Positions 1 to 47,384 of a stretch of DNA of 47,384 bases are shown in pieces. How positions within the stretch are numbered: position 1 is the first letter of the stretch; each line of letters starts with the position of its first letter. The stretch spans positions 1-47,384 of the forward strand of contig JAURNL010000097.1 in assembly GCA_030830205.1 (NCBI GenBank), written 5' to 3'. The position numbers and the translations under genes are program-made. The notes under the pieces are model-generated. The model was not told where the DNA came from. It ran no database searches and worked only from the letters and a program-made list of their open reading frames with translations. This DNA comes from Crocinitomicaceae bacterium (GTDB taxonomy: Bacteria > Bacteroidota > Bacteroidia > Flavobacteriales_D > Crocinitomicaceae).

Positions 1-1
1 C

Positions 2-1480
2 AACCAAACACCTGGAGCTGTAAAATTCATCAAGTACCCGATGGCTGGTCAAGCTTCTGAAAAACCTAAAGTTGGAATTTACAATCTCAAAACAAAAAAA
101 ACCATATTTATAAGCCCTCGTTCAGGTGTCGACTCTTACCTTACCAATGTTGCTTTTACTCCTAGTGAAAAATACTTACTAGTAGCAGAGGTAAACAGAG
201 ATCAAAATCACATGTGGCTTTACCTGTATGATTTAAAAGGCAAGCTCATCCGTACACTTTGGGAAGAACAAAACGATAAATGGGTAGAACCCGAACATCC
301 AGCATTTTTTCCTACAACAACATCCGATAATTTTATTTGGATTTCTGAGAAAAACGGTTTCAATAACCTTTATTATGTAGATATCAATTCTGGTTTGAAT
401 AGAGCCCTTACAGCAAATAAATTTGTACTTAAGGACCTATTAGACGCCAATGAAGACGGATCAAAAATCTATTTTTCTGCTACTGGCCCAAATCCATGTA
501 ATACGGTCGTATACGAGGTTGATATGCAAGGCAATCAACGTTTACTTACTCAGGCTGAAGGAACCCATCGCTTTTCACTTGCACCAAAAGGAGGATTCTA
601 TTACGACGGTTACAGTAGCCTCGAAATAGCCAACAGAGAGTACGTGATGACCCTCAATGGGAAAATGGCCAAACTACTCCAAGATTCAGCAGATAAATTA
701 GCCGAATACAAAATTGGCAGTACCGAAATCGGCAACATCAAAGGTAAAGATGGTTCTGCGCTTTATTACCGCATGATCAAGCCTGCAGACTTTGACCCTC
801 AAAAAAAATATCCTGTGTTGGTGTATGTTTATGGCGGGCCACATGCACAAATGGTGACCAACAGCTGGTTGGCTGGAGCCAATCTTTGGATGCACTGGTT
901 AGCCGAACAAGGGTATCTGGTATTTACCTTAGATAATCGAGGCTCTGGAGAGCGTGGTTTTGCTTTTGAAAGCCAGATTCACCGTCAGTTAGGAACTGTA
1001 GAAATGGAGGATCAACTTTCTGGGGTTGAATTTTTGAATTCCTTACCGTATGTCGACGGTCAGCGTTTGGCAGTCCATGGCTGGTCTTTTGGTGGATTTA
1101 TGACCACGAGTTTGATGTTAAGACAAGCGGGTATTTTCAATGTGGGAGTTGCTGGTGGACCGGTCACGGACTGGAAATTTTATGAGATCATGTATGGAGA
1201 GCGCTATATGGATCGCCCTGAACAAAACCCGGAAGGCTACCAAGTCAATTCACTCTTGAACCATACCAAGAATTTGAAAGGCAAACTACTCCTCATTCAT
1301 GGTACTGTTGACGACGTCGTGGTGATGCAGCACAACGAAGCTTTACTCAAATCTTTCATTGATAACGGAGTGCAAGCAGATTACTTTGTCTATCCGATGC
1401 ATCCACACAACGTGGGCGGCAAAGACCGTGTGCACCTCATGGAAAAGGTGCTAACCTATATATTGGATAACAATAAGTAA
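2..1480 (+). CDS. S9 family peptidase, dipeptidyl-peptidase IV type (5' end outside window)
   Basis: This is the C-terminal part of a prolyl-oligopeptidase-family exopeptidase, which in Bacteroidota is usually periplasmic and removes N-terminal dipeptides. The frame is open from base 2 with no start, so the gene begins upstream; the ATG at 41 is internal. The first part reads like the last blades of the DPP IV beta-propeller, followed by the alpha/beta-hydrolase domain. The nucleophile motif GWSFGGF has its Ser codon at 1085-1087, the acid lies in HGTVDD (about 1310-1315), and the catalytic His is in DRVHLME (1433-1435), so the triad is complete. A strong terminator follows the stop. The family is clear; the exact substrate is inferred. 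Confidence 0.93.
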   Translation, partial: NQTPGAVKFIKYPMAGQASEKPKVGIYNLKTKKTIFISPRSGVDSYLTNVAFTPSEKYLLVAEVNRDQNHMWLYLYDLKGKLIRTLWEEQNDKWVEPEHPAFFPTTTSDNFIWISEKNGFNNLYYVDINSGLNRALTANKFVLKDLLDANEDGSKIYFSATGPNPCNTVVYEVDMQGNQRLLTQAEGTHRFSLAPKGGFYYDGYSSLEIANREYVMTLNGKMAKLLQDSADKLAEYKIGSTEIGNIKGKDGSALYYRMIKPADFDPQKKYPVLVYVYGGPHAQMVTNSWLAGANLWMHWLAEQGYLVFTLDNRGSGERGFAFESQIHRQLGTVEMEDQLSGVEFLNSLPYVDGQRLAVHGWSFGGFMTTSLMLRQAGIFNVGVAGGPVTDWKFYEIMYGERYMDRPEQNPEGYQVNSLLNHTKNLKGKLLLIHGTVDDVVVMQHNEALLKSFIDNGVQADYFVYPMHPHNVGGKDRVHLMEKVLTYILDNNK

Positions 1481-1493
1481 ACCATACCAAAAT

Positions 1494-1523
1494 AAAAAAG
1501 GCGACCGTTTGGTCGCCTTTTTT
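1494..1523. terminator. Bidirectional intrinsic terminator
   Basis: A perfect 13-bp stem (1494-1506 with 1511-1523) closes a 4-base GTTT loop. It has an A-run on the left and a T-run on the right, so it can terminate transcription from either side. It sits between the convergent peptidase and rhodanese genes. Confidence 0.92.
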
Positions 1524-1538
1524 GTGTTTCCTGAAATG

Positions 1539-1841
1539 CTAAATTTTACTTTTAAGACTCATCCAACCACCGCCATTATGTACATCATAACCGGCCGCCT
1601 TGAGTAAGCTTTTCGCACTACCGCTGCGCATACCTGAGGCGCAACAAGTGATGATAGTTTTGTTTTTTGGAATTTTACTGAGGTTTGCCTGTAAAGTTGG
1701 TAAGGGAAAATTGACAGCCCCTTTTACATGACCACCTTTGAACTCTGCAGCTGATCGCACGTCGATGATCATGGCTCCTTGCTTGACAAGAGTTGCAAAA
1801 TCGATACTAGTTCCACCAAATAACTTCTTGAGTATTGACAT
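1539..1841 (-). CDS. Single-domain rhodanese-like protein
   Basis: This is a 100-residue rhodanese-fold protein. It has the domain's first motif (IIDVRSAAEFKGGHVKGAVN) and an active-site loop TCCASGMRSG whose cysteine can carry persulfide sulfur. Length matches one complete domain with a short N-terminal extension. It is the last gene of a minus-strand operon with a second rhodanese 4 bases upstream and a DUF6132 membrane protein. Rhodaneses move sulfane sulfur to thiols or cyanide; the acceptor here is unknown. No signal peptide is evident, so it is probably cytoplasmic. Confidence 0.9.
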   Translation of the reverse strand: MSILKKLFGGTSIDFATLVKQGAMIIDVRSAAEFKGGHVKGAVNFPLPTLQANLSKIPKNKTIITCCASGMRSGSAKSLLKAAGYDVHNGGGWMSLKSKI

Positions 1842-1845
1842 GGTT

Positions 1846-2100
1846 TTATTGTTGAGTAACTAAAAAATTCACCTCTAACCATGAGCCACCGTTTTCACAA
1901 TTAAGCCCTAAGGATTGAAAATAATGTGTTGCCTGTCCTGAACGGTTTCCAGAGGCACAACAAAAAATAATTGGCTCTGCCATGGCTTTAATTTCGTCAA
2001 TATGCTCTGTGATTTCTTGAAGCGGAATATTAATCGATCCTGCTACATGGCCACCGGCATACTCTGCACGAGTACGTACATCAATGATTGTTTTTAACAT
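1846..2100 (-). CDS. Single-domain rhodanese-like protein
   Basis: This is a second minimal rhodanese of about 84 residues. The start at 2100 gives MLKTIIDVRTRAEYAGGHVA, which begins exactly at the first domain strand; an in-frame ATG at 2130 would add ten lysine-rich residues and lengthen the overlap with the upstream gene. The active-site loop is CCASGNRSG, nearly the same as in the next gene, so the pair probably arose by tandem duplication. It overlaps the end of the DUF6132 gene by 20 bases, which suggests translational coupling. Confidence 0.88.
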   Translation of the reverse strand: MLKTIIDVRTRAEYAGGHVAGSINIPLQEITEHIDEIKAMAEPIIFCCASGNRSGQATHYFQSLGLNCENGGSWLEVNFLVTQQ

Positions 2101-2311
2101 CTTTTTTATTTTTTGGGTTGATAATTTCAAAAATGAACTGGAACACCAAACCTCCTAACAATAAGCCCATTAAAATGTTTACAAATGGAGAATTGCGGAG
2201 CGCACATCCTGTGGTGCATGGAAACTGAATGTAATATACGTATCCTAATATGGCGCCAAGAGCATAACCAATTGCCGTAAAGTATTTTTCAGTTTGTAAG
2301 ATGTTTTTCAT
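2081..2311 (-). CDS. DUF6132-type small membrane protein
   Basis: This 76-residue protein has two hydrophobic helices (about 13-30 and 43-62) flanking a loop with two cysteines (CTTGCALRNSP). A charged KNKKD tail follows. The pattern fits the DUF6132 family, recalled from memory and not searched. It heads the operon with two rhodaneses and has its own -7 element just upstream. The cysteine pair and the context suggest a role in sulfur or thiol handling at the inner membrane, but no biochemical function is known to me. Confidence 0.75.
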   Translation of the reverse strand: MKNILQTEKYFTAIGYALGAILGYVYYIQFPCTTGCALRNSPFVNILMGLLLGGLVFQFIFEIINPKNKKDVKNNH

Positions 2312-2319
2312 TTCAAGGA

Positions 2320-2327
2320 CAAAATTA
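2320..2327 (-). promoter_or_regulatory. Bacteroidota -7 promoter element (TAATTTTG)
   Basis: TAATTTTG matches TAnnTTTG and ends 8 bases before the DUF6132 ATG, predicting a very short leader for the DUF6132/rhodanese operon. No clear -33 TTTG is visible. Confidence 0.6.
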
Positions 2328-2388
2328 CAGACTTGTTGGATTTTGGTTTGTAGTGAATGTTACACAGTGGCAAGAGCGAGAAATAAAC

Positions 2389-2396
2389 TACCTTTG
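2389..2396 (+). promoter_or_regulatory. Bacteroidota -7 promoter element (TACCTTTG)
   Basis: TACCTTTG matches TAnnTTTG and lies 13 bases before the ATG of the acidic hypothetical gene at 2410. The spacer to the ATG is A/T-rich, as is usual for Bacteroidota leaders. Confidence 0.6.
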
Positions 2397-2409
2397 ACAA
2401 AATATTATT

Positions 2410-2889
2410 ATGAAACAAGTTTCTTTAGCGGCCATAGAAAAGGCCATAGAGGTTGTCGATAACCTCACAGACGAACAACTCGAAAACATCACTGAGCGTT
2501 ACGCCGATGCACAAGAATCCTTACTTGGATACGTCATGACGGCTCCAGAGGAATACAAAAATGAAGATCTTGAAGGCCTCTTAATTTATTACTTCTGTTT
2601 GGTACTCGAAGCTTTCAAACAAGAGGGAATTGAGCTTAGAACAATCGTAGAGGAAGATATTGATGCGATTGAAGAGCCTTTCTTTGATATGCTAGATCAA
2701 TACTTTGAGTCAGAGGATGAAGAAATCATTGAGTCTTTCTGTGACCAGCCTTTCTTGGCACAATTTATGGCAATGGAAGTATCTGAGGAGGATGAAGATG
2801 GCTCTGCCCTCTCTGAAGAAACTGCAACCCAGCTCTTTATTGTAAGTTTGGCCATGATTTCTTTATTGAACCGCGCAATTGTTGCATAA
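2410..2889 (+). CDS. Conserved-looking acidic hypothetical protein
   Basis: I do not recognise this 159-residue protein. It is strongly acidic, with Glu/Asp-rich stretches near residues 70-80 and 120-140, and looks almost entirely alpha-helical. There is no signal peptide or clear membrane segment, although the last 20 residues are hydrophobic. It starts at an ATG behind a good -7 element, and its stop lies only 27 bases before the SRP RNA gene. A cytoplasmic protein is most likely. The promoter and regular codon use support it being real. Confidence 0.75.
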   Translation: MKQVSLAAIEKAIEVVDNLTDEQLENITERYADAQESLLGYVMTAPEEYKNEDLEGLLIYYFCLVLEAFKQEGIELRTIVEEDIDAIEEPFFDMLDQYFESEDEEIIESFCDQPFLAQFMAMEVSEEDEDGSALSEETATQLFIVSLAMISLLNRAIVA

Positions 2890-2913
2890 AATCACAAGAA
2901 ATTCGTATTTTTG
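2882..2913 (+). promoter_or_regulatory. Promoter of the SRP RNA gene (-33 TTG, -7 TATTTTTG)
   Basis: TATTTTTG at 2906-2913 matches TAnnTTTG, and a TTG at 2882-2884 lies 21 bases upstream, within the usual spacing. The predicted RNA 5' end (GGGG at 2917) begins 3 bases after the element. This gives a local estimate of the -7-to-start distance. Confidence 0.8.
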
Positions 2914-2916
2914 CAT

Positions 2917-3014
2917 GGGGTAAGTCTTTTACGACCAGCTCCCTCTGAATCCTCCAGGACAGGAATGTAGCAAAGGTAAGAGGTTGTAGCGGTGCGATAA
3001 AAGTAGCTTACCCC
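2917..3014 (+). ncRNA. ffs: Signal recognition particle RNA (4.5S-type)
   Basis: This 98-base RNA pairs its ends perfectly (GGGGTAAG 2917-2924 with CTTACCCC 3007-3014). Further pairing joins CTTTTA (2926-2931) with TAAAAG (2998-3003) and ACC with GGT. The tip contains the conserved SRP domain IV type sequence, AGGACAGGAATGTAGCAAAGG at 2955-2975, inside a CCTCT/AGAGG stem. Together with Ffh it targets nascent membrane proteins. Seven Ts follow directly (3018-3024), serving as an intrinsic terminator tail. No Alu domain is present, as in most Gram-negative bacteria. Confidence 0.92.
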
Positions 3015-3033
3015 ATCTTTTTTTGTGTCTACC

Positions 3034-4047
3034 ATGAAAATTTCAGCTTCTATTTATTCCGACAACATCCGTCCGCTAAAGGCTGTAATTTCAGATTTAG
3101 AAGCAAATCAGGTTGATCTTCTGCACATCGATTGCAACGACGATTTAAAAGTTTTTGAGGACATTAAACAAATTCGAACTTGGTGCACATTACCAATTGA
3201 TTTGCATATCATCACAGCAGAACCAAGCAAATACTTTCCTTACCTACTTGAAAATCCTGTCGAATACCTCACTTTTCAAATAGAGGCGCTCAAAGAAGAA
3301 TTATATATTCCTCCAGCAATTACGGGTAAAAAAGGAGTTGCAATAGTGACCCCTACCCCAATTTCTGCATTTGAACCCTATGCTCACTTTGACTTTATCC
3401 TGATCATGGCAACAGTTCCAGGACAATCTGGCGGGGTATTTGACAAACTTAATTTCGACAAAATTCGTACTTTCAGAAAGCAATACCCTGATAAATCCAT
3501 ACATGTCGACGGTGGCGTAAATCCAGAAGTCTCTTTCATATTAAGACAAATGGGCGTCAGTACAGCCGTTTCAGGCTCTTACCTATTTAAAGAAGCAAGC
3601 GTTGGAAACGCGCTCATGAATCTTACCAAGCGCAGTATTGGTTCTAGTTATTGCGTAAGTGACTTTATGACGCCACTACATGAAACGCCTAAATTCCAAA
3701 TAGAAGGCCTTCAATTAATTCATGTATTACAAACAGTTGAAGATGGCCAATTAGGTGTTGCAATGGCAACCGATGCCAACAATAAGTTAATTGGCTTGGT
3801 TTCTAGTGCCGATATCAGAAAAGCAATACTTAAACAACTGCACGCAGGACTTGACCTAAACGCATTAAATCCTGAAAGCTTTATCAATGAGCGCCCCATT
3901 TGTATCCATGCTGATGCAACGGTACTTGAACTTTTACAACTCATTAAAAACAGCCCATTTGCAGTGCTGTATTTACCTGTTATCGACGCTACCCAACAAC
4001 TAATGGGTATCGTTCAATTCTCCAACCTGATCAAAGCAGAAATATGA
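3034..4047 (+). CDS. Ribulose-phosphate 3-epimerase family protein fused to a CBS-domain pair
   Basis: Residues 1-200 form a ribulose-phosphate 3-epimerase-like TIM barrel and about 205-337 a tandem CBS (Bateman) module, which in other enzymes binds nucleotides. The epimerase metal ligands are kept: H31 and D33 (HID), H58 (IDLH) and D159 (HVDGG). The family's MDGH and NPGFGGQ segments are altered to NDDL and VPGQSGG, so substrate or rate may differ. The ATG at 3034 is preferred; a GTG at 3025 lies in the SRP RNA terminator tail. The stop overlaps the next start by 4 bases. A C-terminal CBS pair on a pentose-phosphate enzyme recalls arabinose-5-phosphate isomerase KdsD. Housekeeping epimerase function is uncertain. 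Confidence 0.85.
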   Translation: MKISASIYSDNIRPLKAVISDLEANQVDLLHIDCNDDLKVFEDIKQIRTWCTLPIDLHIITAEPSKYFPYLLENPVEYLTFQIEALKEELYIPPAITGKKGVAIVTPTPISAFEPYAHFDFILIMATVPGQSGGVFDKLNFDKIRTFRKQYPDKSIHVDGGVNPEVSFILRQMGVSTAVSGSYLFKEASVGNALMNLTKRSIGSSYCVSDFMTPLHETPKFQIEGLQLIHVLQTVEDGQLGVAMATDANNKLIGLVSSADIRKAILKQLHAGLDLNALNPESFINERPICIHADATVLELLQLIKNSPFAVLYLPVIDATQQLMGIVQFSNLIKAEI

Positions 4048-5033
4048 TCATCGAACTAAAAAACAGTACAAAAGCGGCAGAGCTCGCTGAAGCGCACCAA
4101 GCGTTTCATATTTTCTACCAGGGTAAGGATTACCTTATTACAGGTAGTGCTTTAAAAGAAGTTCCTACTTCTCTTCAAGATTATACCAACCAACATTGGG
4201 TATTCTCAAACGACATTCAGTTGGCTTCACGCAAGTTTCAAGATCAAAAAAGACAAGTTGCTTTTGGAAATGTAACCATTGGGGGCCAAACAAACAACAC
4301 CATATTAATAGGCGGTCCTTGTTCGGTAGAATCTGAAGAACAATTGAGAGGAGCAGCTGAATTACTCGTTGATATGGGCCTTACCACGCTTAGAGGTGGA
4401 GCCTACAAGCCCAGGACAAGCCCCTACTCTTTTCAGGGAATGGGCCTTGAGGGTCTCCAACTTCTTGCTAAAATGCGCCAGGATTATGGCTTAAATGTAA
4501 TTACCGAGGCTCGTGATGCCTCGCATATCAACGAAATAATCGAACACACCGACATCATTCAAATTGGAGCAAAAGCCATGTATGATCAAGGTATTTTGCG
4601 TGCATGTGCAAAAATCAAAAAACCCGTACTTATCAAAAGGGGATTCGGAACAACTCTTCAAGAATTTGTTCAGGCAGCAGAATTTGTACTTTCTGGAGGC
4701 AACGAAAATGTAGTGCTCTGTGAGCGAGGCATCCGTACTTTTGAAACCGGCACACGTTTTACTTTAGATCTTTGTGGGGTTGCCTGGCTTCAAGAGTACA
4801 CCAACTTACCGATTATTTTAGATCCATCGCATGCAATGGGTTATGCCTACGGAGTTAATCCATTGGCGCGGGCTTGCGTAGCAATGGGAATTGATGGCTT
4901 GCTTATTGAGGCACACCCAAATCCAAAAGCGGCCAAATCTGATGCATCTCAGCAGCTCAATTATGAAGAATTCCGAAAACTTCATTCGGATATTCAAAAA
5001 GTTGCTCAAAGCGTTGGATTTCAAATTATTTAA
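4044..5033 (+). CDS. aroF: 3-deoxy-7-phosphoheptulonate (DAHP) synthase, type I-beta
   Basis: This enzyme condenses phosphoenolpyruvate with erythrose 4-phosphate, the first step of the shikimate pathway. About 80 N-terminal residues resemble the small regulatory ferredoxin-like domain of type I-beta enzymes. The barrel follows, with GGPCSVES, KPRTSPYSFQG (K122, the erythrose-4-phosphate loop that separates DAHP synthase from KdsA), LIKRG, CERGIRTFE, DPSHAMG and IEAHPNP. Length (329) is normal and there is no chorismate mutase domain. It overlaps the epimerase-CBS gene by ATGA and is followed 2 bases later by a KdsC-like phosphatase, so it may serve something besides aromatic amino acids. Confidence 0.9.
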   Translation: MIIELKNSTKAAELAEAHQAFHIFYQGKDYLITGSALKEVPTSLQDYTNQHWVFSNDIQLASRKFQDQKRQVAFGNVTIGGQTNNTILIGGPCSVESEEQLRGAAELLVDMGLTTLRGGAYKPRTSPYSFQGMGLEGLQLLAKMRQDYGLNVITEARDASHINEIIEHTDIIQIGAKAMYDQGILRACAKIKKPVLIKRGFGTTLQEFVQAAEFVLSGGNENVVLCERGIRTFETGTRFTLDLCGVAWLQEYTNLPIILDPSHAMGYAYGVNPLARACVAMGIDGLLIEAHPNPKAAKSDASQQLNYEEFRKLHSDIQKVAQSVGFQII

Positions 5034-5035
5034 CT

Positions 5036-5701
5036 ATGGTACTTGAACTCAATATCAAAAGTTTGTGTAAGACAAACGGCATCGAATTCGACGATTTTCT
5101 TGCTGATCTCGATGTGGAAAATGTCAATGAATTATCGGTCTACGATCTTGAAGCAATTTGCGAAGAATATGAACTTGATTTACAGGCCTTATTATTTACT
5201 CCATTATTTTCTCAAGCAAATATTGACAAGAAAATAAAAGAGATAAAAATGCTCGTCCTTGATGTTGATGGAGTGCTAACTGATGGCGGAATGTATGTAA
5301 GTGAAAACGGCGACCAAATGAAGCGCTACCATACCCATGACGGACTTGCTTTACTCGAACTCAGCAAGAGTAAAAAGTTGGAACTCGGTATTATTTCTTC
5401 GGGATTTACCCAACATATGGTTCAAGATCGTGCGGCGTTGCTTGGCATTGAGCGTGTGTACGTTGGACGCGAGCCCAAACTAAGTATTCTTAACGCATGG
5501 TGTAAAGAAATGAATATTTCAACCAAAGAAGTTGCTTTTATTGGCGACGATCGCAATGACCTTGAAATCATGAAAGCAGTTGGCTTGGCTATTTGTCCTG
5601 CATCTGCAGTAGCGTCTGTAAAGAGCATCTCAGATATTATCTTGAGCCGTAACGGCGGTGCAGCCTGCGTAAGAGAATTCATCGACAATTACTTGGGTTA
5701 A
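5036..5701 (+). CDS. KdsC/YrbI-type HAD phosphatase with N-terminal extension
   Basis: Residues 70-221 are a class C0 HAD phosphatase like KdsC, which removes phosphate from Kdo 8-phosphate. They carry the DVDGVLTDGG motif with nucleophile D76 and D78, HDG, IISSG, GDDRND and the GGAACVRE end typical of KdsC. Residues 1-70 are extra: helical, acidic, with a spacing (GIEFDDFL..LSVYDLEAICEEYELD) that resembles a small helix-turn-helix fold. KdsC normally lacks this. Co-transcription with DAHP synthase and the epimerase-CBS protein suggests a 3-deoxy-ulosonate phosphate as substrate, either Kdo 8-phosphate or DAHP. An overlapping frame at 5043 is a shadow. Confidence 0.85.
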   Translation: MVLELNIKSLCKTNGIEFDDFLADLDVENVNELSVYDLEAICEEYELDLQALLFTPLFSQANIDKKIKEIKMLVLDVDGVLTDGGMYVSENGDQMKRYHTHDGLALLELSKSKKLELGIISSGFTQHMVQDRAALLGIERVYVGREPKLSILNAWCKEMNISTKEVAFIGDDRNDLEIMKAVGLAICPASAVASVKSISDIILSRNGGAACVREFIDNYLG

Positions 5702-5733
5702 TCATCCATCTTTTCAATAATCTCAACCCTAAA

Positions 5734-6954
5734 ATGTCTGTCACTCACATCGGCATCATCCGAGAAGGTAAAATCCCACCTGATTTCAGAGTACCACTAA
5801 GCCCAGCTCAATGCGTACAATTAGAAAAGGTATATCCGAATGTTAAAGTAACGGTTCAAGCATCTCCTATTCGTTGCTTTGCAGATGAGGCATATACAGC
5901 AATTGGAATCGATGTACAGGAAGATCTCAGCCACTGTGATATTTTATTGGGGGTGAAAGAAGTTCCAATGGCACAACTCATTGCGGGCAAAACCTATCTA
6001 TTCTTTTCTCACACTTTTAAAAAACAAGCCTACAACCGCGCCTTACTGCAGGCAATTCTGCATAAAAGAATCCGATTAATCGATTACGAGGTGCTTAAAG
6101 ACGCCCAAAACAAGCGGATTATTGGTTTTGGTCGATATGCTGGTGTGGTAGGTGCTTACAATGCCTTTTTAACATATGGACTTAAAAGTGGCGCTTATAG
6201 TATCAAGCCTGCGCACCTATGTGCAGACCGCAAAGAAGTAGAAGCCGAATTAAAAAAAGTGGTGCTGCCACCTGACTTTAAATTGGTGCTTACTGGCTAC
6301 GGACGCGTTGGCAATGGCGCCAGAGAAATTGTCAATCTGTTACCCATCAAAGAAGTGGACCCAGATGTCTATCTTCACCAACAACACCAAGAAGCTGTTT
6401 TTACACACTTAGATACTCATCAATACTTCTGCAGACAGTCCGATGGAGGTTTTGACAAAAAAGAATTTTACAACCAACCTGAATTGTATCAAAGCAATTT
6501 TGGTGCCTTTGCACAACGGAGTAATGTGTATATTTCTTGTCATTTTTGGTCGTCTAAATCACCATTTATCTTGACCCAACAAATGCTCCAAGACCCAACG
6601 CATTCGCTGCAAGTAGTTGCCGATGTATCTTGTGATATCGCTGGACCAATTGCCTGCACCTTGCGTCCAAGCAAAATTGGTTCATCCATGTATGGTTATG
6701 ATCCTCACACCAACACAGAAGTAGATATGCACAAGCCCGGTGCCATTGCCGTCATGGCAGTAGACAACCTTCCTTGTGAGCTTTCCAAAGACGCTTCTGA
6801 AGATTTTGGTTCGGAGTTATTAAGAAGTGTATTCCCAGTATTGTTGGGTCCCGATCCCGATGGTATTATCTTTAGAGGTACTCAAACCACTTTGGAAGGC
6901 CAACTAAATGAACCTTTTCAATATTTGGTAACTTATCTAGATGGCCTAGAGTGA
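5734..6954 (+). CDS. Saccharopine dehydrogenase (LYS1)-like / alanine dehydrogenase-fold oxidoreductase
   Basis: This 406-residue NAD(P)-dependent enzyme has the alanine dehydrogenase/PntA N-terminal fold. It resembles lysine-forming saccharopine dehydrogenase: the REGKIPPDFRVPLSP opening, a Lys in LGVKEVP (K75), a His in FFSHTFKK (H93), a Rossmann glycine motif TGYGRVGNGA, VADVSCDIAGP, and a C-terminal VDNLPCELSKDASEDFG segment. It would link lysine and saccharopine, perhaps in lysine breakdown; the direction is inferred. It begins 32 bases after the phosphatase gene and overlaps the next start by GTGA. The alternative is an unassigned member of the alanine dehydrogenase family. Confidence 0.8.
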   Translation: MSVTHIGIIREGKIPPDFRVPLSPAQCVQLEKVYPNVKVTVQASPIRCFADEAYTAIGIDVQEDLSHCDILLGVKEVPMAQLIAGKTYLFFSHTFKKQAYNRALLQAILHKRIRLIDYEVLKDAQNKRIIGFGRYAGVVGAYNAFLTYGLKSGAYSIKPAHLCADRKEVEAELKKVVLPPDFKLVLTGYGRVGNGAREIVNLLPIKEVDPDVYLHQQHQEAVFTHLDTHQYFCRQSDGGFDKKEFYNQPELYQSNFGAFAQRSNVYISCHFWSSKSPFILTQQMLQDPTHSLQVVADVSCDIAGPIACTLRPSKIGSSMYGYDPHTNTEVDMHKPGAIAVMAVDNLPCELSKDASEDFGSELLRSVFPVLLGPDPDGIIFRGTQTTLEGQLNEPFQYLVTYLDGLE

Positions 6955-7514
6955 TAAATGATTTTTACAATATTGAACTAACCGATAAAGCAGATGTTAA
7001 AGAAAAATCTGCTTATGAATCTTGTCGATTCGTCGGCATCGATTTAGCTGGAATCGATCTAAGTAACTCCAAATTTTTAGATTGCACCTTTGAAGATTGT
7101 AATTTGTCGAATTGCAAAATAATGGCTACGCTATTCAATGGTGTTATTTTCCAGAAATGTAAATTAATGGGACTTCATTTTGAAGATGCAAATCCGTTTG
7201 GTTTGAGCATTCATTTTGAGCATTGCCAGCTTCATCATGCCAGTTTTTACCAAATGAATCTTCAAAACTGCGCTTTTCTCTTTTGCAACTTAGAAAGCGT
7301 TGAATTTACTCAAATCAAAGCACAAGGCGTTTCTTTTGAAGGATCACATCTGCAAGATGCTCATTTTGAAAAAAGTGATATTCGTGAAGCAAATTTTACA
7401 GGAGTTTCTGCATTTTGTTTAGACCCTGATTGGAATGAAATTAAAGGGATAAAAATTCCTTATGACCAACTCTCGGGCCTTGTTGCTAAATATGGTTTAA
7501 ACATTCAACACTGA
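6951..7514 (+). CDS. Pentapeptide-repeat protein
   Basis: Residues 22-155 are consecutive A/C(D/N)LX-type pentapeptide repeats, which fold into a right-handed quadrilateral beta-helix. A break near residues 80-85 and a non-repeat C-terminal tail give a shape like Qnr/MfpA DNA-mimic proteins, but the match is only at fold level. The GTG start overlaps the preceding stop as GTGA, with no alternative in-frame ATG close by, so it is translationally coupled to the dehydrogenase. Many cysteines fill the core positions. No signal peptide is present, and the function is not known. Confidence 0.85.
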   Translation: MINDFYNIELTDKADVKEKSAYESCRFVGIDLAGIDLSNSKFLDCTFEDCNLSNCKIMATLFNGVIFQKCKLMGLHFEDANPFGLSIHFEHCQLHHASFYQMNLQNCAFLFCNLESVEFTQIKAQGVSFEGSHLQDAHFEKSDIREANFTGVSAFCLDPDWNEIKGIKIPYDQLSGLVAKYGLNIQH

Positions 7515-7525
7515 AGATATTTGCC

Positions 7526-7533
7526 TAATTTTG
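7526..7533 (+). promoter_or_regulatory. -7 promoter element (TAATTTTG), leaderless configuration
   Basis: TAATTTTG ends 4 bases before the ATG of the UMF1 transporter. By comparison with the SRP RNA promoter, transcription should start at or next to the A of the ATG. Confidence 0.65.
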
Positions 7534-7537
7534 AATT

Positions 7538-8869
7538 ATGCAAGAAAAAGGGAATAAACGCACAATTACAGGATGGGTTTTTTATGACTGGGCTAACTCA
7601 GTGTATCCGCTCATCATCAGTTCAGCTATTTTCCCTATTTTATTCGAAACGCAAACAAGTGTCAAAAATGAAGCAGGCGTGACAATCTACGATACTGTTT
7701 CTTTCTTTGGTAGAGAATTTCACAACACCGAATTTTATGCCTATGTGATTTGTCTCTCCTATATCGTTGTTGCCCTCATTTCCCCATTGCTTTCTGGAAT
7801 TGCCGATGCAGGAGGAAAGCGTAAATTATTCATGCAATTCTTTTGTTTCATGGGAGCCATTTCTAGTGGTTTACTTTATTTTTTCAATACACCGCCAATT
7901 GGTGAATTAGGACAAAGTCCTTTCAGTATAAACTGGAGTATGTTACCGCTCTTTTTTGGGTCTATAGGTTTTTGGGCAAGTTTGGTTTACTATAATGCTT
8001 ATCTACCAGATATTGCGGCATCTAAAGACCATGACCGCATCTCAGCACAAGGTTTTTCTATGGGGTATTTAGGCAGTTCTACGTTACTAATTATCATCTT
8101 AATTCTTACTGTTTTTACTAAAATCATCCCTATTCGTTGGGCCTTCCCTTTGGTCAGTATTTGGTGGATTTCATTTGCTATTTTTTCCTTTTCACGGTTA
8201 CCTAAAACAGTTGCTACGCAAAAAGACAACAAGAACCTTATTCGCAAAGGTTATTCAGAAGTTTACGGAGTTTGGAAACAAATCAAGCAAAACAAAACGT
8301 TAAAGGGTTATTTAGGGTCCTATTTCATGTTCAATATGGCGGTTCAAACTATCATGGTTATGGCTGTCGCTTTTGCAAACAAAGAAGTGATAGGTATCAA
8401 ACAACAAGACCTCATCATTTCAATCCTTATCATTCAATTCATTGGTATTGCCGGTGCTTACCTGATGTCTTTTATTTCCACTAAGATTGGAAATTTCAAA
8501 GCGCTTGGCGGAGCCATTCTTATTTGGATTGCGCTTTGCATTTACGTCTACCAATTTGTATGGTACCCTTGGCAATTCTTTTTTGCCGCAGCGGGTGTTG
8601 GCCTTGTAATGGGTGGAATTCAGTCGCTTTCTAGATCGACGTATTCTAAACTACTTCCTCAAACCAAAGATCTAACTTCCTATTTTAGTTTCTATGATTT
8701 AGCAGAAAAGTTGGGGCTAGCGCTGGGTACGCTTAGTTTTGGACTCATTGAAGGTCTACTTAATATCAGAGTTTCCATTTTAGCTCTTGTCCTATTTTTT
8801 GCTATGGGCTTTATTTTACTCATTCGAATTCCAAAAACAGAACAACAAACACATGAGACAAGTCATTGA
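7538..8869 (+). CDS. UMF1-family MFS transporter
   Basis: This is a 443-residue, roughly twelve-helix membrane protein of the major facilitator superfamily. The opening TGWVFYDWANSVYPLIIS is typical of the UMF1 (Atg22-related) family, as are LSGIADAGGKRKLFM after helix 2 and GGIQSLSRSTYSKLLP in the second half. Family members export amino acids or related solutes; the cargo here is unknown. It has its own promoter and its last 17 bases overlap dapD, so the transporter and a lysine/diaminopimelate gene are coupled. Confidence 0.88.
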   Translation: MQEKGNKRTITGWVFYDWANSVYPLIISSAIFPILFETQTSVKNEAGVTIYDTVSFFGREFHNTEFYAYVICLSYIVVALISPLLSGIADAGGKRKLFMQFFCFMGAISSGLLYFFNTPPIGELGQSPFSINWSMLPLFFGSIGFWASLVYYNAYLPDIAASKDHDRISAQGFSMGYLGSSTLLIIILILTVFTKIIPIRWAFPLVSIWWISFAIFSFSRLPKTVATQKDNKNLIRKGYSEVYGVWKQIKQNKTLKGYLGSYFMFNMAVQTIMVMAVAFANKEVIGIKQQDLIISILIIQFIGIAGAYLMSFISTKIGNFKALGGAILIWIALCIYVYQFVWYPWQFFFAAAGVGLVMGGIQSLSRSTYSKLLPQTKDLTSYFSFYDLAEKLGLALGTLSFGLIEGLLNIRVSILALVLFFAMGFILLIRIPKTEQQTHETSH

Positions 8870-9662
8870 AGCCGCGTGGGAAAATCGCGCCTTATTAAGT
8901 GAAAAATCGACTATTGATGCAATTGAAAAAGTCATTGAAGATCTAGACAAAGGACTTTTGCGTGTTGCGGAGCCTCTACTAGATGGCACTTGGATAGTTA
9001 ATGAATGGATTAAAAAAGCCGTGGTGCTCTACTTCCCGATCCGACAAATGGAAACCATTGAAGTAGGACCTTTTGAGTTTCACGATAAGATGGCGCTCAA
9101 ACGCGATTATAAAAACTTAGGTGTACGCGTAGTTCCTCACGCAATTGCCCGTTATGGTGCCTTCGTAGCACCAGGCGTTATCATGATGCCATCTTATATC
9201 AATATTGGTGCATATGTTGGCAGCAATACCATGGTAGATACTTGGGCAACTGTTGGTAGTTGTGCACAAATTGGTAAAGATGTCCACTTAAGTGGTGGCG
9301 TGGGTATTGGAGGAGTTTTAGAACCTCTACAAGCAGCACCTGTTGTCATTGAAGACGGCGCATTTATAGGCTCTCGCTGTATTGTCGTTGAAGGAGTACG
9401 CGTTGGAAAAGAAGCAGTACTAGGTGCAAATGTAGTACTTACTAAATCTACGAAAATTATTGACGTTACGGGTGCTGAGCCATTAGAAATCAGTGGGTAT
9501 GTTCCGGAAAGATCTGTGGTCATTCCTGGGTCATACACTAAAAATTTCCCTGCAGGAACCTACCAAGTACCTTGCGCCCTCATCATTGGCAAGCGAAAGG
9601 CCTCAACCGATCTTAAAACCTCACTCAATGATGCGTTGCGTGAACACAAAGTAGCTGTATGA
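8853..9662 (+). CDS. dapD: 2,3,4,5-tetrahydropyridine-2,6-dicarboxylate N-succinyltransferase
   Basis: DapD succinylates tetrahydrodipicolinate with succinyl-CoA in the diaminopimelate/lysine pathway. From the ATG at 8853 the protein is 269 residues, the normal length, and begins MRQVIEAAWENRALLSEKS as expected; an upstream in-frame start at 8787 would read through the transporter coding sequence. It has an N-terminal helical domain, then a left-handed beta-helix of hexapeptide repeats (GAYVGSNTMVDTWATVGSCAQIG and GGVGIGGVLEPLQAAPVVIEDG regions). The stop overlaps trhO by ATGA. Confidence 0.95.
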   Translation: MRQVIEAAWENRALLSEKSTIDAIEKVIEDLDKGLLRVAEPLLDGTWIVNEWIKKAVVLYFPIRQMETIEVGPFEFHDKMALKRDYKNLGVRVVPHAIARYGAFVAPGVIMMPSYINIGAYVGSNTMVDTWATVGSCAQIGKDVHLSGGVGIGGVLEPLQAAPVVIEDGAFIGSRCIVVEGVRVGKEAVLGANVVLTKSTKIIDVTGAEPLEISGYVPERSVVIPGSYTKNFPAGTYQVPCALIIGKRKASTDLKTSLNDALREHKVAV

Positions 9663-10765
9663 TGAATCAAAAAATGCAACTCTGGAATACGCTTGATAGG
9701 GCTTCACTTGAAAAGCAACTTCAAGAAATTGGTCATAAATATATTACCATATCATTTTATCAATACGCCCATATTACCGACCCACAATCCTTTAGAGATC
9801 AACTTTATCTCCAATGGACAAATTTAGATATTGTCGGAAGAACCTACGTTGCCAAAGAGGGTATCAATGCACAAATTGCTGTTCCCACGGCTCATCTAGG
9901 TCTTTTTAGAGAAGAATTATATCAAATCTCCTTCTTGAATGGAATTAGACTCAATTTTGCCGTGGATGATGCAGAAGCTGCATTCCCATTTTTAAAACTT
10001 AAAATTAAGGTGCGATCGAAAATTTTGGCCGACGGACTCAACGATACAACCTTTGATGTTACCAATAAAGGGATTCACCTCAACGCAGCAGCTTTTAACG
10101 CCCTTACCAACGATCCAAATACCTTACTGATCGATTTTCGCAATCATTATGAATGGGAAGTCGGGCATTTTAAAGGAGCTATCCTTCCGGATGTAGATAC
10201 CTTTAGAGAATCCTTACCGTTTATTGAAGAAACCATACTTAAAGGGAATGAAGACAAAAATATTGTCATGTATTGCACTGGTGGTGTACGCTGCGAAAAA
10301 GCTTCTGCATGGTTTAAACACCGAGGCTTTGAGAATGTCCACCAACTTGAAGGAGGTATAATTAAATATGCCAATGATTGTAAAGAGTTGGGTATAGAAA
10401 ATAAATTTATTGGGAAGAACTTTGTTTTTGACGAACGGAGAGGCGAACGCATTACCCCCGACGTTATTGCTGTCTGCCATCAATGCGGCGAGCCAGCAGA
10501 TAACCATACTAATTGTGTCAATGATGCCTGTCATCTTTTATTTATCCAATGTGATAACTGCAAGGCTGCAATGGAGAACTGCTGTAGTCAAGCTTGTTTA
10601 GAGACAATCCATCTTCCACTTGAAGTTCAGAAGGAACTTAGAAAAGGACAAAATAAAAGCAACCTCATTTTCAAAAAAGGACGTTCTGCCGCTTTGCCTT
10701 TTCAAGGACACAAAGAAAAACCTCAGGCGCTTATCGAACAAACGCTTAAAAACCAAAAAGCATGA
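9659..10765 (+). CDS. trhO: tRNA uridine(34) hydroxylase (rhodanese-family, YceA type)
   Basis: TrhO makes 5-hydroxyuridine at the wobble position of tRNAs. The N-terminal domain includes VAKEGINAQIAVP. A rhodanese domain follows (LLIDFRNHYEWEVGHFKGA) with catalytic C206 in the loop CTGGVRCEKA. A C-terminal cysteine-rich segment (CHQCGEP, CDNCK, CCSQAC) probably binds zinc. Length (368) fits the family. It is coupled by 4-base overlaps to dapD before and lgt after. Confidence 0.92.
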   Translation: MMNQKMQLWNTLDRASLEKQLQEIGHKYITISFYQYAHITDPQSFRDQLYLQWTNLDIVGRTYVAKEGINAQIAVPTAHLGLFREELYQISFLNGIRLNFAVDDAEAAFPFLKLKIKVRSKILADGLNDTTFDVTNKGIHLNAAAFNALTNDPNTLLIDFRNHYEWEVGHFKGAILPDVDTFRESLPFIEETILKGNEDKNIVMYCTGGVRCEKASAWFKHRGFENVHQLEGGIIKYANDCKELGIENKFIGKNFVFDERRGERITPDVIAVCHQCGEPADNHTNCVNDACHLLFIQCDNCKAAMENCCSQACLETIHLPLEVQKELRKGQNKSNLIFKKGRSAALPFQGHKEKPQALIEQTLKNQKA

Positions 10766-11607
10766 ATCTATTTATTCACTGGGCAGTTGACTCACAACTG
10801 ATCGACGGTTGGAGAACACCAAATCTCTATGGTTTGCTATTTGTATCTGGCATCGTAATGGGTTATTTTGTGATACGTCGAATGTTCCGGACCGAACAAG
10901 TAGAGGACAAAATACTAGATACGCTTGTCACCTATATGGTATTAGCGACAATAGTTGGCGCACGTTTAGGACACGTCTTATTCTATGGTCCCTATTGGGA
11001 CAAGATAGAAAATGGGCAACTAATAGAAAAAGGGTATTTCTCTCATCCTGGAGACATCATTAAAATTTGGGAAGGGGGTTTAGCGAGTCACGGTGCCGCA
11101 ATTGCGATTCTCATCGGGCTTTATCTTTTTACGAAAAAAGTGAGTAAACGTTCCTATATCTGGATTCTAGACCGCATTGCTGCACCAGTTGCAATTGCGG
11201 CAACATTTATTCGCTTGGGTAATTTGGTCAATCATGAAATGGTCGGGTATGTTACCGATGTACCATGGGCCTTTGAGTTTGAATATTTTTTCAACGAAAC
11301 TTTGGGGACCTATGATCCATCACCTCGACACCCAGCGCAATTGTATGAAGCCATTTGTTATTTCATCTCATTTGGTATTTTACTTTACCTCTATTGGAAA
11401 CTAGAAAAATGGATGCAACCCGGATTTGTGTTTGGAAGTTTTCTCGTTCTCATTTTTGGCGCACGTATTGTTTGTGAATTTTTCAAACTTGGACAAACTG
11501 CCAGAGATTATTCATTGCCATTAAACACTGGTCAAATGTTAAGTATTCCCTTGGTTATAGCAGGGATTTACTTGATCATTCGTTCAAAAAATAAACACTT
11601 AGTGTAA
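10762..11607 (+). CDS. lgt: Prolipoprotein diacylglyceryl transferase
   Basis: Lgt transfers diacylglycerol from phosphatidylglycerol to the lipobox cysteine of lipoproteins in the inner membrane. This 281-residue protein has about seven hydrophobic helices and the family signatures GARLGHVLFY, WEGGLASHGA, the Lgt motif IRLGNLVNHEMVG, and HPAQLYEA. It starts at an ATG overlapping the trhO stop by 4 bases and ends the operon. The next gene has its own promoter 10 bases later. Confidence 0.95.
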   Translation: MNLFIHWAVDSQLIDGWRTPNLYGLLFVSGIVMGYFVIRRMFRTEQVEDKILDTLVTYMVLATIVGARLGHVLFYGPYWDKIENGQLIEKGYFSHPGDIIKIWEGGLASHGAAIAILIGLYLFTKKVSKRSYIWILDRIAAPVAIAATFIRLGNLVNHEMVGYVTDVPWAFEFEYFFNETLGTYDPSPRHPAQLYEAICYFISFGILLYLYWKLEKWMQPGFVFGSFLVLIFGARIVCEFFKLGQTARDYSLPLNTGQMLSIPLVIAGIYLIIRSKNKHLV

Positions 11608-11616
11608 AATTGACAA

Positions 11617-11650
11617 TTTGAACAATGTTTGTGAATCATTTGTATATTTG
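11617..11650 (+). promoter_or_regulatory. Promoter of the pyruvate dehydrogenase genes
   Basis: TATATTTG (11643-11650) is a perfect TAnnTTTG element, and TTTG at 11617-11620 lies 22 bases upstream. It leaves a leader of about 17 bases before the pdhA ATG. A second TTTG at 11628 is too close to act as the -33. Confidence 0.75.
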
Positions 11651-11671
11651 TGACCGTTAAAAACAGAAATT

Positions 11672-12694
11672 ATGTGCGCAAAAGCCGTGAAAAGTTCAGA
11701 TAAGCCTAAATTTTCAAAGGAAACCTACGTCAAGTGGTACAAAGACATGCTCTTGATCCGCAAATTTGAAGACAAAACAGGTCAACTTTACATTCAACAA
11801 AAATTTGGCGGATTCTGCCACCTCTACATCGGACAAGAAGCAATCGTTGTTGGAACAGCAAGTGCTTGCCAACCCGATGACAAACACATGACTGCCTACC
11901 GAGATCACGCTCACCCTATTGCTTTAGGTACCGACCCACGCGTACTGATGGCTGAACTCTACGGACGTACAACTGGTTGTTCAAAAGGAAAGGGAGGCTC
12001 CATGCACTTTTTCGACAAAAAAGTAAACTTCATGGGTGGTCATGGTATTGTTGGAGCTCAAATAGGTATGGGTGCGGGTGTAGCTTTTGCAGAAATGTAT
12101 AAGGGCACTAAAAATGTTGCATTTGTATCCATGGGAGATGGCGCTGTGCGTCAAGGAATGCTACATGAAACGTTTAACATGGCGATGAACTGGAAAATTC
12201 CAGTAATTTTTATCATCGAAAACAACAACTACGCAATGGGTACTTCAGTGGAGCGCACTACGAATGTTACCGATCTTTCTCAAATTGGACTTTCATATGG
12301 AATGCCCTCTAAAATAGTCAATGGTATGCGACCAGAATCTGTTCACGAAGCTATTGAAGAAGCAGCTACTCGCGCTCGCAATGGTGAAGGCCCGACTCTA
12401 CTTGATATTCGCACATACCGTTATAAAGGACATTCAATGTCTGATCCTCAGAAATACCGCACCAAAGACGAAGTTGCCGAATGGATTGAACAAGATCCGA
12501 TTGAGCATTGTCTTCGTATTATTCAATCCCAAAAATGGTTGTCAGAAAAAGAACTTTCAGATATTGATGCATGGGTAAAGAAAGAGGTAGAGGAATCTGT
12601 TGCTTTTGCAGAAAATTCTCCATACCCAGAAGCACACGAATTATATGAAGATGTGTACACACAAGCAGACTATCCTTATATCAAAGAATACTAA
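11672..12694 (+). CDS. pdhA: Pyruvate dehydrogenase E1 component, alpha subunit
   Basis: E1-alpha with E1-beta decarboxylates pyruvate using thiamine diphosphate and loads the E2 lipoyl group. The 340-residue protein contains the thiamine-binding motif MGDGAVRQGMLHETFNMAMN through IIENNNYAMGT and the phosphorylation-loop-like region YRYKGHSMSDPQKYRTKDE. It opens with MLLIRKFEDKTGQLY and GGFCHLYIGQEA. It is followed 18 bases later by E2; E1-beta is not adjacent and must lie elsewhere. Confidence 0.96.
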   Translation: MCAKAVKSSDKPKFSKETYVKWYKDMLLIRKFEDKTGQLYIQQKFGGFCHLYIGQEAIVVGTASACQPDDKHMTAYRDHAHPIALGTDPRVLMAELYGRTTGCSKGKGGSMHFFDKKVNFMGGHGIVGAQIGMGAGVAFAEMYKGTKNVAFVSMGDGAVRQGMLHETFNMAMNWKIPVIFIIENNNYAMGTSVERTTNVTDLSQIGLSYGMPSKIVNGMRPESVHEAIEEAATRARNGEGPTLLDIRTYRYKGHSMSDPQKYRTKDEVAEWIEQDPIEHCLRIIQSQKWLSEKELSDIDAWVKKEVEESVAFAENSPYPEAHELYEDVYTQADYPYIKEY

Positions 12695-12712
12695 AAACCC
12701 AAATAAAAAGAC

Positions 12713-13978
12713 ATGGCTGAAGTAGTATATATGCCCAAATTAAGCGACACTATGACCGAAGGTGTGGTGGCCGCATGGACAAAAAAAGTTGGTGACAATG
12801 TAAAATCTGGTGAAGTTCTTGCCGAGATTGAGACTGACAAAGCCACCATGGAATTTGAGTCTTTTTATGACGGAGTGTTGTTACATATTGGTGTAGATAC
12901 CGGCAAAGCTGCACCTGTCAATAGTATCCTTGCTATTATCGGTGAAGCAGGTGAAGATATTTCAGGCATTTTAGCAAGTGCTGGTGCTTCTGAATCATCT
13001 GCAGCTCCAGAAGAGGCTCCTACAACAGTCCCAACGGCTGCTCCTGCTAGTGCCCCTACTCCAAGTCCTGCACCTGTTTCAAACCCTGTACCCGCTCCTG
13101 TTGCCATCAATACTTCAGCTGACCGCGTATTTGCCTCACCACTTGCTAAAAAATTAGCAGCTGAACGTGGTATTGACATCAACGCTGTTGGAGGCACGGG
13201 TGAAAATGGTCGTATAGTTAAACGTGATGTAGATCATTATGTTCCATATACGCCTGCAGCTCATACTACAAGCTTTACAGCTGCTCCGGCAGGAACCGTT
13301 TCTTATTCAGACGAGCCCATTTCGCAAATGCGCAAAACCATCGCTCGCCGATTGGCTGAAAGTAAATTTACTGCTCCTCACTTCTATCTTACTTTGGATA
13401 TCGATATGGATGCGGCAATTGCTACCCGTAAAGGATTAAATAGCCTCGACGGAGTAAAGGTTTCATTCAATGACATGGTGATCAAAGCAGTGGCTATGTC
13501 ATTGCGCAAGCATCCTGCTATAAACAGCGCTTGGATGGGTGATTTCATCAGAAGAAACGAACACGTTAATATTGGGGTTGCAGTCGCAGTAGAAGATGGT
13601 TTACTTGTTCCTGTTGTGCGCTTTGCTGATGGTAAAGGACTCACACAAATATCTGCTGAGGTGCGCGAATATGCACAAAAAGCAAAAGATAAAAAACTTC
13701 AACCAAGTGACTGGGAAGGCAACACCTTCACAATATCGAACTTAGGTATGTTTGGCATTGAATCGTTCACTGCAATTGTAAATCCACCAGACGCTTGTAT
13801 TTTAGCTATTGGAGGAATCAAAGAAGTGCCTGTAGTTAAAAACGGACAAGTAGTACCAGGTAATGTCATGAAAGTAACACTTTCTTGCGACCACCGTGTG
13901 GTAGATGGTGCATCTGGTGCAGCATTCTTACAAACATTCAAGACCTACATGGAGCAACCGGCTGCCATGTTACTCTAA
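12713..13978 (+). CDS. pdhC: Dihydrolipoamide acetyltransferase (pyruvate dehydrogenase E2)
   Basis: E2 passes the acetyl group from the lipoyl arm to coenzyme A and forms the core of the complex. The domains are one N-terminal lipoyl domain (ETDKATMEFES, lipoyl lysine K43), an Ala/Pro-rich linker (about 95-135), a peripheral-subunit-binding domain (FASPLAKKLAAERGIDINAV), a second linker, and the catalytic domain ending in CDHRVVDGASGAAF with the active His and Asp. At 421 residues it is a single-lipoyl form, shorter than the two-lipoyl type. It is co-transcribed with pdhA. Confidence 0.95.
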   Translation: MAEVVYMPKLSDTMTEGVVAAWTKKVGDNVKSGEVLAEIETDKATMEFESFYDGVLLHIGVDTGKAAPVNSILAIIGEAGEDISGILASAGASESSAAPEEAPTTVPTAAPASAPTPSPAPVSNPVPAPVAINTSADRVFASPLAKKLAAERGIDINAVGGTGENGRIVKRDVDHYVPYTPAAHTTSFTAAPAGTVSYSDEPISQMRKTIARRLAESKFTAPHFYLTLDIDMDAAIATRKGLNSLDGVKVSFNDMVIKAVAMSLRKHPAINSAWMGDFIRRNEHVNIGVAVAVEDGLLVPVVRFADGKGLTQISAEVREYAQKAKDKKLQPSDWEGNTFTISNLGMFGIESFTAIVNPPDACILAIGGIKEVPVVKNGQVVPGNVMKVTLSCDHRVVDGASGAAFLQTFKTYMEQPAAMLL

Positions 13979-14029
13979 GACAATTACATTACTGCTGGGT
14001 CACAACCTAGAATAACTGTATTTTTTTTG

Positions 14030-14455
14030 CTAAAAATCTTTGTGAATAGCATGGACGTCGTTGTGGTTCTCCTCGATGCGATCCTTGATGATTTGAATTG
14101 ATTTTGCCAATATGATCAACTCTGGTGTTGTATGCTTTCGTAGCCAAAACCAACTCTGTTGTTCATGCTCTACAGCCATAGCAAGATGATACAACACTTC
14201 ATAACCAAATTTCTGCAGCCACTTTTGAGCTTTTTCATCTCCCTCTGCTGCACTTATCATGGCCATAATTTCAGGATAACCATTATGCAACAACCACTTT
14301 CTTGCAGGGTCATGTAGACGAATGGCTTGTGTTGCCATCCAAAGTTCAATATAGCCGTTCTCCTGCAACCAACTCTGTAAACTGGTATGACCCTCAATGG
14401 CCTTCGCCCAAGCAAGGATAACTAACGACGGATAAGCTAACGTATTTTGTTTCAT
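14030..14455 (-). CDS. Hypothetical protein with four 25-residue W-L-GY helical repeats
   Basis: I do not recognise this 141-residue protein. It shows an exact 25-residue period: Trp at 29, 54, 79 and 104, each followed by Leu, with GY at 34-35, 59-60 and 84-85, and often Glu two or three residues later. Each unit looks like two short helices, so it is probably an alpha-solenoid and a binding surface. There is no signal peptide. It starts 1 base after the stop of the fused gate-domain membrane protein, indicating co-transcription. Confidence 0.8.
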   Translation of the reverse strand: MKQNTLAYPSLVILAWAKAIEGHTSLQSWLQENGYIELWMATQAIRLHDPARKWLLHNGYPEIMAMISAAEGDEKAQKWLQKFGYEVLYHLAMAVEHEQQSWFWLRKHTTPELIILAKSIQIIKDRIEENHNDVHAIHKDF

Positions 14456-14456
14456 G

Positions 14457-15896
14457 TTAAAAAAACCATAGGGCTACACCGATAGCCGTTAAAACACAAA
14501 TCAGATCAACCAAAAGCATTGTCCCGAGTGTGTAACGGGTATTACGCACTTGAATGGAGCCAAAATAAACAGCAATCACATAAAATGTTGTTTCTGCAGA
14601 ACACTGAAAAATGGAAGACAAACGACCTGCCAAACTATCTGGCCCAAACTGATTCATCGCATCTAGCATAAAGCCTCTTGATCCAGAACTACTAAAGGGC
14701 CTTAAAAGTGCAACTGGCAGAGAGTCGGTAATTTCTTTACTTACGCCTATATATCGGAAAACATCAGAAATCCCGCCTGCAATGAGTTCAAAAAGTCCTG
14801 AATTACGGAATACCGAAATAGCTACAAGCATTCCAAGTACATATGGAAAGATTTTAACACCCGTATCTAGTCCGGCGCGAGCTCCTTCGACAAAGGCATC
14901 AAATACAGTTGTTTCTTTAGCCTTGAACTTAGATTCATTTCTAAAGGCAAACAATAATGTGAGCAGGATGATTACAAAAAGTAAAATACCTGAAAAATTT
15001 CCAGTGAAGTAATTCTTGTCCACTAAATTGAGGGAGCCGACATAAAAAAGAAGACCAAAAATCGCACCAATAATCGCCATAATTACTCCCAAAAGCAAAC
15101 CACTCCTGAATGAAATTCGTTGGCGTATTCCTACGATAAAAAAAGCTGCTAATGTTCCGATGAATGAAGTGATAATGCAAGGTAACATGACATCTGCTGG
15201 ATTACTAGCATTAGCTGCAGCTCGGTAACCGATAATGGAGGTTGGAATGAGCGTAAGTCCTGCGGCATGCAGACACAAAAACATAATTTGGGCATCCGAT
15301 GCTTTATCCTTCTCAGCATTGAGTTCTTGCAAACTTTCCATTGCCTTAAGCCCAAATGGTGTAGCGGCAGAATCAAGCCCCAGAAAGTTAGCAGAAAAAT
15401 TCATGGTCATGTAAGTAATTGACGGATGCCCAACCGGAACCTGCGGAAATACTTTTGAAAAAAATGGACTGAGTCTTTTAGCAAGTCGTTCGGTAGCTCC
15501 CGAATCTATGAGTAGTTGCATAATACCTGCAAAAAAGGCGAGGTAAGCCATCAATGGTAGAATGAGGTCAAATAGGCTGTTTTTTGCTGTAACGAGCAAG
15601 CCGTCCGATTTCTGCACACCAGAAAATACCATAACTGTCTTCTCTTTCATGACATAGGTGGTGTCAGGGTCTGAAGGGTTTTTATCTACGATGTAAGTAT
15701 TGTTATCGGCTCGGGCCATGCTTTCAACAAAAGAATGTGGTAAGTTCCATTTATAGGTTTCTCTAATGAGAATGGGATCGTCTTTTTGACCATTTAAAAC
15801 ATAATCAATACTGTAAAACTGCCCCGTAAAAACGGCGAACAGCACAAAAAAAATAGAGCTGATGAAAATAACCAGCCAAAAACGACTCAATACCAT
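14457..15896 (-). CDS. Fused SpmA/SpmB-like nucleoside-recognition (Gate) domain membrane protein
   Basis: This protein of about 479 residues and ten or more helices joins two Gate domains: the first half resembles spore maturation protein SpmA (GATERLAKRLSPFFSKVFP, MNFSANFLGLDSAATPFGLKAM) and the second SpmB (GLDTGVKIFPYVLGMLVAI, SGSRGFMLDAM, SAETTFYVIAVYFG). Bacteroidota do not sporulate, so it is likely a transporter of unknown substrate. The ATG at 15896 places the first helix at the N-terminus; the in-frame ATG at 15956 would add 20 residues spanning the likely promoter. Between helices 1 and 2 lies a soluble loop of about 80 residues. Confidence 0.85.
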   Translation of the reverse strand: MVLSRFWLVIFISSIFFVLFAVFTGQFYSIDYVLNGQKDDPILIRETYKWNLPHSFVESMARADNNTYIVDKNPSDPDTTYVMKEKTVMVFSGVQKSDGLLVTAKNSLFDLILPLMAYLAFFAGIMQLLIDSGATERLAKRLSPFFSKVFPQVPVGHPSITYMTMNFSANFLGLDSAATPFGLKAMESLQELNAEKDKASDAQIMFLCLHAAGLTLIPTSIIGYRAAANASNPADVMLPCIITSFIGTLAAFFIVGIRQRISFRSGLLLGVIMAIIGAIFGLLFYVGSLNLVDKNYFTGNFSGILLFVIILLTLLFAFRNESKFKAKETTVFDAFVEGARAGLDTGVKIFPYVLGMLVAISVFRNSGLFELIAGGISDVFRYIGVSKEITDSLPVALLRPFSSSGSRGFMLDAMNQFGPDSLAGRLSSIFQCSAETTFYVIAVYFGSIQVRNTRYTLGTMLLVDLICVLTAIGVALWFF

Positions 15897-15949
15897 AGAA
15901 CGAAATTGCACAATTTCTTGCAAAACCCAACATCTCTCAACAAAAAGTA

Positions 15950-15963
15950 TTAACATGTGTTAA
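15950..15963. promoter_or_regulatory. Short inverted repeat between divergent genes
   Basis: TTAACA (15950-15955) and TGTTAA (15958-15963) form an inverted repeat around a 2-base centre, between the gate-domain gene and pirin. It could be an operator, but an A/T-rich repeat of this size may be chance. Confidence 0.25.
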
Positions 15964-16007
15964 TGGATTAAGCATGAATCTATTGCTTACTTTGTAAAAA
16001 TACTGCT

Positions 16008-16712
16008 ATGAAAAAAGTCTTCCACACAGCTAACTCCAGAGGACATGCCGACCACGGCTGGCTGAATGCCAAACACTCCTTCAGCTTTGCTTCTTGGTAT
16101 AATCCTGAGCGCATTCACTTTGGTATGTTGCGGGTGCTCAATGACGATATTGTAGCTGGTGGTATGGGGTTTGGAAAACATCCACACGACAATATGGAAA
16201 TTATTACCATTCCACTTTTAGGAGCAATTCAACATCAAGACAGTATGGGCTTCAGCGAGGTAATTCATGCTGGTGAAGTGCAGGTCATGTCGGCAGGAAC
16301 CGGGATCTATCACAGTGAATACAATCCCGATCCAAATCAAGAACTAAACCTCTTTCAAATTTGGATATTTCCAAACCAAAAACAAGTAACACCGCGCTAT
16401 GCACAGCGGAAATATAATTTAAAGCTAGAATCTTTTTCTGAGCTCGTAGGTCCTGAACAAAGTGGAATAGAAACCTGGATTCACCAAGATGCATGGATTT
16501 CGCTCGGAGAATTCTCTTCTGGCACTAAGAAAAGTTATACGCTGAAAAATATCAATCATGGTGCGTATGTCATGCTAGTCGATGGAGCTATTCAAATTGG
16601 AGACCAAATTTTCCAAAAAAGAGATGCGATGGGTATTTCACAAACGGAAAATATTGAAATTGAAATTAAACAAAAATCCACAATTCTTGTCATAGAAGTA
16701 CCAATGAACTAA
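16008..16712 (+). CDS. Pirin family bicupin protein
   Basis: Pirins are iron-binding bicupins; some bacterial members have quercetinase activity. This 234-residue protein has the N-terminal cupin metal site HPHDNMEIIT with later GAIQHQDSMG and VQVMSAGTGIYHSEYN, and the opening ANSRGHADHGWLNAKHSFSFA typical of the family (YhaK/YhhW group). A second cupin barrel fills the C-terminal half. It starts at an ATG and is followed 3 bases later by a nitroreductase, a common pirin partner, so a redox or stress role is likely. Confidence 0.92.
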   Translation: MKKVFHTANSRGHADHGWLNAKHSFSFASWYNPERIHFGMLRVLNDDIVAGGMGFGKHPHDNMEIITIPLLGAIQHQDSMGFSEVIHAGEVQVMSAGTGIYHSEYNPDPNQELNLFQIWIFPNQKQVTPRYAQRKYNLKLESFSELVGPEQSGIETWIHQDAWISLGEFSSGTKKSYTLKNINHGAYVMLVDGAIQIGDQIFQKRDAMGISQTENIEIEIKQKSTILVIEVPMN

Positions 16713-16715
16713 TTC

Positions 16716-17351
16716 ATGAAAGAAAAACTACTCTCCGCACTCAACTGGCGTTATGCCACAAAAAAATATGATCCAACTTTTATTCTCGAAGAAGAAGACA
16801 AACAAACTTTAGAATCTGTATTACAACTAACACCCACTAGTTACGGACTACAACCCTTGCACTTCATTTGGATTAACAACGTCGAGTTACGCGCTCAAAT
16901 TCAATCTATTGCGTGGAATCAACAACAAATCACCGACGCATCAGAAGTACTCATTTTGTGTGCAAAAAATGCACTTGAGCCTGCATTTTTAGACCAACAT
17001 GCTGATCACATGCGTGATACAAGGGGCTTGAAAGAAGAACAAATCCAAGGATTCAGAAAACACTTGCATAGTGCCATAGGTCAGAAAGCAATTGCTGATA
17101 TTAAAAATTGGAATGGCAAACAGGCGTATATTGCCCTTGGGCAGTTACTCACGGCTTGTGCCCTCTTAGAACTAGATGCTACGCCTATGGAAGGGTTCGA
17201 CCCGACTGCTCTCGATGACCTACTCCAACTTGGAGAAGAGGGTTTACATAGCGTCTTGATCTGCACGATCGGAAAACGCGACAGCACTGATACTTACCAA
17301 TCTCTCCAAAAAGTAAGACGATCAAAAAAATCGCTATTTAGCACCCGCTGA
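16716..17351 (+). CDS. Nitroreductase-family NAD(P)H-dependent oxidoreductase
   Basis: This 211-residue flavoprotein has the nitroreductase fold. The N-terminal FMN phosphate-binding segment is WRYATKKYDPTF, followed by TPTSYGLQPLHFIWI and the mid-protein KQAYIALGQLLTACALLELDATPMEGFDP stretch typical of NfnB/NfsB-like enzymes. It probably reduces quinones or nitro compounds using FMN. It is in an operon with pirin (3-base gap). The end of the gene lies 24 bases before the secreted protease ATG. Confidence 0.9.
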   Translation: MKEKLLSALNWRYATKKYDPTFILEEEDKQTLESVLQLTPTSYGLQPLHFIWINNVELRAQIQSIAWNQQQITDASEVLILCAKNALEPAFLDQHADHMRDTRGLKEEQIQGFRKHLHSAIGQKAIADIKNWNGKQAYIALGQLLTACALLELDATPMEGFDPTALDDLLQLGEEGLHSVLICTIGKRDSTDTYQSLQKVRRSKKSLFSTR

Positions 17352-17364
17352 ATTAGATTTTAGT

Positions 17365-17372
17365 TAAATTTG
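17365..17372 (+). promoter_or_regulatory. -7 promoter element (TAAATTTG), leaderless configuration
   Basis: TAAATTTG matches TAnnTTTG and ends 3 bases before the ATG at 17376 of the subtilase gene. It predicts a transcript starting at or inside the first codon. Confidence 0.5.
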
Positions 17373-17375
17373 AGA

Positions 17376-19547
17376 ATGTCTCGCTTTGTTTTGTTAATGC
17401 TTATCGTAATGGGCTTTACTAGCTTCAATGCTTTTGCTGCCCCTCAAATGAGCCAGGCAGATCGACACGCCCTTCAACAAATCCAAAACGAACTTTTACG
17501 GGAAAAAGGGACAGTTTCTACTCATTTACGCAACAACTACCCCATCTATCTTATTGAGGGTCAATGGTGCCTTTCTATGCTCGGACGTTGTAATGACAAT
17601 TTTAAAGCAGAAGAGCTTGAGAGGCAACAAATTTTATTTCAAAAACCTATTGCCGGGCTGATCTCTTTAAAAGTACCGCTTCAAAAAATCAACTCCCTCT
17701 TAGGTCTTAATAGCCTCAATTATCTTGAAATTGCCAGTAGAATTAGTCCTCATTTAGACAAAGCTGTCATTGATCTTCATGTCGATTCAGTACATGCTGG
17801 AATTGGATTACCTCAAGGTTATGCTGGTAAAGATATTTTTATTGGGGTCACCGACTGGGGATTTGACTACACCCACCCTGTTTTTTACGATACTTTACTT
17901 CAACAACATCGTATTTACGCTGCTTGGGATCAATTTAAAACGAGTGGCCCTGCTCCAAATGGCTTTAATTATGGCACCGAATATACTGACACGCCAAGTA
18001 TACTGACTGCTGGAAGTGACACCGCTAACATCTATAGTTATGGTACCCACGGCACACATGTTGCTAGTATTGCTGGTGGTGCAGGAGCTAGTAGTCCTTA
18101 CCGAGGGGTGGCTTATGAAGCACAGTTCTTATTTGTTACATTTTTAGTTGATGAAGGAGCAGTGCTTGACGCTTGGCAATGGATGTATCAAAAGGCACTT
18201 GCTGCGGACAAACGATTGGTTATCAATATGAGTTGGGGGCTCTATCATTTTGGCACCTTAGATGGAACCTCCATTTTAAGTCAAGCAATAACAGCTTTTA
18301 GCAACCTTGGCGTGATTTTCGTTAACTCAGGTGGCAACAATGGCAATGTTAATTTCCATCTTAAAAAAACCTTTAACAACGACCAACTCAAAACCAGAAT
18401 TGAATTTTATGACTACAACGCCAACTCAAATATGTGGGGACAAAGTATTCATGCTTGGGGTGAACCCAACCAATCTTTTTCGAATGGAATTATCGTTACG
18501 AACAATTCAAATGTAGTCTTAACAGAAAGTCCATATTACAGTACTGCAAGCACCCCCAACTATATTGATACCTTCTTGGTTGTAAACCAAGATACAATTT
18601 GGTATAACATTACTGCAGATGCTGCTCACCCACTCAACGGCAAACCTCAAATGCGCTTGCGCGTTAAAAATACAAATACAAGCTTGCGAATCCAGCTTAA
18701 GTCGCAAGCAAGCAACGGTACGGTTCATTATTGGAATGTCACAGAACTCAGCAATGATGTAGGAAATTGGGGAATGGCATTTTTAGCAGCCGGAACGGGA
18801 ACGACTGCTGGCGATAACCTCAACGGAATCAGCGAACCATCATGTGCCGATGACGTCATTAGCGTTGGTGCCTATGCAACCCAATATGCCACTAGTTCTG
18901 GTTCTTTGGTTGGTGGTGCGCTCGCCTCATTTTCTAGCAAAGGGCCGCGCTATGATGGAGCTATGAAACCTGATATTACAGCACCAGGAGTAGCAATTGC
19001 CTCGGCGATTTCTTCTTTTACTGATGGATCTTACACAAGTGTTGCAACTACCGATTTCAATAATACGACATATCGTTTTGCCAAATTTTCCGGCACATCA
19101 ATGGCTGCTCCTATGGTAACGGGTGTAGTTGCACTCATGCTAGAAGCCAATCCTTACCTTTCAGCTGCCCAAGTCAAAGAAATCATCATGCAAACGGCGC
19201 GTCAAGATAACTACACCGGCACAATTCCTGCCGGTGGCAGCCCGCAATGGGGAGCTGGTAAAATCAATGCCTATGCAGCGGTTCAACTTGCGGTCCAAAC
19301 CCTGGGGACGCTAGATAGCTCAAAGCTCATAGAATGGTCAGTCTACCCAAATCCCGTTCAGCATTACTTGCATTTTACCATCGTCGAATTGCCTGATTTT
19401 GCGGAAATTATCAGCCTGGATGGCAAACGTTATTGGGTAGCCATCGAAAACGGAAAGATGACTGTTCAAGACTTACCTACAGGTACTTACTATGTTCGCT
19501 TGCTTCAAAATGGCCGAATTCAGCAAGCCCCTTTCGTGAAAATCTAA
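17376..19547 (+). CDS. Secreted S8 (subtilisin-like) serine peptidase with type IX sorting domain
   Basis: A signal peptide (MSRFVLLMLIVMGFTSFNAFA) precedes a propeptide-like region of about 120 residues and a subtilase domain with a complete triad: D160 (VTDWGFD), H225 (THGTHVAS) and S575 (SGTSMAAPM). A large insert of about 200 residues lies between His and Ser, as in other Bacteroidota secreted subtilases. The last 75 residues, from YPNPVQHYL to the final FVKI, are a T9SS type A sorting domain, so the enzyme should be exported across the outer membrane. The ATG at 17376 is preferred over a TTG two codons earlier because it starts the signal peptide. Confidence 0.94.
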   Translation: MSRFVLLMLIVMGFTSFNAFAAPQMSQADRHALQQIQNELLREKGTVSTHLRNNYPIYLIEGQWCLSMLGRCNDNFKAEELERQQILFQKPIAGLISLKVPLQKINSLLGLNSLNYLEIASRISPHLDKAVIDLHVDSVHAGIGLPQGYAGKDIFIGVTDWGFDYTHPVFYDTLLQQHRIYAAWDQFKTSGPAPNGFNYGTEYTDTPSILTAGSDTANIYSYGTHGTHVASIAGGAGASSPYRGVAYEAQFLFVTFLVDEGAVLDAWQWMYQKALAADKRLVINMSWGLYHFGTLDGTSILSQAITAFSNLGVIFVNSGGNNGNVNFHLKKTFNNDQLKTRIEFYDYNANSNMWGQSIHAWGEPNQSFSNGIIVTNNSNVVLTESPYYSTASTPNYIDTFLVVNQDTIWYNITADAAHPLNGKPQMRLRVKNTNTSLRIQLKSQASNGTVHYWNVTELSNDVGNWGMAFLAAGTGTTAGDNLNGISEPSCADDVISVGAYATQYATSSGSLVGGALASFSSKGPRYDGAMKPDITAPGVAIASAISSFTDGSYTSVATTDFNNTTYRFAKFSGTSMAAPMVTGVVALMLEANPYLSAAQVKEIIMQTARQDNYTGTIPAGGSPQWGAGKINAYAAVQLAVQTLGTLDSSKLIEWSVYPNPVQHYLHFTIVELPDFAEIISLDGKRYWVAIENGKMTVQDLPTGTYYVRLLQNGRIQQAPFVKI

Positions 19548-19568
19548 TTAGTAATACCAATTCGATCC

Positions 19569-20072
19569 ATGCAGATCCGACTCGCTCAAATCGACGAACT
19601 TCACATTCTCGAAAATCTGGCTCGGCAAATATGGCCAGCAACATATGAGCACATAATCAGCCCAGCTCAAATCGAATTTATGCTAGACTGGATGTACAGT
19701 TTTGAAACCCTACGTCAACAACAAGAGCAAGGACACGAATTTTACCTTCTATCACTAGCAGGAAATGAGATTGGTTTTCTTGCGTTAGAGTGGATTCAAA
19801 ATAACTCCATCAACGAACAACCCGAGTTAAAAATCAATAAAATATATGTGCTCGGTGAATTCCAAGGAAAAGGGATTGGTCAAGCGCTTGTCAAAAAAGC
19901 AATTGAACGCGCTAAGGAGACCAACTGCAAAGCTATATACTTACAAGTCAACAAGGCAAATAGCGCGAAACACTTTTATCTCAAATTAGGTTTCCAAGTA
20001 AGAGAAGAAGCTGTTTTCGACATAGGCAATGGTTTTGTGATGGACGACTACATCATGGCACTTTCACTCTGA
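19569..20072 (+). CDS. GNAT-family N-acetyltransferase
   Basis: This 167-residue acetyltransferase contains motif A of the GNAT fold, with the acetyl-CoA pyrophosphate loop in VLGEFQGKGIGQALVKKAI. The N-terminal LAQIDELHILENLARQIWPATYEHI and the C-terminal NSAKHFYLKLGFQVREE are typical of the phosphinothricin acetyltransferase/PaiA-like group. The substrate is not deducible. It follows the protease gene after 21 bases and precedes the ACMSD gene. Confidence 0.88.
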   Translation: MQIRLAQIDELHILENLARQIWPATYEHIISPAQIEFMLDWMYSFETLRQQQEQGHEFYLLSLAGNEIGFLALEWIQNNSINEQPELKINKIYVLGEFQGKGIGQALVKKAIERAKETNCKAIYLQVNKANSAKHFYLKLGFQVREEAVFDIGNGFVMDDYIMALSL

Positions 20073-20108
20073 GCTTTTTTGTATCTTCGTGACGCTAATT
20101 AAAGTCCC

Positions 20109-21116
20109 ATGCTGAAGATTGACATGCACACCCATATTTTGCCGCCAACCATGCCCAACTGGACACAAAAATTTGGTTATGGTAAGTTTATCCACCTAGA
20201 ACCCAATATTGATGGTAGTGCTAATATGATGCAAGGCGGTCAATTTTTTAGACGTATAGCAGAAAACTGCTGGGACGCGCCATTGCGCATTGAAGAATAC
20301 GAAGCATTCCACACACAAGTTCAGGTCGTTTGCACAATTCCTGTAATGTTCTCTTATTGGGCTAAAACTGCTGATGCGCTAGAACTCTCGCGATTTCTCA
20401 ATGATCACATTGCCGAATTGGTCGCACGCTATCCTAAAAATTATATTGGCCTTGCAACCATCCCGATGCAAGACCCAGAAGCTGCGATCTTAGAACTCGA
20501 ACGCGCTAAATCTATCGGGCATGTGGGGATACAAATTGGATCGAACATCAACGATGAAAACCTCAGCGAGGAAAAGTATTTTCCTATTTTTGAAGCCTGT
20601 GAACGCCTCGGTATGGCCGTTATGATTCACCCATGGCAAATGATGGGTTTTGACAGCATGAAAAAATACTGGCTCCCTTGGCTTGTTGGTATGCCCGCTG
20701 AAACATCTAGAGCTGCTTGTTCTTTGATCTTCGGTGGAGTCTTGGAACGCTTACCTGACTTGCGCGTTTGTTTTTCACATGCAGGAGGTTCTTTTCTACC
20801 AACGCTCGGACGCATCGAGCACGGTTTCAATTGCCGTCCAGATTTAGTCGCTATAGATAACCCACACAATCCGCGCAACTATCTAGGCAAATTCTGGGTA
20901 GATAGCATCACCCATGACATCGATGCGCTTGAATATATCCTTAAAATGCAAGGATCCAAACGGGTGTGCTTAGGCAGTGATTATCCGTTCCCGCTCGGAG
21001 ATCTAGAAATTGGTAAGTTTATTGAAGACAGCAAACTAGACGCTGATATCAAGGAAGATATTTTCTGTAATTCAACCCTGGAGTGGCTCCATCTTGATAA
21101 ATCTTTGTTCCTTTAG
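20109..21116 (+). CDS. 2-amino-3-carboxymuconate-6-semialdehyde decarboxylase (ACMSD)
   Basis: ACMSD diverts the kynurenine/3-hydroxyanthranilate pathway away from quinolinate toward 2-aminomuconate. This 335-residue amidohydrolase-fold protein follows the known enzyme closely: metal site MHTHILP (H7, H9), ENCWD, TIPVMFSYWAK, MIHPWQMM, KYWLPWLVGMPAE, CFSHAGG and GSDYPFPLGDLE. These residues match both animal and bacterial ACMSD, so I am confident of the family and fairly confident of the activity. No other kynurenine-pathway gene lies in the window. A degenerate -7 element (TATCTTCG) precedes it. Confidence 0.93.
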   Translation: MLKIDMHTHILPPTMPNWTQKFGYGKFIHLEPNIDGSANMMQGGQFFRRIAENCWDAPLRIEEYEAFHTQVQVVCTIPVMFSYWAKTADALELSRFLNDHIAELVARYPKNYIGLATIPMQDPEAAILELERAKSIGHVGIQIGSNINDENLSEEKYFPIFEACERLGMAVMIHPWQMMGFDSMKKYWLPWLVGMPAETSRAACSLIFGGVLERLPDLRVCFSHAGGSFLPTLGRIEHGFNCRPDLVAIDNPHNPRNYLGKFWVDSITHDIDALEYILKMQGSKRVCLGSDYPFPLGDLEIGKFIEDSKLDADIKEDIFCNSTLEWLHLDKSLFL

Positions 21117-21142
21117 AATCACTCAAAAGTAACTGGTTCAAT

Positions 21143-21883
21143 TTAATTAATCTGGTACCTCAAACGAATGGTGACACTTGCAGTTTTGCGGCGAGAACTC
21201 GTATTGAAACTACCACCCCACTCATACTCCTCAGAAGAATTTTCAGCAGTAATTTGAAAAACACCCATATCTGCATGTTTTAACTTGCCTAAAACTCCTC
21301 CCCCATTTTCGGCAATTTTCTCAGCACGCTCATGTGCATCTTTGGTAGCGGCTTCAATCATTTTGAGCTTAAGTTGTGCCAGTTTAGTATAATAGTATTC
21401 GGGAGAATCTGAATTGAGCTCAATTCCTGCATCTATTAACTCCGAAACCTGTCTAGAGGTTTGTTCTACAACATTCACCTTTTTCGAACTGACTTTTACG
21501 CTCTGACGCAATGAATACCCATCAAAAATGGTTTGGCGAAGATTTCCTTCATCGTCGTAAACTCTAGACCACTCTTTGCTGATGTCAGCAGCCTCAAAAA
21601 CCATTTCCTCTTCAGAGATACCTCTTGATTGAAGATAAGATTTTACTTTTCGGATATCTGCATTCAGTTGGGCATATGCATCTTTGAGTTCATAACTCTT
21701 TCTTGAGAAGGATGCGCGCCAAACGATGAGGTCTGAATCAAAAGATTCCTCACCTAAACCTATTACCGAAACGGTATCATCCGGCTTACCTTTTGAATTA
21801 TAAGATTTCCCAAGAATGAGACCTGTAATAATGACTGCTAAACTGATGAGCAGCGTAGCAAAATGTTGTTTGAAGAAATTCAC
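21143..21883 (-). CDS. SIMPL-domain protein (DUF541)
   Basis: This protein of 246 residues has an N-terminal membrane anchor (about 9-26) and a periplasmic SIMPL domain: VSVIGLGEESFDSDLIVWRASFS at the start, a helical middle (ELKDAYAQLNADIRKVKSYL), and KLKMIEAATKDAHERAEKIAENGGG with a C-terminal TASVTIRLRYQI strand. The family is widespread, and roles in oxidative stress or envelope maintenance have been proposed. The start is a GTG at 21883. It converges with ACMSD and diverges from the SDR gene across a 52-base gap. Confidence 0.85.
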   Translation of the reverse strand: MNFFKQHFATLLISLAVIITGLILGKSYNSKGKPDDTVSVIGLGEESFDSDLIVWRASFSRKSYELKDAYAQLNADIRKVKSYLQSRGISEEEMVFEAADISKEWSRVYDDEGNLRQTIFDGYSLRQSVKVSSKKVNVVEQTSRQVSELIDAGIELNSDSPEYYYTKLAQLKLKMIEAATKDAHERAEKIAENGGGVLGKLKHADMGVFQITAENSSEEYEWGGSFNTSSRRKTASVTIRLRYQIN

Positions 21884-21892
21884 GACTATTTT

Positions 21893-21906
21893 TTTACAAT
21901 TGTAAA
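21893..21906. promoter_or_regulatory. Perfect 14-bp palindrome (candidate operator)
   Basis: TTTACAATTGTAAA is a perfect palindrome in the 52-base gap between the SIMPL gene and the SDR/photolyase/cryptochrome operon. Its position, 30 bases before the SDR ATG, fits a regulator site. No binding protein can be named from the sequence. Confidence 0.4.
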
Positions 21907-21935
21907 CTAAGATACTACTAATTTGTTACAAAAAT

Positions 21936-22634
21936 ATGGAGACAAAAAACATTGCCATCATCGGCGCATCTAAAGGCATAGGCTTTGCATTAGCCAAACA
22001 ATTACTTCACGAAGGTCATATTGTTTTAGCCACTTATTCTCAAACTTCACCAACCTATGAGCATCCCAATTTAAAATGGGTGCAATTTGATGCCATGAAT
22101 CCAACACCCATTGCATTTCCTGAAATAGTTGACGGTCTTGTATATTGCCCTGGAACTATTTCACTCAAACCATTTAACCGATTTTCTTCTGCTGATTTTG
22201 AGGCTGACTATCGTTTACAAGTAGTTGGAGCTATTCAAACCATTCAACAAGCGCTTCCATTTTTAAAGAAAAGTGAACAAGCATCAGTGATCCTATTTTC
22301 AACAGTTGCAGTTCAACAAGGTTTACCATTCCATTCTTTGGTGTCCACTTCAAAAGGTGCAATTGAAGGGCTAACCCGAGCATTAGCAGCAGAGTTTTCG
22401 CCTAAAATTCGTGTGAATGCAATTGCGCCTTCTCTTACGCATACACCTCTCGCTGAAAATCTACTTAATTCAGATGCCAAAAAAGAGGCGAATGCTGCAA
22501 GGCACCCTCTTAAAAGAGTTGGTGAACCCGAAGACATTGCAGCTATGGCAGCATTCCTCTTAGGAAACAATGCTACTTGGATTACTGGTCAAATTATGCA
22601 TGTGGATGGCGGTATTTCAAGTCTTCGTGTATGA
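21936..22634 (+). CDS. Short-chain dehydrogenase/reductase-like protein lacking the catalytic Tyr
   Basis: This 232-residue Rossmann protein has the SDR cofactor motif GASKGIG, a catalytic-type Ser (S122 in ILFSTV), and the C-terminal GQIMHVDGG. In the normal YxxxK site the Lys is kept (K140) but the Tyr position holds Val (V136, context LVSTSKGA). Classical SDR catalysis needs that Tyr, so this may be a non-standard reductase or a binding protein. I recall similar Tyr-less SDRs beside photolyase genes in other light-responsive clusters, without having checked. It overlaps the next gene by ATGA. Confidence 0.88.
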   Translation: METKNIAIIGASKGIGFALAKQLLHEGHIVLATYSQTSPTYEHPNLKWVQFDAMNPTPIAFPEIVDGLVYCPGTISLKPFNRFSSADFEADYRLQVVGAIQTIQQALPFLKKSEQASVILFSTVAVQQGLPFHSLVSTSKGAIEGLTRALAAEFSPKIRVNAIAPSLTHTPLAENLLNSDAKKEANAARHPLKRVGEPEDIAAMAAFLLGNNATWITGQIMHVDGGISSLRV

Positions 22635-23725
22635 TGCCCCTACTTTCCATCTCGGAAATTTATGCGCTTATTGATCAATTCGATCCAGTTCATTATGGTA
22701 AAACTCGTAATTACCAAAACGGCGGAGTTTCCAAGTTGTCTGCCTATTTATCCAGAGGAATAATTTCTACGCGCCAAGTGTATGAACGCCTTCGGCAGAG
22801 GGGAATTACCCATTATGAGATGGAGGCTTTTCTTATGGAATTATGCTGGCGCGATCACTCACAGCGTATTTGGCAGCACCATAATCCCCAAATTGAGGTG
22901 CGAACAGCGCAACATTTTATATACAACGAGAACCAATTACCGACTCCAGTATTAGAGACAAACACAGGTATTCATGCTATTGACGATGCACTGCGCACAC
23001 TCAAAACAACGGGTTATATGCACAATCACTTACGCATGTATTTGGCTGCGCTTGTTTGTAATCATTACGGGGCTCATTGGCGCACCGCAGCCAAATGGTT
23101 TTTTGGACAACTCTGTGACGCTGATGCCGCAAGTAATCACTTGAGTTGGCAATGGGTTTGTGGAGCCAATGCACCTAAAGTCTATTATGCCAACCAAGAC
23201 AACATCAATAAGTACACCGACAGCAAACAATCGGGTAGCTCACTTGATACTTCTTATGAAAATTTACCTTCGTTGCATATTACTACCGCTTGGCAAAACC
23301 CTGACTATCCATTTCGACCAAGTAGTACCAATGTAGCTATCCTCAACAAAACAATTCCTACTCATTTATACACGCCTTATCACCTCGATCCAAATTGGAG
23401 AAAAGAGGAAACTGCCAACAAAATATTATTTTGGGACCTAGACCACTGGAATGATTATCCATTTACCAAAAGTGTATTTGACTGGATCAACGAACTCGCA
23501 TTGGTACAAATACCAGATATACAGATTGTTGTGAGCACATGGGAGGAATTTAAAGGGAATTTGGACCTGAAAAAGACATTTACAAAAGAACATCCATTAA
23601 CAATCTCCTATGGTTTACAATGCGATCAACGTGATTGGTTATGGCCTGTAGCTTCTTTGGAAAAACCAGGTTCATTTTTCAATTACTGGAAAAAAGTACA
23701 AAAATACTTGCGCCGTGAAGACTGA
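22631..23725 (+). CDS. Photolyase-like protein: FAD-binding domain first, unassigned C-terminal region
   Basis: This 364-residue protein opens directly with the photolyase/cryptochrome FAD domain: [53 protein letters not shown] and [16 protein letters not shown] (about residues 15-195). The usual N-terminal antenna (Rossmann) domain is absent. Instead, residues 265-364 form a separate region ([21 protein letters not shown]) with an alternating strand-helix look. It may be a rearranged or permuted antenna domain, or something else. The start is an ATG overlapping the SDR stop. A DNA-repair or light-sensing flavoprotein is inferred; it is not a standard full-length photolyase. Confidence 0.82.
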
Positions 23726-25259
23726 TGTGGGGGTAGTATGGTTCAAACGTGACTTGCGCCTTCAAGACCACGCCGCATTGTTTGCTGCAGAGCAAAGCGA
23801 TTTGCCCTTGATTTACATTTGGATGTTGGAACCAAACGAATGGTCGGCTCCAGAAAATTCACTTCGACACTGGCAATTTCAGATTGCTTCTATTCAAGAA
23901 TTGAATTCAGAATTAGCACTGATTGGTCAAAGGATTCATATTTGCTGGGGAAATGCGCTCAGTATTTTTGAAGCCCTACATCATGAATTTAAGCTCAAAT
24001 CCGTTTGGAGTTATCAAGAATCAGGGCCACCAAGAACATATGCACGTGACCGAGAAATTAGCGCTTATTTCAATCAAATGCGAATCACCTGGACTCAATT
24101 TCAGCGCGATGGAATCATACGAGGCATAAAAAATAGAAAAGACTGGGATAAAGCTTGGTTTGCTCATGTGAATAGTCCAACCATTTATTTCGAACCCAAA
24201 TTAGATCGCAATACTGTCAATTGGGAAAATCCATTTCATTTACCCACAACTCTTGAAAAACAACTCACCAATTATCCTACTCAATTTCAAAAAGCAGGCC
24301 CTAAATATGCCCAACGCTATCTAACAGACTTTCTTGAAAAAAGAAGTTGGCATTATCAAAACGGAATCTCCAAACCAGAATTGAGTAGGAAAAGCTGCAG
24401 TCGGCTTTCTCCTTTTCTCGCCTGGGGAAATCTTTCCATCAGACAAGTAGTCAGGGCAAGCTCTTCCTATCTGAAGAATTCAGCAAACAAAAAAAACTTA
24501 GATGCCTTCTTAACTCGTTTACATTGGCATTGTCATTTTATCCAAAAATTTGAAACGGATTGTAGTTATGCAGAAAAATGCATTAACAAAGCATATGAAG
24601 GTTTGTCGTATCCGCACGATATCCATTTACTGAAGGCCTGGAAATCTGGTCATACTGGTTTTCCTCTTGTAGATGCCAACATGCGTTGTCTACAACAAAC
24701 AGGGTGGATAAATTTTAGGATGCGGGCACTGCTTGTTTCCTTTTTGTGTCACCACTTACTTCAGAACTGGAAGGATGGTGTAGATCATTTAGCTAATCTT
24801 TTTTTAGACTTTGAACCCGGTATTCATTATCCTCAGTTTCAGATGCAAGCAGGTACCACTGGGGTTAACACCATCCGTGTGTATAATCCTGTGCATAATA
24901 GTTATAAACACGATCCGGAGGCGATTTTTATTAAAAAATGGGTGCCAGAGCTTGCAAGTCTCCCAATTGCTTTCGTACATGAACCATGGAAAATGACCGA
25001 AATGGATATGGAATTAGCTGACTTTAGGTTAGGAGTCGATTACCCATTACCCATTATTGATCCAACAAATTCAAGAAAAGAAGATCGTAAATTTCTTTGG
25101 GATATACGAAAAAGCAATCAAGGAAAAATAGAAGGGCAGAAAATAATTCAATCTTTGGTCAGGCCATCAAAGGCGCGCCAAGAACCAAAACGCCAGAAGG
25201 CCTATGGTAAGAGAAACAAAGATATTGAATCCGAAAATGGCCAATTGCCCTTGTTGTAA
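23715..25259 (+). CDS. Cryptochrome/deoxyribodipyrimidine photolyase family protein
   Basis: This 514-residue flavoprotein has the full architecture: the N-terminal antenna domain ([20 protein letters not shown]) and the FAD domain ([72 protein letters not shown]). The usual WQW-AGTG segment is replaced by [16 protein letters not shown], suggesting a cryptochrome-like subgroup, so repair activity is uncertain. The start is a GTG at 23715 inside the upstream gene's end (11-base overlap). The basic tail of about 30 residues is encoded where the opposite-strand crcB also codes. Confidence 0.88.
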
Positions 25260-25523
25260 AAGTTGAAAATTCTCATAAGAAAACGTACTAAATGTGGACA
25301 ATCCCCCACAGAAACCAACAATGAGGAAAGGTTGAATACTTGTCCATTTAGGATGCTCCTTCAATTGAAAAATAACAAAGGCTAACACTAAACTTGCTAT
25401 TGCGTTGCTGAGTAAGGTTGCATAGGGAAAGATAGATTTGTCAAATGGAAATAGTCTCGATATCCACCAACGAAATATACTACCTAAGCCTCCACCAATA
25501 AAAACAAATAAGATTGTTTTCAT
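25167..25523 (-). CDS. crcB: Fluoride efflux transporter CrcB
   Basis: CrcB (Fluc) exports fluoride as an antiparallel dimer. The 118-residue protein has four helices and the family signatures [20 protein letters not shown] and [15 protein letters not shown]. It is the last gene of the hpt-adk-obg-PAP2 operon and overlaps PAP2 by ATGA. Its final 93 bases overlap the 3' end of the opposite-strand cryptochrome gene. No fluoride riboswitch was seen. A single crcB of this length would work as a homodimer. Confidence 0.93.
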
Positions 25524-26104
25524 GCCTTTTTATCTAGAAATTGAACAATAAGGAACTGTCTAAATACAAATCCAATTAGAATTCCAAGTAGTGCACCGCA
25601 TAAGATGTCACTAGGGTAATGAACACCTAAGTAAATACGGCTATAACACACAAGGAGAACATAAAAACCTAAGGCAATCCTACTAAGCTTCCTGTACGGC
25701 AAAAATGGATTGATGACAGTAAACATCGCTGCTAAATTTGCCGCATGTGAAGATACAAATCCATAACGACCTCCTAAATACGGGTTATCTGGAGCAATGA
25801 AGTAATAATGCAAATAATGGTGCAGCACCGGATGGTGGGATGGGCGTAAGCGCTCAAATACATCTTTAAATAAATGAGTTGAAATAACATCTGATAATGA
25901 AACCACTGCAAGGGTAGAACCTAAAAGTAGGATTGACTTTTTCCAACTAAACTGAGTTTTTAAGCCCGCAAAAATCAAAATAGACACTGGAATATTGATC
26001 CATTTTGAGGAAAGCAACCACATTAATTCATCAAGCCATGGCGCATGTAATGAGTTGATGCGTAAGAGTAATGCGTGGTCAAGTCTAAGAATAAAATCAG
26101 TCAT
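25520..26104 (-). CDS. PAP2-family membrane phosphatase
   Basis: This 194-residue integral membrane protein carries the three acid-phosphatase motifs: KDVFERLRP (KX6RP), SSHAANL (SxHx) and [12 protein letters not shown] (SRX5HX3D). Such enzymes dephosphorylate undecaprenyl diphosphate or lipid phosphates in the periplasm. Four to five helices are visible. It lies in an operon, overlapping obg by 8 bases and crcB by 4. The exact lipid substrate is unknown. Confidence 0.88.
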
Positions 26105-27089
26105 TATTAAGGTGCTTCCAAATCAAATCTTTAAGCTCCATTAGTCCTTGTTGAGCTACTGAAGAAATAAAAACATAGGGAATCGTAGGTAAATCTTTAC
26201 TGATTTCTGACTTTAATTCGTCATCGAGCATATCTGATTTGGTAATGGCCAACAATCTTTCCTTATGCAAGAGCTCAGGATTGTATTGTTTTAATTCATT
26301 GAGCAGAATGTTATATTCATTTCTGATATCAGCTGAATCAGCTGGCAACATGAACAAAAGAAGGGAATTACGTTCGATGTGGCGTAAAAAACGTAAACCT
26401 AGCCCCTTACCTGCATGAGCACCTTCGATGATACCTGGAATGTCTGCCATAACAAACGATCGGTAGTCGCGATAAGACACAATTCCCAAATTCGGACGCA
26501 AAGTAGTAAATGGATAGTCTCCAATTTCTGGTTTGGCAGCGGATAGCACAGAAAGTAAAGTGCTTTTTCCGGCATTTGGAAACCCTACTAAACCTACATC
26601 CGCTAAAATTTTAAGCTCTAGGATTTTCCAGCCTTCTAATCCTTCTTCACCGGGTTGTGCATAACGAGGTGTTTGATTTGTAGGCGATTTAAAATGGTTG
26701 TTACCCAAACCCCCTCTTCCTCCGCGTTGAATGATTCGCTCCTCGCCTTCCTCAGTAATTTCAAATAATATTTCACCGGTTTCCCCATCTTTGGCAAGCG
26801 TACCTAGCGGCACATCAATGTAGACGTCTTGCCCCTGAGATCCGGACTTCAGATTACCTGCACCATGTGCGCCATGTCCGGCTTTGATATGTTTTTGAAA
26901 CTTGAGATGTAATAGCGTCCAAAGCTGTTTGTTGCCGCGCAATATCACATGCCCGCCTCTTCCGCCATCACCTCCATCAGGACCACCTTTGGGAATGTAT
27001 TTTTCACGTCTGAAATGGGTTGATCCTCCGCCTCCATTGCCGGATGTACAGTGAATTTTTACGTAATCAACAAAATTGTCTGAAGCCAT
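26097..27089 (-). CDS. obg: GTPase Obg (CgtA)
   Basis: Obg is an essential ribosome-assembly and stress GTPase. The 330-residue protein has the glycine-rich N-terminal Obg domain (about 1-158: [52 protein letters not shown]) and a G domain with P-loop GFPNAGKST, switch/G3 DIPGIIEGA, and ITKSD (G4). It lacks the C-terminal OCT domain. The preceding adk ends directly before its ATG. Confidence 0.96.
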
Positions 27090-27665
27090 TTATTTTTGAG
27101 TATCTATGGCAGAGAATAAACGTTGAGTAATTTCGTCGATGCTACCAATGCCATCGATGGCAACAAATTTGTGTTGAGCTTGATAAAATTCTTTAACTGG
27201 AGCTGTTTCGTTGTTGTACACTGAAATTCGCTTCTCAATTACCGCTGGATCGGCATCGTCGGGACGACCTGATACCTCTGCTCTTTTCAACAAGCGAGTT
27301 TTTAGCTCATTTTCTTCTACCTCAAGCGCTAGCATTAAGGTAATTTCAGTTTGCAAACTAGATAGAAATTCATCAAGTGCTTTTGCCTGGGCATTTGTGC
27401 GCGGGAATCCATCAAAAATAAATCCCTTAGGAGCTTCGTATTTAACCACCTCTGATCGCAACATGTTAATCGTTACCTCATCAGGAACGAGTTGACCTGC
27501 CTCCATATAGCTTTTGGCTAATTGACCTAGTTCAGTTTCGCCTTTGATATTAGCGCGAAAAACATCGCCAGTTGATAAATGTACAAGACCGTATTTTTCG
27601 ATGAGTCTTTCTGATTGGGTTCCTTTACCTGCTCCTGGAGGGCCAAAAAGTACAATATTTAACAT
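27090..27665 (-). CDS. adk: Adenylate kinase
   Basis: Adk interconverts AMP plus ATP and two ADP. The 191-residue protein has P-loop GPPGAGKGT, the AMP-binding segment LSTGDVFRANI, GFIFDGFPRT, and a short LID (KRAEVSGRPDD). It therefore belongs to the short-LID, zinc-free type common in Bacteroidota. It follows hpt after 2 bases and abuts obg, linking purine salvage and energy charge genes. Confidence 0.96.
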   Translation of the reverse strand: MLNIVLFGPPGAGKGTQSERLIEKYGLVHLSTGDVFRANIKGETELGQLAKSYMEAGQLVPDEVTINMLRSEVVKYEAPKGFIFDGFPRTNAQAKALDEFLSSLQTEITLMLALEVEENELKTRLLKRAEVSGRPDDADPAVIEKRISVYNNETAPVKEFYQAQHKFVAIDGIGSIDEITQRLFSAIDTQK

Positions 27666-27667
27666 AT

Positions 27668-28207
27668 CTATTTGATTAATTGATAAACAGCCGGTAATTC
27701 ACGGCCGTGTTCTTTATAGTCAAGTCCATATCCAACCACAAATTGATCTTCTATCTCAAAACCAATATACTTGGGTTGATGTTTTCCTTTGTAAGAATTA
27801 GGTTTTAGAAGCATTGAACAAATGCTTAATGAAGCTGGTTGTTCAGACTCTAAAAGTGTAAAAATTTTATCCATTGTAACACCGGTATCAAGGATGTCTT
27901 CAATGACAATGACGTGGCGATTTTTGAGGGAAGTTTGTAAGCCAATGAGTTCATCAACCCTTCCGCTTGATTTGGTACCAACATAAGAACTCACTTTTAC
28001 AAAAGAAAGCTCAGGCTGGCACTTTAAATGCTTGAACAAATCAGCCGCAAACATAAAAGCACCGTTTAACACCGCTAGGAATAAAGGATCCTTGCCAATG
28101 TAGTCAGCATCTAACTGACTTGCCAATTCTTGAATGCGCGTTTGTATTGTCGTTTCCGAAATGAAGGGCGCGAAAGAAAGGTCGTGTATGTGAACCACTG
28201 AACGCAT
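27668..28207 (-). CDS. hpt: Hypoxanthine phosphoribosyltransferase
   Basis: Hpt makes IMP (and GMP) from hypoxanthine (guanine) and PRPP. From the ATG at 28207 the protein is 179 residues; an upstream start at 28225 would add six residues and overlap the promoter. It has the PRPP-binding loop VIVIEDILDTGVTM and the KVSSYVGTKSSG flexible loop region. It heads the five-gene operon hpt-adk-obg-PAP2-crcB and diverges from purK, so salvage and de novo purine genes share one 39-base control region. Confidence 0.94.
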   Translation of the reverse strand: MRSVVHIHDLSFAPFISETTIQTRIQELASQLDADYIGKDPLFLAVLNGAFMFAADLFKHLKCQPELSFVKVSSYVGTKSSGRVDELIGLQTSLKNRHVIVIEDILDTGVTMDKIFTLLESEQPASLSICSMLLKPNSYKGKHQPKYIGFEIEDQFVVGYGLDYKEHGRELPAVYQLIK

Positions 28208-28214
28208 CGTCGTA

Positions 28215-28222
28215 CAAAGGTA
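28215..28222 (-). promoter_or_regulatory. -7 promoter element of the hpt operon (TACCTTTG)
   Basis: TACCTTTG matches TAnnTTTG and ends 7 bases before the hpt ATG, so the leader should be about 3 bases. Confidence 0.6.
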
Positions 28223-28234
28223 CAATTTTAAACG

Positions 28235-28242
28235 TATCTTTG
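28235..28242 (+). promoter_or_regulatory. -7 promoter element of purK (TATCTTTG), leaderless configuration
   Basis: TATCTTTG ends 4 bases before the purK ATG at 28247, predicting transcription starting at that ATG. Confidence 0.65.
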
Positions 28243-28246
28243 CTCC

Positions 28247-29389
28247 ATGGCAAAATCATGGTACGGTAGGGAACTACAAATTGGCGTGCTCGGCGGTGGT
28301 CAGTTGGGGCGCATGCTAATCCAAGCGGCGAATAGTTTAGACATCCAATTACACATGCTTGACCCTGACCCCAACGCACCCTGCGCTCACATCGCTTATA
28401 GCTTCGAATCAGGCTCACTCACTGATTATCAGACTGTTTTAAATTTTGGAAAAAATAAAGATCTCCTCACTGTAGAAATAGAGAATGTCAATACCGACGC
28501 ACTTCGTGAGCTAGAAAAGCAAGGAGTTGAAGTTTATCCTCAACCTCATATCCTAGAACTCATCCGAGATAAAGGGCTGCAAAAACAATTTTATCTCGAT
28601 CATCAAATTCCTACTGCGCCATTTGTTTTTTACAATCCTGGAGACACGATTCCATACGATTTTCCATATGTACATAAATTGCGAACAGGGGGTTACGATG
28701 GCAAAGGTGTTCAGATCATTAAAAACGAGGCACAACTCGTGTCTAGTTTTAATGAGCCTTCAATAATAGAGGAATGTGTTCCTTTTGAGAAAGAATTATC
28801 CGTTATAGTAGCGCGCAACAAAAATGGTCAAATCAAATCATTTGGTCTAGTTGAATGCGAATTCAATCCGGAGGCCAATTTGGTCGAATTTTTGTTTTCA
28901 CCTGCTGATGTCAATCCAAATATCGAAAAGAAAGCAAAACAAATTGCCAGTGATCTCATAGAAAAGCTAGAAATGGTTGGTTTATTGGCGGTTGAATTAT
29001 TCCTGACGAATGATGGCGAATTACTTGTGAATGAAATTGCGCCAAGGCCACACAATAGCGGTCATCATACCATTGAAATTGCACGTTGCTCCCAGTTTGA
29101 ACAACATTTGCGAGCAATCCTTAATTTACCTCTTGGAGAAACTCAATTTCACAGTGCTGGTGCAATGCTAAATTTAATAGGTGAAAAAGGATATGAAGGA
29201 CCCGTTTTATATCAAGGACTTGAAACCATTTTAAACATTCCCGGTGTTCATCCGCATTTGTACGGAAAAAGCCACACCAAACCCTTTCGAAAAATGGGAC
29301 ATGTCACCATTAGTGCAGACCATATGGACGAAGTTCGAAAAAAGGCAGAACTCGTAAAAGCCAACATTAAGGTAATTTCTAAAAACTAG
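28247..29389 (+). CDS. purK: N5-carboxyaminoimidazole ribonucleotide synthase
   Basis: PurK converts AIR, ATP and bicarbonate to N5-CAIR in purine synthesis. The 380-residue ATP-grasp enzyme begins with the Rossmann-like motif GVLGGGQLGRMLIQAA and has LRTGGYDGKGVQII (ATP-grasp loop), EECVPFEKELSVIVARN and VNEIAPRPHNSGHHTIE. purE is not adjacent. The stop codon lies within the left arm of a terminator. Confidence 0.96.
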   Translation: MAKSWYGRELQIGVLGGGQLGRMLIQAANSLDIQLHMLDPDPNAPCAHIAYSFESGSLTDYQTVLNFGKNKDLLTVEIENVNTDALRELEKQGVEVYPQPHILELIRDKGLQKQFYLDHQIPTAPFVFYNPGDTIPYDFPYVHKLRTGGYDGKGVQIIKNEAQLVSSFNEPSIIEECVPFEKELSVIVARNKNGQIKSFGLVECEFNPEANLVEFLFSPADVNPNIEKKAKQIASDLIEKLEMVGLLAVELFLTNDGELLVNEIAPRPHNSGHHTIEIARCSQFEQHLRAILNLPLGETQFHSAGAMLNLIGEKGYEGPVLYQGLETILNIPGVHPHLYGKSHTKPFRKMGHVTISADHMDEVRKKAELVKANIKVISKN

Positions 29390-29422
29390 AAAAGAGCCAC
29401 AATTTGCGGCTCTTTTCTAGTT
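29384..29422. terminator. Intrinsic terminator, probably bidirectional
   Basis: A perfect 15-bp inverted repeat (29384-29398 with 29408-29422) with a 9-base loop spans the purK stop and faces the convergent Omp28-like gene. GC-rich pairs at the loop and A/T runs on each flank allow termination in both directions. Confidence 0.8.
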
Positions 29423-29438
29423 ACAGATGTACCTCCAT

Positions 29439-31448
29439 TTAGTGTATCATCAATTTCTTTTGTATATGTTGGCCATTGATTTCAAGTTCTACTAAGTAGA
29501 GCCCAGCCGCAAAATTGGCGGTATTCAAACCAATTTCAAAATCACCTTCTAAGCTACCATACTGACGCGCCTGAATGATGTTACCTTTGGCATCCAATAA
29601 GCGAATGCTAACAGGAGCTGCAGCGGGAATGTGTAAGTTAATCTGGGTGAAATCGCTCGCTGGATTAGGAGCAATACTCAACATTTCCTCAAGATTGATA
29701 GCGCCAATCAATTCATCAACACCAACATATCCATTTTGAACCGCTTCTGGTATGGTGGTGTAACCAGCATTATCTATTTTACCTTGTGGATCTATGAGCA
29801 TGCCCACAATATGCATTTGAGTTTCATCCCAAGTTGCTGGAAGCGTAAAGCTAAAGTTTGCGGTGTAGTTATCACCAACAGTTGTAGTGGCGGCAATTAC
29901 ACCTGTCTGGCCTGCGAATCCTGGTGCAATAGCACGTGCAACATGATCATATACCATTTGAGCAGCAGGAACTGGACTTGGCAGACTCTCATAGCCACCC
30001 ATAACGCCATTGTTTCCACCGGCATAAGCATTTGATTGATTGTATCCTGAGCCTGTTCCTGTAACTCCATCTTCAGTCAAAACACAAGCAACTTTGTAAG
30101 AACCGTTTGTAGCTTGTAACATTTCAATGCCAACAGAGACATTCAGTTCACGAGTTGTCGGATCCCAGTTAGCTCCATTGGTAAGCACACCTTTTGGAGC
30201 AGTTTGCAAACGCGTAAAAAAGTCTGAAGACATTTGAGAAGGGTCTACGTCACCAAGGCGATCCACCAAAGCACTTGGATAGCCTCCGATAAGTGTACCA
30301 ATTCCGGCATCGTAATCAGCAACGGTCATTGGGTCTCCGTTGTGAACAGCAATTCCAGCCCAAAAACCATCGTAGTCATTGGCAAATTTATCCATAAAGA
30401 CAGCACCTCGCGGACACCACTGACACCACGTACCTGTAGCTTCTTCGCCAACCACTATTTTACCTGCCGCCGGCACAATTGGATCTACTTCTTGTGTAAG
30501 TGTATTGTCTGCAGCGTTATCGTCATTACCGCCATTCACAGCGGTAAGGGTTGCCGTCATGTCATTCGCACCGGCTACCAAAACTAAGTTTGGAAAGCTT
30601 AGCTCATAAGTATTTGTACTTGCAATATTTACACCGGAAATATTCTGAACATAATCTTGCCCATTGTAGTTGAGTGTCAAATCAAAAGAGGTGATCGGAT
30701 TTTGCCCGCTATTCAATATAACTACTGATGGCGTTACCGTTAGCCCCGCAATATTGCCACCTGAACTAATGCTAGCCACAGCAGCGTTGCTATTTGGCAA
30801 AACAAAAGGCTGGTGATCCAATACTACATTGTCTACATAAAACTGATGATTCAAAAGCGGATAAATATCCAAAGATGCTAAAGTATTCACGCCGTTCAAC
30901 CAAGTACCCACCAATTGATTATCGATATATGCCTTCCAAACATGCAATGTCAAATTGGCTTCTATTTTAAGATTGAACCAGGTTGCTTGCGGGTAAGTAG
31001 CGACACATAAGTCGTTTGTAATACCATCATCTATTGATAGTGCGCCCTGAATCATATTTACATTAAGTGCCCATAAAGATCCAATATTTTGAGCGCCTTG
31101 AAAATTAAAGTACGCACCTTTGTTGTTATTGACAAAGAAATCTGCACTGAAGGTAAATACACCATCGGACCACACGTTTGTTGTCATTAACGGAAGAATA
31201 ACATCTTGTGGCCCACCTCCGGTTGCCGTGGAGGAAAAATAGATGGAATTTGGAGCACTTTGCGCGTTATTGTTGGTGACCGTTACATCGAGCGCTCCTC
31301 CATTTACTCCGGTCCAAGTAGTCCAGATGGCAGATTCCACGCCAAGGTAATCACCGGCATTATATTGATCAAAATTATCTGAAAATAACTGGGCTGAGAC
31401 CAATTGGGAACTGAGTAGTCCCATTAAAAATAAGGCATTTCTTTTCAT
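29439..31448 (-). CDS. Secreted Omp28-like protein with type IX sorting domain
   Basis: From ATG 31448 the protein is 669 residues and starts with a signal peptide (MKRNALFLMGLLSSQLVSAQ). The first 210 residues look like a jelly-roll lectin/laminin-G-type module. A CARDB-like beta region follows, then an Omp28-like thioredoxin-fold domain with a CxxC site in TGTWCQWCPRG. The C-terminus (IAPNPASDF to KKLMIH) is a T9SS type A sorting domain. It is probably surface-exposed or secreted and perhaps active in thiol exchange. The in-frame ATG 24 bases earlier would break the signal peptide pattern. Confidence 0.9.
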   Translation of the reverse strand: MKRNALFLMGLLSSQLVSAQLFSDNFDQYNAGDYLGVESAIWTTWTGVNGGALDVTVTNNNAQSAPNSIYFSSTATGGGPQDVILPLMTTNVWSDGVFTFSADFFVNNNKGAYFNFQGAQNIGSLWALNVNMIQGALSIDDGITNDLCVATYPQATWFNLKIEANLTLHVWKAYIDNQLVGTWLNGVNTLASLDIYPLLNHQFYVDNVVLDHQPFVLPNSNAAVASISSGGNIAGLTVTPSVVILNSGQNPITSFDLTLNYNGQDYVQNISGVNIASTNTYELSFPNLVLVAGANDMTATLTAVNGGNDDNAADNTLTQEVDPIVPAAGKIVVGEEATGTWCQWCPRGAVFMDKFANDYDGFWAGIAVHNGDPMTVADYDAGIGTLIGGYPSALVDRLGDVDPSQMSSDFFTRLQTAPKGVLTNGANWDPTTRELNVSVGIEMLQATNGSYKVACVLTEDGVTGTGSGYNQSNAYAGGNNGVMGGYESLPSPVPAAQMVYDHVARAIAPGFAGQTGVIAATTTVGDNYTANFSFTLPATWDETQMHIVGMLIDPQGKIDNAGYTTIPEAVQNGYVGVDELIGAINLEEMLSIAPNPASDFTQINLHIPAAAPVSIRLLDAKGNIIQARQYGSLEGDFEIGLNTANFAAGLYLVELEINGQHIQKKLMIH

Positions 31449-31503
31449 AGTTTTAGCTTGTTTAAGAGCCAAAAGTTACATAAATGCAATAAATAAAACT
31501 AAT

Positions 31504-32232
31504 TTATGACTTTCCATTTGCTAAATAGCGCAGAACTTCTGCAGCACCCATGAGTCCAAACAGTGCTGGCATGTAGCTTACCGTACCATAAAAACTCTTC
31601 TTGTAACGCGTTCCATCAGTCATTTGAAGGGAGTGTGGCTGTTGAACCTCTGTTGAGAAGACTACTTTTACCCCGCGGTACGATGCATTTTTACGCTTCA
31701 TGCGCTTTTTGATATGAGCACCTAACTTGCAGCCTGAAAGTTGTTCCATATTAGCCACGCGAACCTGAGCAGGGTCGGTTTTACCTCCTGCGCCCATATG
31801 GGAAATAATTTTCACTTTCAAGCGCTTGCACGCGAGAATCCATTCGAGTTTTGGTGTAACGGAATCTATACAGTCCATCACATAATCTGGTTGGTCTTCT
31901 TGTAAAATTTGCCAAACGCGTTCAGGTAAGATAAACTCTTCTATGACCGTCAATTGACAATCAGGGTTGATTTCTTTGATGCGCTCGGAAAGTACAACGG
32001 CTTTATTTCTCCCTATAGTAGAATCAAGTGCGGTCAGCTGTCGATTTTTATTTGTTGCATCAAAAGCATCTCCATCGATGATTGTCATGCGTCCCACTCC
32101 GCCCCTCGCGATAAACTCAGCTGCGTATGAACCAATACCTCCTAAACCAACAATCAAGACATGTGCTGCTTTGAGTTGCTGCATACTTTGATTACTCATC
32201 AGGAGTTCAGTACGTTCTAACCAGTGTGTCAT
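31504..32232 (-). CDS. tcdA: tRNA threonylcarbamoyladenosine dehydratase (ThiF/E1-like)
   Basis: TcdA uses ATP to cyclise t6A37 in tRNA to ct6A. This 242-residue E1-like protein begins WLERTELLM, as TcdA does, with nucleotide-binding VLIVGLGGIGSYA, the DGDAFDATNKNRQ loop, and HMGAGGKTDPAQV. The ATG at 32232 is used because the next upstream in-frame start at 32271 adds 13 residues absent from the family. Alternatives within ThiF/MoeB are less likely, as no zinc-binding cysteine pairs are present. Confidence 0.92.
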   Translation of the reverse strand: MTHWLERTELLMSNQSMQQLKAAHVLIVGLGGIGSYAAEFIARGGVGRMTIIDGDAFDATNKNRQLTALDSTIGRNKAVVLSERIKEINPDCQLTVIEEFILPERVWQILQEDQPDYVMDCIDSVTPKLEWILACKRLKVKIISHMGAGGKTDPAQVRVANMEQLSGCKLGAHIKKRMKRKNASYRGVKVVFSTEVQQPHSLQMTDGTRYKKSFYGTVSYMPALFGLMGAAEVLRYLANGKS

Positions 32233-32249
32233 TTTATTTATTTTCGCGC

Positions 32250-32257
32250 CAAAATTA
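32250..32257 (-). promoter_or_regulatory. -7 promoter element of tcdA (TAATTTTG)
   Basis: TAATTTTG matches TAnnTTTG and ends 17 bases before the tcdA ATG. A near-match facing the other way (TATATTCG, 32259-32266) may serve the divergent transporter gene. Confidence 0.6.
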
Positions 32258-32288
32258 GTATATTCGACCAAATTAATGTGAACAAACT

Positions 32289-34019
32289 ATGGAACAAACT
32301 ATTCAAAAAGGACACCCAAAAGGACTCTACCTGCTTTTCGTAACTGAAATGTGGGAACGCTTCAGCTATTATGGCATGCGTGCCATCTTGATGCTTTTCA
32401 TGACCAAAGCACTTCTATTTGACTCTGAATTTGCCTCTGGCTTATACGGAAATTATACTGGCCTTGTTTACCTCACTCCACTGATTGGTGGCTACATTTC
32501 CGACCGATATTGGGGAAATAGAAAATCAATTTTTGTTGGTGGTATCATTATGGCAATTGGTCAATTTATGCTCTTCTTTTCAGCAAGTTCAATTGGAACA
32601 CCAGTAGCCTCCATTTTCTTTTACATTGGTCTTTTGTCACTTATAGTGGGTAACGGTTTTTTCAAGCCGAATATTTCAACAATGGTTAATCAATTATATG
32701 CCCCTGGTGACAAACGAGTTGACGGAGCATTTTCTATTTTTTACATGGGTATCAATTTAGGTGCTTTCTTTTCACCGCTTGTTTGTGGTACACTTGCTGA
32801 GAAAATTGATTACCGCTGGGGATTCATGGCAGCTGGAATTGGTATGCTAATTGGAGTAGTTGTTTTTGAAATACTTAAAAACAAATATATTGTCTCTTCT
32901 GAGGGAGAGATTGTAGGGGGAAAACCAAAACCAATCGAAAAAACGGTTGAAGAGGCCAAAGACACCACACCTACTGCAAATCCCATCCAACGCATTGCAC
33001 TCTGGTTGGCTGTATATGGTGCCCTTTGGTATGTTTTCATGCAACTAATTGGTTTTAACTTTGTATCTACACTCATTTTCGCGACTTCAATTGCCGCATC
33101 TGGTTTTGTAATTACAGATCCTTCGCTTTCTAAAATTGAGCGCTCTCGCATCATTGTAATATACATTATTGCGTTTTTTGTTATCTTCTTCTGGTCTGCA
33201 TTTGAACAAGCCGGAGCATCACTTACGCTTTTTGCAGATCAACAAACGGATCGTACTATTTTTGGCTGGGAAATGCCTGCCTCCTATTTCCAATCAGTCA
33301 ATCCATTAGCTATCATCATTTTTGCACCGTTGTTTGCAGTGTTATGGGGTTACTTAGGTAAGAAAAATATGGAACCTGCATCTCCTGTCAAGCAAGCAGT
33401 AGGTTTATTTTTACTGGCAATAGGATACTTTATTATTGCTGTTGGTGTCTCTGGTGTTGAAGGATCCACTAAAACAAGCATGTTTTGGTTATTGAGTATG
33501 TATTTGGTCCATACGCTTGGGGAACTATGTCTTTCTCCTATTGGATTATCCATGGTAGCAAGATTGGCACCTTTGCGCTTAGGTTCATTATTGATGGGTA
33601 TTTGGTTCATGAGTAATGCTATGGCAAATGATTTTGCAGGCATGCTCTCTAAGTTATATCCTGAACAATACGTGAGTGTACAAACGGTTCTTGCCCAAGA
33701 AGAAACTAGTAAAGTTCAACTATTGGAGCGCAAAGAGGGTAAGGAAGATTTACTAGCTGAACCAAAATCTTTTGACAACCAAGATTACGTAGCTATTTCA
33801 TCGGTTAACTTTAGTAAAATTAAAGCAAAAGAACAACGTGACGCTGCATTCAAACAAATCACGACCGATTCTAAAGTACAAGAAAAAACATTCTTTGGCT
33901 TCAAAGTCAATTCATTGTATAGCTTCTTTATGGTCTTTGTTTTCATGGGCGGAATTGCTGCTGTAATTTTGTTCTTGCTTCAGAAAAAACTTCTTACCAT
34001 GATGCACGGCATCCGTTAA
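32289..34019 (+). CDS. Proton-dependent oligopeptide transporter (POT/PTR), first copy
   Basis: This 576-residue membrane protein imports di- and tripeptides with protons. It carries the POT proton-coupling motif EMWERFSYYGMRA in helix 1 and the PTR2 signature NGFFKPNISTMVNQLY, with about twelve to fourteen helices. Before the last helix a soluble segment of about 80 residues (PEQYVSVQ to QEKTFFGF) is rich in charged residues and absent from the second copy at that position. It diverges from tcdA and is followed 15 bases later by another POT gene. Confidence 0.93.
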   Translation: MEQTIQKGHPKGLYLLFVTEMWERFSYYGMRAILMLFMTKALLFDSEFASGLYGNYTGLVYLTPLIGGYISDRYWGNRKSIFVGGIIMAIGQFMLFFSASSIGTPVASIFFYIGLLSLIVGNGFFKPNISTMVNQLYAPGDKRVDGAFSIFYMGINLGAFFSPLVCGTLAEKIDYRWGFMAAGIGMLIGVVVFEILKNKYIVSSEGEIVGGKPKPIEKTVEEAKDTTPTANPIQRIALWLAVYGALWYVFMQLIGFNFVSTLIFATSIAASGFVITDPSLSKIERSRIIVIYIIAFFVIFFWSAFEQAGASLTLFADQQTDRTIFGWEMPASYFQSVNPLAIIIFAPLFAVLWGYLGKKNMEPASPVKQAVGLFLLAIGYFIIAVGVSGVEGSTKTSMFWLLSMYLVHTLGELCLSPIGLSMVARLAPLRLGSLLMGIWFMSNAMANDFAGMLSKLYPEQYVSVQTVLAQEETSKVQLLERKEGKEDLLAEPKSFDNQDYVAISSVNFSKIKAKEQRDAAFKQITTDSKVQEKTFFGFKVNSLYSFFMVFVFMGGIAAVILFLLQKKLLTMMHGIR

Positions 34020-34034
34020 TCTTAAAACCACCCT

Positions 34035-35651
34035 ATGTTTGGTTCAAAACACCCTAAAGCGCTCCCCTTTCTCTTTTTATCAGAAATGTGGGAGCGTTTC
34101 GGTTATTACCTCATGATCGGAATTTTCACGTTGTATTTAAAAGATACAGAACGTGGTTTCGGTTTAAATGAAGCGCAAGCTAGCGACCTTTATGGGACGT
34201 TTATCGCACTTGTATTTCTCACGCCCTTCATCGGTGGTTTACTTGCCGATCGTATTTTGGGTTACCGTCGTTCAATAATAATTGGAGGGTTATTGATGGG
34301 GCTGGGTTACATACTCATGTCCGTGAAAGAATTAAATTTTCTTTACTTATCAATGACATTGATCATCTTAGGTAATGGCTTTTTCAAACCCAATATTTCA
34401 ACACTATTGGGTAATGTTTATAACGAAGAGAGCTATAAGGCACGTAAAGATGCAGGTTACAATATTTTTTACATGGGAATTAATATCGGGGCCTTTATCT
34501 GTAACTTTTTTGGTGCTGCTCTTTATAACATGTATGGATGGTATGCCGCATTTTGGGCGGCTGGAATTGGAATGTTCATTGGCGTTTTAGTTTTTGTCAT
34601 CGGGACTAAACATTACAAACACGCAGACCAAATCAAGCCTGTTGGTGAAACTGACATGCCACTACTTAAAATATTTGGAACGATTTTACTTCCTGCAATT
34701 ATTTTTGGGCTCATTCCGCTCACTTTTGACACACCTCTTGTGGGATCTAAATCAACAGATTCGTTTTTATTTGGTTGTATTCCGGTTGTGTTTTTTTATG
34801 TGCATTTGTTCCGTAAATCTCCGGCTCATGAGAAACCTCAAATTGGCGCCATGCTTTCTATTTTTGCTGTGGTAATTGCATTTTGGGCAATTTTTAAACA
34901 AAATGGTTCAACAATGAATACCTGGGCAATGAACTATACTGATCGTGAAGTACCAGCACTAGTACAACCCATCACCTCGAACCTTAGACTTTCCGAAGAA
35001 ATCCACTATGTTAAAGACAGCTTACCCTATTTGGATAAGCAATTTCGCATTATTGACAAAGATCAAAAAGTTGAAGCTTTCCCTTCTTACTTCATAAACC
35101 AAGCTGCAAAAGAACTGCCCAAAGAAGGTGCTACTATCAAGGTTTTCAACACAAATTTATTTCAAAGTGTCAATCCTTTTTGGGTGATTGCACTCACCCC
35201 TTTAGTTGTTGCTTTCTTTGCATTCTTAAACCGTAAAGGAAAAGAACCTTCAACACCCTCCAAAATTGCGTTTGGATTGCTTATTTCGGCACTTTCATGC
35301 TTAGTTATGGTAGGAGCCGTGTATGCTTCAAATAATGGCGCGGAGAAATCTTCTGCATGGTGGTTCATCAGCTCTTATGCGGTCATTACTATAGGAGAAC
35401 TCTTCTTGAGTCCTATGGGGCTTTCGTTGGTATCAAAACTAAGTCCGGCACGCCTCACCTCATTAATGATGGGTGGCTGGTTTTTAGCAACCTCCATTGG
35501 AAATAAACTTTCTGGTGTACTGAGCTCGATGTGGGACAGTTATGAACAGAAAGCCAACTTTTTCTTGGTGAATTTCGTATTATTGGGATTGGCTGCCCTT
35601 TTATTGTTTGCGATGCTGCGCAAACTCAACAAAGTCTTTAGCCAATATTAA
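34035..35651 (+). CDS. Proton-dependent oligopeptide transporter (POT/PTR), second copy
   Basis: This 538-residue paralogue has the same motifs (EMWERFGYYLMIG; NGFFKPNISTLLGNVY) and a similar helix count. Its soluble insert sits in a different place, about residues 300-380 between helices (YTDREVPALVQ to FQSVNP). The two copies are well diverged in sequence, so they likely differ in substrate. Its TAA stop overlaps the stop of the next, convergent gene by sharing TTAA. Confidence 0.93.
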   Translation: MFGSKHPKALPFLFLSEMWERFGYYLMIGIFTLYLKDTERGFGLNEAQASDLYGTFIALVFLTPFIGGLLADRILGYRRSIIIGGLLMGLGYILMSVKELNFLYLSMTLIILGNGFFKPNISTLLGNVYNEESYKARKDAGYNIFYMGINIGAFICNFFGAALYNMYGWYAAFWAAGIGMFIGVLVFVIGTKHYKHADQIKPVGETDMPLLKIFGTILLPAIIFGLIPLTFDTPLVGSKSTDSFLFGCIPVVFFYVHLFRKSPAHEKPQIGAMLSIFAVVIAFWAIFKQNGSTMNTWAMNYTDREVPALVQPITSNLRLSEEIHYVKDSLPYLDKQFRIIDKDQKVEAFPSYFINQAAKELPKEGATIKVFNTNLFQSVNPFWVIALTPLVVAFFAFLNRKGKEPSTPSKIAFGLLISALSCLVMVGAVYASNNGAEKSSAWWFISSYAVITIGELFLSPMGLSLVSKLSPARLTSLMMGGWFLATSIGNKLSGVLSSMWDSYEQKANFFLVNFVLLGLAALLLFAMLRKLNKVFSQY

Positions 35652-36214
35652 CCAATCCGCTTCTGTACCAAAGCAGCTACCTTCTGATAAAAATGTTGGG
35701 GCTGATAGGTACGCCATTCAATTTCTTCGAGTTCGCCTCCCATTACAAAATAATGGTCAATACCTACGTGCTCAAATTCGCGAATTACATGATCATGAAA
35801 ATTGACCATAGCGATCCAGCCATCCTCAACATCATCGAACCATTCTTCATAATAGCAGTCGTCGGAATGGTGAAAATTCAGTACGTTTTCGCCAATTAAG
35901 ATGAACGCATTGATTCCGGCCTCAATCAAAACATCAATGACGTCGCGCTTGAGCAGCATGATGTCATTCTCTATAGCATCATTCCATTCGCCGATGAGCT
36001 CAATGATGGCATATGATTCATCATAATCCACGTATAGAACCTTTAAAAAAAGTGTTGGGGATCCAAAGTCATCCCATTGTGGATGAATATAAAAATTATA
36101 GACAGTATTGCTAAATGCAAATTCGCTGTATTCTCTTCCAAAAAATGGAGAATTGGGGTCTTCATCGGCAATATAATAACCGCGCCAATTGTAAAAGGGT
36201 TCAACAAAATGCAT
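35648..36214 (-). CDS. Conserved-looking acidic hypothetical protein
   Basis: I cannot assign a function. The 188-residue protein is strongly acidic and rich in aromatic residues (MHFVEPFYNWRGYYIADEDP, IHPQWDDFGSPTLFLKVLYVD, SDDCYYEEWFDDVEDGW). It has no signal peptide and no membrane helix. It gives the impression of a Bacteroidota-conserved protein because similar sequences come to mind from relatives, but I could not check. It starts behind a perfect -7 element 4 bases away and diverges from trmB. Confidence 0.75.
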   Translation of the reverse strand: MHFVEPFYNWRGYYIADEDPNSPFFGREYSEFAFSNTVYNFYIHPQWDDFGSPTLFLKVLYVDYDESYAIIELIGEWNDAIENDIMLLKRDVIDVLIEAGINAFILIGENVLNFHHSDDCYYEEWFDDVEDGWIAMVNFHDHVIREFEHVGIDHYFVMGGELEEIEWRTYQPQHFYQKVAALVQKRIG

Positions 36215-36218
36215 GGCG

Positions 36219-36226
36219 CAAAATTA
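36219..36226 (-). promoter_or_regulatory. -7 promoter element (TAATTTTG), leaderless configuration
   Basis: TAATTTTG reads toward the acidic hypothetical gene and ends 4 bases (CGCC) before its ATG at 36214. Confidence 0.7.
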
Positions 36227-36238
36227 CAAGGATTCTCT

Positions 36239-36246
36239 TAACTTTG
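36239..36246 (+). promoter_or_regulatory. -7 promoter element of trmB (TAACTTTG), leaderless configuration
   Basis: TAACTTTG ends 4 bases (CGCC) before the trmB GTG at 36251. The spacer is identical to that of the divergent promoter, and only 12 bases separate the two -7 elements. Confidence 0.7.
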
Positions 36247-36250
36247 CGCC

Positions 36251-36922
36251 GTGGGAAAAGATAAGTTAAAACGCTTTGCTGCGATCAAAACATTTGCAAA
36301 TGTTTTTGAACCAGTCATGGGAGAACCCTTTGAAATAAAAGGAAATTGGCGAACTCGTATTTTTCAAAATGACAATCCTATTATTCTTGAGTTGGGTTGC
36401 GGTAAGGGCGAATACGCAGTAGGAATGGGTAGACAATTCCCAGATCGCAATTTCATTGGTGTAGACCTCAAAGGAAATCGCATTTACATTGGTGCAAAAG
36501 AAGCCCTTGAAACGAACTTGAATAACGTTGCTTTTTTACGCACCAGAATAGATTTTATTTTGGATTATTTTGCAGAAGGAGAAGTCGATGAAATTTGGCT
36601 CACCTTTTCTGATCCACAACCACAGAAAGCACGAAAAAGGCTATCCTCTCCTATTTTTACAGCCCGCTACAAAAGGATTTTAAAGCCTGAAGGCATCATT
36701 CACATGAAAACTGATTCTGATGTTTTATTTGACTACACACTCGAACAAATCGAAGAACATGGTCACCAAATGTTGGAATGCTACCCTGATTTGTATGCCA
36801 ATCTTCCTGAAAATCTGGATGCCCAAACTAAAGAAATCTTCCACATTAAAACATATTATGAGGAATTCTTTTCAAATCGAGGGCATATAATCAAGTATTG
36901 CAAATTTCGCTTAGCCCAGTAA
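36251..36922 (+). CDS. trmB: tRNA (guanine-N7-)-methyltransferase
   Basis: TrmB methylates G46 in the tRNA variable loop using S-adenosylmethionine. The 223-residue protein has the SAM site ILELGCGKGEYAVGMG, NFIGVDLKGNRI, and the family motif IWLTFSDPQPQKARKRLSSPIF with a later HMKTDSD. The start is a GTG at 36251 immediately behind its promoter. An N-terminal MGKDKLKRFA matches the Bacteroidota form. Confidence 0.94.
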   Translation: MGKDKLKRFAAIKTFANVFEPVMGEPFEIKGNWRTRIFQNDNPIILELGCGKGEYAVGMGRQFPDRNFIGVDLKGNRIYIGAKEALETNLNNVAFLRTRIDFILDYFAEGEVDEIWLTFSDPQPQKARKRLSSPIFTARYKRILKPEGIIHMKTDSDVLFDYTLEQIEEHGHQMLECYPDLYANLPENLDAQTKEIFHIKTYYEEFFSNRGHIIKYCKFRLAQ

Positions 36923-36924
36923 AG

Positions 36925-37794
36925 CTAACGAATGACCGTATAATTGGCATAATTTGTATCAATGCCAATTGCCTTTAAGAAATCTTTGAGTCGATTCTTT
37001 ATCGTTTTTTTATTTCTTGAAATATCTATATGAAAAGTCCAATTCCGATCGGCAATACGGTCCGCAATCCACTTAGGATGTTTTCCTTCGAACCTTGCTA
37101 ATTCGTGAATATGGTCTTCATAATCAAAAGATGTAGCAGCTTTTACGTTCTTTTCTAGCCATGCATCGTCGTGCCAAAGCCTATGGAATCGTTCCTGCTT
37201 TCGTTGCATTGCCTGGGGGTCTTTTACCCATCCGTAGTGATATACGTTTGCATTTGCCAAAGCAACTTTGAGTTTTTGATCGGGAATCTTTCGAAATCCT
37301 TGGGCATCTCTAAATGAATAAATACCGCGTCCTGGTTTAATAATTCGGATTTCTTTTTTATACCAATTGTTGGAGACCCCGATGTAATCATACGAACCAT
37401 AAAAATGTAAGTAATCAAACAACAGGCCATCAACTTCATCATCTTTTTGATAGGCCGCCATTGCTGCACGAATAGCTTGATGATCCGCCTCATGAAAGAC
37501 TTCGTCTCCTTGTATATAAATGGCCCAATCAGCGTTGGGTGTAATTTCAGCAAGCGCTTTATCGGTTTCCACTGCCAATACGCGTCCATTCTCACGAAGC
37601 GTATCGTCCCAAATGGTTTGTATAATTTTAACCTTCGGGTCAATGTTTTGGATCAGTGATAATGTATCGTCGTCTGAGTTACCAACTGCTACAACTACCT
37701 CATCACACAACGGCAATATAGATTGAATAGAAGCTACAATTGGGTAGTCCAGTAAAATGGCATTTCTGATGAATGTAAACCCACTAACCTTCAA
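36925..37794 (-). CDS. Glycosyltransferase family 2-like protein
   Basis: This 289-residue protein has the GT-A start (FIRNAILLDYPIVASIQSIL), an acidic DXD-like segment IYIQGDEVFH in the nucleotide-sugar/metal site, and a C-terminal half with many Trp/His residues. It lacks membrane helices. It is co-transcribed with GatC, 2 bases after its stop, and converges with trmB 2 bases away. Likely role: transfer of a sugar to envelope polysaccharide or LPS; the donor and acceptor are unknown. Confidence 0.8.
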   Translation of the reverse strand: MKVSGFTFIRNAILLDYPIVASIQSILPLCDEVVVAVGNSDDDTLSLIQNIDPKVKIIQTIWDDTLRENGRVLAVETDKALAEITPNADWAIYIQGDEVFHEADHQAIRAAMAAYQKDDEVDGLLFDYLHFYGSYDYIGVSNNWYKKEIRIIKPGRGIYSFRDAQGFRKIPDQKLKVALANANVYHYGWVKDPQAMQRKQERFHRLWHDDAWLEKNVKAATSFDYEDHIHELARFEGKHPKWIADRIADRNWTFHIDISRNKKTIKNRLKDFLKAIGIDTNYANYTVIR

Positions 37795-37796
37795 GA

Positions 37797-38087
37797 TTAT
37801 TTGTCTAATACTTTAGGAATACGGAAATAATCAGAATCTTTTTTAGGTGCGTTGCGCAATGCCTCTTCGTGACTGACCGTGTTTTCGGGCATATCATTTC
37901 GGAGTCGATTGACTTCCTGTGACATGAATATGAGGGGCTCAACTCCGGCTGTATCAAGTTCAGAGAGCTTATCCACAAAGTTGATCATGCGTTCTAGGTC
38001 TTGACGTATAGCCTCTTTTTCAGGACCTTCAAAAGATAATTTTGATAGGTTGGCAATATGGTCGAGTAATGCGTCGTTAATTTCCAT
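37797..38087 (-). CDS. gatC: Asp-tRNA(Asn)/Glu-tRNA(Gln) amidotransferase subunit C
   Basis: GatC stabilises the GatA/GatB amidotransferase that makes Gln-tRNA (or Asn-tRNA). The 96-residue protein has the typical start (LLDHIANLSKLSF) and mid-part (MINFVDKLSELDTAGVEPLIFMSQEVNRLRNDMPE). Length is normal. gatA and gatB are not nearby. Its promoter overlaps the stop of the upstream acyltransferase gene. Confidence 0.92.
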   Translation of the reverse strand: MEINDALLDHIANLSKLSFEGPEKEAIRQDLERMINFVDKLSELDTAGVEPLIFMSQEVNRLRNDMPENTVSHEEALRNAPKKDSDYFRIPKVLDK

Positions 38088-38091
38088 AAGA

Positions 38092-38099
38092 CAAAATTA
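38092..38099 (-). promoter_or_regulatory. -7 promoter element of gatC (TAATTTTG), leaderless configuration
   Basis: TAATTTTG ends 4 bases (TCTT) before the gatC ATG. Its first three bases are the TAA stop codon of the acyltransferase gene. Confidence 0.65.
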
Positions 38100-38864
38100 C
38101 AACTTTTTAAATAGATGAGGATGTGCTAACTTCAGTGGTGCTTCAATGATCCGATGACATTTATCACTGATCTGCTCTGTTGTGAGTGTAGCAATTTCTT
38201 CTGTTGAAATGAAAGGGTGAATATAAACCTCTACTACTCCTGGATGAGCAGGACCTAGAATTTGTGTAGGGTCTGAAAAAAGATGGAAATTTTGAGTAAA
38301 GGTCAATGGTAATATGGGGACATTCAAATTTTTTGCCAAACGAAAAGCCCCATTCTTAAATGGATAAAGCTGTGGTATATTTTCTTCTGGAATGGTTCCT
38401 TCAGGGAAAATAACAATAGACCAGCCAGCTTGCATTGCTTTTTGCGCTTGACCTAGTGCTTGACCTGCTTTTGATTTATCCTTGCGGTATACAGGAATAT
38501 TTAGGGCTTTAAAATACGTCCTAACAATAGGGTATTTGAGAATTTCAGCTTTACCTAAAAATGCGAACGGTTGTTTTGGTAAAATGGATGGTAACAGAAA
38601 AATATCTAAATAGGAGCTATGGTTCGAGACGATGATAAATGGTGAAGACGGCAAAGTGGAATTGAGCCTGATGCGCACAGGATAGATACAAAATATCCTT
38701 AATAACCAGCTCCAAATGATAAAAATTTGAAAACCGTGTCTTCGCCATTCTGCTTTGAGTTGCAAGGCCCAGAAAAAAGGATAGAAAAGCAAAGCAAAAA
38801 CAAAAAATACGACGGCAATGTAGAGTTTCCAAATGAGACCAAACAAACCTTTGATTTTTTGCAT
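38097..38864 (-). CDS. 1-acyl-sn-glycerol-3-phosphate acyltransferase family protein (PlsC-like)
   Basis: This 255-residue enzyme adds an acyl chain to lysophosphatidic acid or a related lipid. It has N-terminal hydrophobic helices (about 10-35 and 45-62), the catalytic NHSSYLD (HX4D) block, VYRKDKSKAG, and the substrate block FPEGTIPEE, then PILPLTF. Family membership is clear; PlsC itself versus a lysolipid acyltransferase of other specificity is not certain. Confidence 0.9.
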   Translation of the reverse strand: MQKIKGLFGLIWKLYIAVVFFVFALLFYPFFWALQLKAEWRRHGFQIFIIWSWLLRIFCIYPVRIRLNSTLPSSPFIIVSNHSSYLDIFLLPSILPKQPFAFLGKAEILKYPIVRTYFKALNIPVYRKDKSKAGQALGQAQKAMQAGWSIVIFPEGTIPEENIPQLYPFKNGAFRLAKNLNVPILPLTFTQNFHLFSDPTQILGPAHPGVVEVYIHPFISTEEIATLTTEQISDKCHRIIEAPLKLAHPHLFKKL

Positions 38865-38868
38865 AGTT

Positions 38869-38876
38869 CAAAGTTA
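38869..38876 (-). promoter_or_regulatory. -7 promoter element of the acyltransferase (TAACTTTG), leaderless configuration
   Basis: TAACTTTG ends 4 bases (AACT) before the ATG at 38864. Confidence 0.65.
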
Positions 38877-38922
38877 GCAAATAGATGAGCGCCATGGTCA
38901 CTCAAAAACGTTTCAAAATGAC

Positions 38923-38930
38923 TAATTTTG
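38923..38930 (+). promoter_or_regulatory. -7 promoter element of trpS (TAATTTTG)
   Basis: TAATTTTG ends 15 bases before the trpS ATG at 38946, giving a leader of about 11 bases. Confidence 0.6.
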
Positions 38931-38945
38931 AACAAAATTCACGCA

Positions 38946-39914
38946 ATGTCACGCATTTTAACTGGAATTCAAAGTACAGGCACTCCTCACCTTGGAAATA
39001 TCCTTGGGGCAATCTTACCGGCAATAGCTTTAGCTGAAGAGCCAGCCAATGAATCATTTTTGTTCATTGCCGACATGCACTCATTGACTCAAATCAAAGA
39101 TGGGGCTATTCTGCGTCAAAATACATATGCAACTGCAGCTACTTGGTTAGCTTTCGGCCTCGATCCCCAAAAAACCGTTTTTTACCGACAATCAGATGTG
39201 CCTGAAGTGACGGAACTTACTTGGTATCTACTTTGTCAATTTCCTTACCAAAGATTAACCTTGGCTCATTCGTTTAAAGACAAGGCTGAGCGCCTCGATG
39301 ATGTAAACGGCGGATTGTTCACCTATCCTATCCTAATGGCAGCAGATATTTTATTATACGATGCCCAGATAGTACCCGTCGGAAAAGACCAAAAACAACA
39401 TATTGAGATGGCTAGAGATGTTGCCAATCGATTTAATTTAACCTACGGTGAAACTTTCGTTCTACCAGAAGAAAGAATACAAACCGACACGATGCTCATC
39501 CCAGGAACGGACGGTGAAAAAATGAGTAAATCTCGCAATAATTATATCGATATCTTCTTACCGGAAAAACAACTCCGAAAGCAAATCATGTCCATCGTAT
39601 CTGACAGCACACCACTGGAGGAACCAAAAAATCCTGAGTCCTGCCATACCTTCGCGCTCTACAAACTTCTAGCTAACCCTGATCAAGTGGAGCAAATGAA
39701 GGCAAATTACCTAGCTGGAAATTACGGTTATGGCCATGCCAAACAAGCGCTCTATGATTTGATACTTCAAAAATTTGAACATCAAAGAAGTACTTTTAAT
39801 CACCTCATGGAAAATCCAGATGAAATTGAAGCTGCGTTAGCAATTGGTGCTCAAAAAGCAAGAGATGTAGCCCAAGGAGTACTTCAGCGTACGCGGGCAA
39901 AGGTAGGGTATTAA
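38946..39914 (+). CDS. trpS: Tryptophan-tRNA ligase
   Basis: TrpRS charges tRNA-Trp. From the ATG at 38946 the 322-residue protein begins MSRILTGIQSTGTPHLGNILGAI, holding the HIGH-like motif (TPHLGN). The signature DGEKMSKSRNN is the KMSKS loop, and YPILMAADILLY with VGKDQKQHIEMARDVA is typical. The in-frame start at 38928 lies inside the -7 element and is unlikely. No T-box or leader peptide was seen in the short 5' region. Confidence 0.96.
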   Translation: MSRILTGIQSTGTPHLGNILGAILPAIALAEEPANESFLFIADMHSLTQIKDGAILRQNTYATAATWLAFGLDPQKTVFYRQSDVPEVTELTWYLLCQFPYQRLTLAHSFKDKAERLDDVNGGLFTYPILMAADILLYDAQIVPVGKDQKQHIEMARDVANRFNLTYGETFVLPEERIQTDTMLIPGTDGEKMSKSRNNYIDIFLPEKQLRKQIMSIVSDSTPLEEPKNPESCHTFALYKLLANPDQVEQMKANYLAGNYGYGHAKQALYDLILQKFEHQRSTFNHLMENPDEIEAALAIGAQKARDVAQGVLQRTRAKVGY

Positions 39915-39923
39915 ACAACTCAT

Positions 39924-41891
39924 TTAATATTGCCCAACAAGTTCTTTTGCTTTGCGACAATAAGTAAGCCCTAGCTTGAACCATCTTCCCGGCATCTCCA
40001 CAAAACCAGCTTCGACATATTGAGTGTCTGTTAAATTATTTGCTTCTGCAAATACAACCCAATCATTGTGCAAAGGCACTTGTATTTTGGCGTCTATTAC
40101 ATGAAACAAAGATTCGTCTATACGCTGAATTAATCTGGAGGTGAGGCTCAATTTGAAATGTTTGCTCAAATCTAGAAACAACAAACTATTGAGCTGATGG
40201 CGCATGCTGGTGATCGCATAACGCGATTCTTGCTCACTTGAAAAATCATGCTGTGCACTGATGTAGGTGTAATTGAAATTTAGTTTACTCGGGGCCCAAG
40301 TATTCTTGCTGCGCAGCGTGAATTGAAGATTAGTTTCAAGACCTCGAAAGGCAACACTTGCAATATTTACTGGTTTCCATGGATTTGGATTGGGTGTAAA
40401 TTCAGACGCATCCCTCACCCAATCAATCATATTGGTATGCTGTCTGTAAAAAAGTGCTGCTCCCGCTTGGATTCGAAGTCGTTTGTTATCTCTGTATTCG
40501 CCTCTATAAGCTGATGCCTTGCGCCAACCTATTTCCATTGCATGTGAATATTCGGGTTGTAAATTTGGGTTGCCAATATTTGACGGGTCTGAATAGTACA
40601 TTTCCGTCCAGCTTGGCACCCTGTTTCCTTTGCTGTAATTTGCAAAAAGATATTGCCCAGCTTTGAATGACTTGCCTAATTGAATACTTGGCATAAGTTG
40701 GGGGTTTTGCCAATCATAGGCAAAAAAGAGCAAGCCCGCAGCATATGAATATTCTCCTAAAAACCCACTCCCTTGGAAAAACGTGCTTTGATATTGTCGT
40801 TCACGCAATCCTAAATTACTACTTTGGAGTTGTTCAAAACGTTCTTCTATACCAAAATCTAGGCGTTGGCGTCCCATATAATAAGTTCCGTGCAATTCAT
40901 ATCCAAGTACATTTGACACATGTGAATTGGTATAAAAGGTAGGATCGAATCTTTTGAGTCTAAATTCATCAGTATGACGGCGCAAGAGCAATTGCTGCCT
41001 TAAAATAAGACGTGAATCAGCCAATTGCACCAGATGCTTGATACCTGCCATAGCCATTGACGTATGCTCCCATTGATCAGGAAATTTATTGGAGTAAAAG
41101 CCATTGGCACCAAAATTGCGATCTGTAAAAGCTGCCAAATAAGAAAGTTGTTGCTTTTCATTTATTCCAATTGGATGAGAAGCAGTGTAAAATAATTGAT
41201 GATTTTTAAAATCTGAATTGTACCAATGACCATTTGACTGGTCTCTTGATACCGCTAATAACTGCTGGTATTTTTTGATTTTCGTACGCAACAAAGCTTG
41301 GGCACCTACACTGTTAAAGCTACCGCCATAAGCACTGACTTTAAGCTCTTGGGGTAAATTATGTTGAGTAGAAATATGCACAGCACCGGTTAATGCGCTT
41401 TGTCCAAATTGCAAAACTGTTGGGCTTTTGAATACTTGAATTTCAGAAACAGCAAGAAGCGGAATCGGTAAATTCGCTGCATGATGTCCTGTTTGAGGGT
41501 CTGTCATTTTGAAACCATTAACCACTATCAGGCTTTGCTCAAAATTCCCTCCCCTGATACCAATATCAGCCTGTGTTCCACTTATGCCGCGCTGACGTAC
41601 ATCTACCCCGCCAACAAAGGTGAGTGCTTCAGGTAAACTTCTTGCAGGAAGATCCGTAATTTGATTGGCATTGAGTTTATCAATCGTTTGCATGCGACGC
41701 ATGAAATAACCGCTATTACGGCCGGCAATAAGTTCTATTTCCACATAAGTCATGATGCGACTTGGAGGATAGATTGTCCGAATAATGGTGTCTTTAATCC
41801 GAATCACTGAACTATCAGGAGGAATTTGTGCCAAAGTGTTGTTTGATATCAAACAATAAAAAGCTAACAATAGGATAGATAATAAGCGCAT
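39924..41891 (-). CDS. TonB-dependent outer membrane receptor
   Basis: This 655-residue protein has a signal peptide (MRLLSILLLAFYCLISNNTLAQ), a plug domain (about 60-180: LTFVGGVDVRQRGISGTQADIGIRGGNFEQSLIVVNGFKMTDPQTGHH), and a beta-barrel ending in an aromatic-rich C-terminus (EMPGRWFKLGLTYCRK). There is no N-terminal carboxypeptidase-like domain and no SusD partner, so it is not a glycan-uptake pair. The ligand is unknown; cobalamin, siderophore and metal uptake are all possible. The ATG at 41891 is used since the upstream ATG at 41936 lacks a signal peptide start. Confidence 0.9.
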   Translation of the reverse strand: MRLLSILLLAFYCLISNNTLAQIPPDSSVIRIKDTIIRTIYPPSRIMTYVEIELIAGRNSGYFMRRMQTIDKLNANQITDLPARSLPEALTFVGGVDVRQRGISGTQADIGIRGGNFEQSLIVVNGFKMTDPQTGHHAANLPIPLLAVSEIQVFKSPTVLQFGQSALTGAVHISTQHNLPQELKVSAYGGSFNSVGAQALLRTKIKKYQQLLAVSRDQSNGHWYNSDFKNHQLFYTASHPIGINEKQQLSYLAAFTDRNFGANGFYSNKFPDQWEHTSMAMAGIKHLVQLADSRLILRQQLLLRRHTDEFRLKRFDPTFYTNSHVSNVLGYELHGTYYMGRQRLDFGIEERFEQLQSSNLGLRERQYQSTFFQGSGFLGEYSYAAGLLFFAYDWQNPQLMPSIQLGKSFKAGQYLFANYSKGNRVPSWTEMYYSDPSNIGNPNLQPEYSHAMEIGWRKASAYRGEYRDNKRLRIQAGAALFYRQHTNMIDWVRDASEFTPNPNPWKPVNIASVAFRGLETNLQFTLRSKNTWAPSKLNFNYTYISAQHDFSSEQESRYAITSMRHQLNSLLFLDLSKHFKLSLTSRLIQRIDESLFHVIDAKIQVPLHNDWVVFAEANNLTDTQYVEAGFVEMPGRWFKLGLTYCRKAKELVGQY

Positions 41892-41933
41892 ATTATGAAG
41901 AGTTGTTTTTGAGGGAAATCCACAAAAAACACA

Positions 41934-41941
41934 CAAAAATA
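41934..41941 (-). promoter_or_regulatory. -7 promoter element of the TonB receptor (TATTTTTG)
   Basis: TATTTTTG matches TAnnTTTG and lies 42 bases before the receptor ATG at 41891, leaving a leader near 38 bases. This is the longest leader among the promoters called here. Confidence 0.6.
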
Positions 41942-41956
41942 ATTAATCCTATCGGC

Positions 41957-42238
41957 TTAGCGCTTAGAAATCTTGTTGCCCGTGATGCTGCGCTGCAAAG
42001 AACATTTGTGTCTGCCGACTTCAAAACCTCTTAACGCACTGTGTTTGGTAGCTCTTCCTTGGACGCGTGCGCGCCACATTCGCCACGAACTTGGTTTCAT
42101 CTCTCTGCGCATGAGCGAAATTACCTCTGCCTCTTTCAATCCAAATTGCATGAATATGGCATCAAATGGAGTACGGTCTTCCCAGGCCATTTCAATGATA
42201 CGGTCAATATCTTGTTCTGTAAGGGTTTTCTCTTCCAT
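41957..42238 (-). CDS. TIGR03643/DUF2805 family protein
   Basis: The 93-residue protein contains the family core: [61 protein letters not shown], followed by a basic tail. It is cytoplasmic, of unknown function, and looks like a small helix-turn-helix-like protein. Relatives are often encoded beside DUF2256 and cryptochrome/photolyase genes (from memory). Here the partner DUF2256 gene diverges 40 bases away while the photolyase genes lie about 17 kb distant. Confidence 0.88.
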
Positions 42239-42278
42239 GCTTTTGAAACAACATTTGAATCTTTTTGTTTCAATCCAA

Positions 42279-42422
42279 ATGAAAGGTGTTAAAAAACAAC
42301 ATTTACCCGAAAAAATTTGTCTGAGCTGTCAGAAAGCCTTCACATGGCGCAAAAAATGGGAAAAAAACTGGAACGAGGTAAAGTATTGTTCGGATCGCTG
42401 CAGGTCTCAGCGCAATAAATAA
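42279..42422 (+). CDS. DUF2256 small zinc-ribbon-like protein
   Basis: This 47-residue protein begins at the ATG at 42279; a longer in-frame reading from 41973 overlaps the opposite-strand gene and is not supported. It has four cysteines in the DUF2256 pattern ([16 protein letters not shown] and [11 protein letters not shown]), suggesting a zinc ribbon. The function is unknown. The last 16 bases overlap the end of the convergent beta-mannosidase gene. Confidence 0.85.
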
Positions 42423-44857
42423 GAGATTTCGCTTAGTGTTGGCAAGTGATCTTCATAGGTAAATTCGAGCGAATGCTTACCAGGTAAAAGTGATTCAAAG
42501 TTGCGTTCAAAATGTAATTCTTGATGCCGGCTAAAAATCCAAAAATCGACCAATGGTTGTGAAGATTCTATGTGTACCACTCCTTTTTTCAAAACCGGAT
42601 CGAGTATTTCGACAGACATGGATGGTTGAATATTGGGAACTTTCCTCTTGCTTATAAAGGTAAACAAGCGCGTATACTGCTCGTCTAGCGTTACTTTAAT
42701 AAATCCTAATTTATTCTCGGAAAGAGCCATTAATACCTGTACTTTATTGGCTTGAAGCGGATAGGTCCTACGTTGGGTTTGAATTAACGAACCATCTGGA
42801 TTGTACATTTCAATCTGCACAGTTACGAGGGTATCTTCGGGTAGGTCACTGGTGAGTACCAGGTAATGCATGTCATCTTTAACCTGCTCAAGTACGGCAA
42901 TAGAGCGGTAATCTTCTTGTACAGCATAATGCAGCGCTTTCCAATTGTTGTGATCATCTAAACTAGACCATGTTGGAGCTGGCCAGCAGTCATTGAGCTG
43001 CCAGAATATCGTACCCATACAGCGTGGTGCATCTGCTCTGTGGCCTGCAATAGCCATACTAACCGCTTTGCGTTGAGTAAGTTGGGAAAAATAGATGAAG
43101 GTTTCAAAGTCTTTGGCTTTTCCGTAATAGATTTTGGCATGTTTCTCTATCATGCTATTGCCCACATAAGACTTTTGATGATTTTTCATCACAGCAGAGT
43201 TTAAGCGTTGTTGCTCAAGAAGCGCAAAGCGATTCACTGCACTTGGTTCAGGAAAACTCTGAAAACCGTACTCAGCATTGAAGCGCCCAACTTTATTGGC
43301 AAAATCGTGCAATGGGTCTTTACCGTGCCACACACCCCAATAGTGCATGGTGCCATGGTTAAAATTGTCGTCCTTACCCCAGTTACTCAGCGGAGAAGTA
43401 TGGACATAAGGTATACTTTGATCGGTGAGTAAATCTACATACTTAGGGAGTGTCTTTTTAAATAATTGTTCATAGGCTGATTCAATTTCTTGTTGTTCTA
43501 ACTCTTGCAAATTATATTGAGCCTGAAAACCCCAGTGATGCCAAGCTACGTCAACCTCATTATTGCCGTTGAAATAAACCAATGATGGATGTGCAGCCAA
43601 ACGCGGTATTTGTTGATTGATTTCACGGCTAACATGATTTATAAATTGTTCATCACCGGGATACATTGCGCAGGCAAACATAAAGTCGTGCCATACCATA
43701 ATTCCTGCCTGATCACAAGCGTGTAAAAAGGAATCAGGAGCATATATGCCGCCACCCCATATGCGAACCATATTGAAATTAGCCGCTTGCATTTGTGCAA
43801 CCAGTGCAACATAAGCACTATCCAAGGAAGGCCCTGCAAAAATTCCCGGTGGTATAAGGTTGGCTCCTTTTGCAAATATTTTGCGGCCATTAATTTGGAA
43901 AACAAAGGAAGTGCCCCATTGGTCTTTTTCTTGAAGTAATTCAGCTTTGCGAATCCCAAAAGTAAATGGGTGTTCATGGATTAGTACTTCGTTTGCATTG
44001 TAAAAACGAAGCGTATCCTTATATAAATGCTGAGCTCCTTGCCCTACTGGCCACCAGAGCTGAACATTGGATAGCGTTTGTTCTAATTGAACATGTTCTT
44101 GACCCGCTATTTGAATATCGTTGAAATGTCCGGTTCTGCAAATAAGTCCTTCTTGCGCTGTTTCTATACTAAAGTTTAAAGTAAGCTTGGCTTCATTACT
44201 TTCCGTAATGCTTAAAGTATTGACCCTTAAATTTTCGACAAGTATTGGAGGAGGTACTGCAATGGTAATTGGATAGGCAAAACCAATTGTATTGAGCCTT
44301 GGTGCCCAATCCCAACCAAAGTGATATTGAGGCTTGCGGGTCAAGGAAGCAACTTTCTCACTCCCAACATCGTTGGGAGCTGGATAGGTAAAGGATTGAT
44401 TGGCTCCTGAATTAGCGTGGTAAGTGATCGGCGACTCTATTCTGATTTCCAGCTGATTATATCCACACAACAACTCGTCGTGATGCAGCAAAAAACGGTA
44501 ATGAATAAAGAAATTTTCTGTTTTTGCCAACAACTTTCCGTTGAGGTAGATTTGCGCATAAGTATCTAAATTGGGGATATCGAGGGTCAGTTCTTCTGCA
44601 TTATAGAAGGCTTCATCTAAAAAGAATTTAGATCGAAAAGCCCATGAATGCGTTTCAATCCATTGGTATTTTGATTCGTTTTCACCAAAAAATGGGTCTG
44701 GTAATTCACCTTTGAGCCATAAATAAGCTTGCACCGTTCCCATTTTTCCAAATGGCATCCATTTTTTTTGAATTGGATGATACATTTCCCAAAAAAGTGT
44801 CACTTGGGAATGAACAATATTCACTGCAAATACAAAAAAGAAGAAAACACTACGCAT
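42407..44857 (-). CDS. Glycoside hydrolase family 2 beta-mannosidase
   Basis: This enzyme removes beta-1,4-linked mannose, for example from the N-glycan core Man-beta-1,4-GlcNAc. The 816-residue protein has a signal peptide ([18 protein letters not shown]), a sugar-binding jelly-roll, an immunoglobulin-like domain and a TIM barrel with acid/base E434 ([11 protein letters not shown]) and nucleophile E529 ([12 protein letters not shown]). The [12 protein letters not shown] and [14 protein letters not shown] segments are typical of GH2 beta-mannosidases. The ATG at 44857 is preferred (shared base with the upstream stop: TAATG); a TTG two codons earlier is less likely. Confidence 0.94.
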
Positions 44858-45846
44858 TACCAATTTCTATCGAATTTAGCATCGATAAGAGCTTCCCCGT
44901 CTTGAGTTCTAAGCGCATAATTAAAGCCAGCGAAGATGGAATATCCACCATAGTTTCCATTTTTGTCGATGGCAATAAAACCACATTGTAAGCCCGTAAG
45001 ATCTTTGTTTTTTCTTATGATACGCATGCAAGCTTCTTTGCATGCTGCTTCTGGAGACAACCCTTGACGCATGAGCTCCACGACGGTATGGCTACCAGCG
45101 ATACGAACAATTGCTTCGCCAAGTCCTGTGGCAGTAGCGGCACCAACTTCGTCGTCTACAAATAATCCAGCACCAATGATCGGCGAATCGCCTACACGTC
45201 CATGCATTTTGTATGCCCATCCACTTGTGGTGCAAGCTCCGGCAAGTTGACCATTTGAATCTAGGGCAATCATGCCGATAGTGTCGTGGTTTTCGTGGTT
45301 AATCTCTGGTTTCTTGAACAAGTCTTTATTTTCTTTTCGCCACTTATCGTAATCTTTTTTGACTTCTGGAATGGGCATTTTGGCCGTCTGATAACCTTGC
45401 TCAATGGCAAACTTATGGGCGCCATCACCAACTAACATCACATGTTGGGTGCGTTCCATAACGCCGCGAGCAACATTTATAGGGTGAGCAATTCCTTCTA
45501 AAAAAGCGACGGAACCACAACGGGAATCCCCGCTCATAATACATGCATCCAAGGTAACGTGTCCGTCACGGTCAGGACGTCCACCCACCCCTACGCTGCG
45601 ATTGGTCAAATCTGCTTCTGTGACCATCACACCTTGCTCTACCGCATCGAGCGCAGATCCACCTTTAGAGAGTACTTGCCAAGCACCTTCATTGGCGGCC
45701 AAGCCATGATTCCAAGTTGAGAGCACTAAAGGGGTGTTGGTTTTTCCTGAAAAAGAATGTACAACGGTTTGACTAGCTTTTGATTTATCTACTAAGCTGA
45801 GGGCACTCAACAAGGCACCAAAACGAATAAATTGTCTTCTTTTCAT
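44857..45846 (-). CDS. N4-(beta-N-acetylglucosaminyl)-L-asparaginase (glycosylasparaginase)
   Basis: This Ntn-hydrolase cleaves the GlcNAc-Asn bond of N-glycopeptides after proteolysis. The 329-residue precursor cuts itself before T189 (context NHDTIGMIALD), which becomes the new N-terminal nucleophile. Other family segments are STWNHGLAANEGAW, GDSRCGSVAFLEG, and HGRVGDSPIIGAGLFVDDEVGAATATGLGE. An MKRRQFIRFGALLSALSL start carries twin arginines, so Tat export is possible. Its TAA stop overlaps the beta-mannosidase ATG by one base. Confidence 0.95.
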   Translation of the reverse strand: MKRRQFIRFGALLSALSLVDKSKASQTVVHSFSGKTNTPLVLSTWNHGLAANEGAWQVLSKGGSALDAVEQGVMVTEADLTNRSVGVGGRPDRDGHVTLDACIMSGDSRCGSVAFLEGIAHPINVARGVMERTQHVMLVGDGAHKFAIEQGYQTAKMPIPEVKKDYDKWRKENKDLFKKPEINHENHDTIGMIALDSNGQLAGACTTSGWAYKMHGRVGDSPIIGAGLFVDDEVGAATATGLGEAIVRIAGSHTVVELMRQGLSPEAACKEACMRIIRKNKDLTGLQCGFIAIDKNGNYGGYSIFAGFNYALRTQDGEALIDAKFDRNW

Positions 45847-45849
45847 AGC

Positions 45850-46926
45850 TTATTTTCTTTTGCGAAGTTCTGCAGCCAGCCAATTTTGAAAGGCTTTGGC
45901 ATTTTTTGAATGGACAGCTCCCGAAGCTGTAAAATTATGTGTTCCAGAATAATCTGGTTTGGCACACATAAATATGTAGTCGTGCTGACTTGGATGGAGT
46001 ACTGCATCGATCACGCCAACTGGAGGTAAATATATCGGACCAGGCGGCAATCCCTTTATTTTATATGTATTGTAGGGGCAATCGATGTCGCGATGTACGG
46101 CCAATAGTCGTTGAACTCCCTTGAGCTGATCACCCCAACAAAATTTAAAAGTGGGGTCAGATTGCAATTTGATTCCTTGTTTAATTCGGTTTAAATAAAG
46201 ACCTGCGATAATTGGCCACTCCTCTGCCCTACGCGACTGCTCCGAATAAACTATACTTGCTAAAGTAACTGCTTCACTTGGTGTTTGAAGACCCACCTTA
46301 AGCAATTTAGCTTTTCTTTCAGGAGACCAAAACGCTTTGAATTCGGTAGCCATTCGATTTACAAATGACTGAGGTGTTTGGTCCCAGTACATTTGATATG
46401 TATTGGGAATAAACAAAGCAGGAATTTCATCAAAGGTAAAGCCTAAGCGATCTAAATGATGTCCATTTTGAAGATAATGAATAAACGCTGCGCTATCCAA
46501 ATCAAGTTGATTTTGGAGTTTTCCAGCTAAATGATTGATGGTACGACAGTTTTCAAAGCTTACTTGTACGGTGAGTTCTGCATTGCCATTGTTATTTGCA
46601 TTTTTAGTAAATCCATTCCAAATGTGGCGATAGGCAGTTTTGGGGGCAATTATGTATTTACCAGGTGCAATATTTCTTTGATTCATTCCTTTTTGATTAC
46701 CAACCAATTCAAAAAGTGGTGCTTGGTCAATTACTCCATTTTGCTGAAGTAATAAGGAAATAGATTGGACCGTTAGCAGATCAGAAGAGATATAAACAGT
46801 AAGCTCTTCGGTATTGGAAGATTTCTGAAATGCACCGTAATAATACTTTATTTTGGGCAATAACAGTACTACAGTTGCTATGGTTATTGCACTAAATAAT
46901 AAGATCAGTTTTCCCTTGTTAGACAT
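45850..46926 (-). CDS. mltG: Endolytic murein transglycosylase
   Basis: MltG cuts nascent glycan strands of peptidoglycan at the inner membrane. The 358-residue protein has an N-terminal anchor (about 5-24), a LysM-like region, and a YceG/MltG catalytic domain with E229 in TLASIVYSEQS. Typical segments are GLYLNRIKQGIKLQSDPTFKF, CPYNTYKIKGLPPGPI, and a C-terminal HNFTASGAVHSKNAKAFQNWL. It overlaps the preceding acetyltransferase by 22 bases and ends 3 bases before the asparaginase ATG. Confidence 0.94.
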   Translation of the reverse strand: MSNKGKLILLFSAITIATVVLLLPKIKYYYGAFQKSSNTEELTVYISSDLLTVQSISLLLQQNGVIDQAPLFELVGNQKGMNQRNIAPGKYIIAPKTAYRHIWNGFTKNANNNGNAELTVQVSFENCRTINHLAGKLQNQLDLDSAAFIHYLQNGHHLDRLGFTFDEIPALFIPNTYQMYWDQTPQSFVNRMATEFKAFWSPERKAKLLKVGLQTPSEAVTLASIVYSEQSRRAEEWPIIAGLYLNRIKQGIKLQSDPTFKFCWGDQLKGVQRLLAVHRDIDCPYNTYKIKGLPPGPIYLPPVGVIDAVLHPSQHDYIFMCAKPDYSGTHNFTASGAVHSKNAKAFQNWLAAELRKRK

Positions 46927-47384
46927 AATTGAAAAGTGAGTTCGTCGAAAAGTTGATTTTTATAGCGCAGCCAATTCTTACGGGTACCTGCATGAAAGAA
47001 CCCAGATTTCTCAAATAACTGAATGCTTGCCTGGTTATCGTGATGGATTTGACAATATAAATTTCGAAGTTCAAGTGTTTCTCTACAATATGTGATGAGC
47101 AAAGATAGCGCCTCACCTGCAAATCCTTTCCCTTTGTCTTGATCTTCGGCTATTAGAATTCCTACAGCCGCATAACCATGTTTAAAATTGAGGTCATAAA
47201 GATCTATGACTCCTACTGGACGATTGTCTGCTGCAGTTTGGATAACCAAACGCATTTGGCCTGACTTGCGAATATCGGATTGCTGTTCAATGAGCTGATG
47301 AATATCATACATAGAAAAAGGCACTTCAGTATTGGAGACCTTCCAATTGGCCGGATTGTTTTCCCAAAGAAAAATGGTGCCAGC
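46905..47384 (-). CDS. GNAT-family N-acetyltransferase (5' end outside window)
   Basis: The reading frame stays open to the right edge of the window, so the start lies beyond it. A GTG at 47324 is internal: the residues before it (FLWENNPANWKVSNTEVPFS) belong to the RimJ/RimL/SpeG-type fold. The GNAT core includes VGVIDLYDLNFKHGYAAVGILIAEDQDKGKGFAGEALSL, with an acetyl-CoA-binding KGKGFAGEA loop, and LFEKSGFFHAGTRKNWL. The substrate may be a polyamine or a protein N-terminus. It overlaps mltG by 22 bases. Confidence 0.88.
   Translation of the reverse strand, partial: AGTIFLWENNPANWKVSNTEVPFSMYDIHQLIEQQSDIRKSGQMRLVIQTAADNRPVGVIDLYDLNFKHGYAAVGILIAEDQDKGKGFAGEALSLLITYCRETLELRNLYCQIHHDNQASIQLFEKSGFFHAGTRKNWLRYKNQLFDELTFQLCLTREN

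Follow-up and report, generated by a model that had tools for sequence, protein, structure and literature searches.

Background

The sugar acid Kdo links the lipid anchor of the bacterial outer coat to the rest of this coat. It is treated as a near-universal hinge of lipopolysaccharide; its standard pathway runs KdsD-KdsA-KdsC-KdsB, in which KdsA and KdsD are regarded as fixed components. Here we analyze a three-gene operon, hereinafter the trio, in a stretch of 47,384 nucleotides from a Crocinitomicaceae bacterium (the window; contig JAURNL010000097.1), whose products had been read by the first-pass annotation as a possible alternative ulosonate pathway. Among the open-access PubMed Central matches listed, the titles and abstract openings describe neither such a trio nor a Kdo substitute in Crocinitomicaceae.

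Organization and distribution of the trio

The trio and its immediate neighbors are as follows:

2911..3017, + strand: small SRP RNA gene (RF04183, 109.5 bits; gathering threshold 55.2), immediately 5' of the trio and probably no member of it
3034..4047, + strand: gene 1, epimerase-CBS protein of 337 aa; ribulose-phosphate-3-epimerase-like TIM barrel (residues 1 to ~200) followed by a CBS pair at the C terminus
4044..5033, + strand: gene 2, DAHPS-2, a DAHP-synthase-like protein of 329 aa, of type I beta and extended at its N terminus; TIGR01361 above cut-off
5036..5701, + strand: gene 3, KdsC-family HAD phosphatase of 221 aa with an additional N-terminal helical domain; TIGR01670 above cut-off
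5734..6954, + strand: alanine-dehydrogenase/transhydrogenase-like oxidoreductase (PF05222), a neighbor and probably no member of the trio

Genes 1 and 2 overlap by 4 bases and genes 2 and 3 are separated by 2; the coordinates and families originally given for these tightly coupled genes are confirmed, with matches to PF00834, TIGR01361 and TIGR01670. For gene 1 an in-frame GTG is present at 3025, yet its relatives start at MKISAS. The oxidoreductase lies beside the trio in 68 of 80 named Crocinitomicaceae loci; it was dropped as a module member, having no match in five trio loci of other families.

The gene for the epimerase-CBS protein is present in 200 of the 217 sampled genomes of Crocinitomicaceae, the family of the window; records titled Fluviicola (L080, L090, L105) have the trio. 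It also occurs in 6 of 182 genomes of other families, and the trio could be read in five of these. The arrangement is thus conserved far beyond its own genome, a point on which the first-pass annotation had made its proposal depend. A first set of 30 loci, that of the window included, contains the DAHPS gene in every case and the KdsC-like gene in 29, the sole exception being a locus that ends within the DAHPS. Likewise, 79 of the 80 named loci contain the DAHPS gene and 73 the KdsC-like gene, and wherever one is missing the last gene seen is at, or no more than 300 bases from, the contig end. The 4-base overlap of genes 1 and 2 is conserved in 72 of 78 loci measured. Because DAHPS and KdsC-like genes accompany the epimerase-CBS gene across these loci, the arrangement is no chance one. 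In ten Crocinitomicaceae genomes no epimerase and no KdsA turned up; most of them are incomplete, but one (G286) is 98% complete.

Domain architecture and conserved residues of the three products

The product of gene 1 matches the ribulose-phosphate 3-epimerase family (PF00834, 82.2 bits) ahead of its CBS pair, and scores 74.2 bits with the ribulose-phosphate 3-epimerase equivalog TIGR01163, below the cut-off of 212.6. H31, D33, H58 and D159, the presumed metal ligands of the H, D, H, D pattern, align with the rice enzyme and are invariant in 25 of 25 rows. When 375 genomes from across the phylum were sampled, matches with an E-value of 1e-40 or better came from the window's own genome and one other (G008) only. 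The kpsF (KpsF/KdsD) model matches the CBS pair in nine of nine epimerase-CBS proteins (best E-value 5.7e-12), and is the top match among the CBS families listed; in the window protein itself this KdsD-likeness is slight (25.7 bits versus 24.3 for the next CBS family). As to whether the genome has another rpe, two rpe-like matches were recovered from it.

DAHPS-2 scores 315.7 bits with TIGR01361 (cut-off 267.75) and contains a KPRTS motif. The presumed active-site residues, namely the KPR(T/S) motif in its KPRT form together with C, H, E and D as candidate metal ligands, are conserved in all 24 trio rows. The Arg of the GARN motif, which presumably binds phosphoenolpyruvate in DAHP synthases of type I beta, is replaced by Lys in every one of the 24 trio rows and the 8 other DAHPS-2 rows; all 10 trp-linked rows have the Arg. 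In a tree that left out the chorismate-mutase fusion L075 and the distant KdsA outgroup, DAHPS-2 and the trp-linked AroF proteins separate at 100/100. On sequence grounds we call the product of gene 2 DAHPS-like. DAHPS-2 is also encoded in genomes that have both KdsA and KdsD (L138-L142, L164-L166); therefore, the DAHPS-2 clade as such is not tied to Kdo loss, and the epimerase alone is.

The product of gene 3 scores 127.8 bits with the KdsC/YrbI model TIGR01670 (cut-off 106.95) and falls below the cut-offs of both the KdsC equivalog NF007019 (124.6 bits versus 208) and the KDN-9-P-phosphatase equivalog. Among the matches listed, its structure model comes nearest to solved KdsC/YrbI structures. 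The HAD domain begins after an N-terminal stretch of about 65 residues. In a fold search with the model, the 50 rows listed match the HAD part only and none matches the N-terminal domain; this domain is missing from three trios (labelled f3). All 29 carriers of the order sample described below hold at least two KdsC matches, i.e. an ordinary KdsC is retained beside that of the trio, and the window's genome likewise encodes a second KdsC-family phosphatase (G000:C71, L151), so that the trio phosphatase is not its sole KdsC. This retention counts against a replacement of standard Kdo genes by the trio.

Absence of KdsA and KdsD from trio-bearing genomes

We compared the standard Kdo genes across a 100-genome sample of the order, in which 29 genomes encode the epimerase-CBS protein and 71 do not. 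KdsA (TIGR01362) does not reach the cut-off in any of 113 carriers (29 of the order sample, 4 single-contig genomes and 80 further ones), among them the window's own genome, and is above it in 66 of the 71 trio-free genomes. Similarly, none of 33 carriers (the same 29 and the 4 single-contig genomes) has a KdsD with an SIS domain (TIGR00393) that passes the cut-off or scores like the short KdsD proteins of Flavobacteriales; the best KdsD/SIS match in the window's genome has an E-value of 9.8e-6, and another carrier (G076) has a distant SIS match of 92.5 bits. SIS KdsD is found in 63 of the 71 trio-free genomes, a count that includes one fragment cut off by the end of its contig (G051). Model insensitivity was discarded as the cause of the absence, as the same models detect KdsA and SIS KdsD in these trio-free genomes. 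Assembly gaps were discarded too: the four single-contig genomes (G100, G106, G109 and G130) encode the epimerase and also have neither gene. Three Crocinitomicaceae without the trio (G153, G187, G314) encode KdsA with an adjoining KdsD.

These observations bear on a further reading, namely that the trio functions in the metabolism of aromatic compounds or pentose phosphates. In this case, a regulated epimerase would feed a second DAHP synthase, the phosphatase would clear surplus DAHP, and the loss of KdsA and KdsD would be a coincidence of lineage. The scoring of DAHPS-2 as a DAHP synthase and the epimerase-free DAHPS-2/KdsC-like pairs of two KdsA-bearing genomes (L138, L139) are in line with such a role. 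We nevertheless consider it unlikely, given that four families combine the trio with the absence of KdsA and KdsD, that one genus shows a reversal, and that the window's genome has another entry to the aromatic pathway in the form of a DAHP synthase fused to chorismate mutase (L002).

The downstream enzymes are mostly retained. KdsB is present in 27 of the 29 carriers of the order sample (G021 and G055 have no above-cut-off match), including the window's genome (TIGR00466; G000:C44:6734-7426, 208.9 bits versus a cut-off of 155.2). WaaA (PF04413) is also retained in 27 of 29, with no match in G008 or in the window's genome, whose assembly is 93% complete in 122 contigs. Thus, the separate KdsA and KdsD sought in the wake of the first-pass annotation were not found in this genome, and KdsB was.

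A residue of KdsB that follows the pathway

A scan of all KdsB columns in the order sample, covering 27 of the 29 trio genomes and 60 of the 71 trio-free ones, revealed a single perfectly separating column: residue 141 is Ile in all 27 trio genomes and Val in all 60 trio-free genomes, and none of 2000 control draws yielded such a column. Of 25 further genomes, 19 belong to the trio group, one of them (G145) counted on DAHPS-2 alone, and 18 of these have Ile, while all three genomes with KdsA have Val; overall, 45 of 46 trio genomes have Ile. On the KdsB tree there are four changes each for the pathway and for residue 141; independent switches are few, such that a sign test on the three supported pairs is unable to reach significance. 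No co-adapted column was found in WaaA in a comparison of 20 genomes with 40.

Some observations on these proteins have been counted against a replacement of KdsD and KdsA by the trio: one trio genome (G312) has Val141, three genomes without a match for either the epimerase or KdsA (G256, G286, G344) have Ile141, and WaaA displays no matching change. Also counted against it are the missing WaaA match in G008 and the window's genome, the ten family genomes without a match for either gene, the occurrence of DAHPS-2 alongside KdsA and KdsD, the slight KdsD-likeness of the CBS pair in the window protein and the small number of independent switches. The three genomes with Ile141 would also be in line with a scenario in which Kdo had been given up and an unrelated pathway supplied the KdsB substrate, with the trio as a bystander. 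This we regard as very improbable, since the three genomes are 89 to 98% complete, and may thus reflect assembly gaps, and the epimerase is present in all four single-contig genomes searched.

Proposed role of the trio

Taken together, the gene content, its conservation, the absence of KdsA and KdsD, the fact that most carriers still have KdsB and WaaA, and the KdsB residue that matches the pathway lead us to consider it likely that the trio, in place of KdsD and KdsA, provides the ulosonate used by KdsB. The alternative ulosonate pathway of the first-pass annotation is accordingly supported and has outlasted the tests attached to it, with the product and activities predicted from sequence.

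We infer all substrates, products and feedback of the trio enzymes. As a self-contained unit, the trio would stand in for the steps of Kdo synthesis that lie upstream of KdsB. The epimerase-CBS protein would invert the carbon beside the carbonyl of an aldose phosphate, i.e. perform epimerase chemistry shifted by one carbon, to give the acceptor aldehyde otherwise supplied by KdsD, and the CBS pair that it shares with KdsD could act as a sensor of the end product of the pathway. DAHPS-2, in the role of KdsA, would join this aldehyde to phosphoenolpyruvate, and the KdsC-like phosphatase would strip the phosphate. The retained KdsB could then load the resulting 2-keto-3-deoxy sugar acid onto CMP, and the retained WaaA transfer the sugar to lipid A.

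Within this replacement we favor, tentatively, a product other than Kdo. Erythrose 4-phosphate might be converted to D-threose 4-phosphate and then to 3-deoxy-D-lyxo-hept-2-ulosonate, a 7-carbon analogue of Kdo without C8 that keeps its ring stereochemistry and could replace it in the lipopolysaccharide of most of the family; the change from Val141 to the bulkier Ile in KdsB would then serve the activation of the analogue, and the cassette would have moved between families and, on one occasion, given way again to KdsA and KdsD. Ranking behind it as a serious candidate, and likewise falling within the replacement, is Kdo itself: the epimerase-CBS protein would make arabinose 5-phosphate from its C2 epimer ribose 5-phosphate, and a DAHPS-2 shifted to arabinose 5-phosphate would yield Kdo 8-phosphate. 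The ordinary KdsC could act on this compound, and both the retention of KdsB and WaaA in most carriers and the unchanged WaaA are compatible with Kdo. Against it, DAHPS-2 retains KPRT and has none of the insertions found in the aligned KdsA rows, KdsB residue 141 switches with the pathway, and KdsA and KdsD are absent together, while lineages with an aldolase-CBS fusion, which are without SIS KdsD only, mostly retain KdsA.

If the replacement is correct, it would mean that nature can re-engineer the supply line of the Kdo hinge, and perhaps the hinge itself, family-wide and reversibly. It would also assign a function to genes labelled rpe, DAHP synthase and KdsC by scores alone, and imply that missing kdsA and kdsD need not mean missing lipopolysaccharide.

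Comparison with known systems

The trio shares the logic of the standard Kdo pathway, in that a CBS-tailed enzyme would supply an aldose phosphate, an enzyme of the DAHPS/KdsA fold add phosphoenolpyruvate, a KdsC-family HAD protein dephosphorylate and KdsB activate. It differs in that the CBS-tailed enzyme has an epimerase fold instead of being an SIS isomerase like KdsD, and that the condensing enzyme is DAHPS-like rather than KdsA.

Individually, the epimerase-CBS protein has the fold and metal-ligand pattern of ribulose-phosphate 3-epimerase (TIGR01163) and is set apart by its sub-cut-off score and added CBS pair. DAHPS-2 shares with DAHP synthases of type I beta (TIGR01361) an above-cut-off score, the KPRTS motif, the metal ligands and the N-terminal extension, and departs from them in the Lys at the GARN Arg, followed by A/S-M-Y; in comparison to the synthases of trp operons it is a distinct clade, encoded in some genomes beside Kdo genes and not trp genes. 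The trio phosphatase has the HAD fold and family score of the KDN-9-phosphate and Kdo-8-phosphate phosphatases of the KdsC family, but lies below both equivalog cut-offs and has the additional N-terminal domain.

A parallel to gene 1 is the aldolase-CBS fusion of other Flavobacteriales (L143, L145, L146, L148, L149), which similarly combines a TIM-barrel sugar-phosphate enzyme with a KdsD-like CBS pair in genomes where SIS KdsD is absent. It differs in belonging to the transaldolase/fructose-6-phosphate-aldolase family, an assignment tested for L143 and L145 and judged alike by eye for the other three, and in that genomes missing SIS KdsD alone, where this fusion is present, for the most part retain KdsA.

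A conserved gene trio, a probable replacement for KdsA and KdsD

The locus under study comprises three genes:

3034..4047, + strand: epimerase-CBS fusion
4044..5033, + strand: DAHP synthase-like protein (with its clade, DAHPS-2)
5036..5701, + strand: KdsC-like phosphatase

Among 399 genomes sampled from the order, we recovered the epimerase-CBS protein, at E about 1e-83 or better, in 200 of 217 Crocinitomicaceae genomes and in 6 of 182 others. At each of 30 family loci, the window included, the DAHP synthase follows the epimerase-CBS gene; a KdsC-like gene comes next at 29 of them, and the remaining locus stops too early to show one. Across 80 named loci the respective counts are 79 and 73, each miss falling close to or at the end of a contig. 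Outside the family, loci were read in five of the six carriers (G014, G040 and G096 of one genus, G021 and G032), and all five display the trio. The association noted in the first-pass annotation is thus real and conserved, both across family loci and in these five carriers. In a phylum-wide sample of 375 genomes, with up to five candidates scored in each, matches at E<=1e-40 came only from the window's own genome and G008.

The trio is immediately preceded by a small SRP RNA gene (2911-3017; RF04183) and followed by an alanine-dehydrogenase/transhydrogenase-like gene (5734-6954) that is kept in Crocinitomicaceae. An extra N-terminal domain of the phosphatase is absent from three trios of another family, f3. 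Elsewhere in the window, two adjoining genes (22577-25259) resemble the photolyase/cryptochrome family by eye.

Kdo genes were sought in 100 genomes of the order, comprising 29 epimerase-CBS carriers (24 from the family and 5 others) and 71 genomes without it. KdsA exceeded the cut-off in none of the 29 carriers and in 66 of the 71 non-carriers; among the latter, G011 and G042 have partial matches just under the cut-off near contig ends, and G005, G016 and G081 have no match. With four single-contig family carriers and 80 further carriers, which likewise lack KdsA, the count is 0 of 113. No KdsD match as strong as those typical of the order occurs in the 29 or in the four single-contig carriers (0/33); a lone carrier, G076, shows a distant SIS match (92.5 bits). 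An SIS KdsD, full or short, is present in 62 of the 71 non-carriers; G051 has a contig-end fragment, seven have only a CBS match in its place, and G081 has neither. Separate kdsA and kdsD, which the first-pass annotation considered informative, are jointly missing, in the genomes searched, where the epimerase-CBS gene is joined to DAHPS-2. KdsB exceeded the cut-off in 27 of the 29 carriers and WaaA was found in 27; the window's own genome has KdsB and no WaaA match.

Seventeen family genomes gave no full-length epimerase-CBS match. Three of one genus (G153, G187 and G314) have KdsA over the cut-off with an adjoining KdsD, lack any DAHPS-2 match as strong as that of the trio, and represent a reversal to KdsA and KdsD inside the family. 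Four others (G145, G329, G352 and G355) contain trio pieces. In the remaining ten neither epimerase-CBS nor KdsA was found, although G336 has a short fragment resembling DAHPS. Completeness is 73 to 94% for nine of the ten but 98% for G286, so that some of them may be without both routes. KdsB is present in all three checked (G286, G256 and G344); the missing genes of the ten may reflect either gaps or a third solution.

A co-changing residue in KdsB and the predicted product

A scan of all KdsB columns recovered a single separating position, residue 141 (numbering of the window genome's KdsB), which is Ile in 27/27 trio-bearing and Val in 60/60 trio-free genomes of the order. When the family was combined with four random genomes replacing the real carriers, none of 2000 draws yielded a separating column. 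The resulting prediction was afterwards tested on 25 further genomes: Val occurs in all three family members with KdsA, and Ile in 18 of 19 of the trio group (G145 included via DAHPS-2 alone) and in G256, G286 and G344. The exception, G312 (KdsB at L280), has the trio, no KdsA and Val141, and is sister in the KdsB tree to the three KdsA-bearing family genomes. With every trio-free genome of the order labeled a KdsA user, though G005 and G016 showed none, this tree requires four pathway changes and four residue changes. Carriers from other families group with their own kin (G032 with family f8 at 87, the G014 group inside f3 at 96); therefore KdsB did not travel with the trio. Independent switches are few: of three pairs on supported branches two are concordant and one shows no difference, so that a sign test cannot reach significance. 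Two solved CMP-Kdo synthetases in the alignment have Val at this position, and a comparable WaaA scan (20 versus 40 genomes) gave no separating column. The nearby FSR motif is termed substrate-binding in PMC7717453.

Together, the gene content, the within-family reversal and the co-changing KdsB residue support the alternative ulosonate pathway proposed in the first-pass annotation, with enzyme activities predicted from sequence. Epimerases of the ribulose-phosphate 3-epimerase fold invert the carbon beside the carbonyl. Acting on an aldose phosphate, the epimerase-CBS protein would convert either ribose 5-phosphate to arabinose 5-phosphate or erythrose 4-phosphate to threose 4-phosphate. From the latter, a DAHP synthase with the four-carbon-type motif would form 3-deoxy-D-lyxo-heptulosonate, which by stereochemical reasoning has the ring configuration of Kdo minus C8; the bulkier Ile141 of KdsB would suit such a smaller substrate. 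Kdo itself is almost as likely a product; we nevertheless favor the seven-carbon Kdo analogue. The diacid corresponding to this heptulosonate, Dha, is a plant pectin sugar whose synthesis is listed as unknown in PMC12168206.

The condensing enzyme belongs to a wider clade

The trio's DAHP synthases fall in a clade separated by a 100/100 split from the AroF enzymes adjoining trp genes (trp neighbors judged by eye); the trio rows themselves cluster at 80/73, which is not firm. Their neighbors on the tree, L138 and L139, are DAHPS/KdsC-like pairs without the epimerase, from genomes possessing KdsA and KdsD. Further members stand alone (L164-L166) or lie within kds clusters:

DAHPS-2 within kds gene clusters of genomes keeping the standard Kdo enzymes
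L140, 3808-6911: with kdsD, kdsA and kdsB
L141, 4399-7544: with kdsD, kdsA and kdsB
L142, 4159-6623: with kdsD and kdsA

Hence the clade extends beyond the trio, with its own connection to Kdo genes, and the marker of KdsA loss is the epimerase, not DAHPS-2. All 32 aligned rows conserve KPRT and the metal ligands, and all 32 replace the Arg of GARN with Lys, followed by A/S-M-Y. The other DAHP synthase of the window's genome is fused to chorismate mutase; therefore the aromatic pathway does not have to rely on the trio, whose enzyme is not the only aromatic entry.

A KdsD-like CBS pair on different enzymes

Scored against family models, the CBS pair of the epimerase is somewhat closer to that of KdsD than to other CBS families. 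The five fully read CBS-only loci encode proteins of ~336 residues with similar starts, and family models assign the two tested to the transaldolase/fructose-6-phosphate-aldolase family plus a clearly KdsD-like CBS pair; G016 and G075 offer only contig-end fragments.

Aldolase-CBS fusions and similar proteins
L143, 4715-5728: fusion by family models; adjoins KdsA
L145, 4763-5773: fusion by family models
L146, 4570-5577: ~336 residues, start similar to L143/L145
L148, 4623-5630: ~336 residues, start similar to L143/L145
L149, 1565-2572: ~336 residues, start similar to L143/L145

A relative (53% identity) of the oxidoreductase 3' of the trio lies near the L146 gene.

Since these CBS pairs resemble that of KdsD, we read them as one regulator domain that appears to have been set on differing suppliers of the acceptor sugar. 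As in the trio carriers, SIS KdsD is absent from these other Flavobacteriales; here the KdsD-like CBS pair is attached to a different, aldolase-like protein, which may supply arabinose 5-phosphate as a second kind of substitute.
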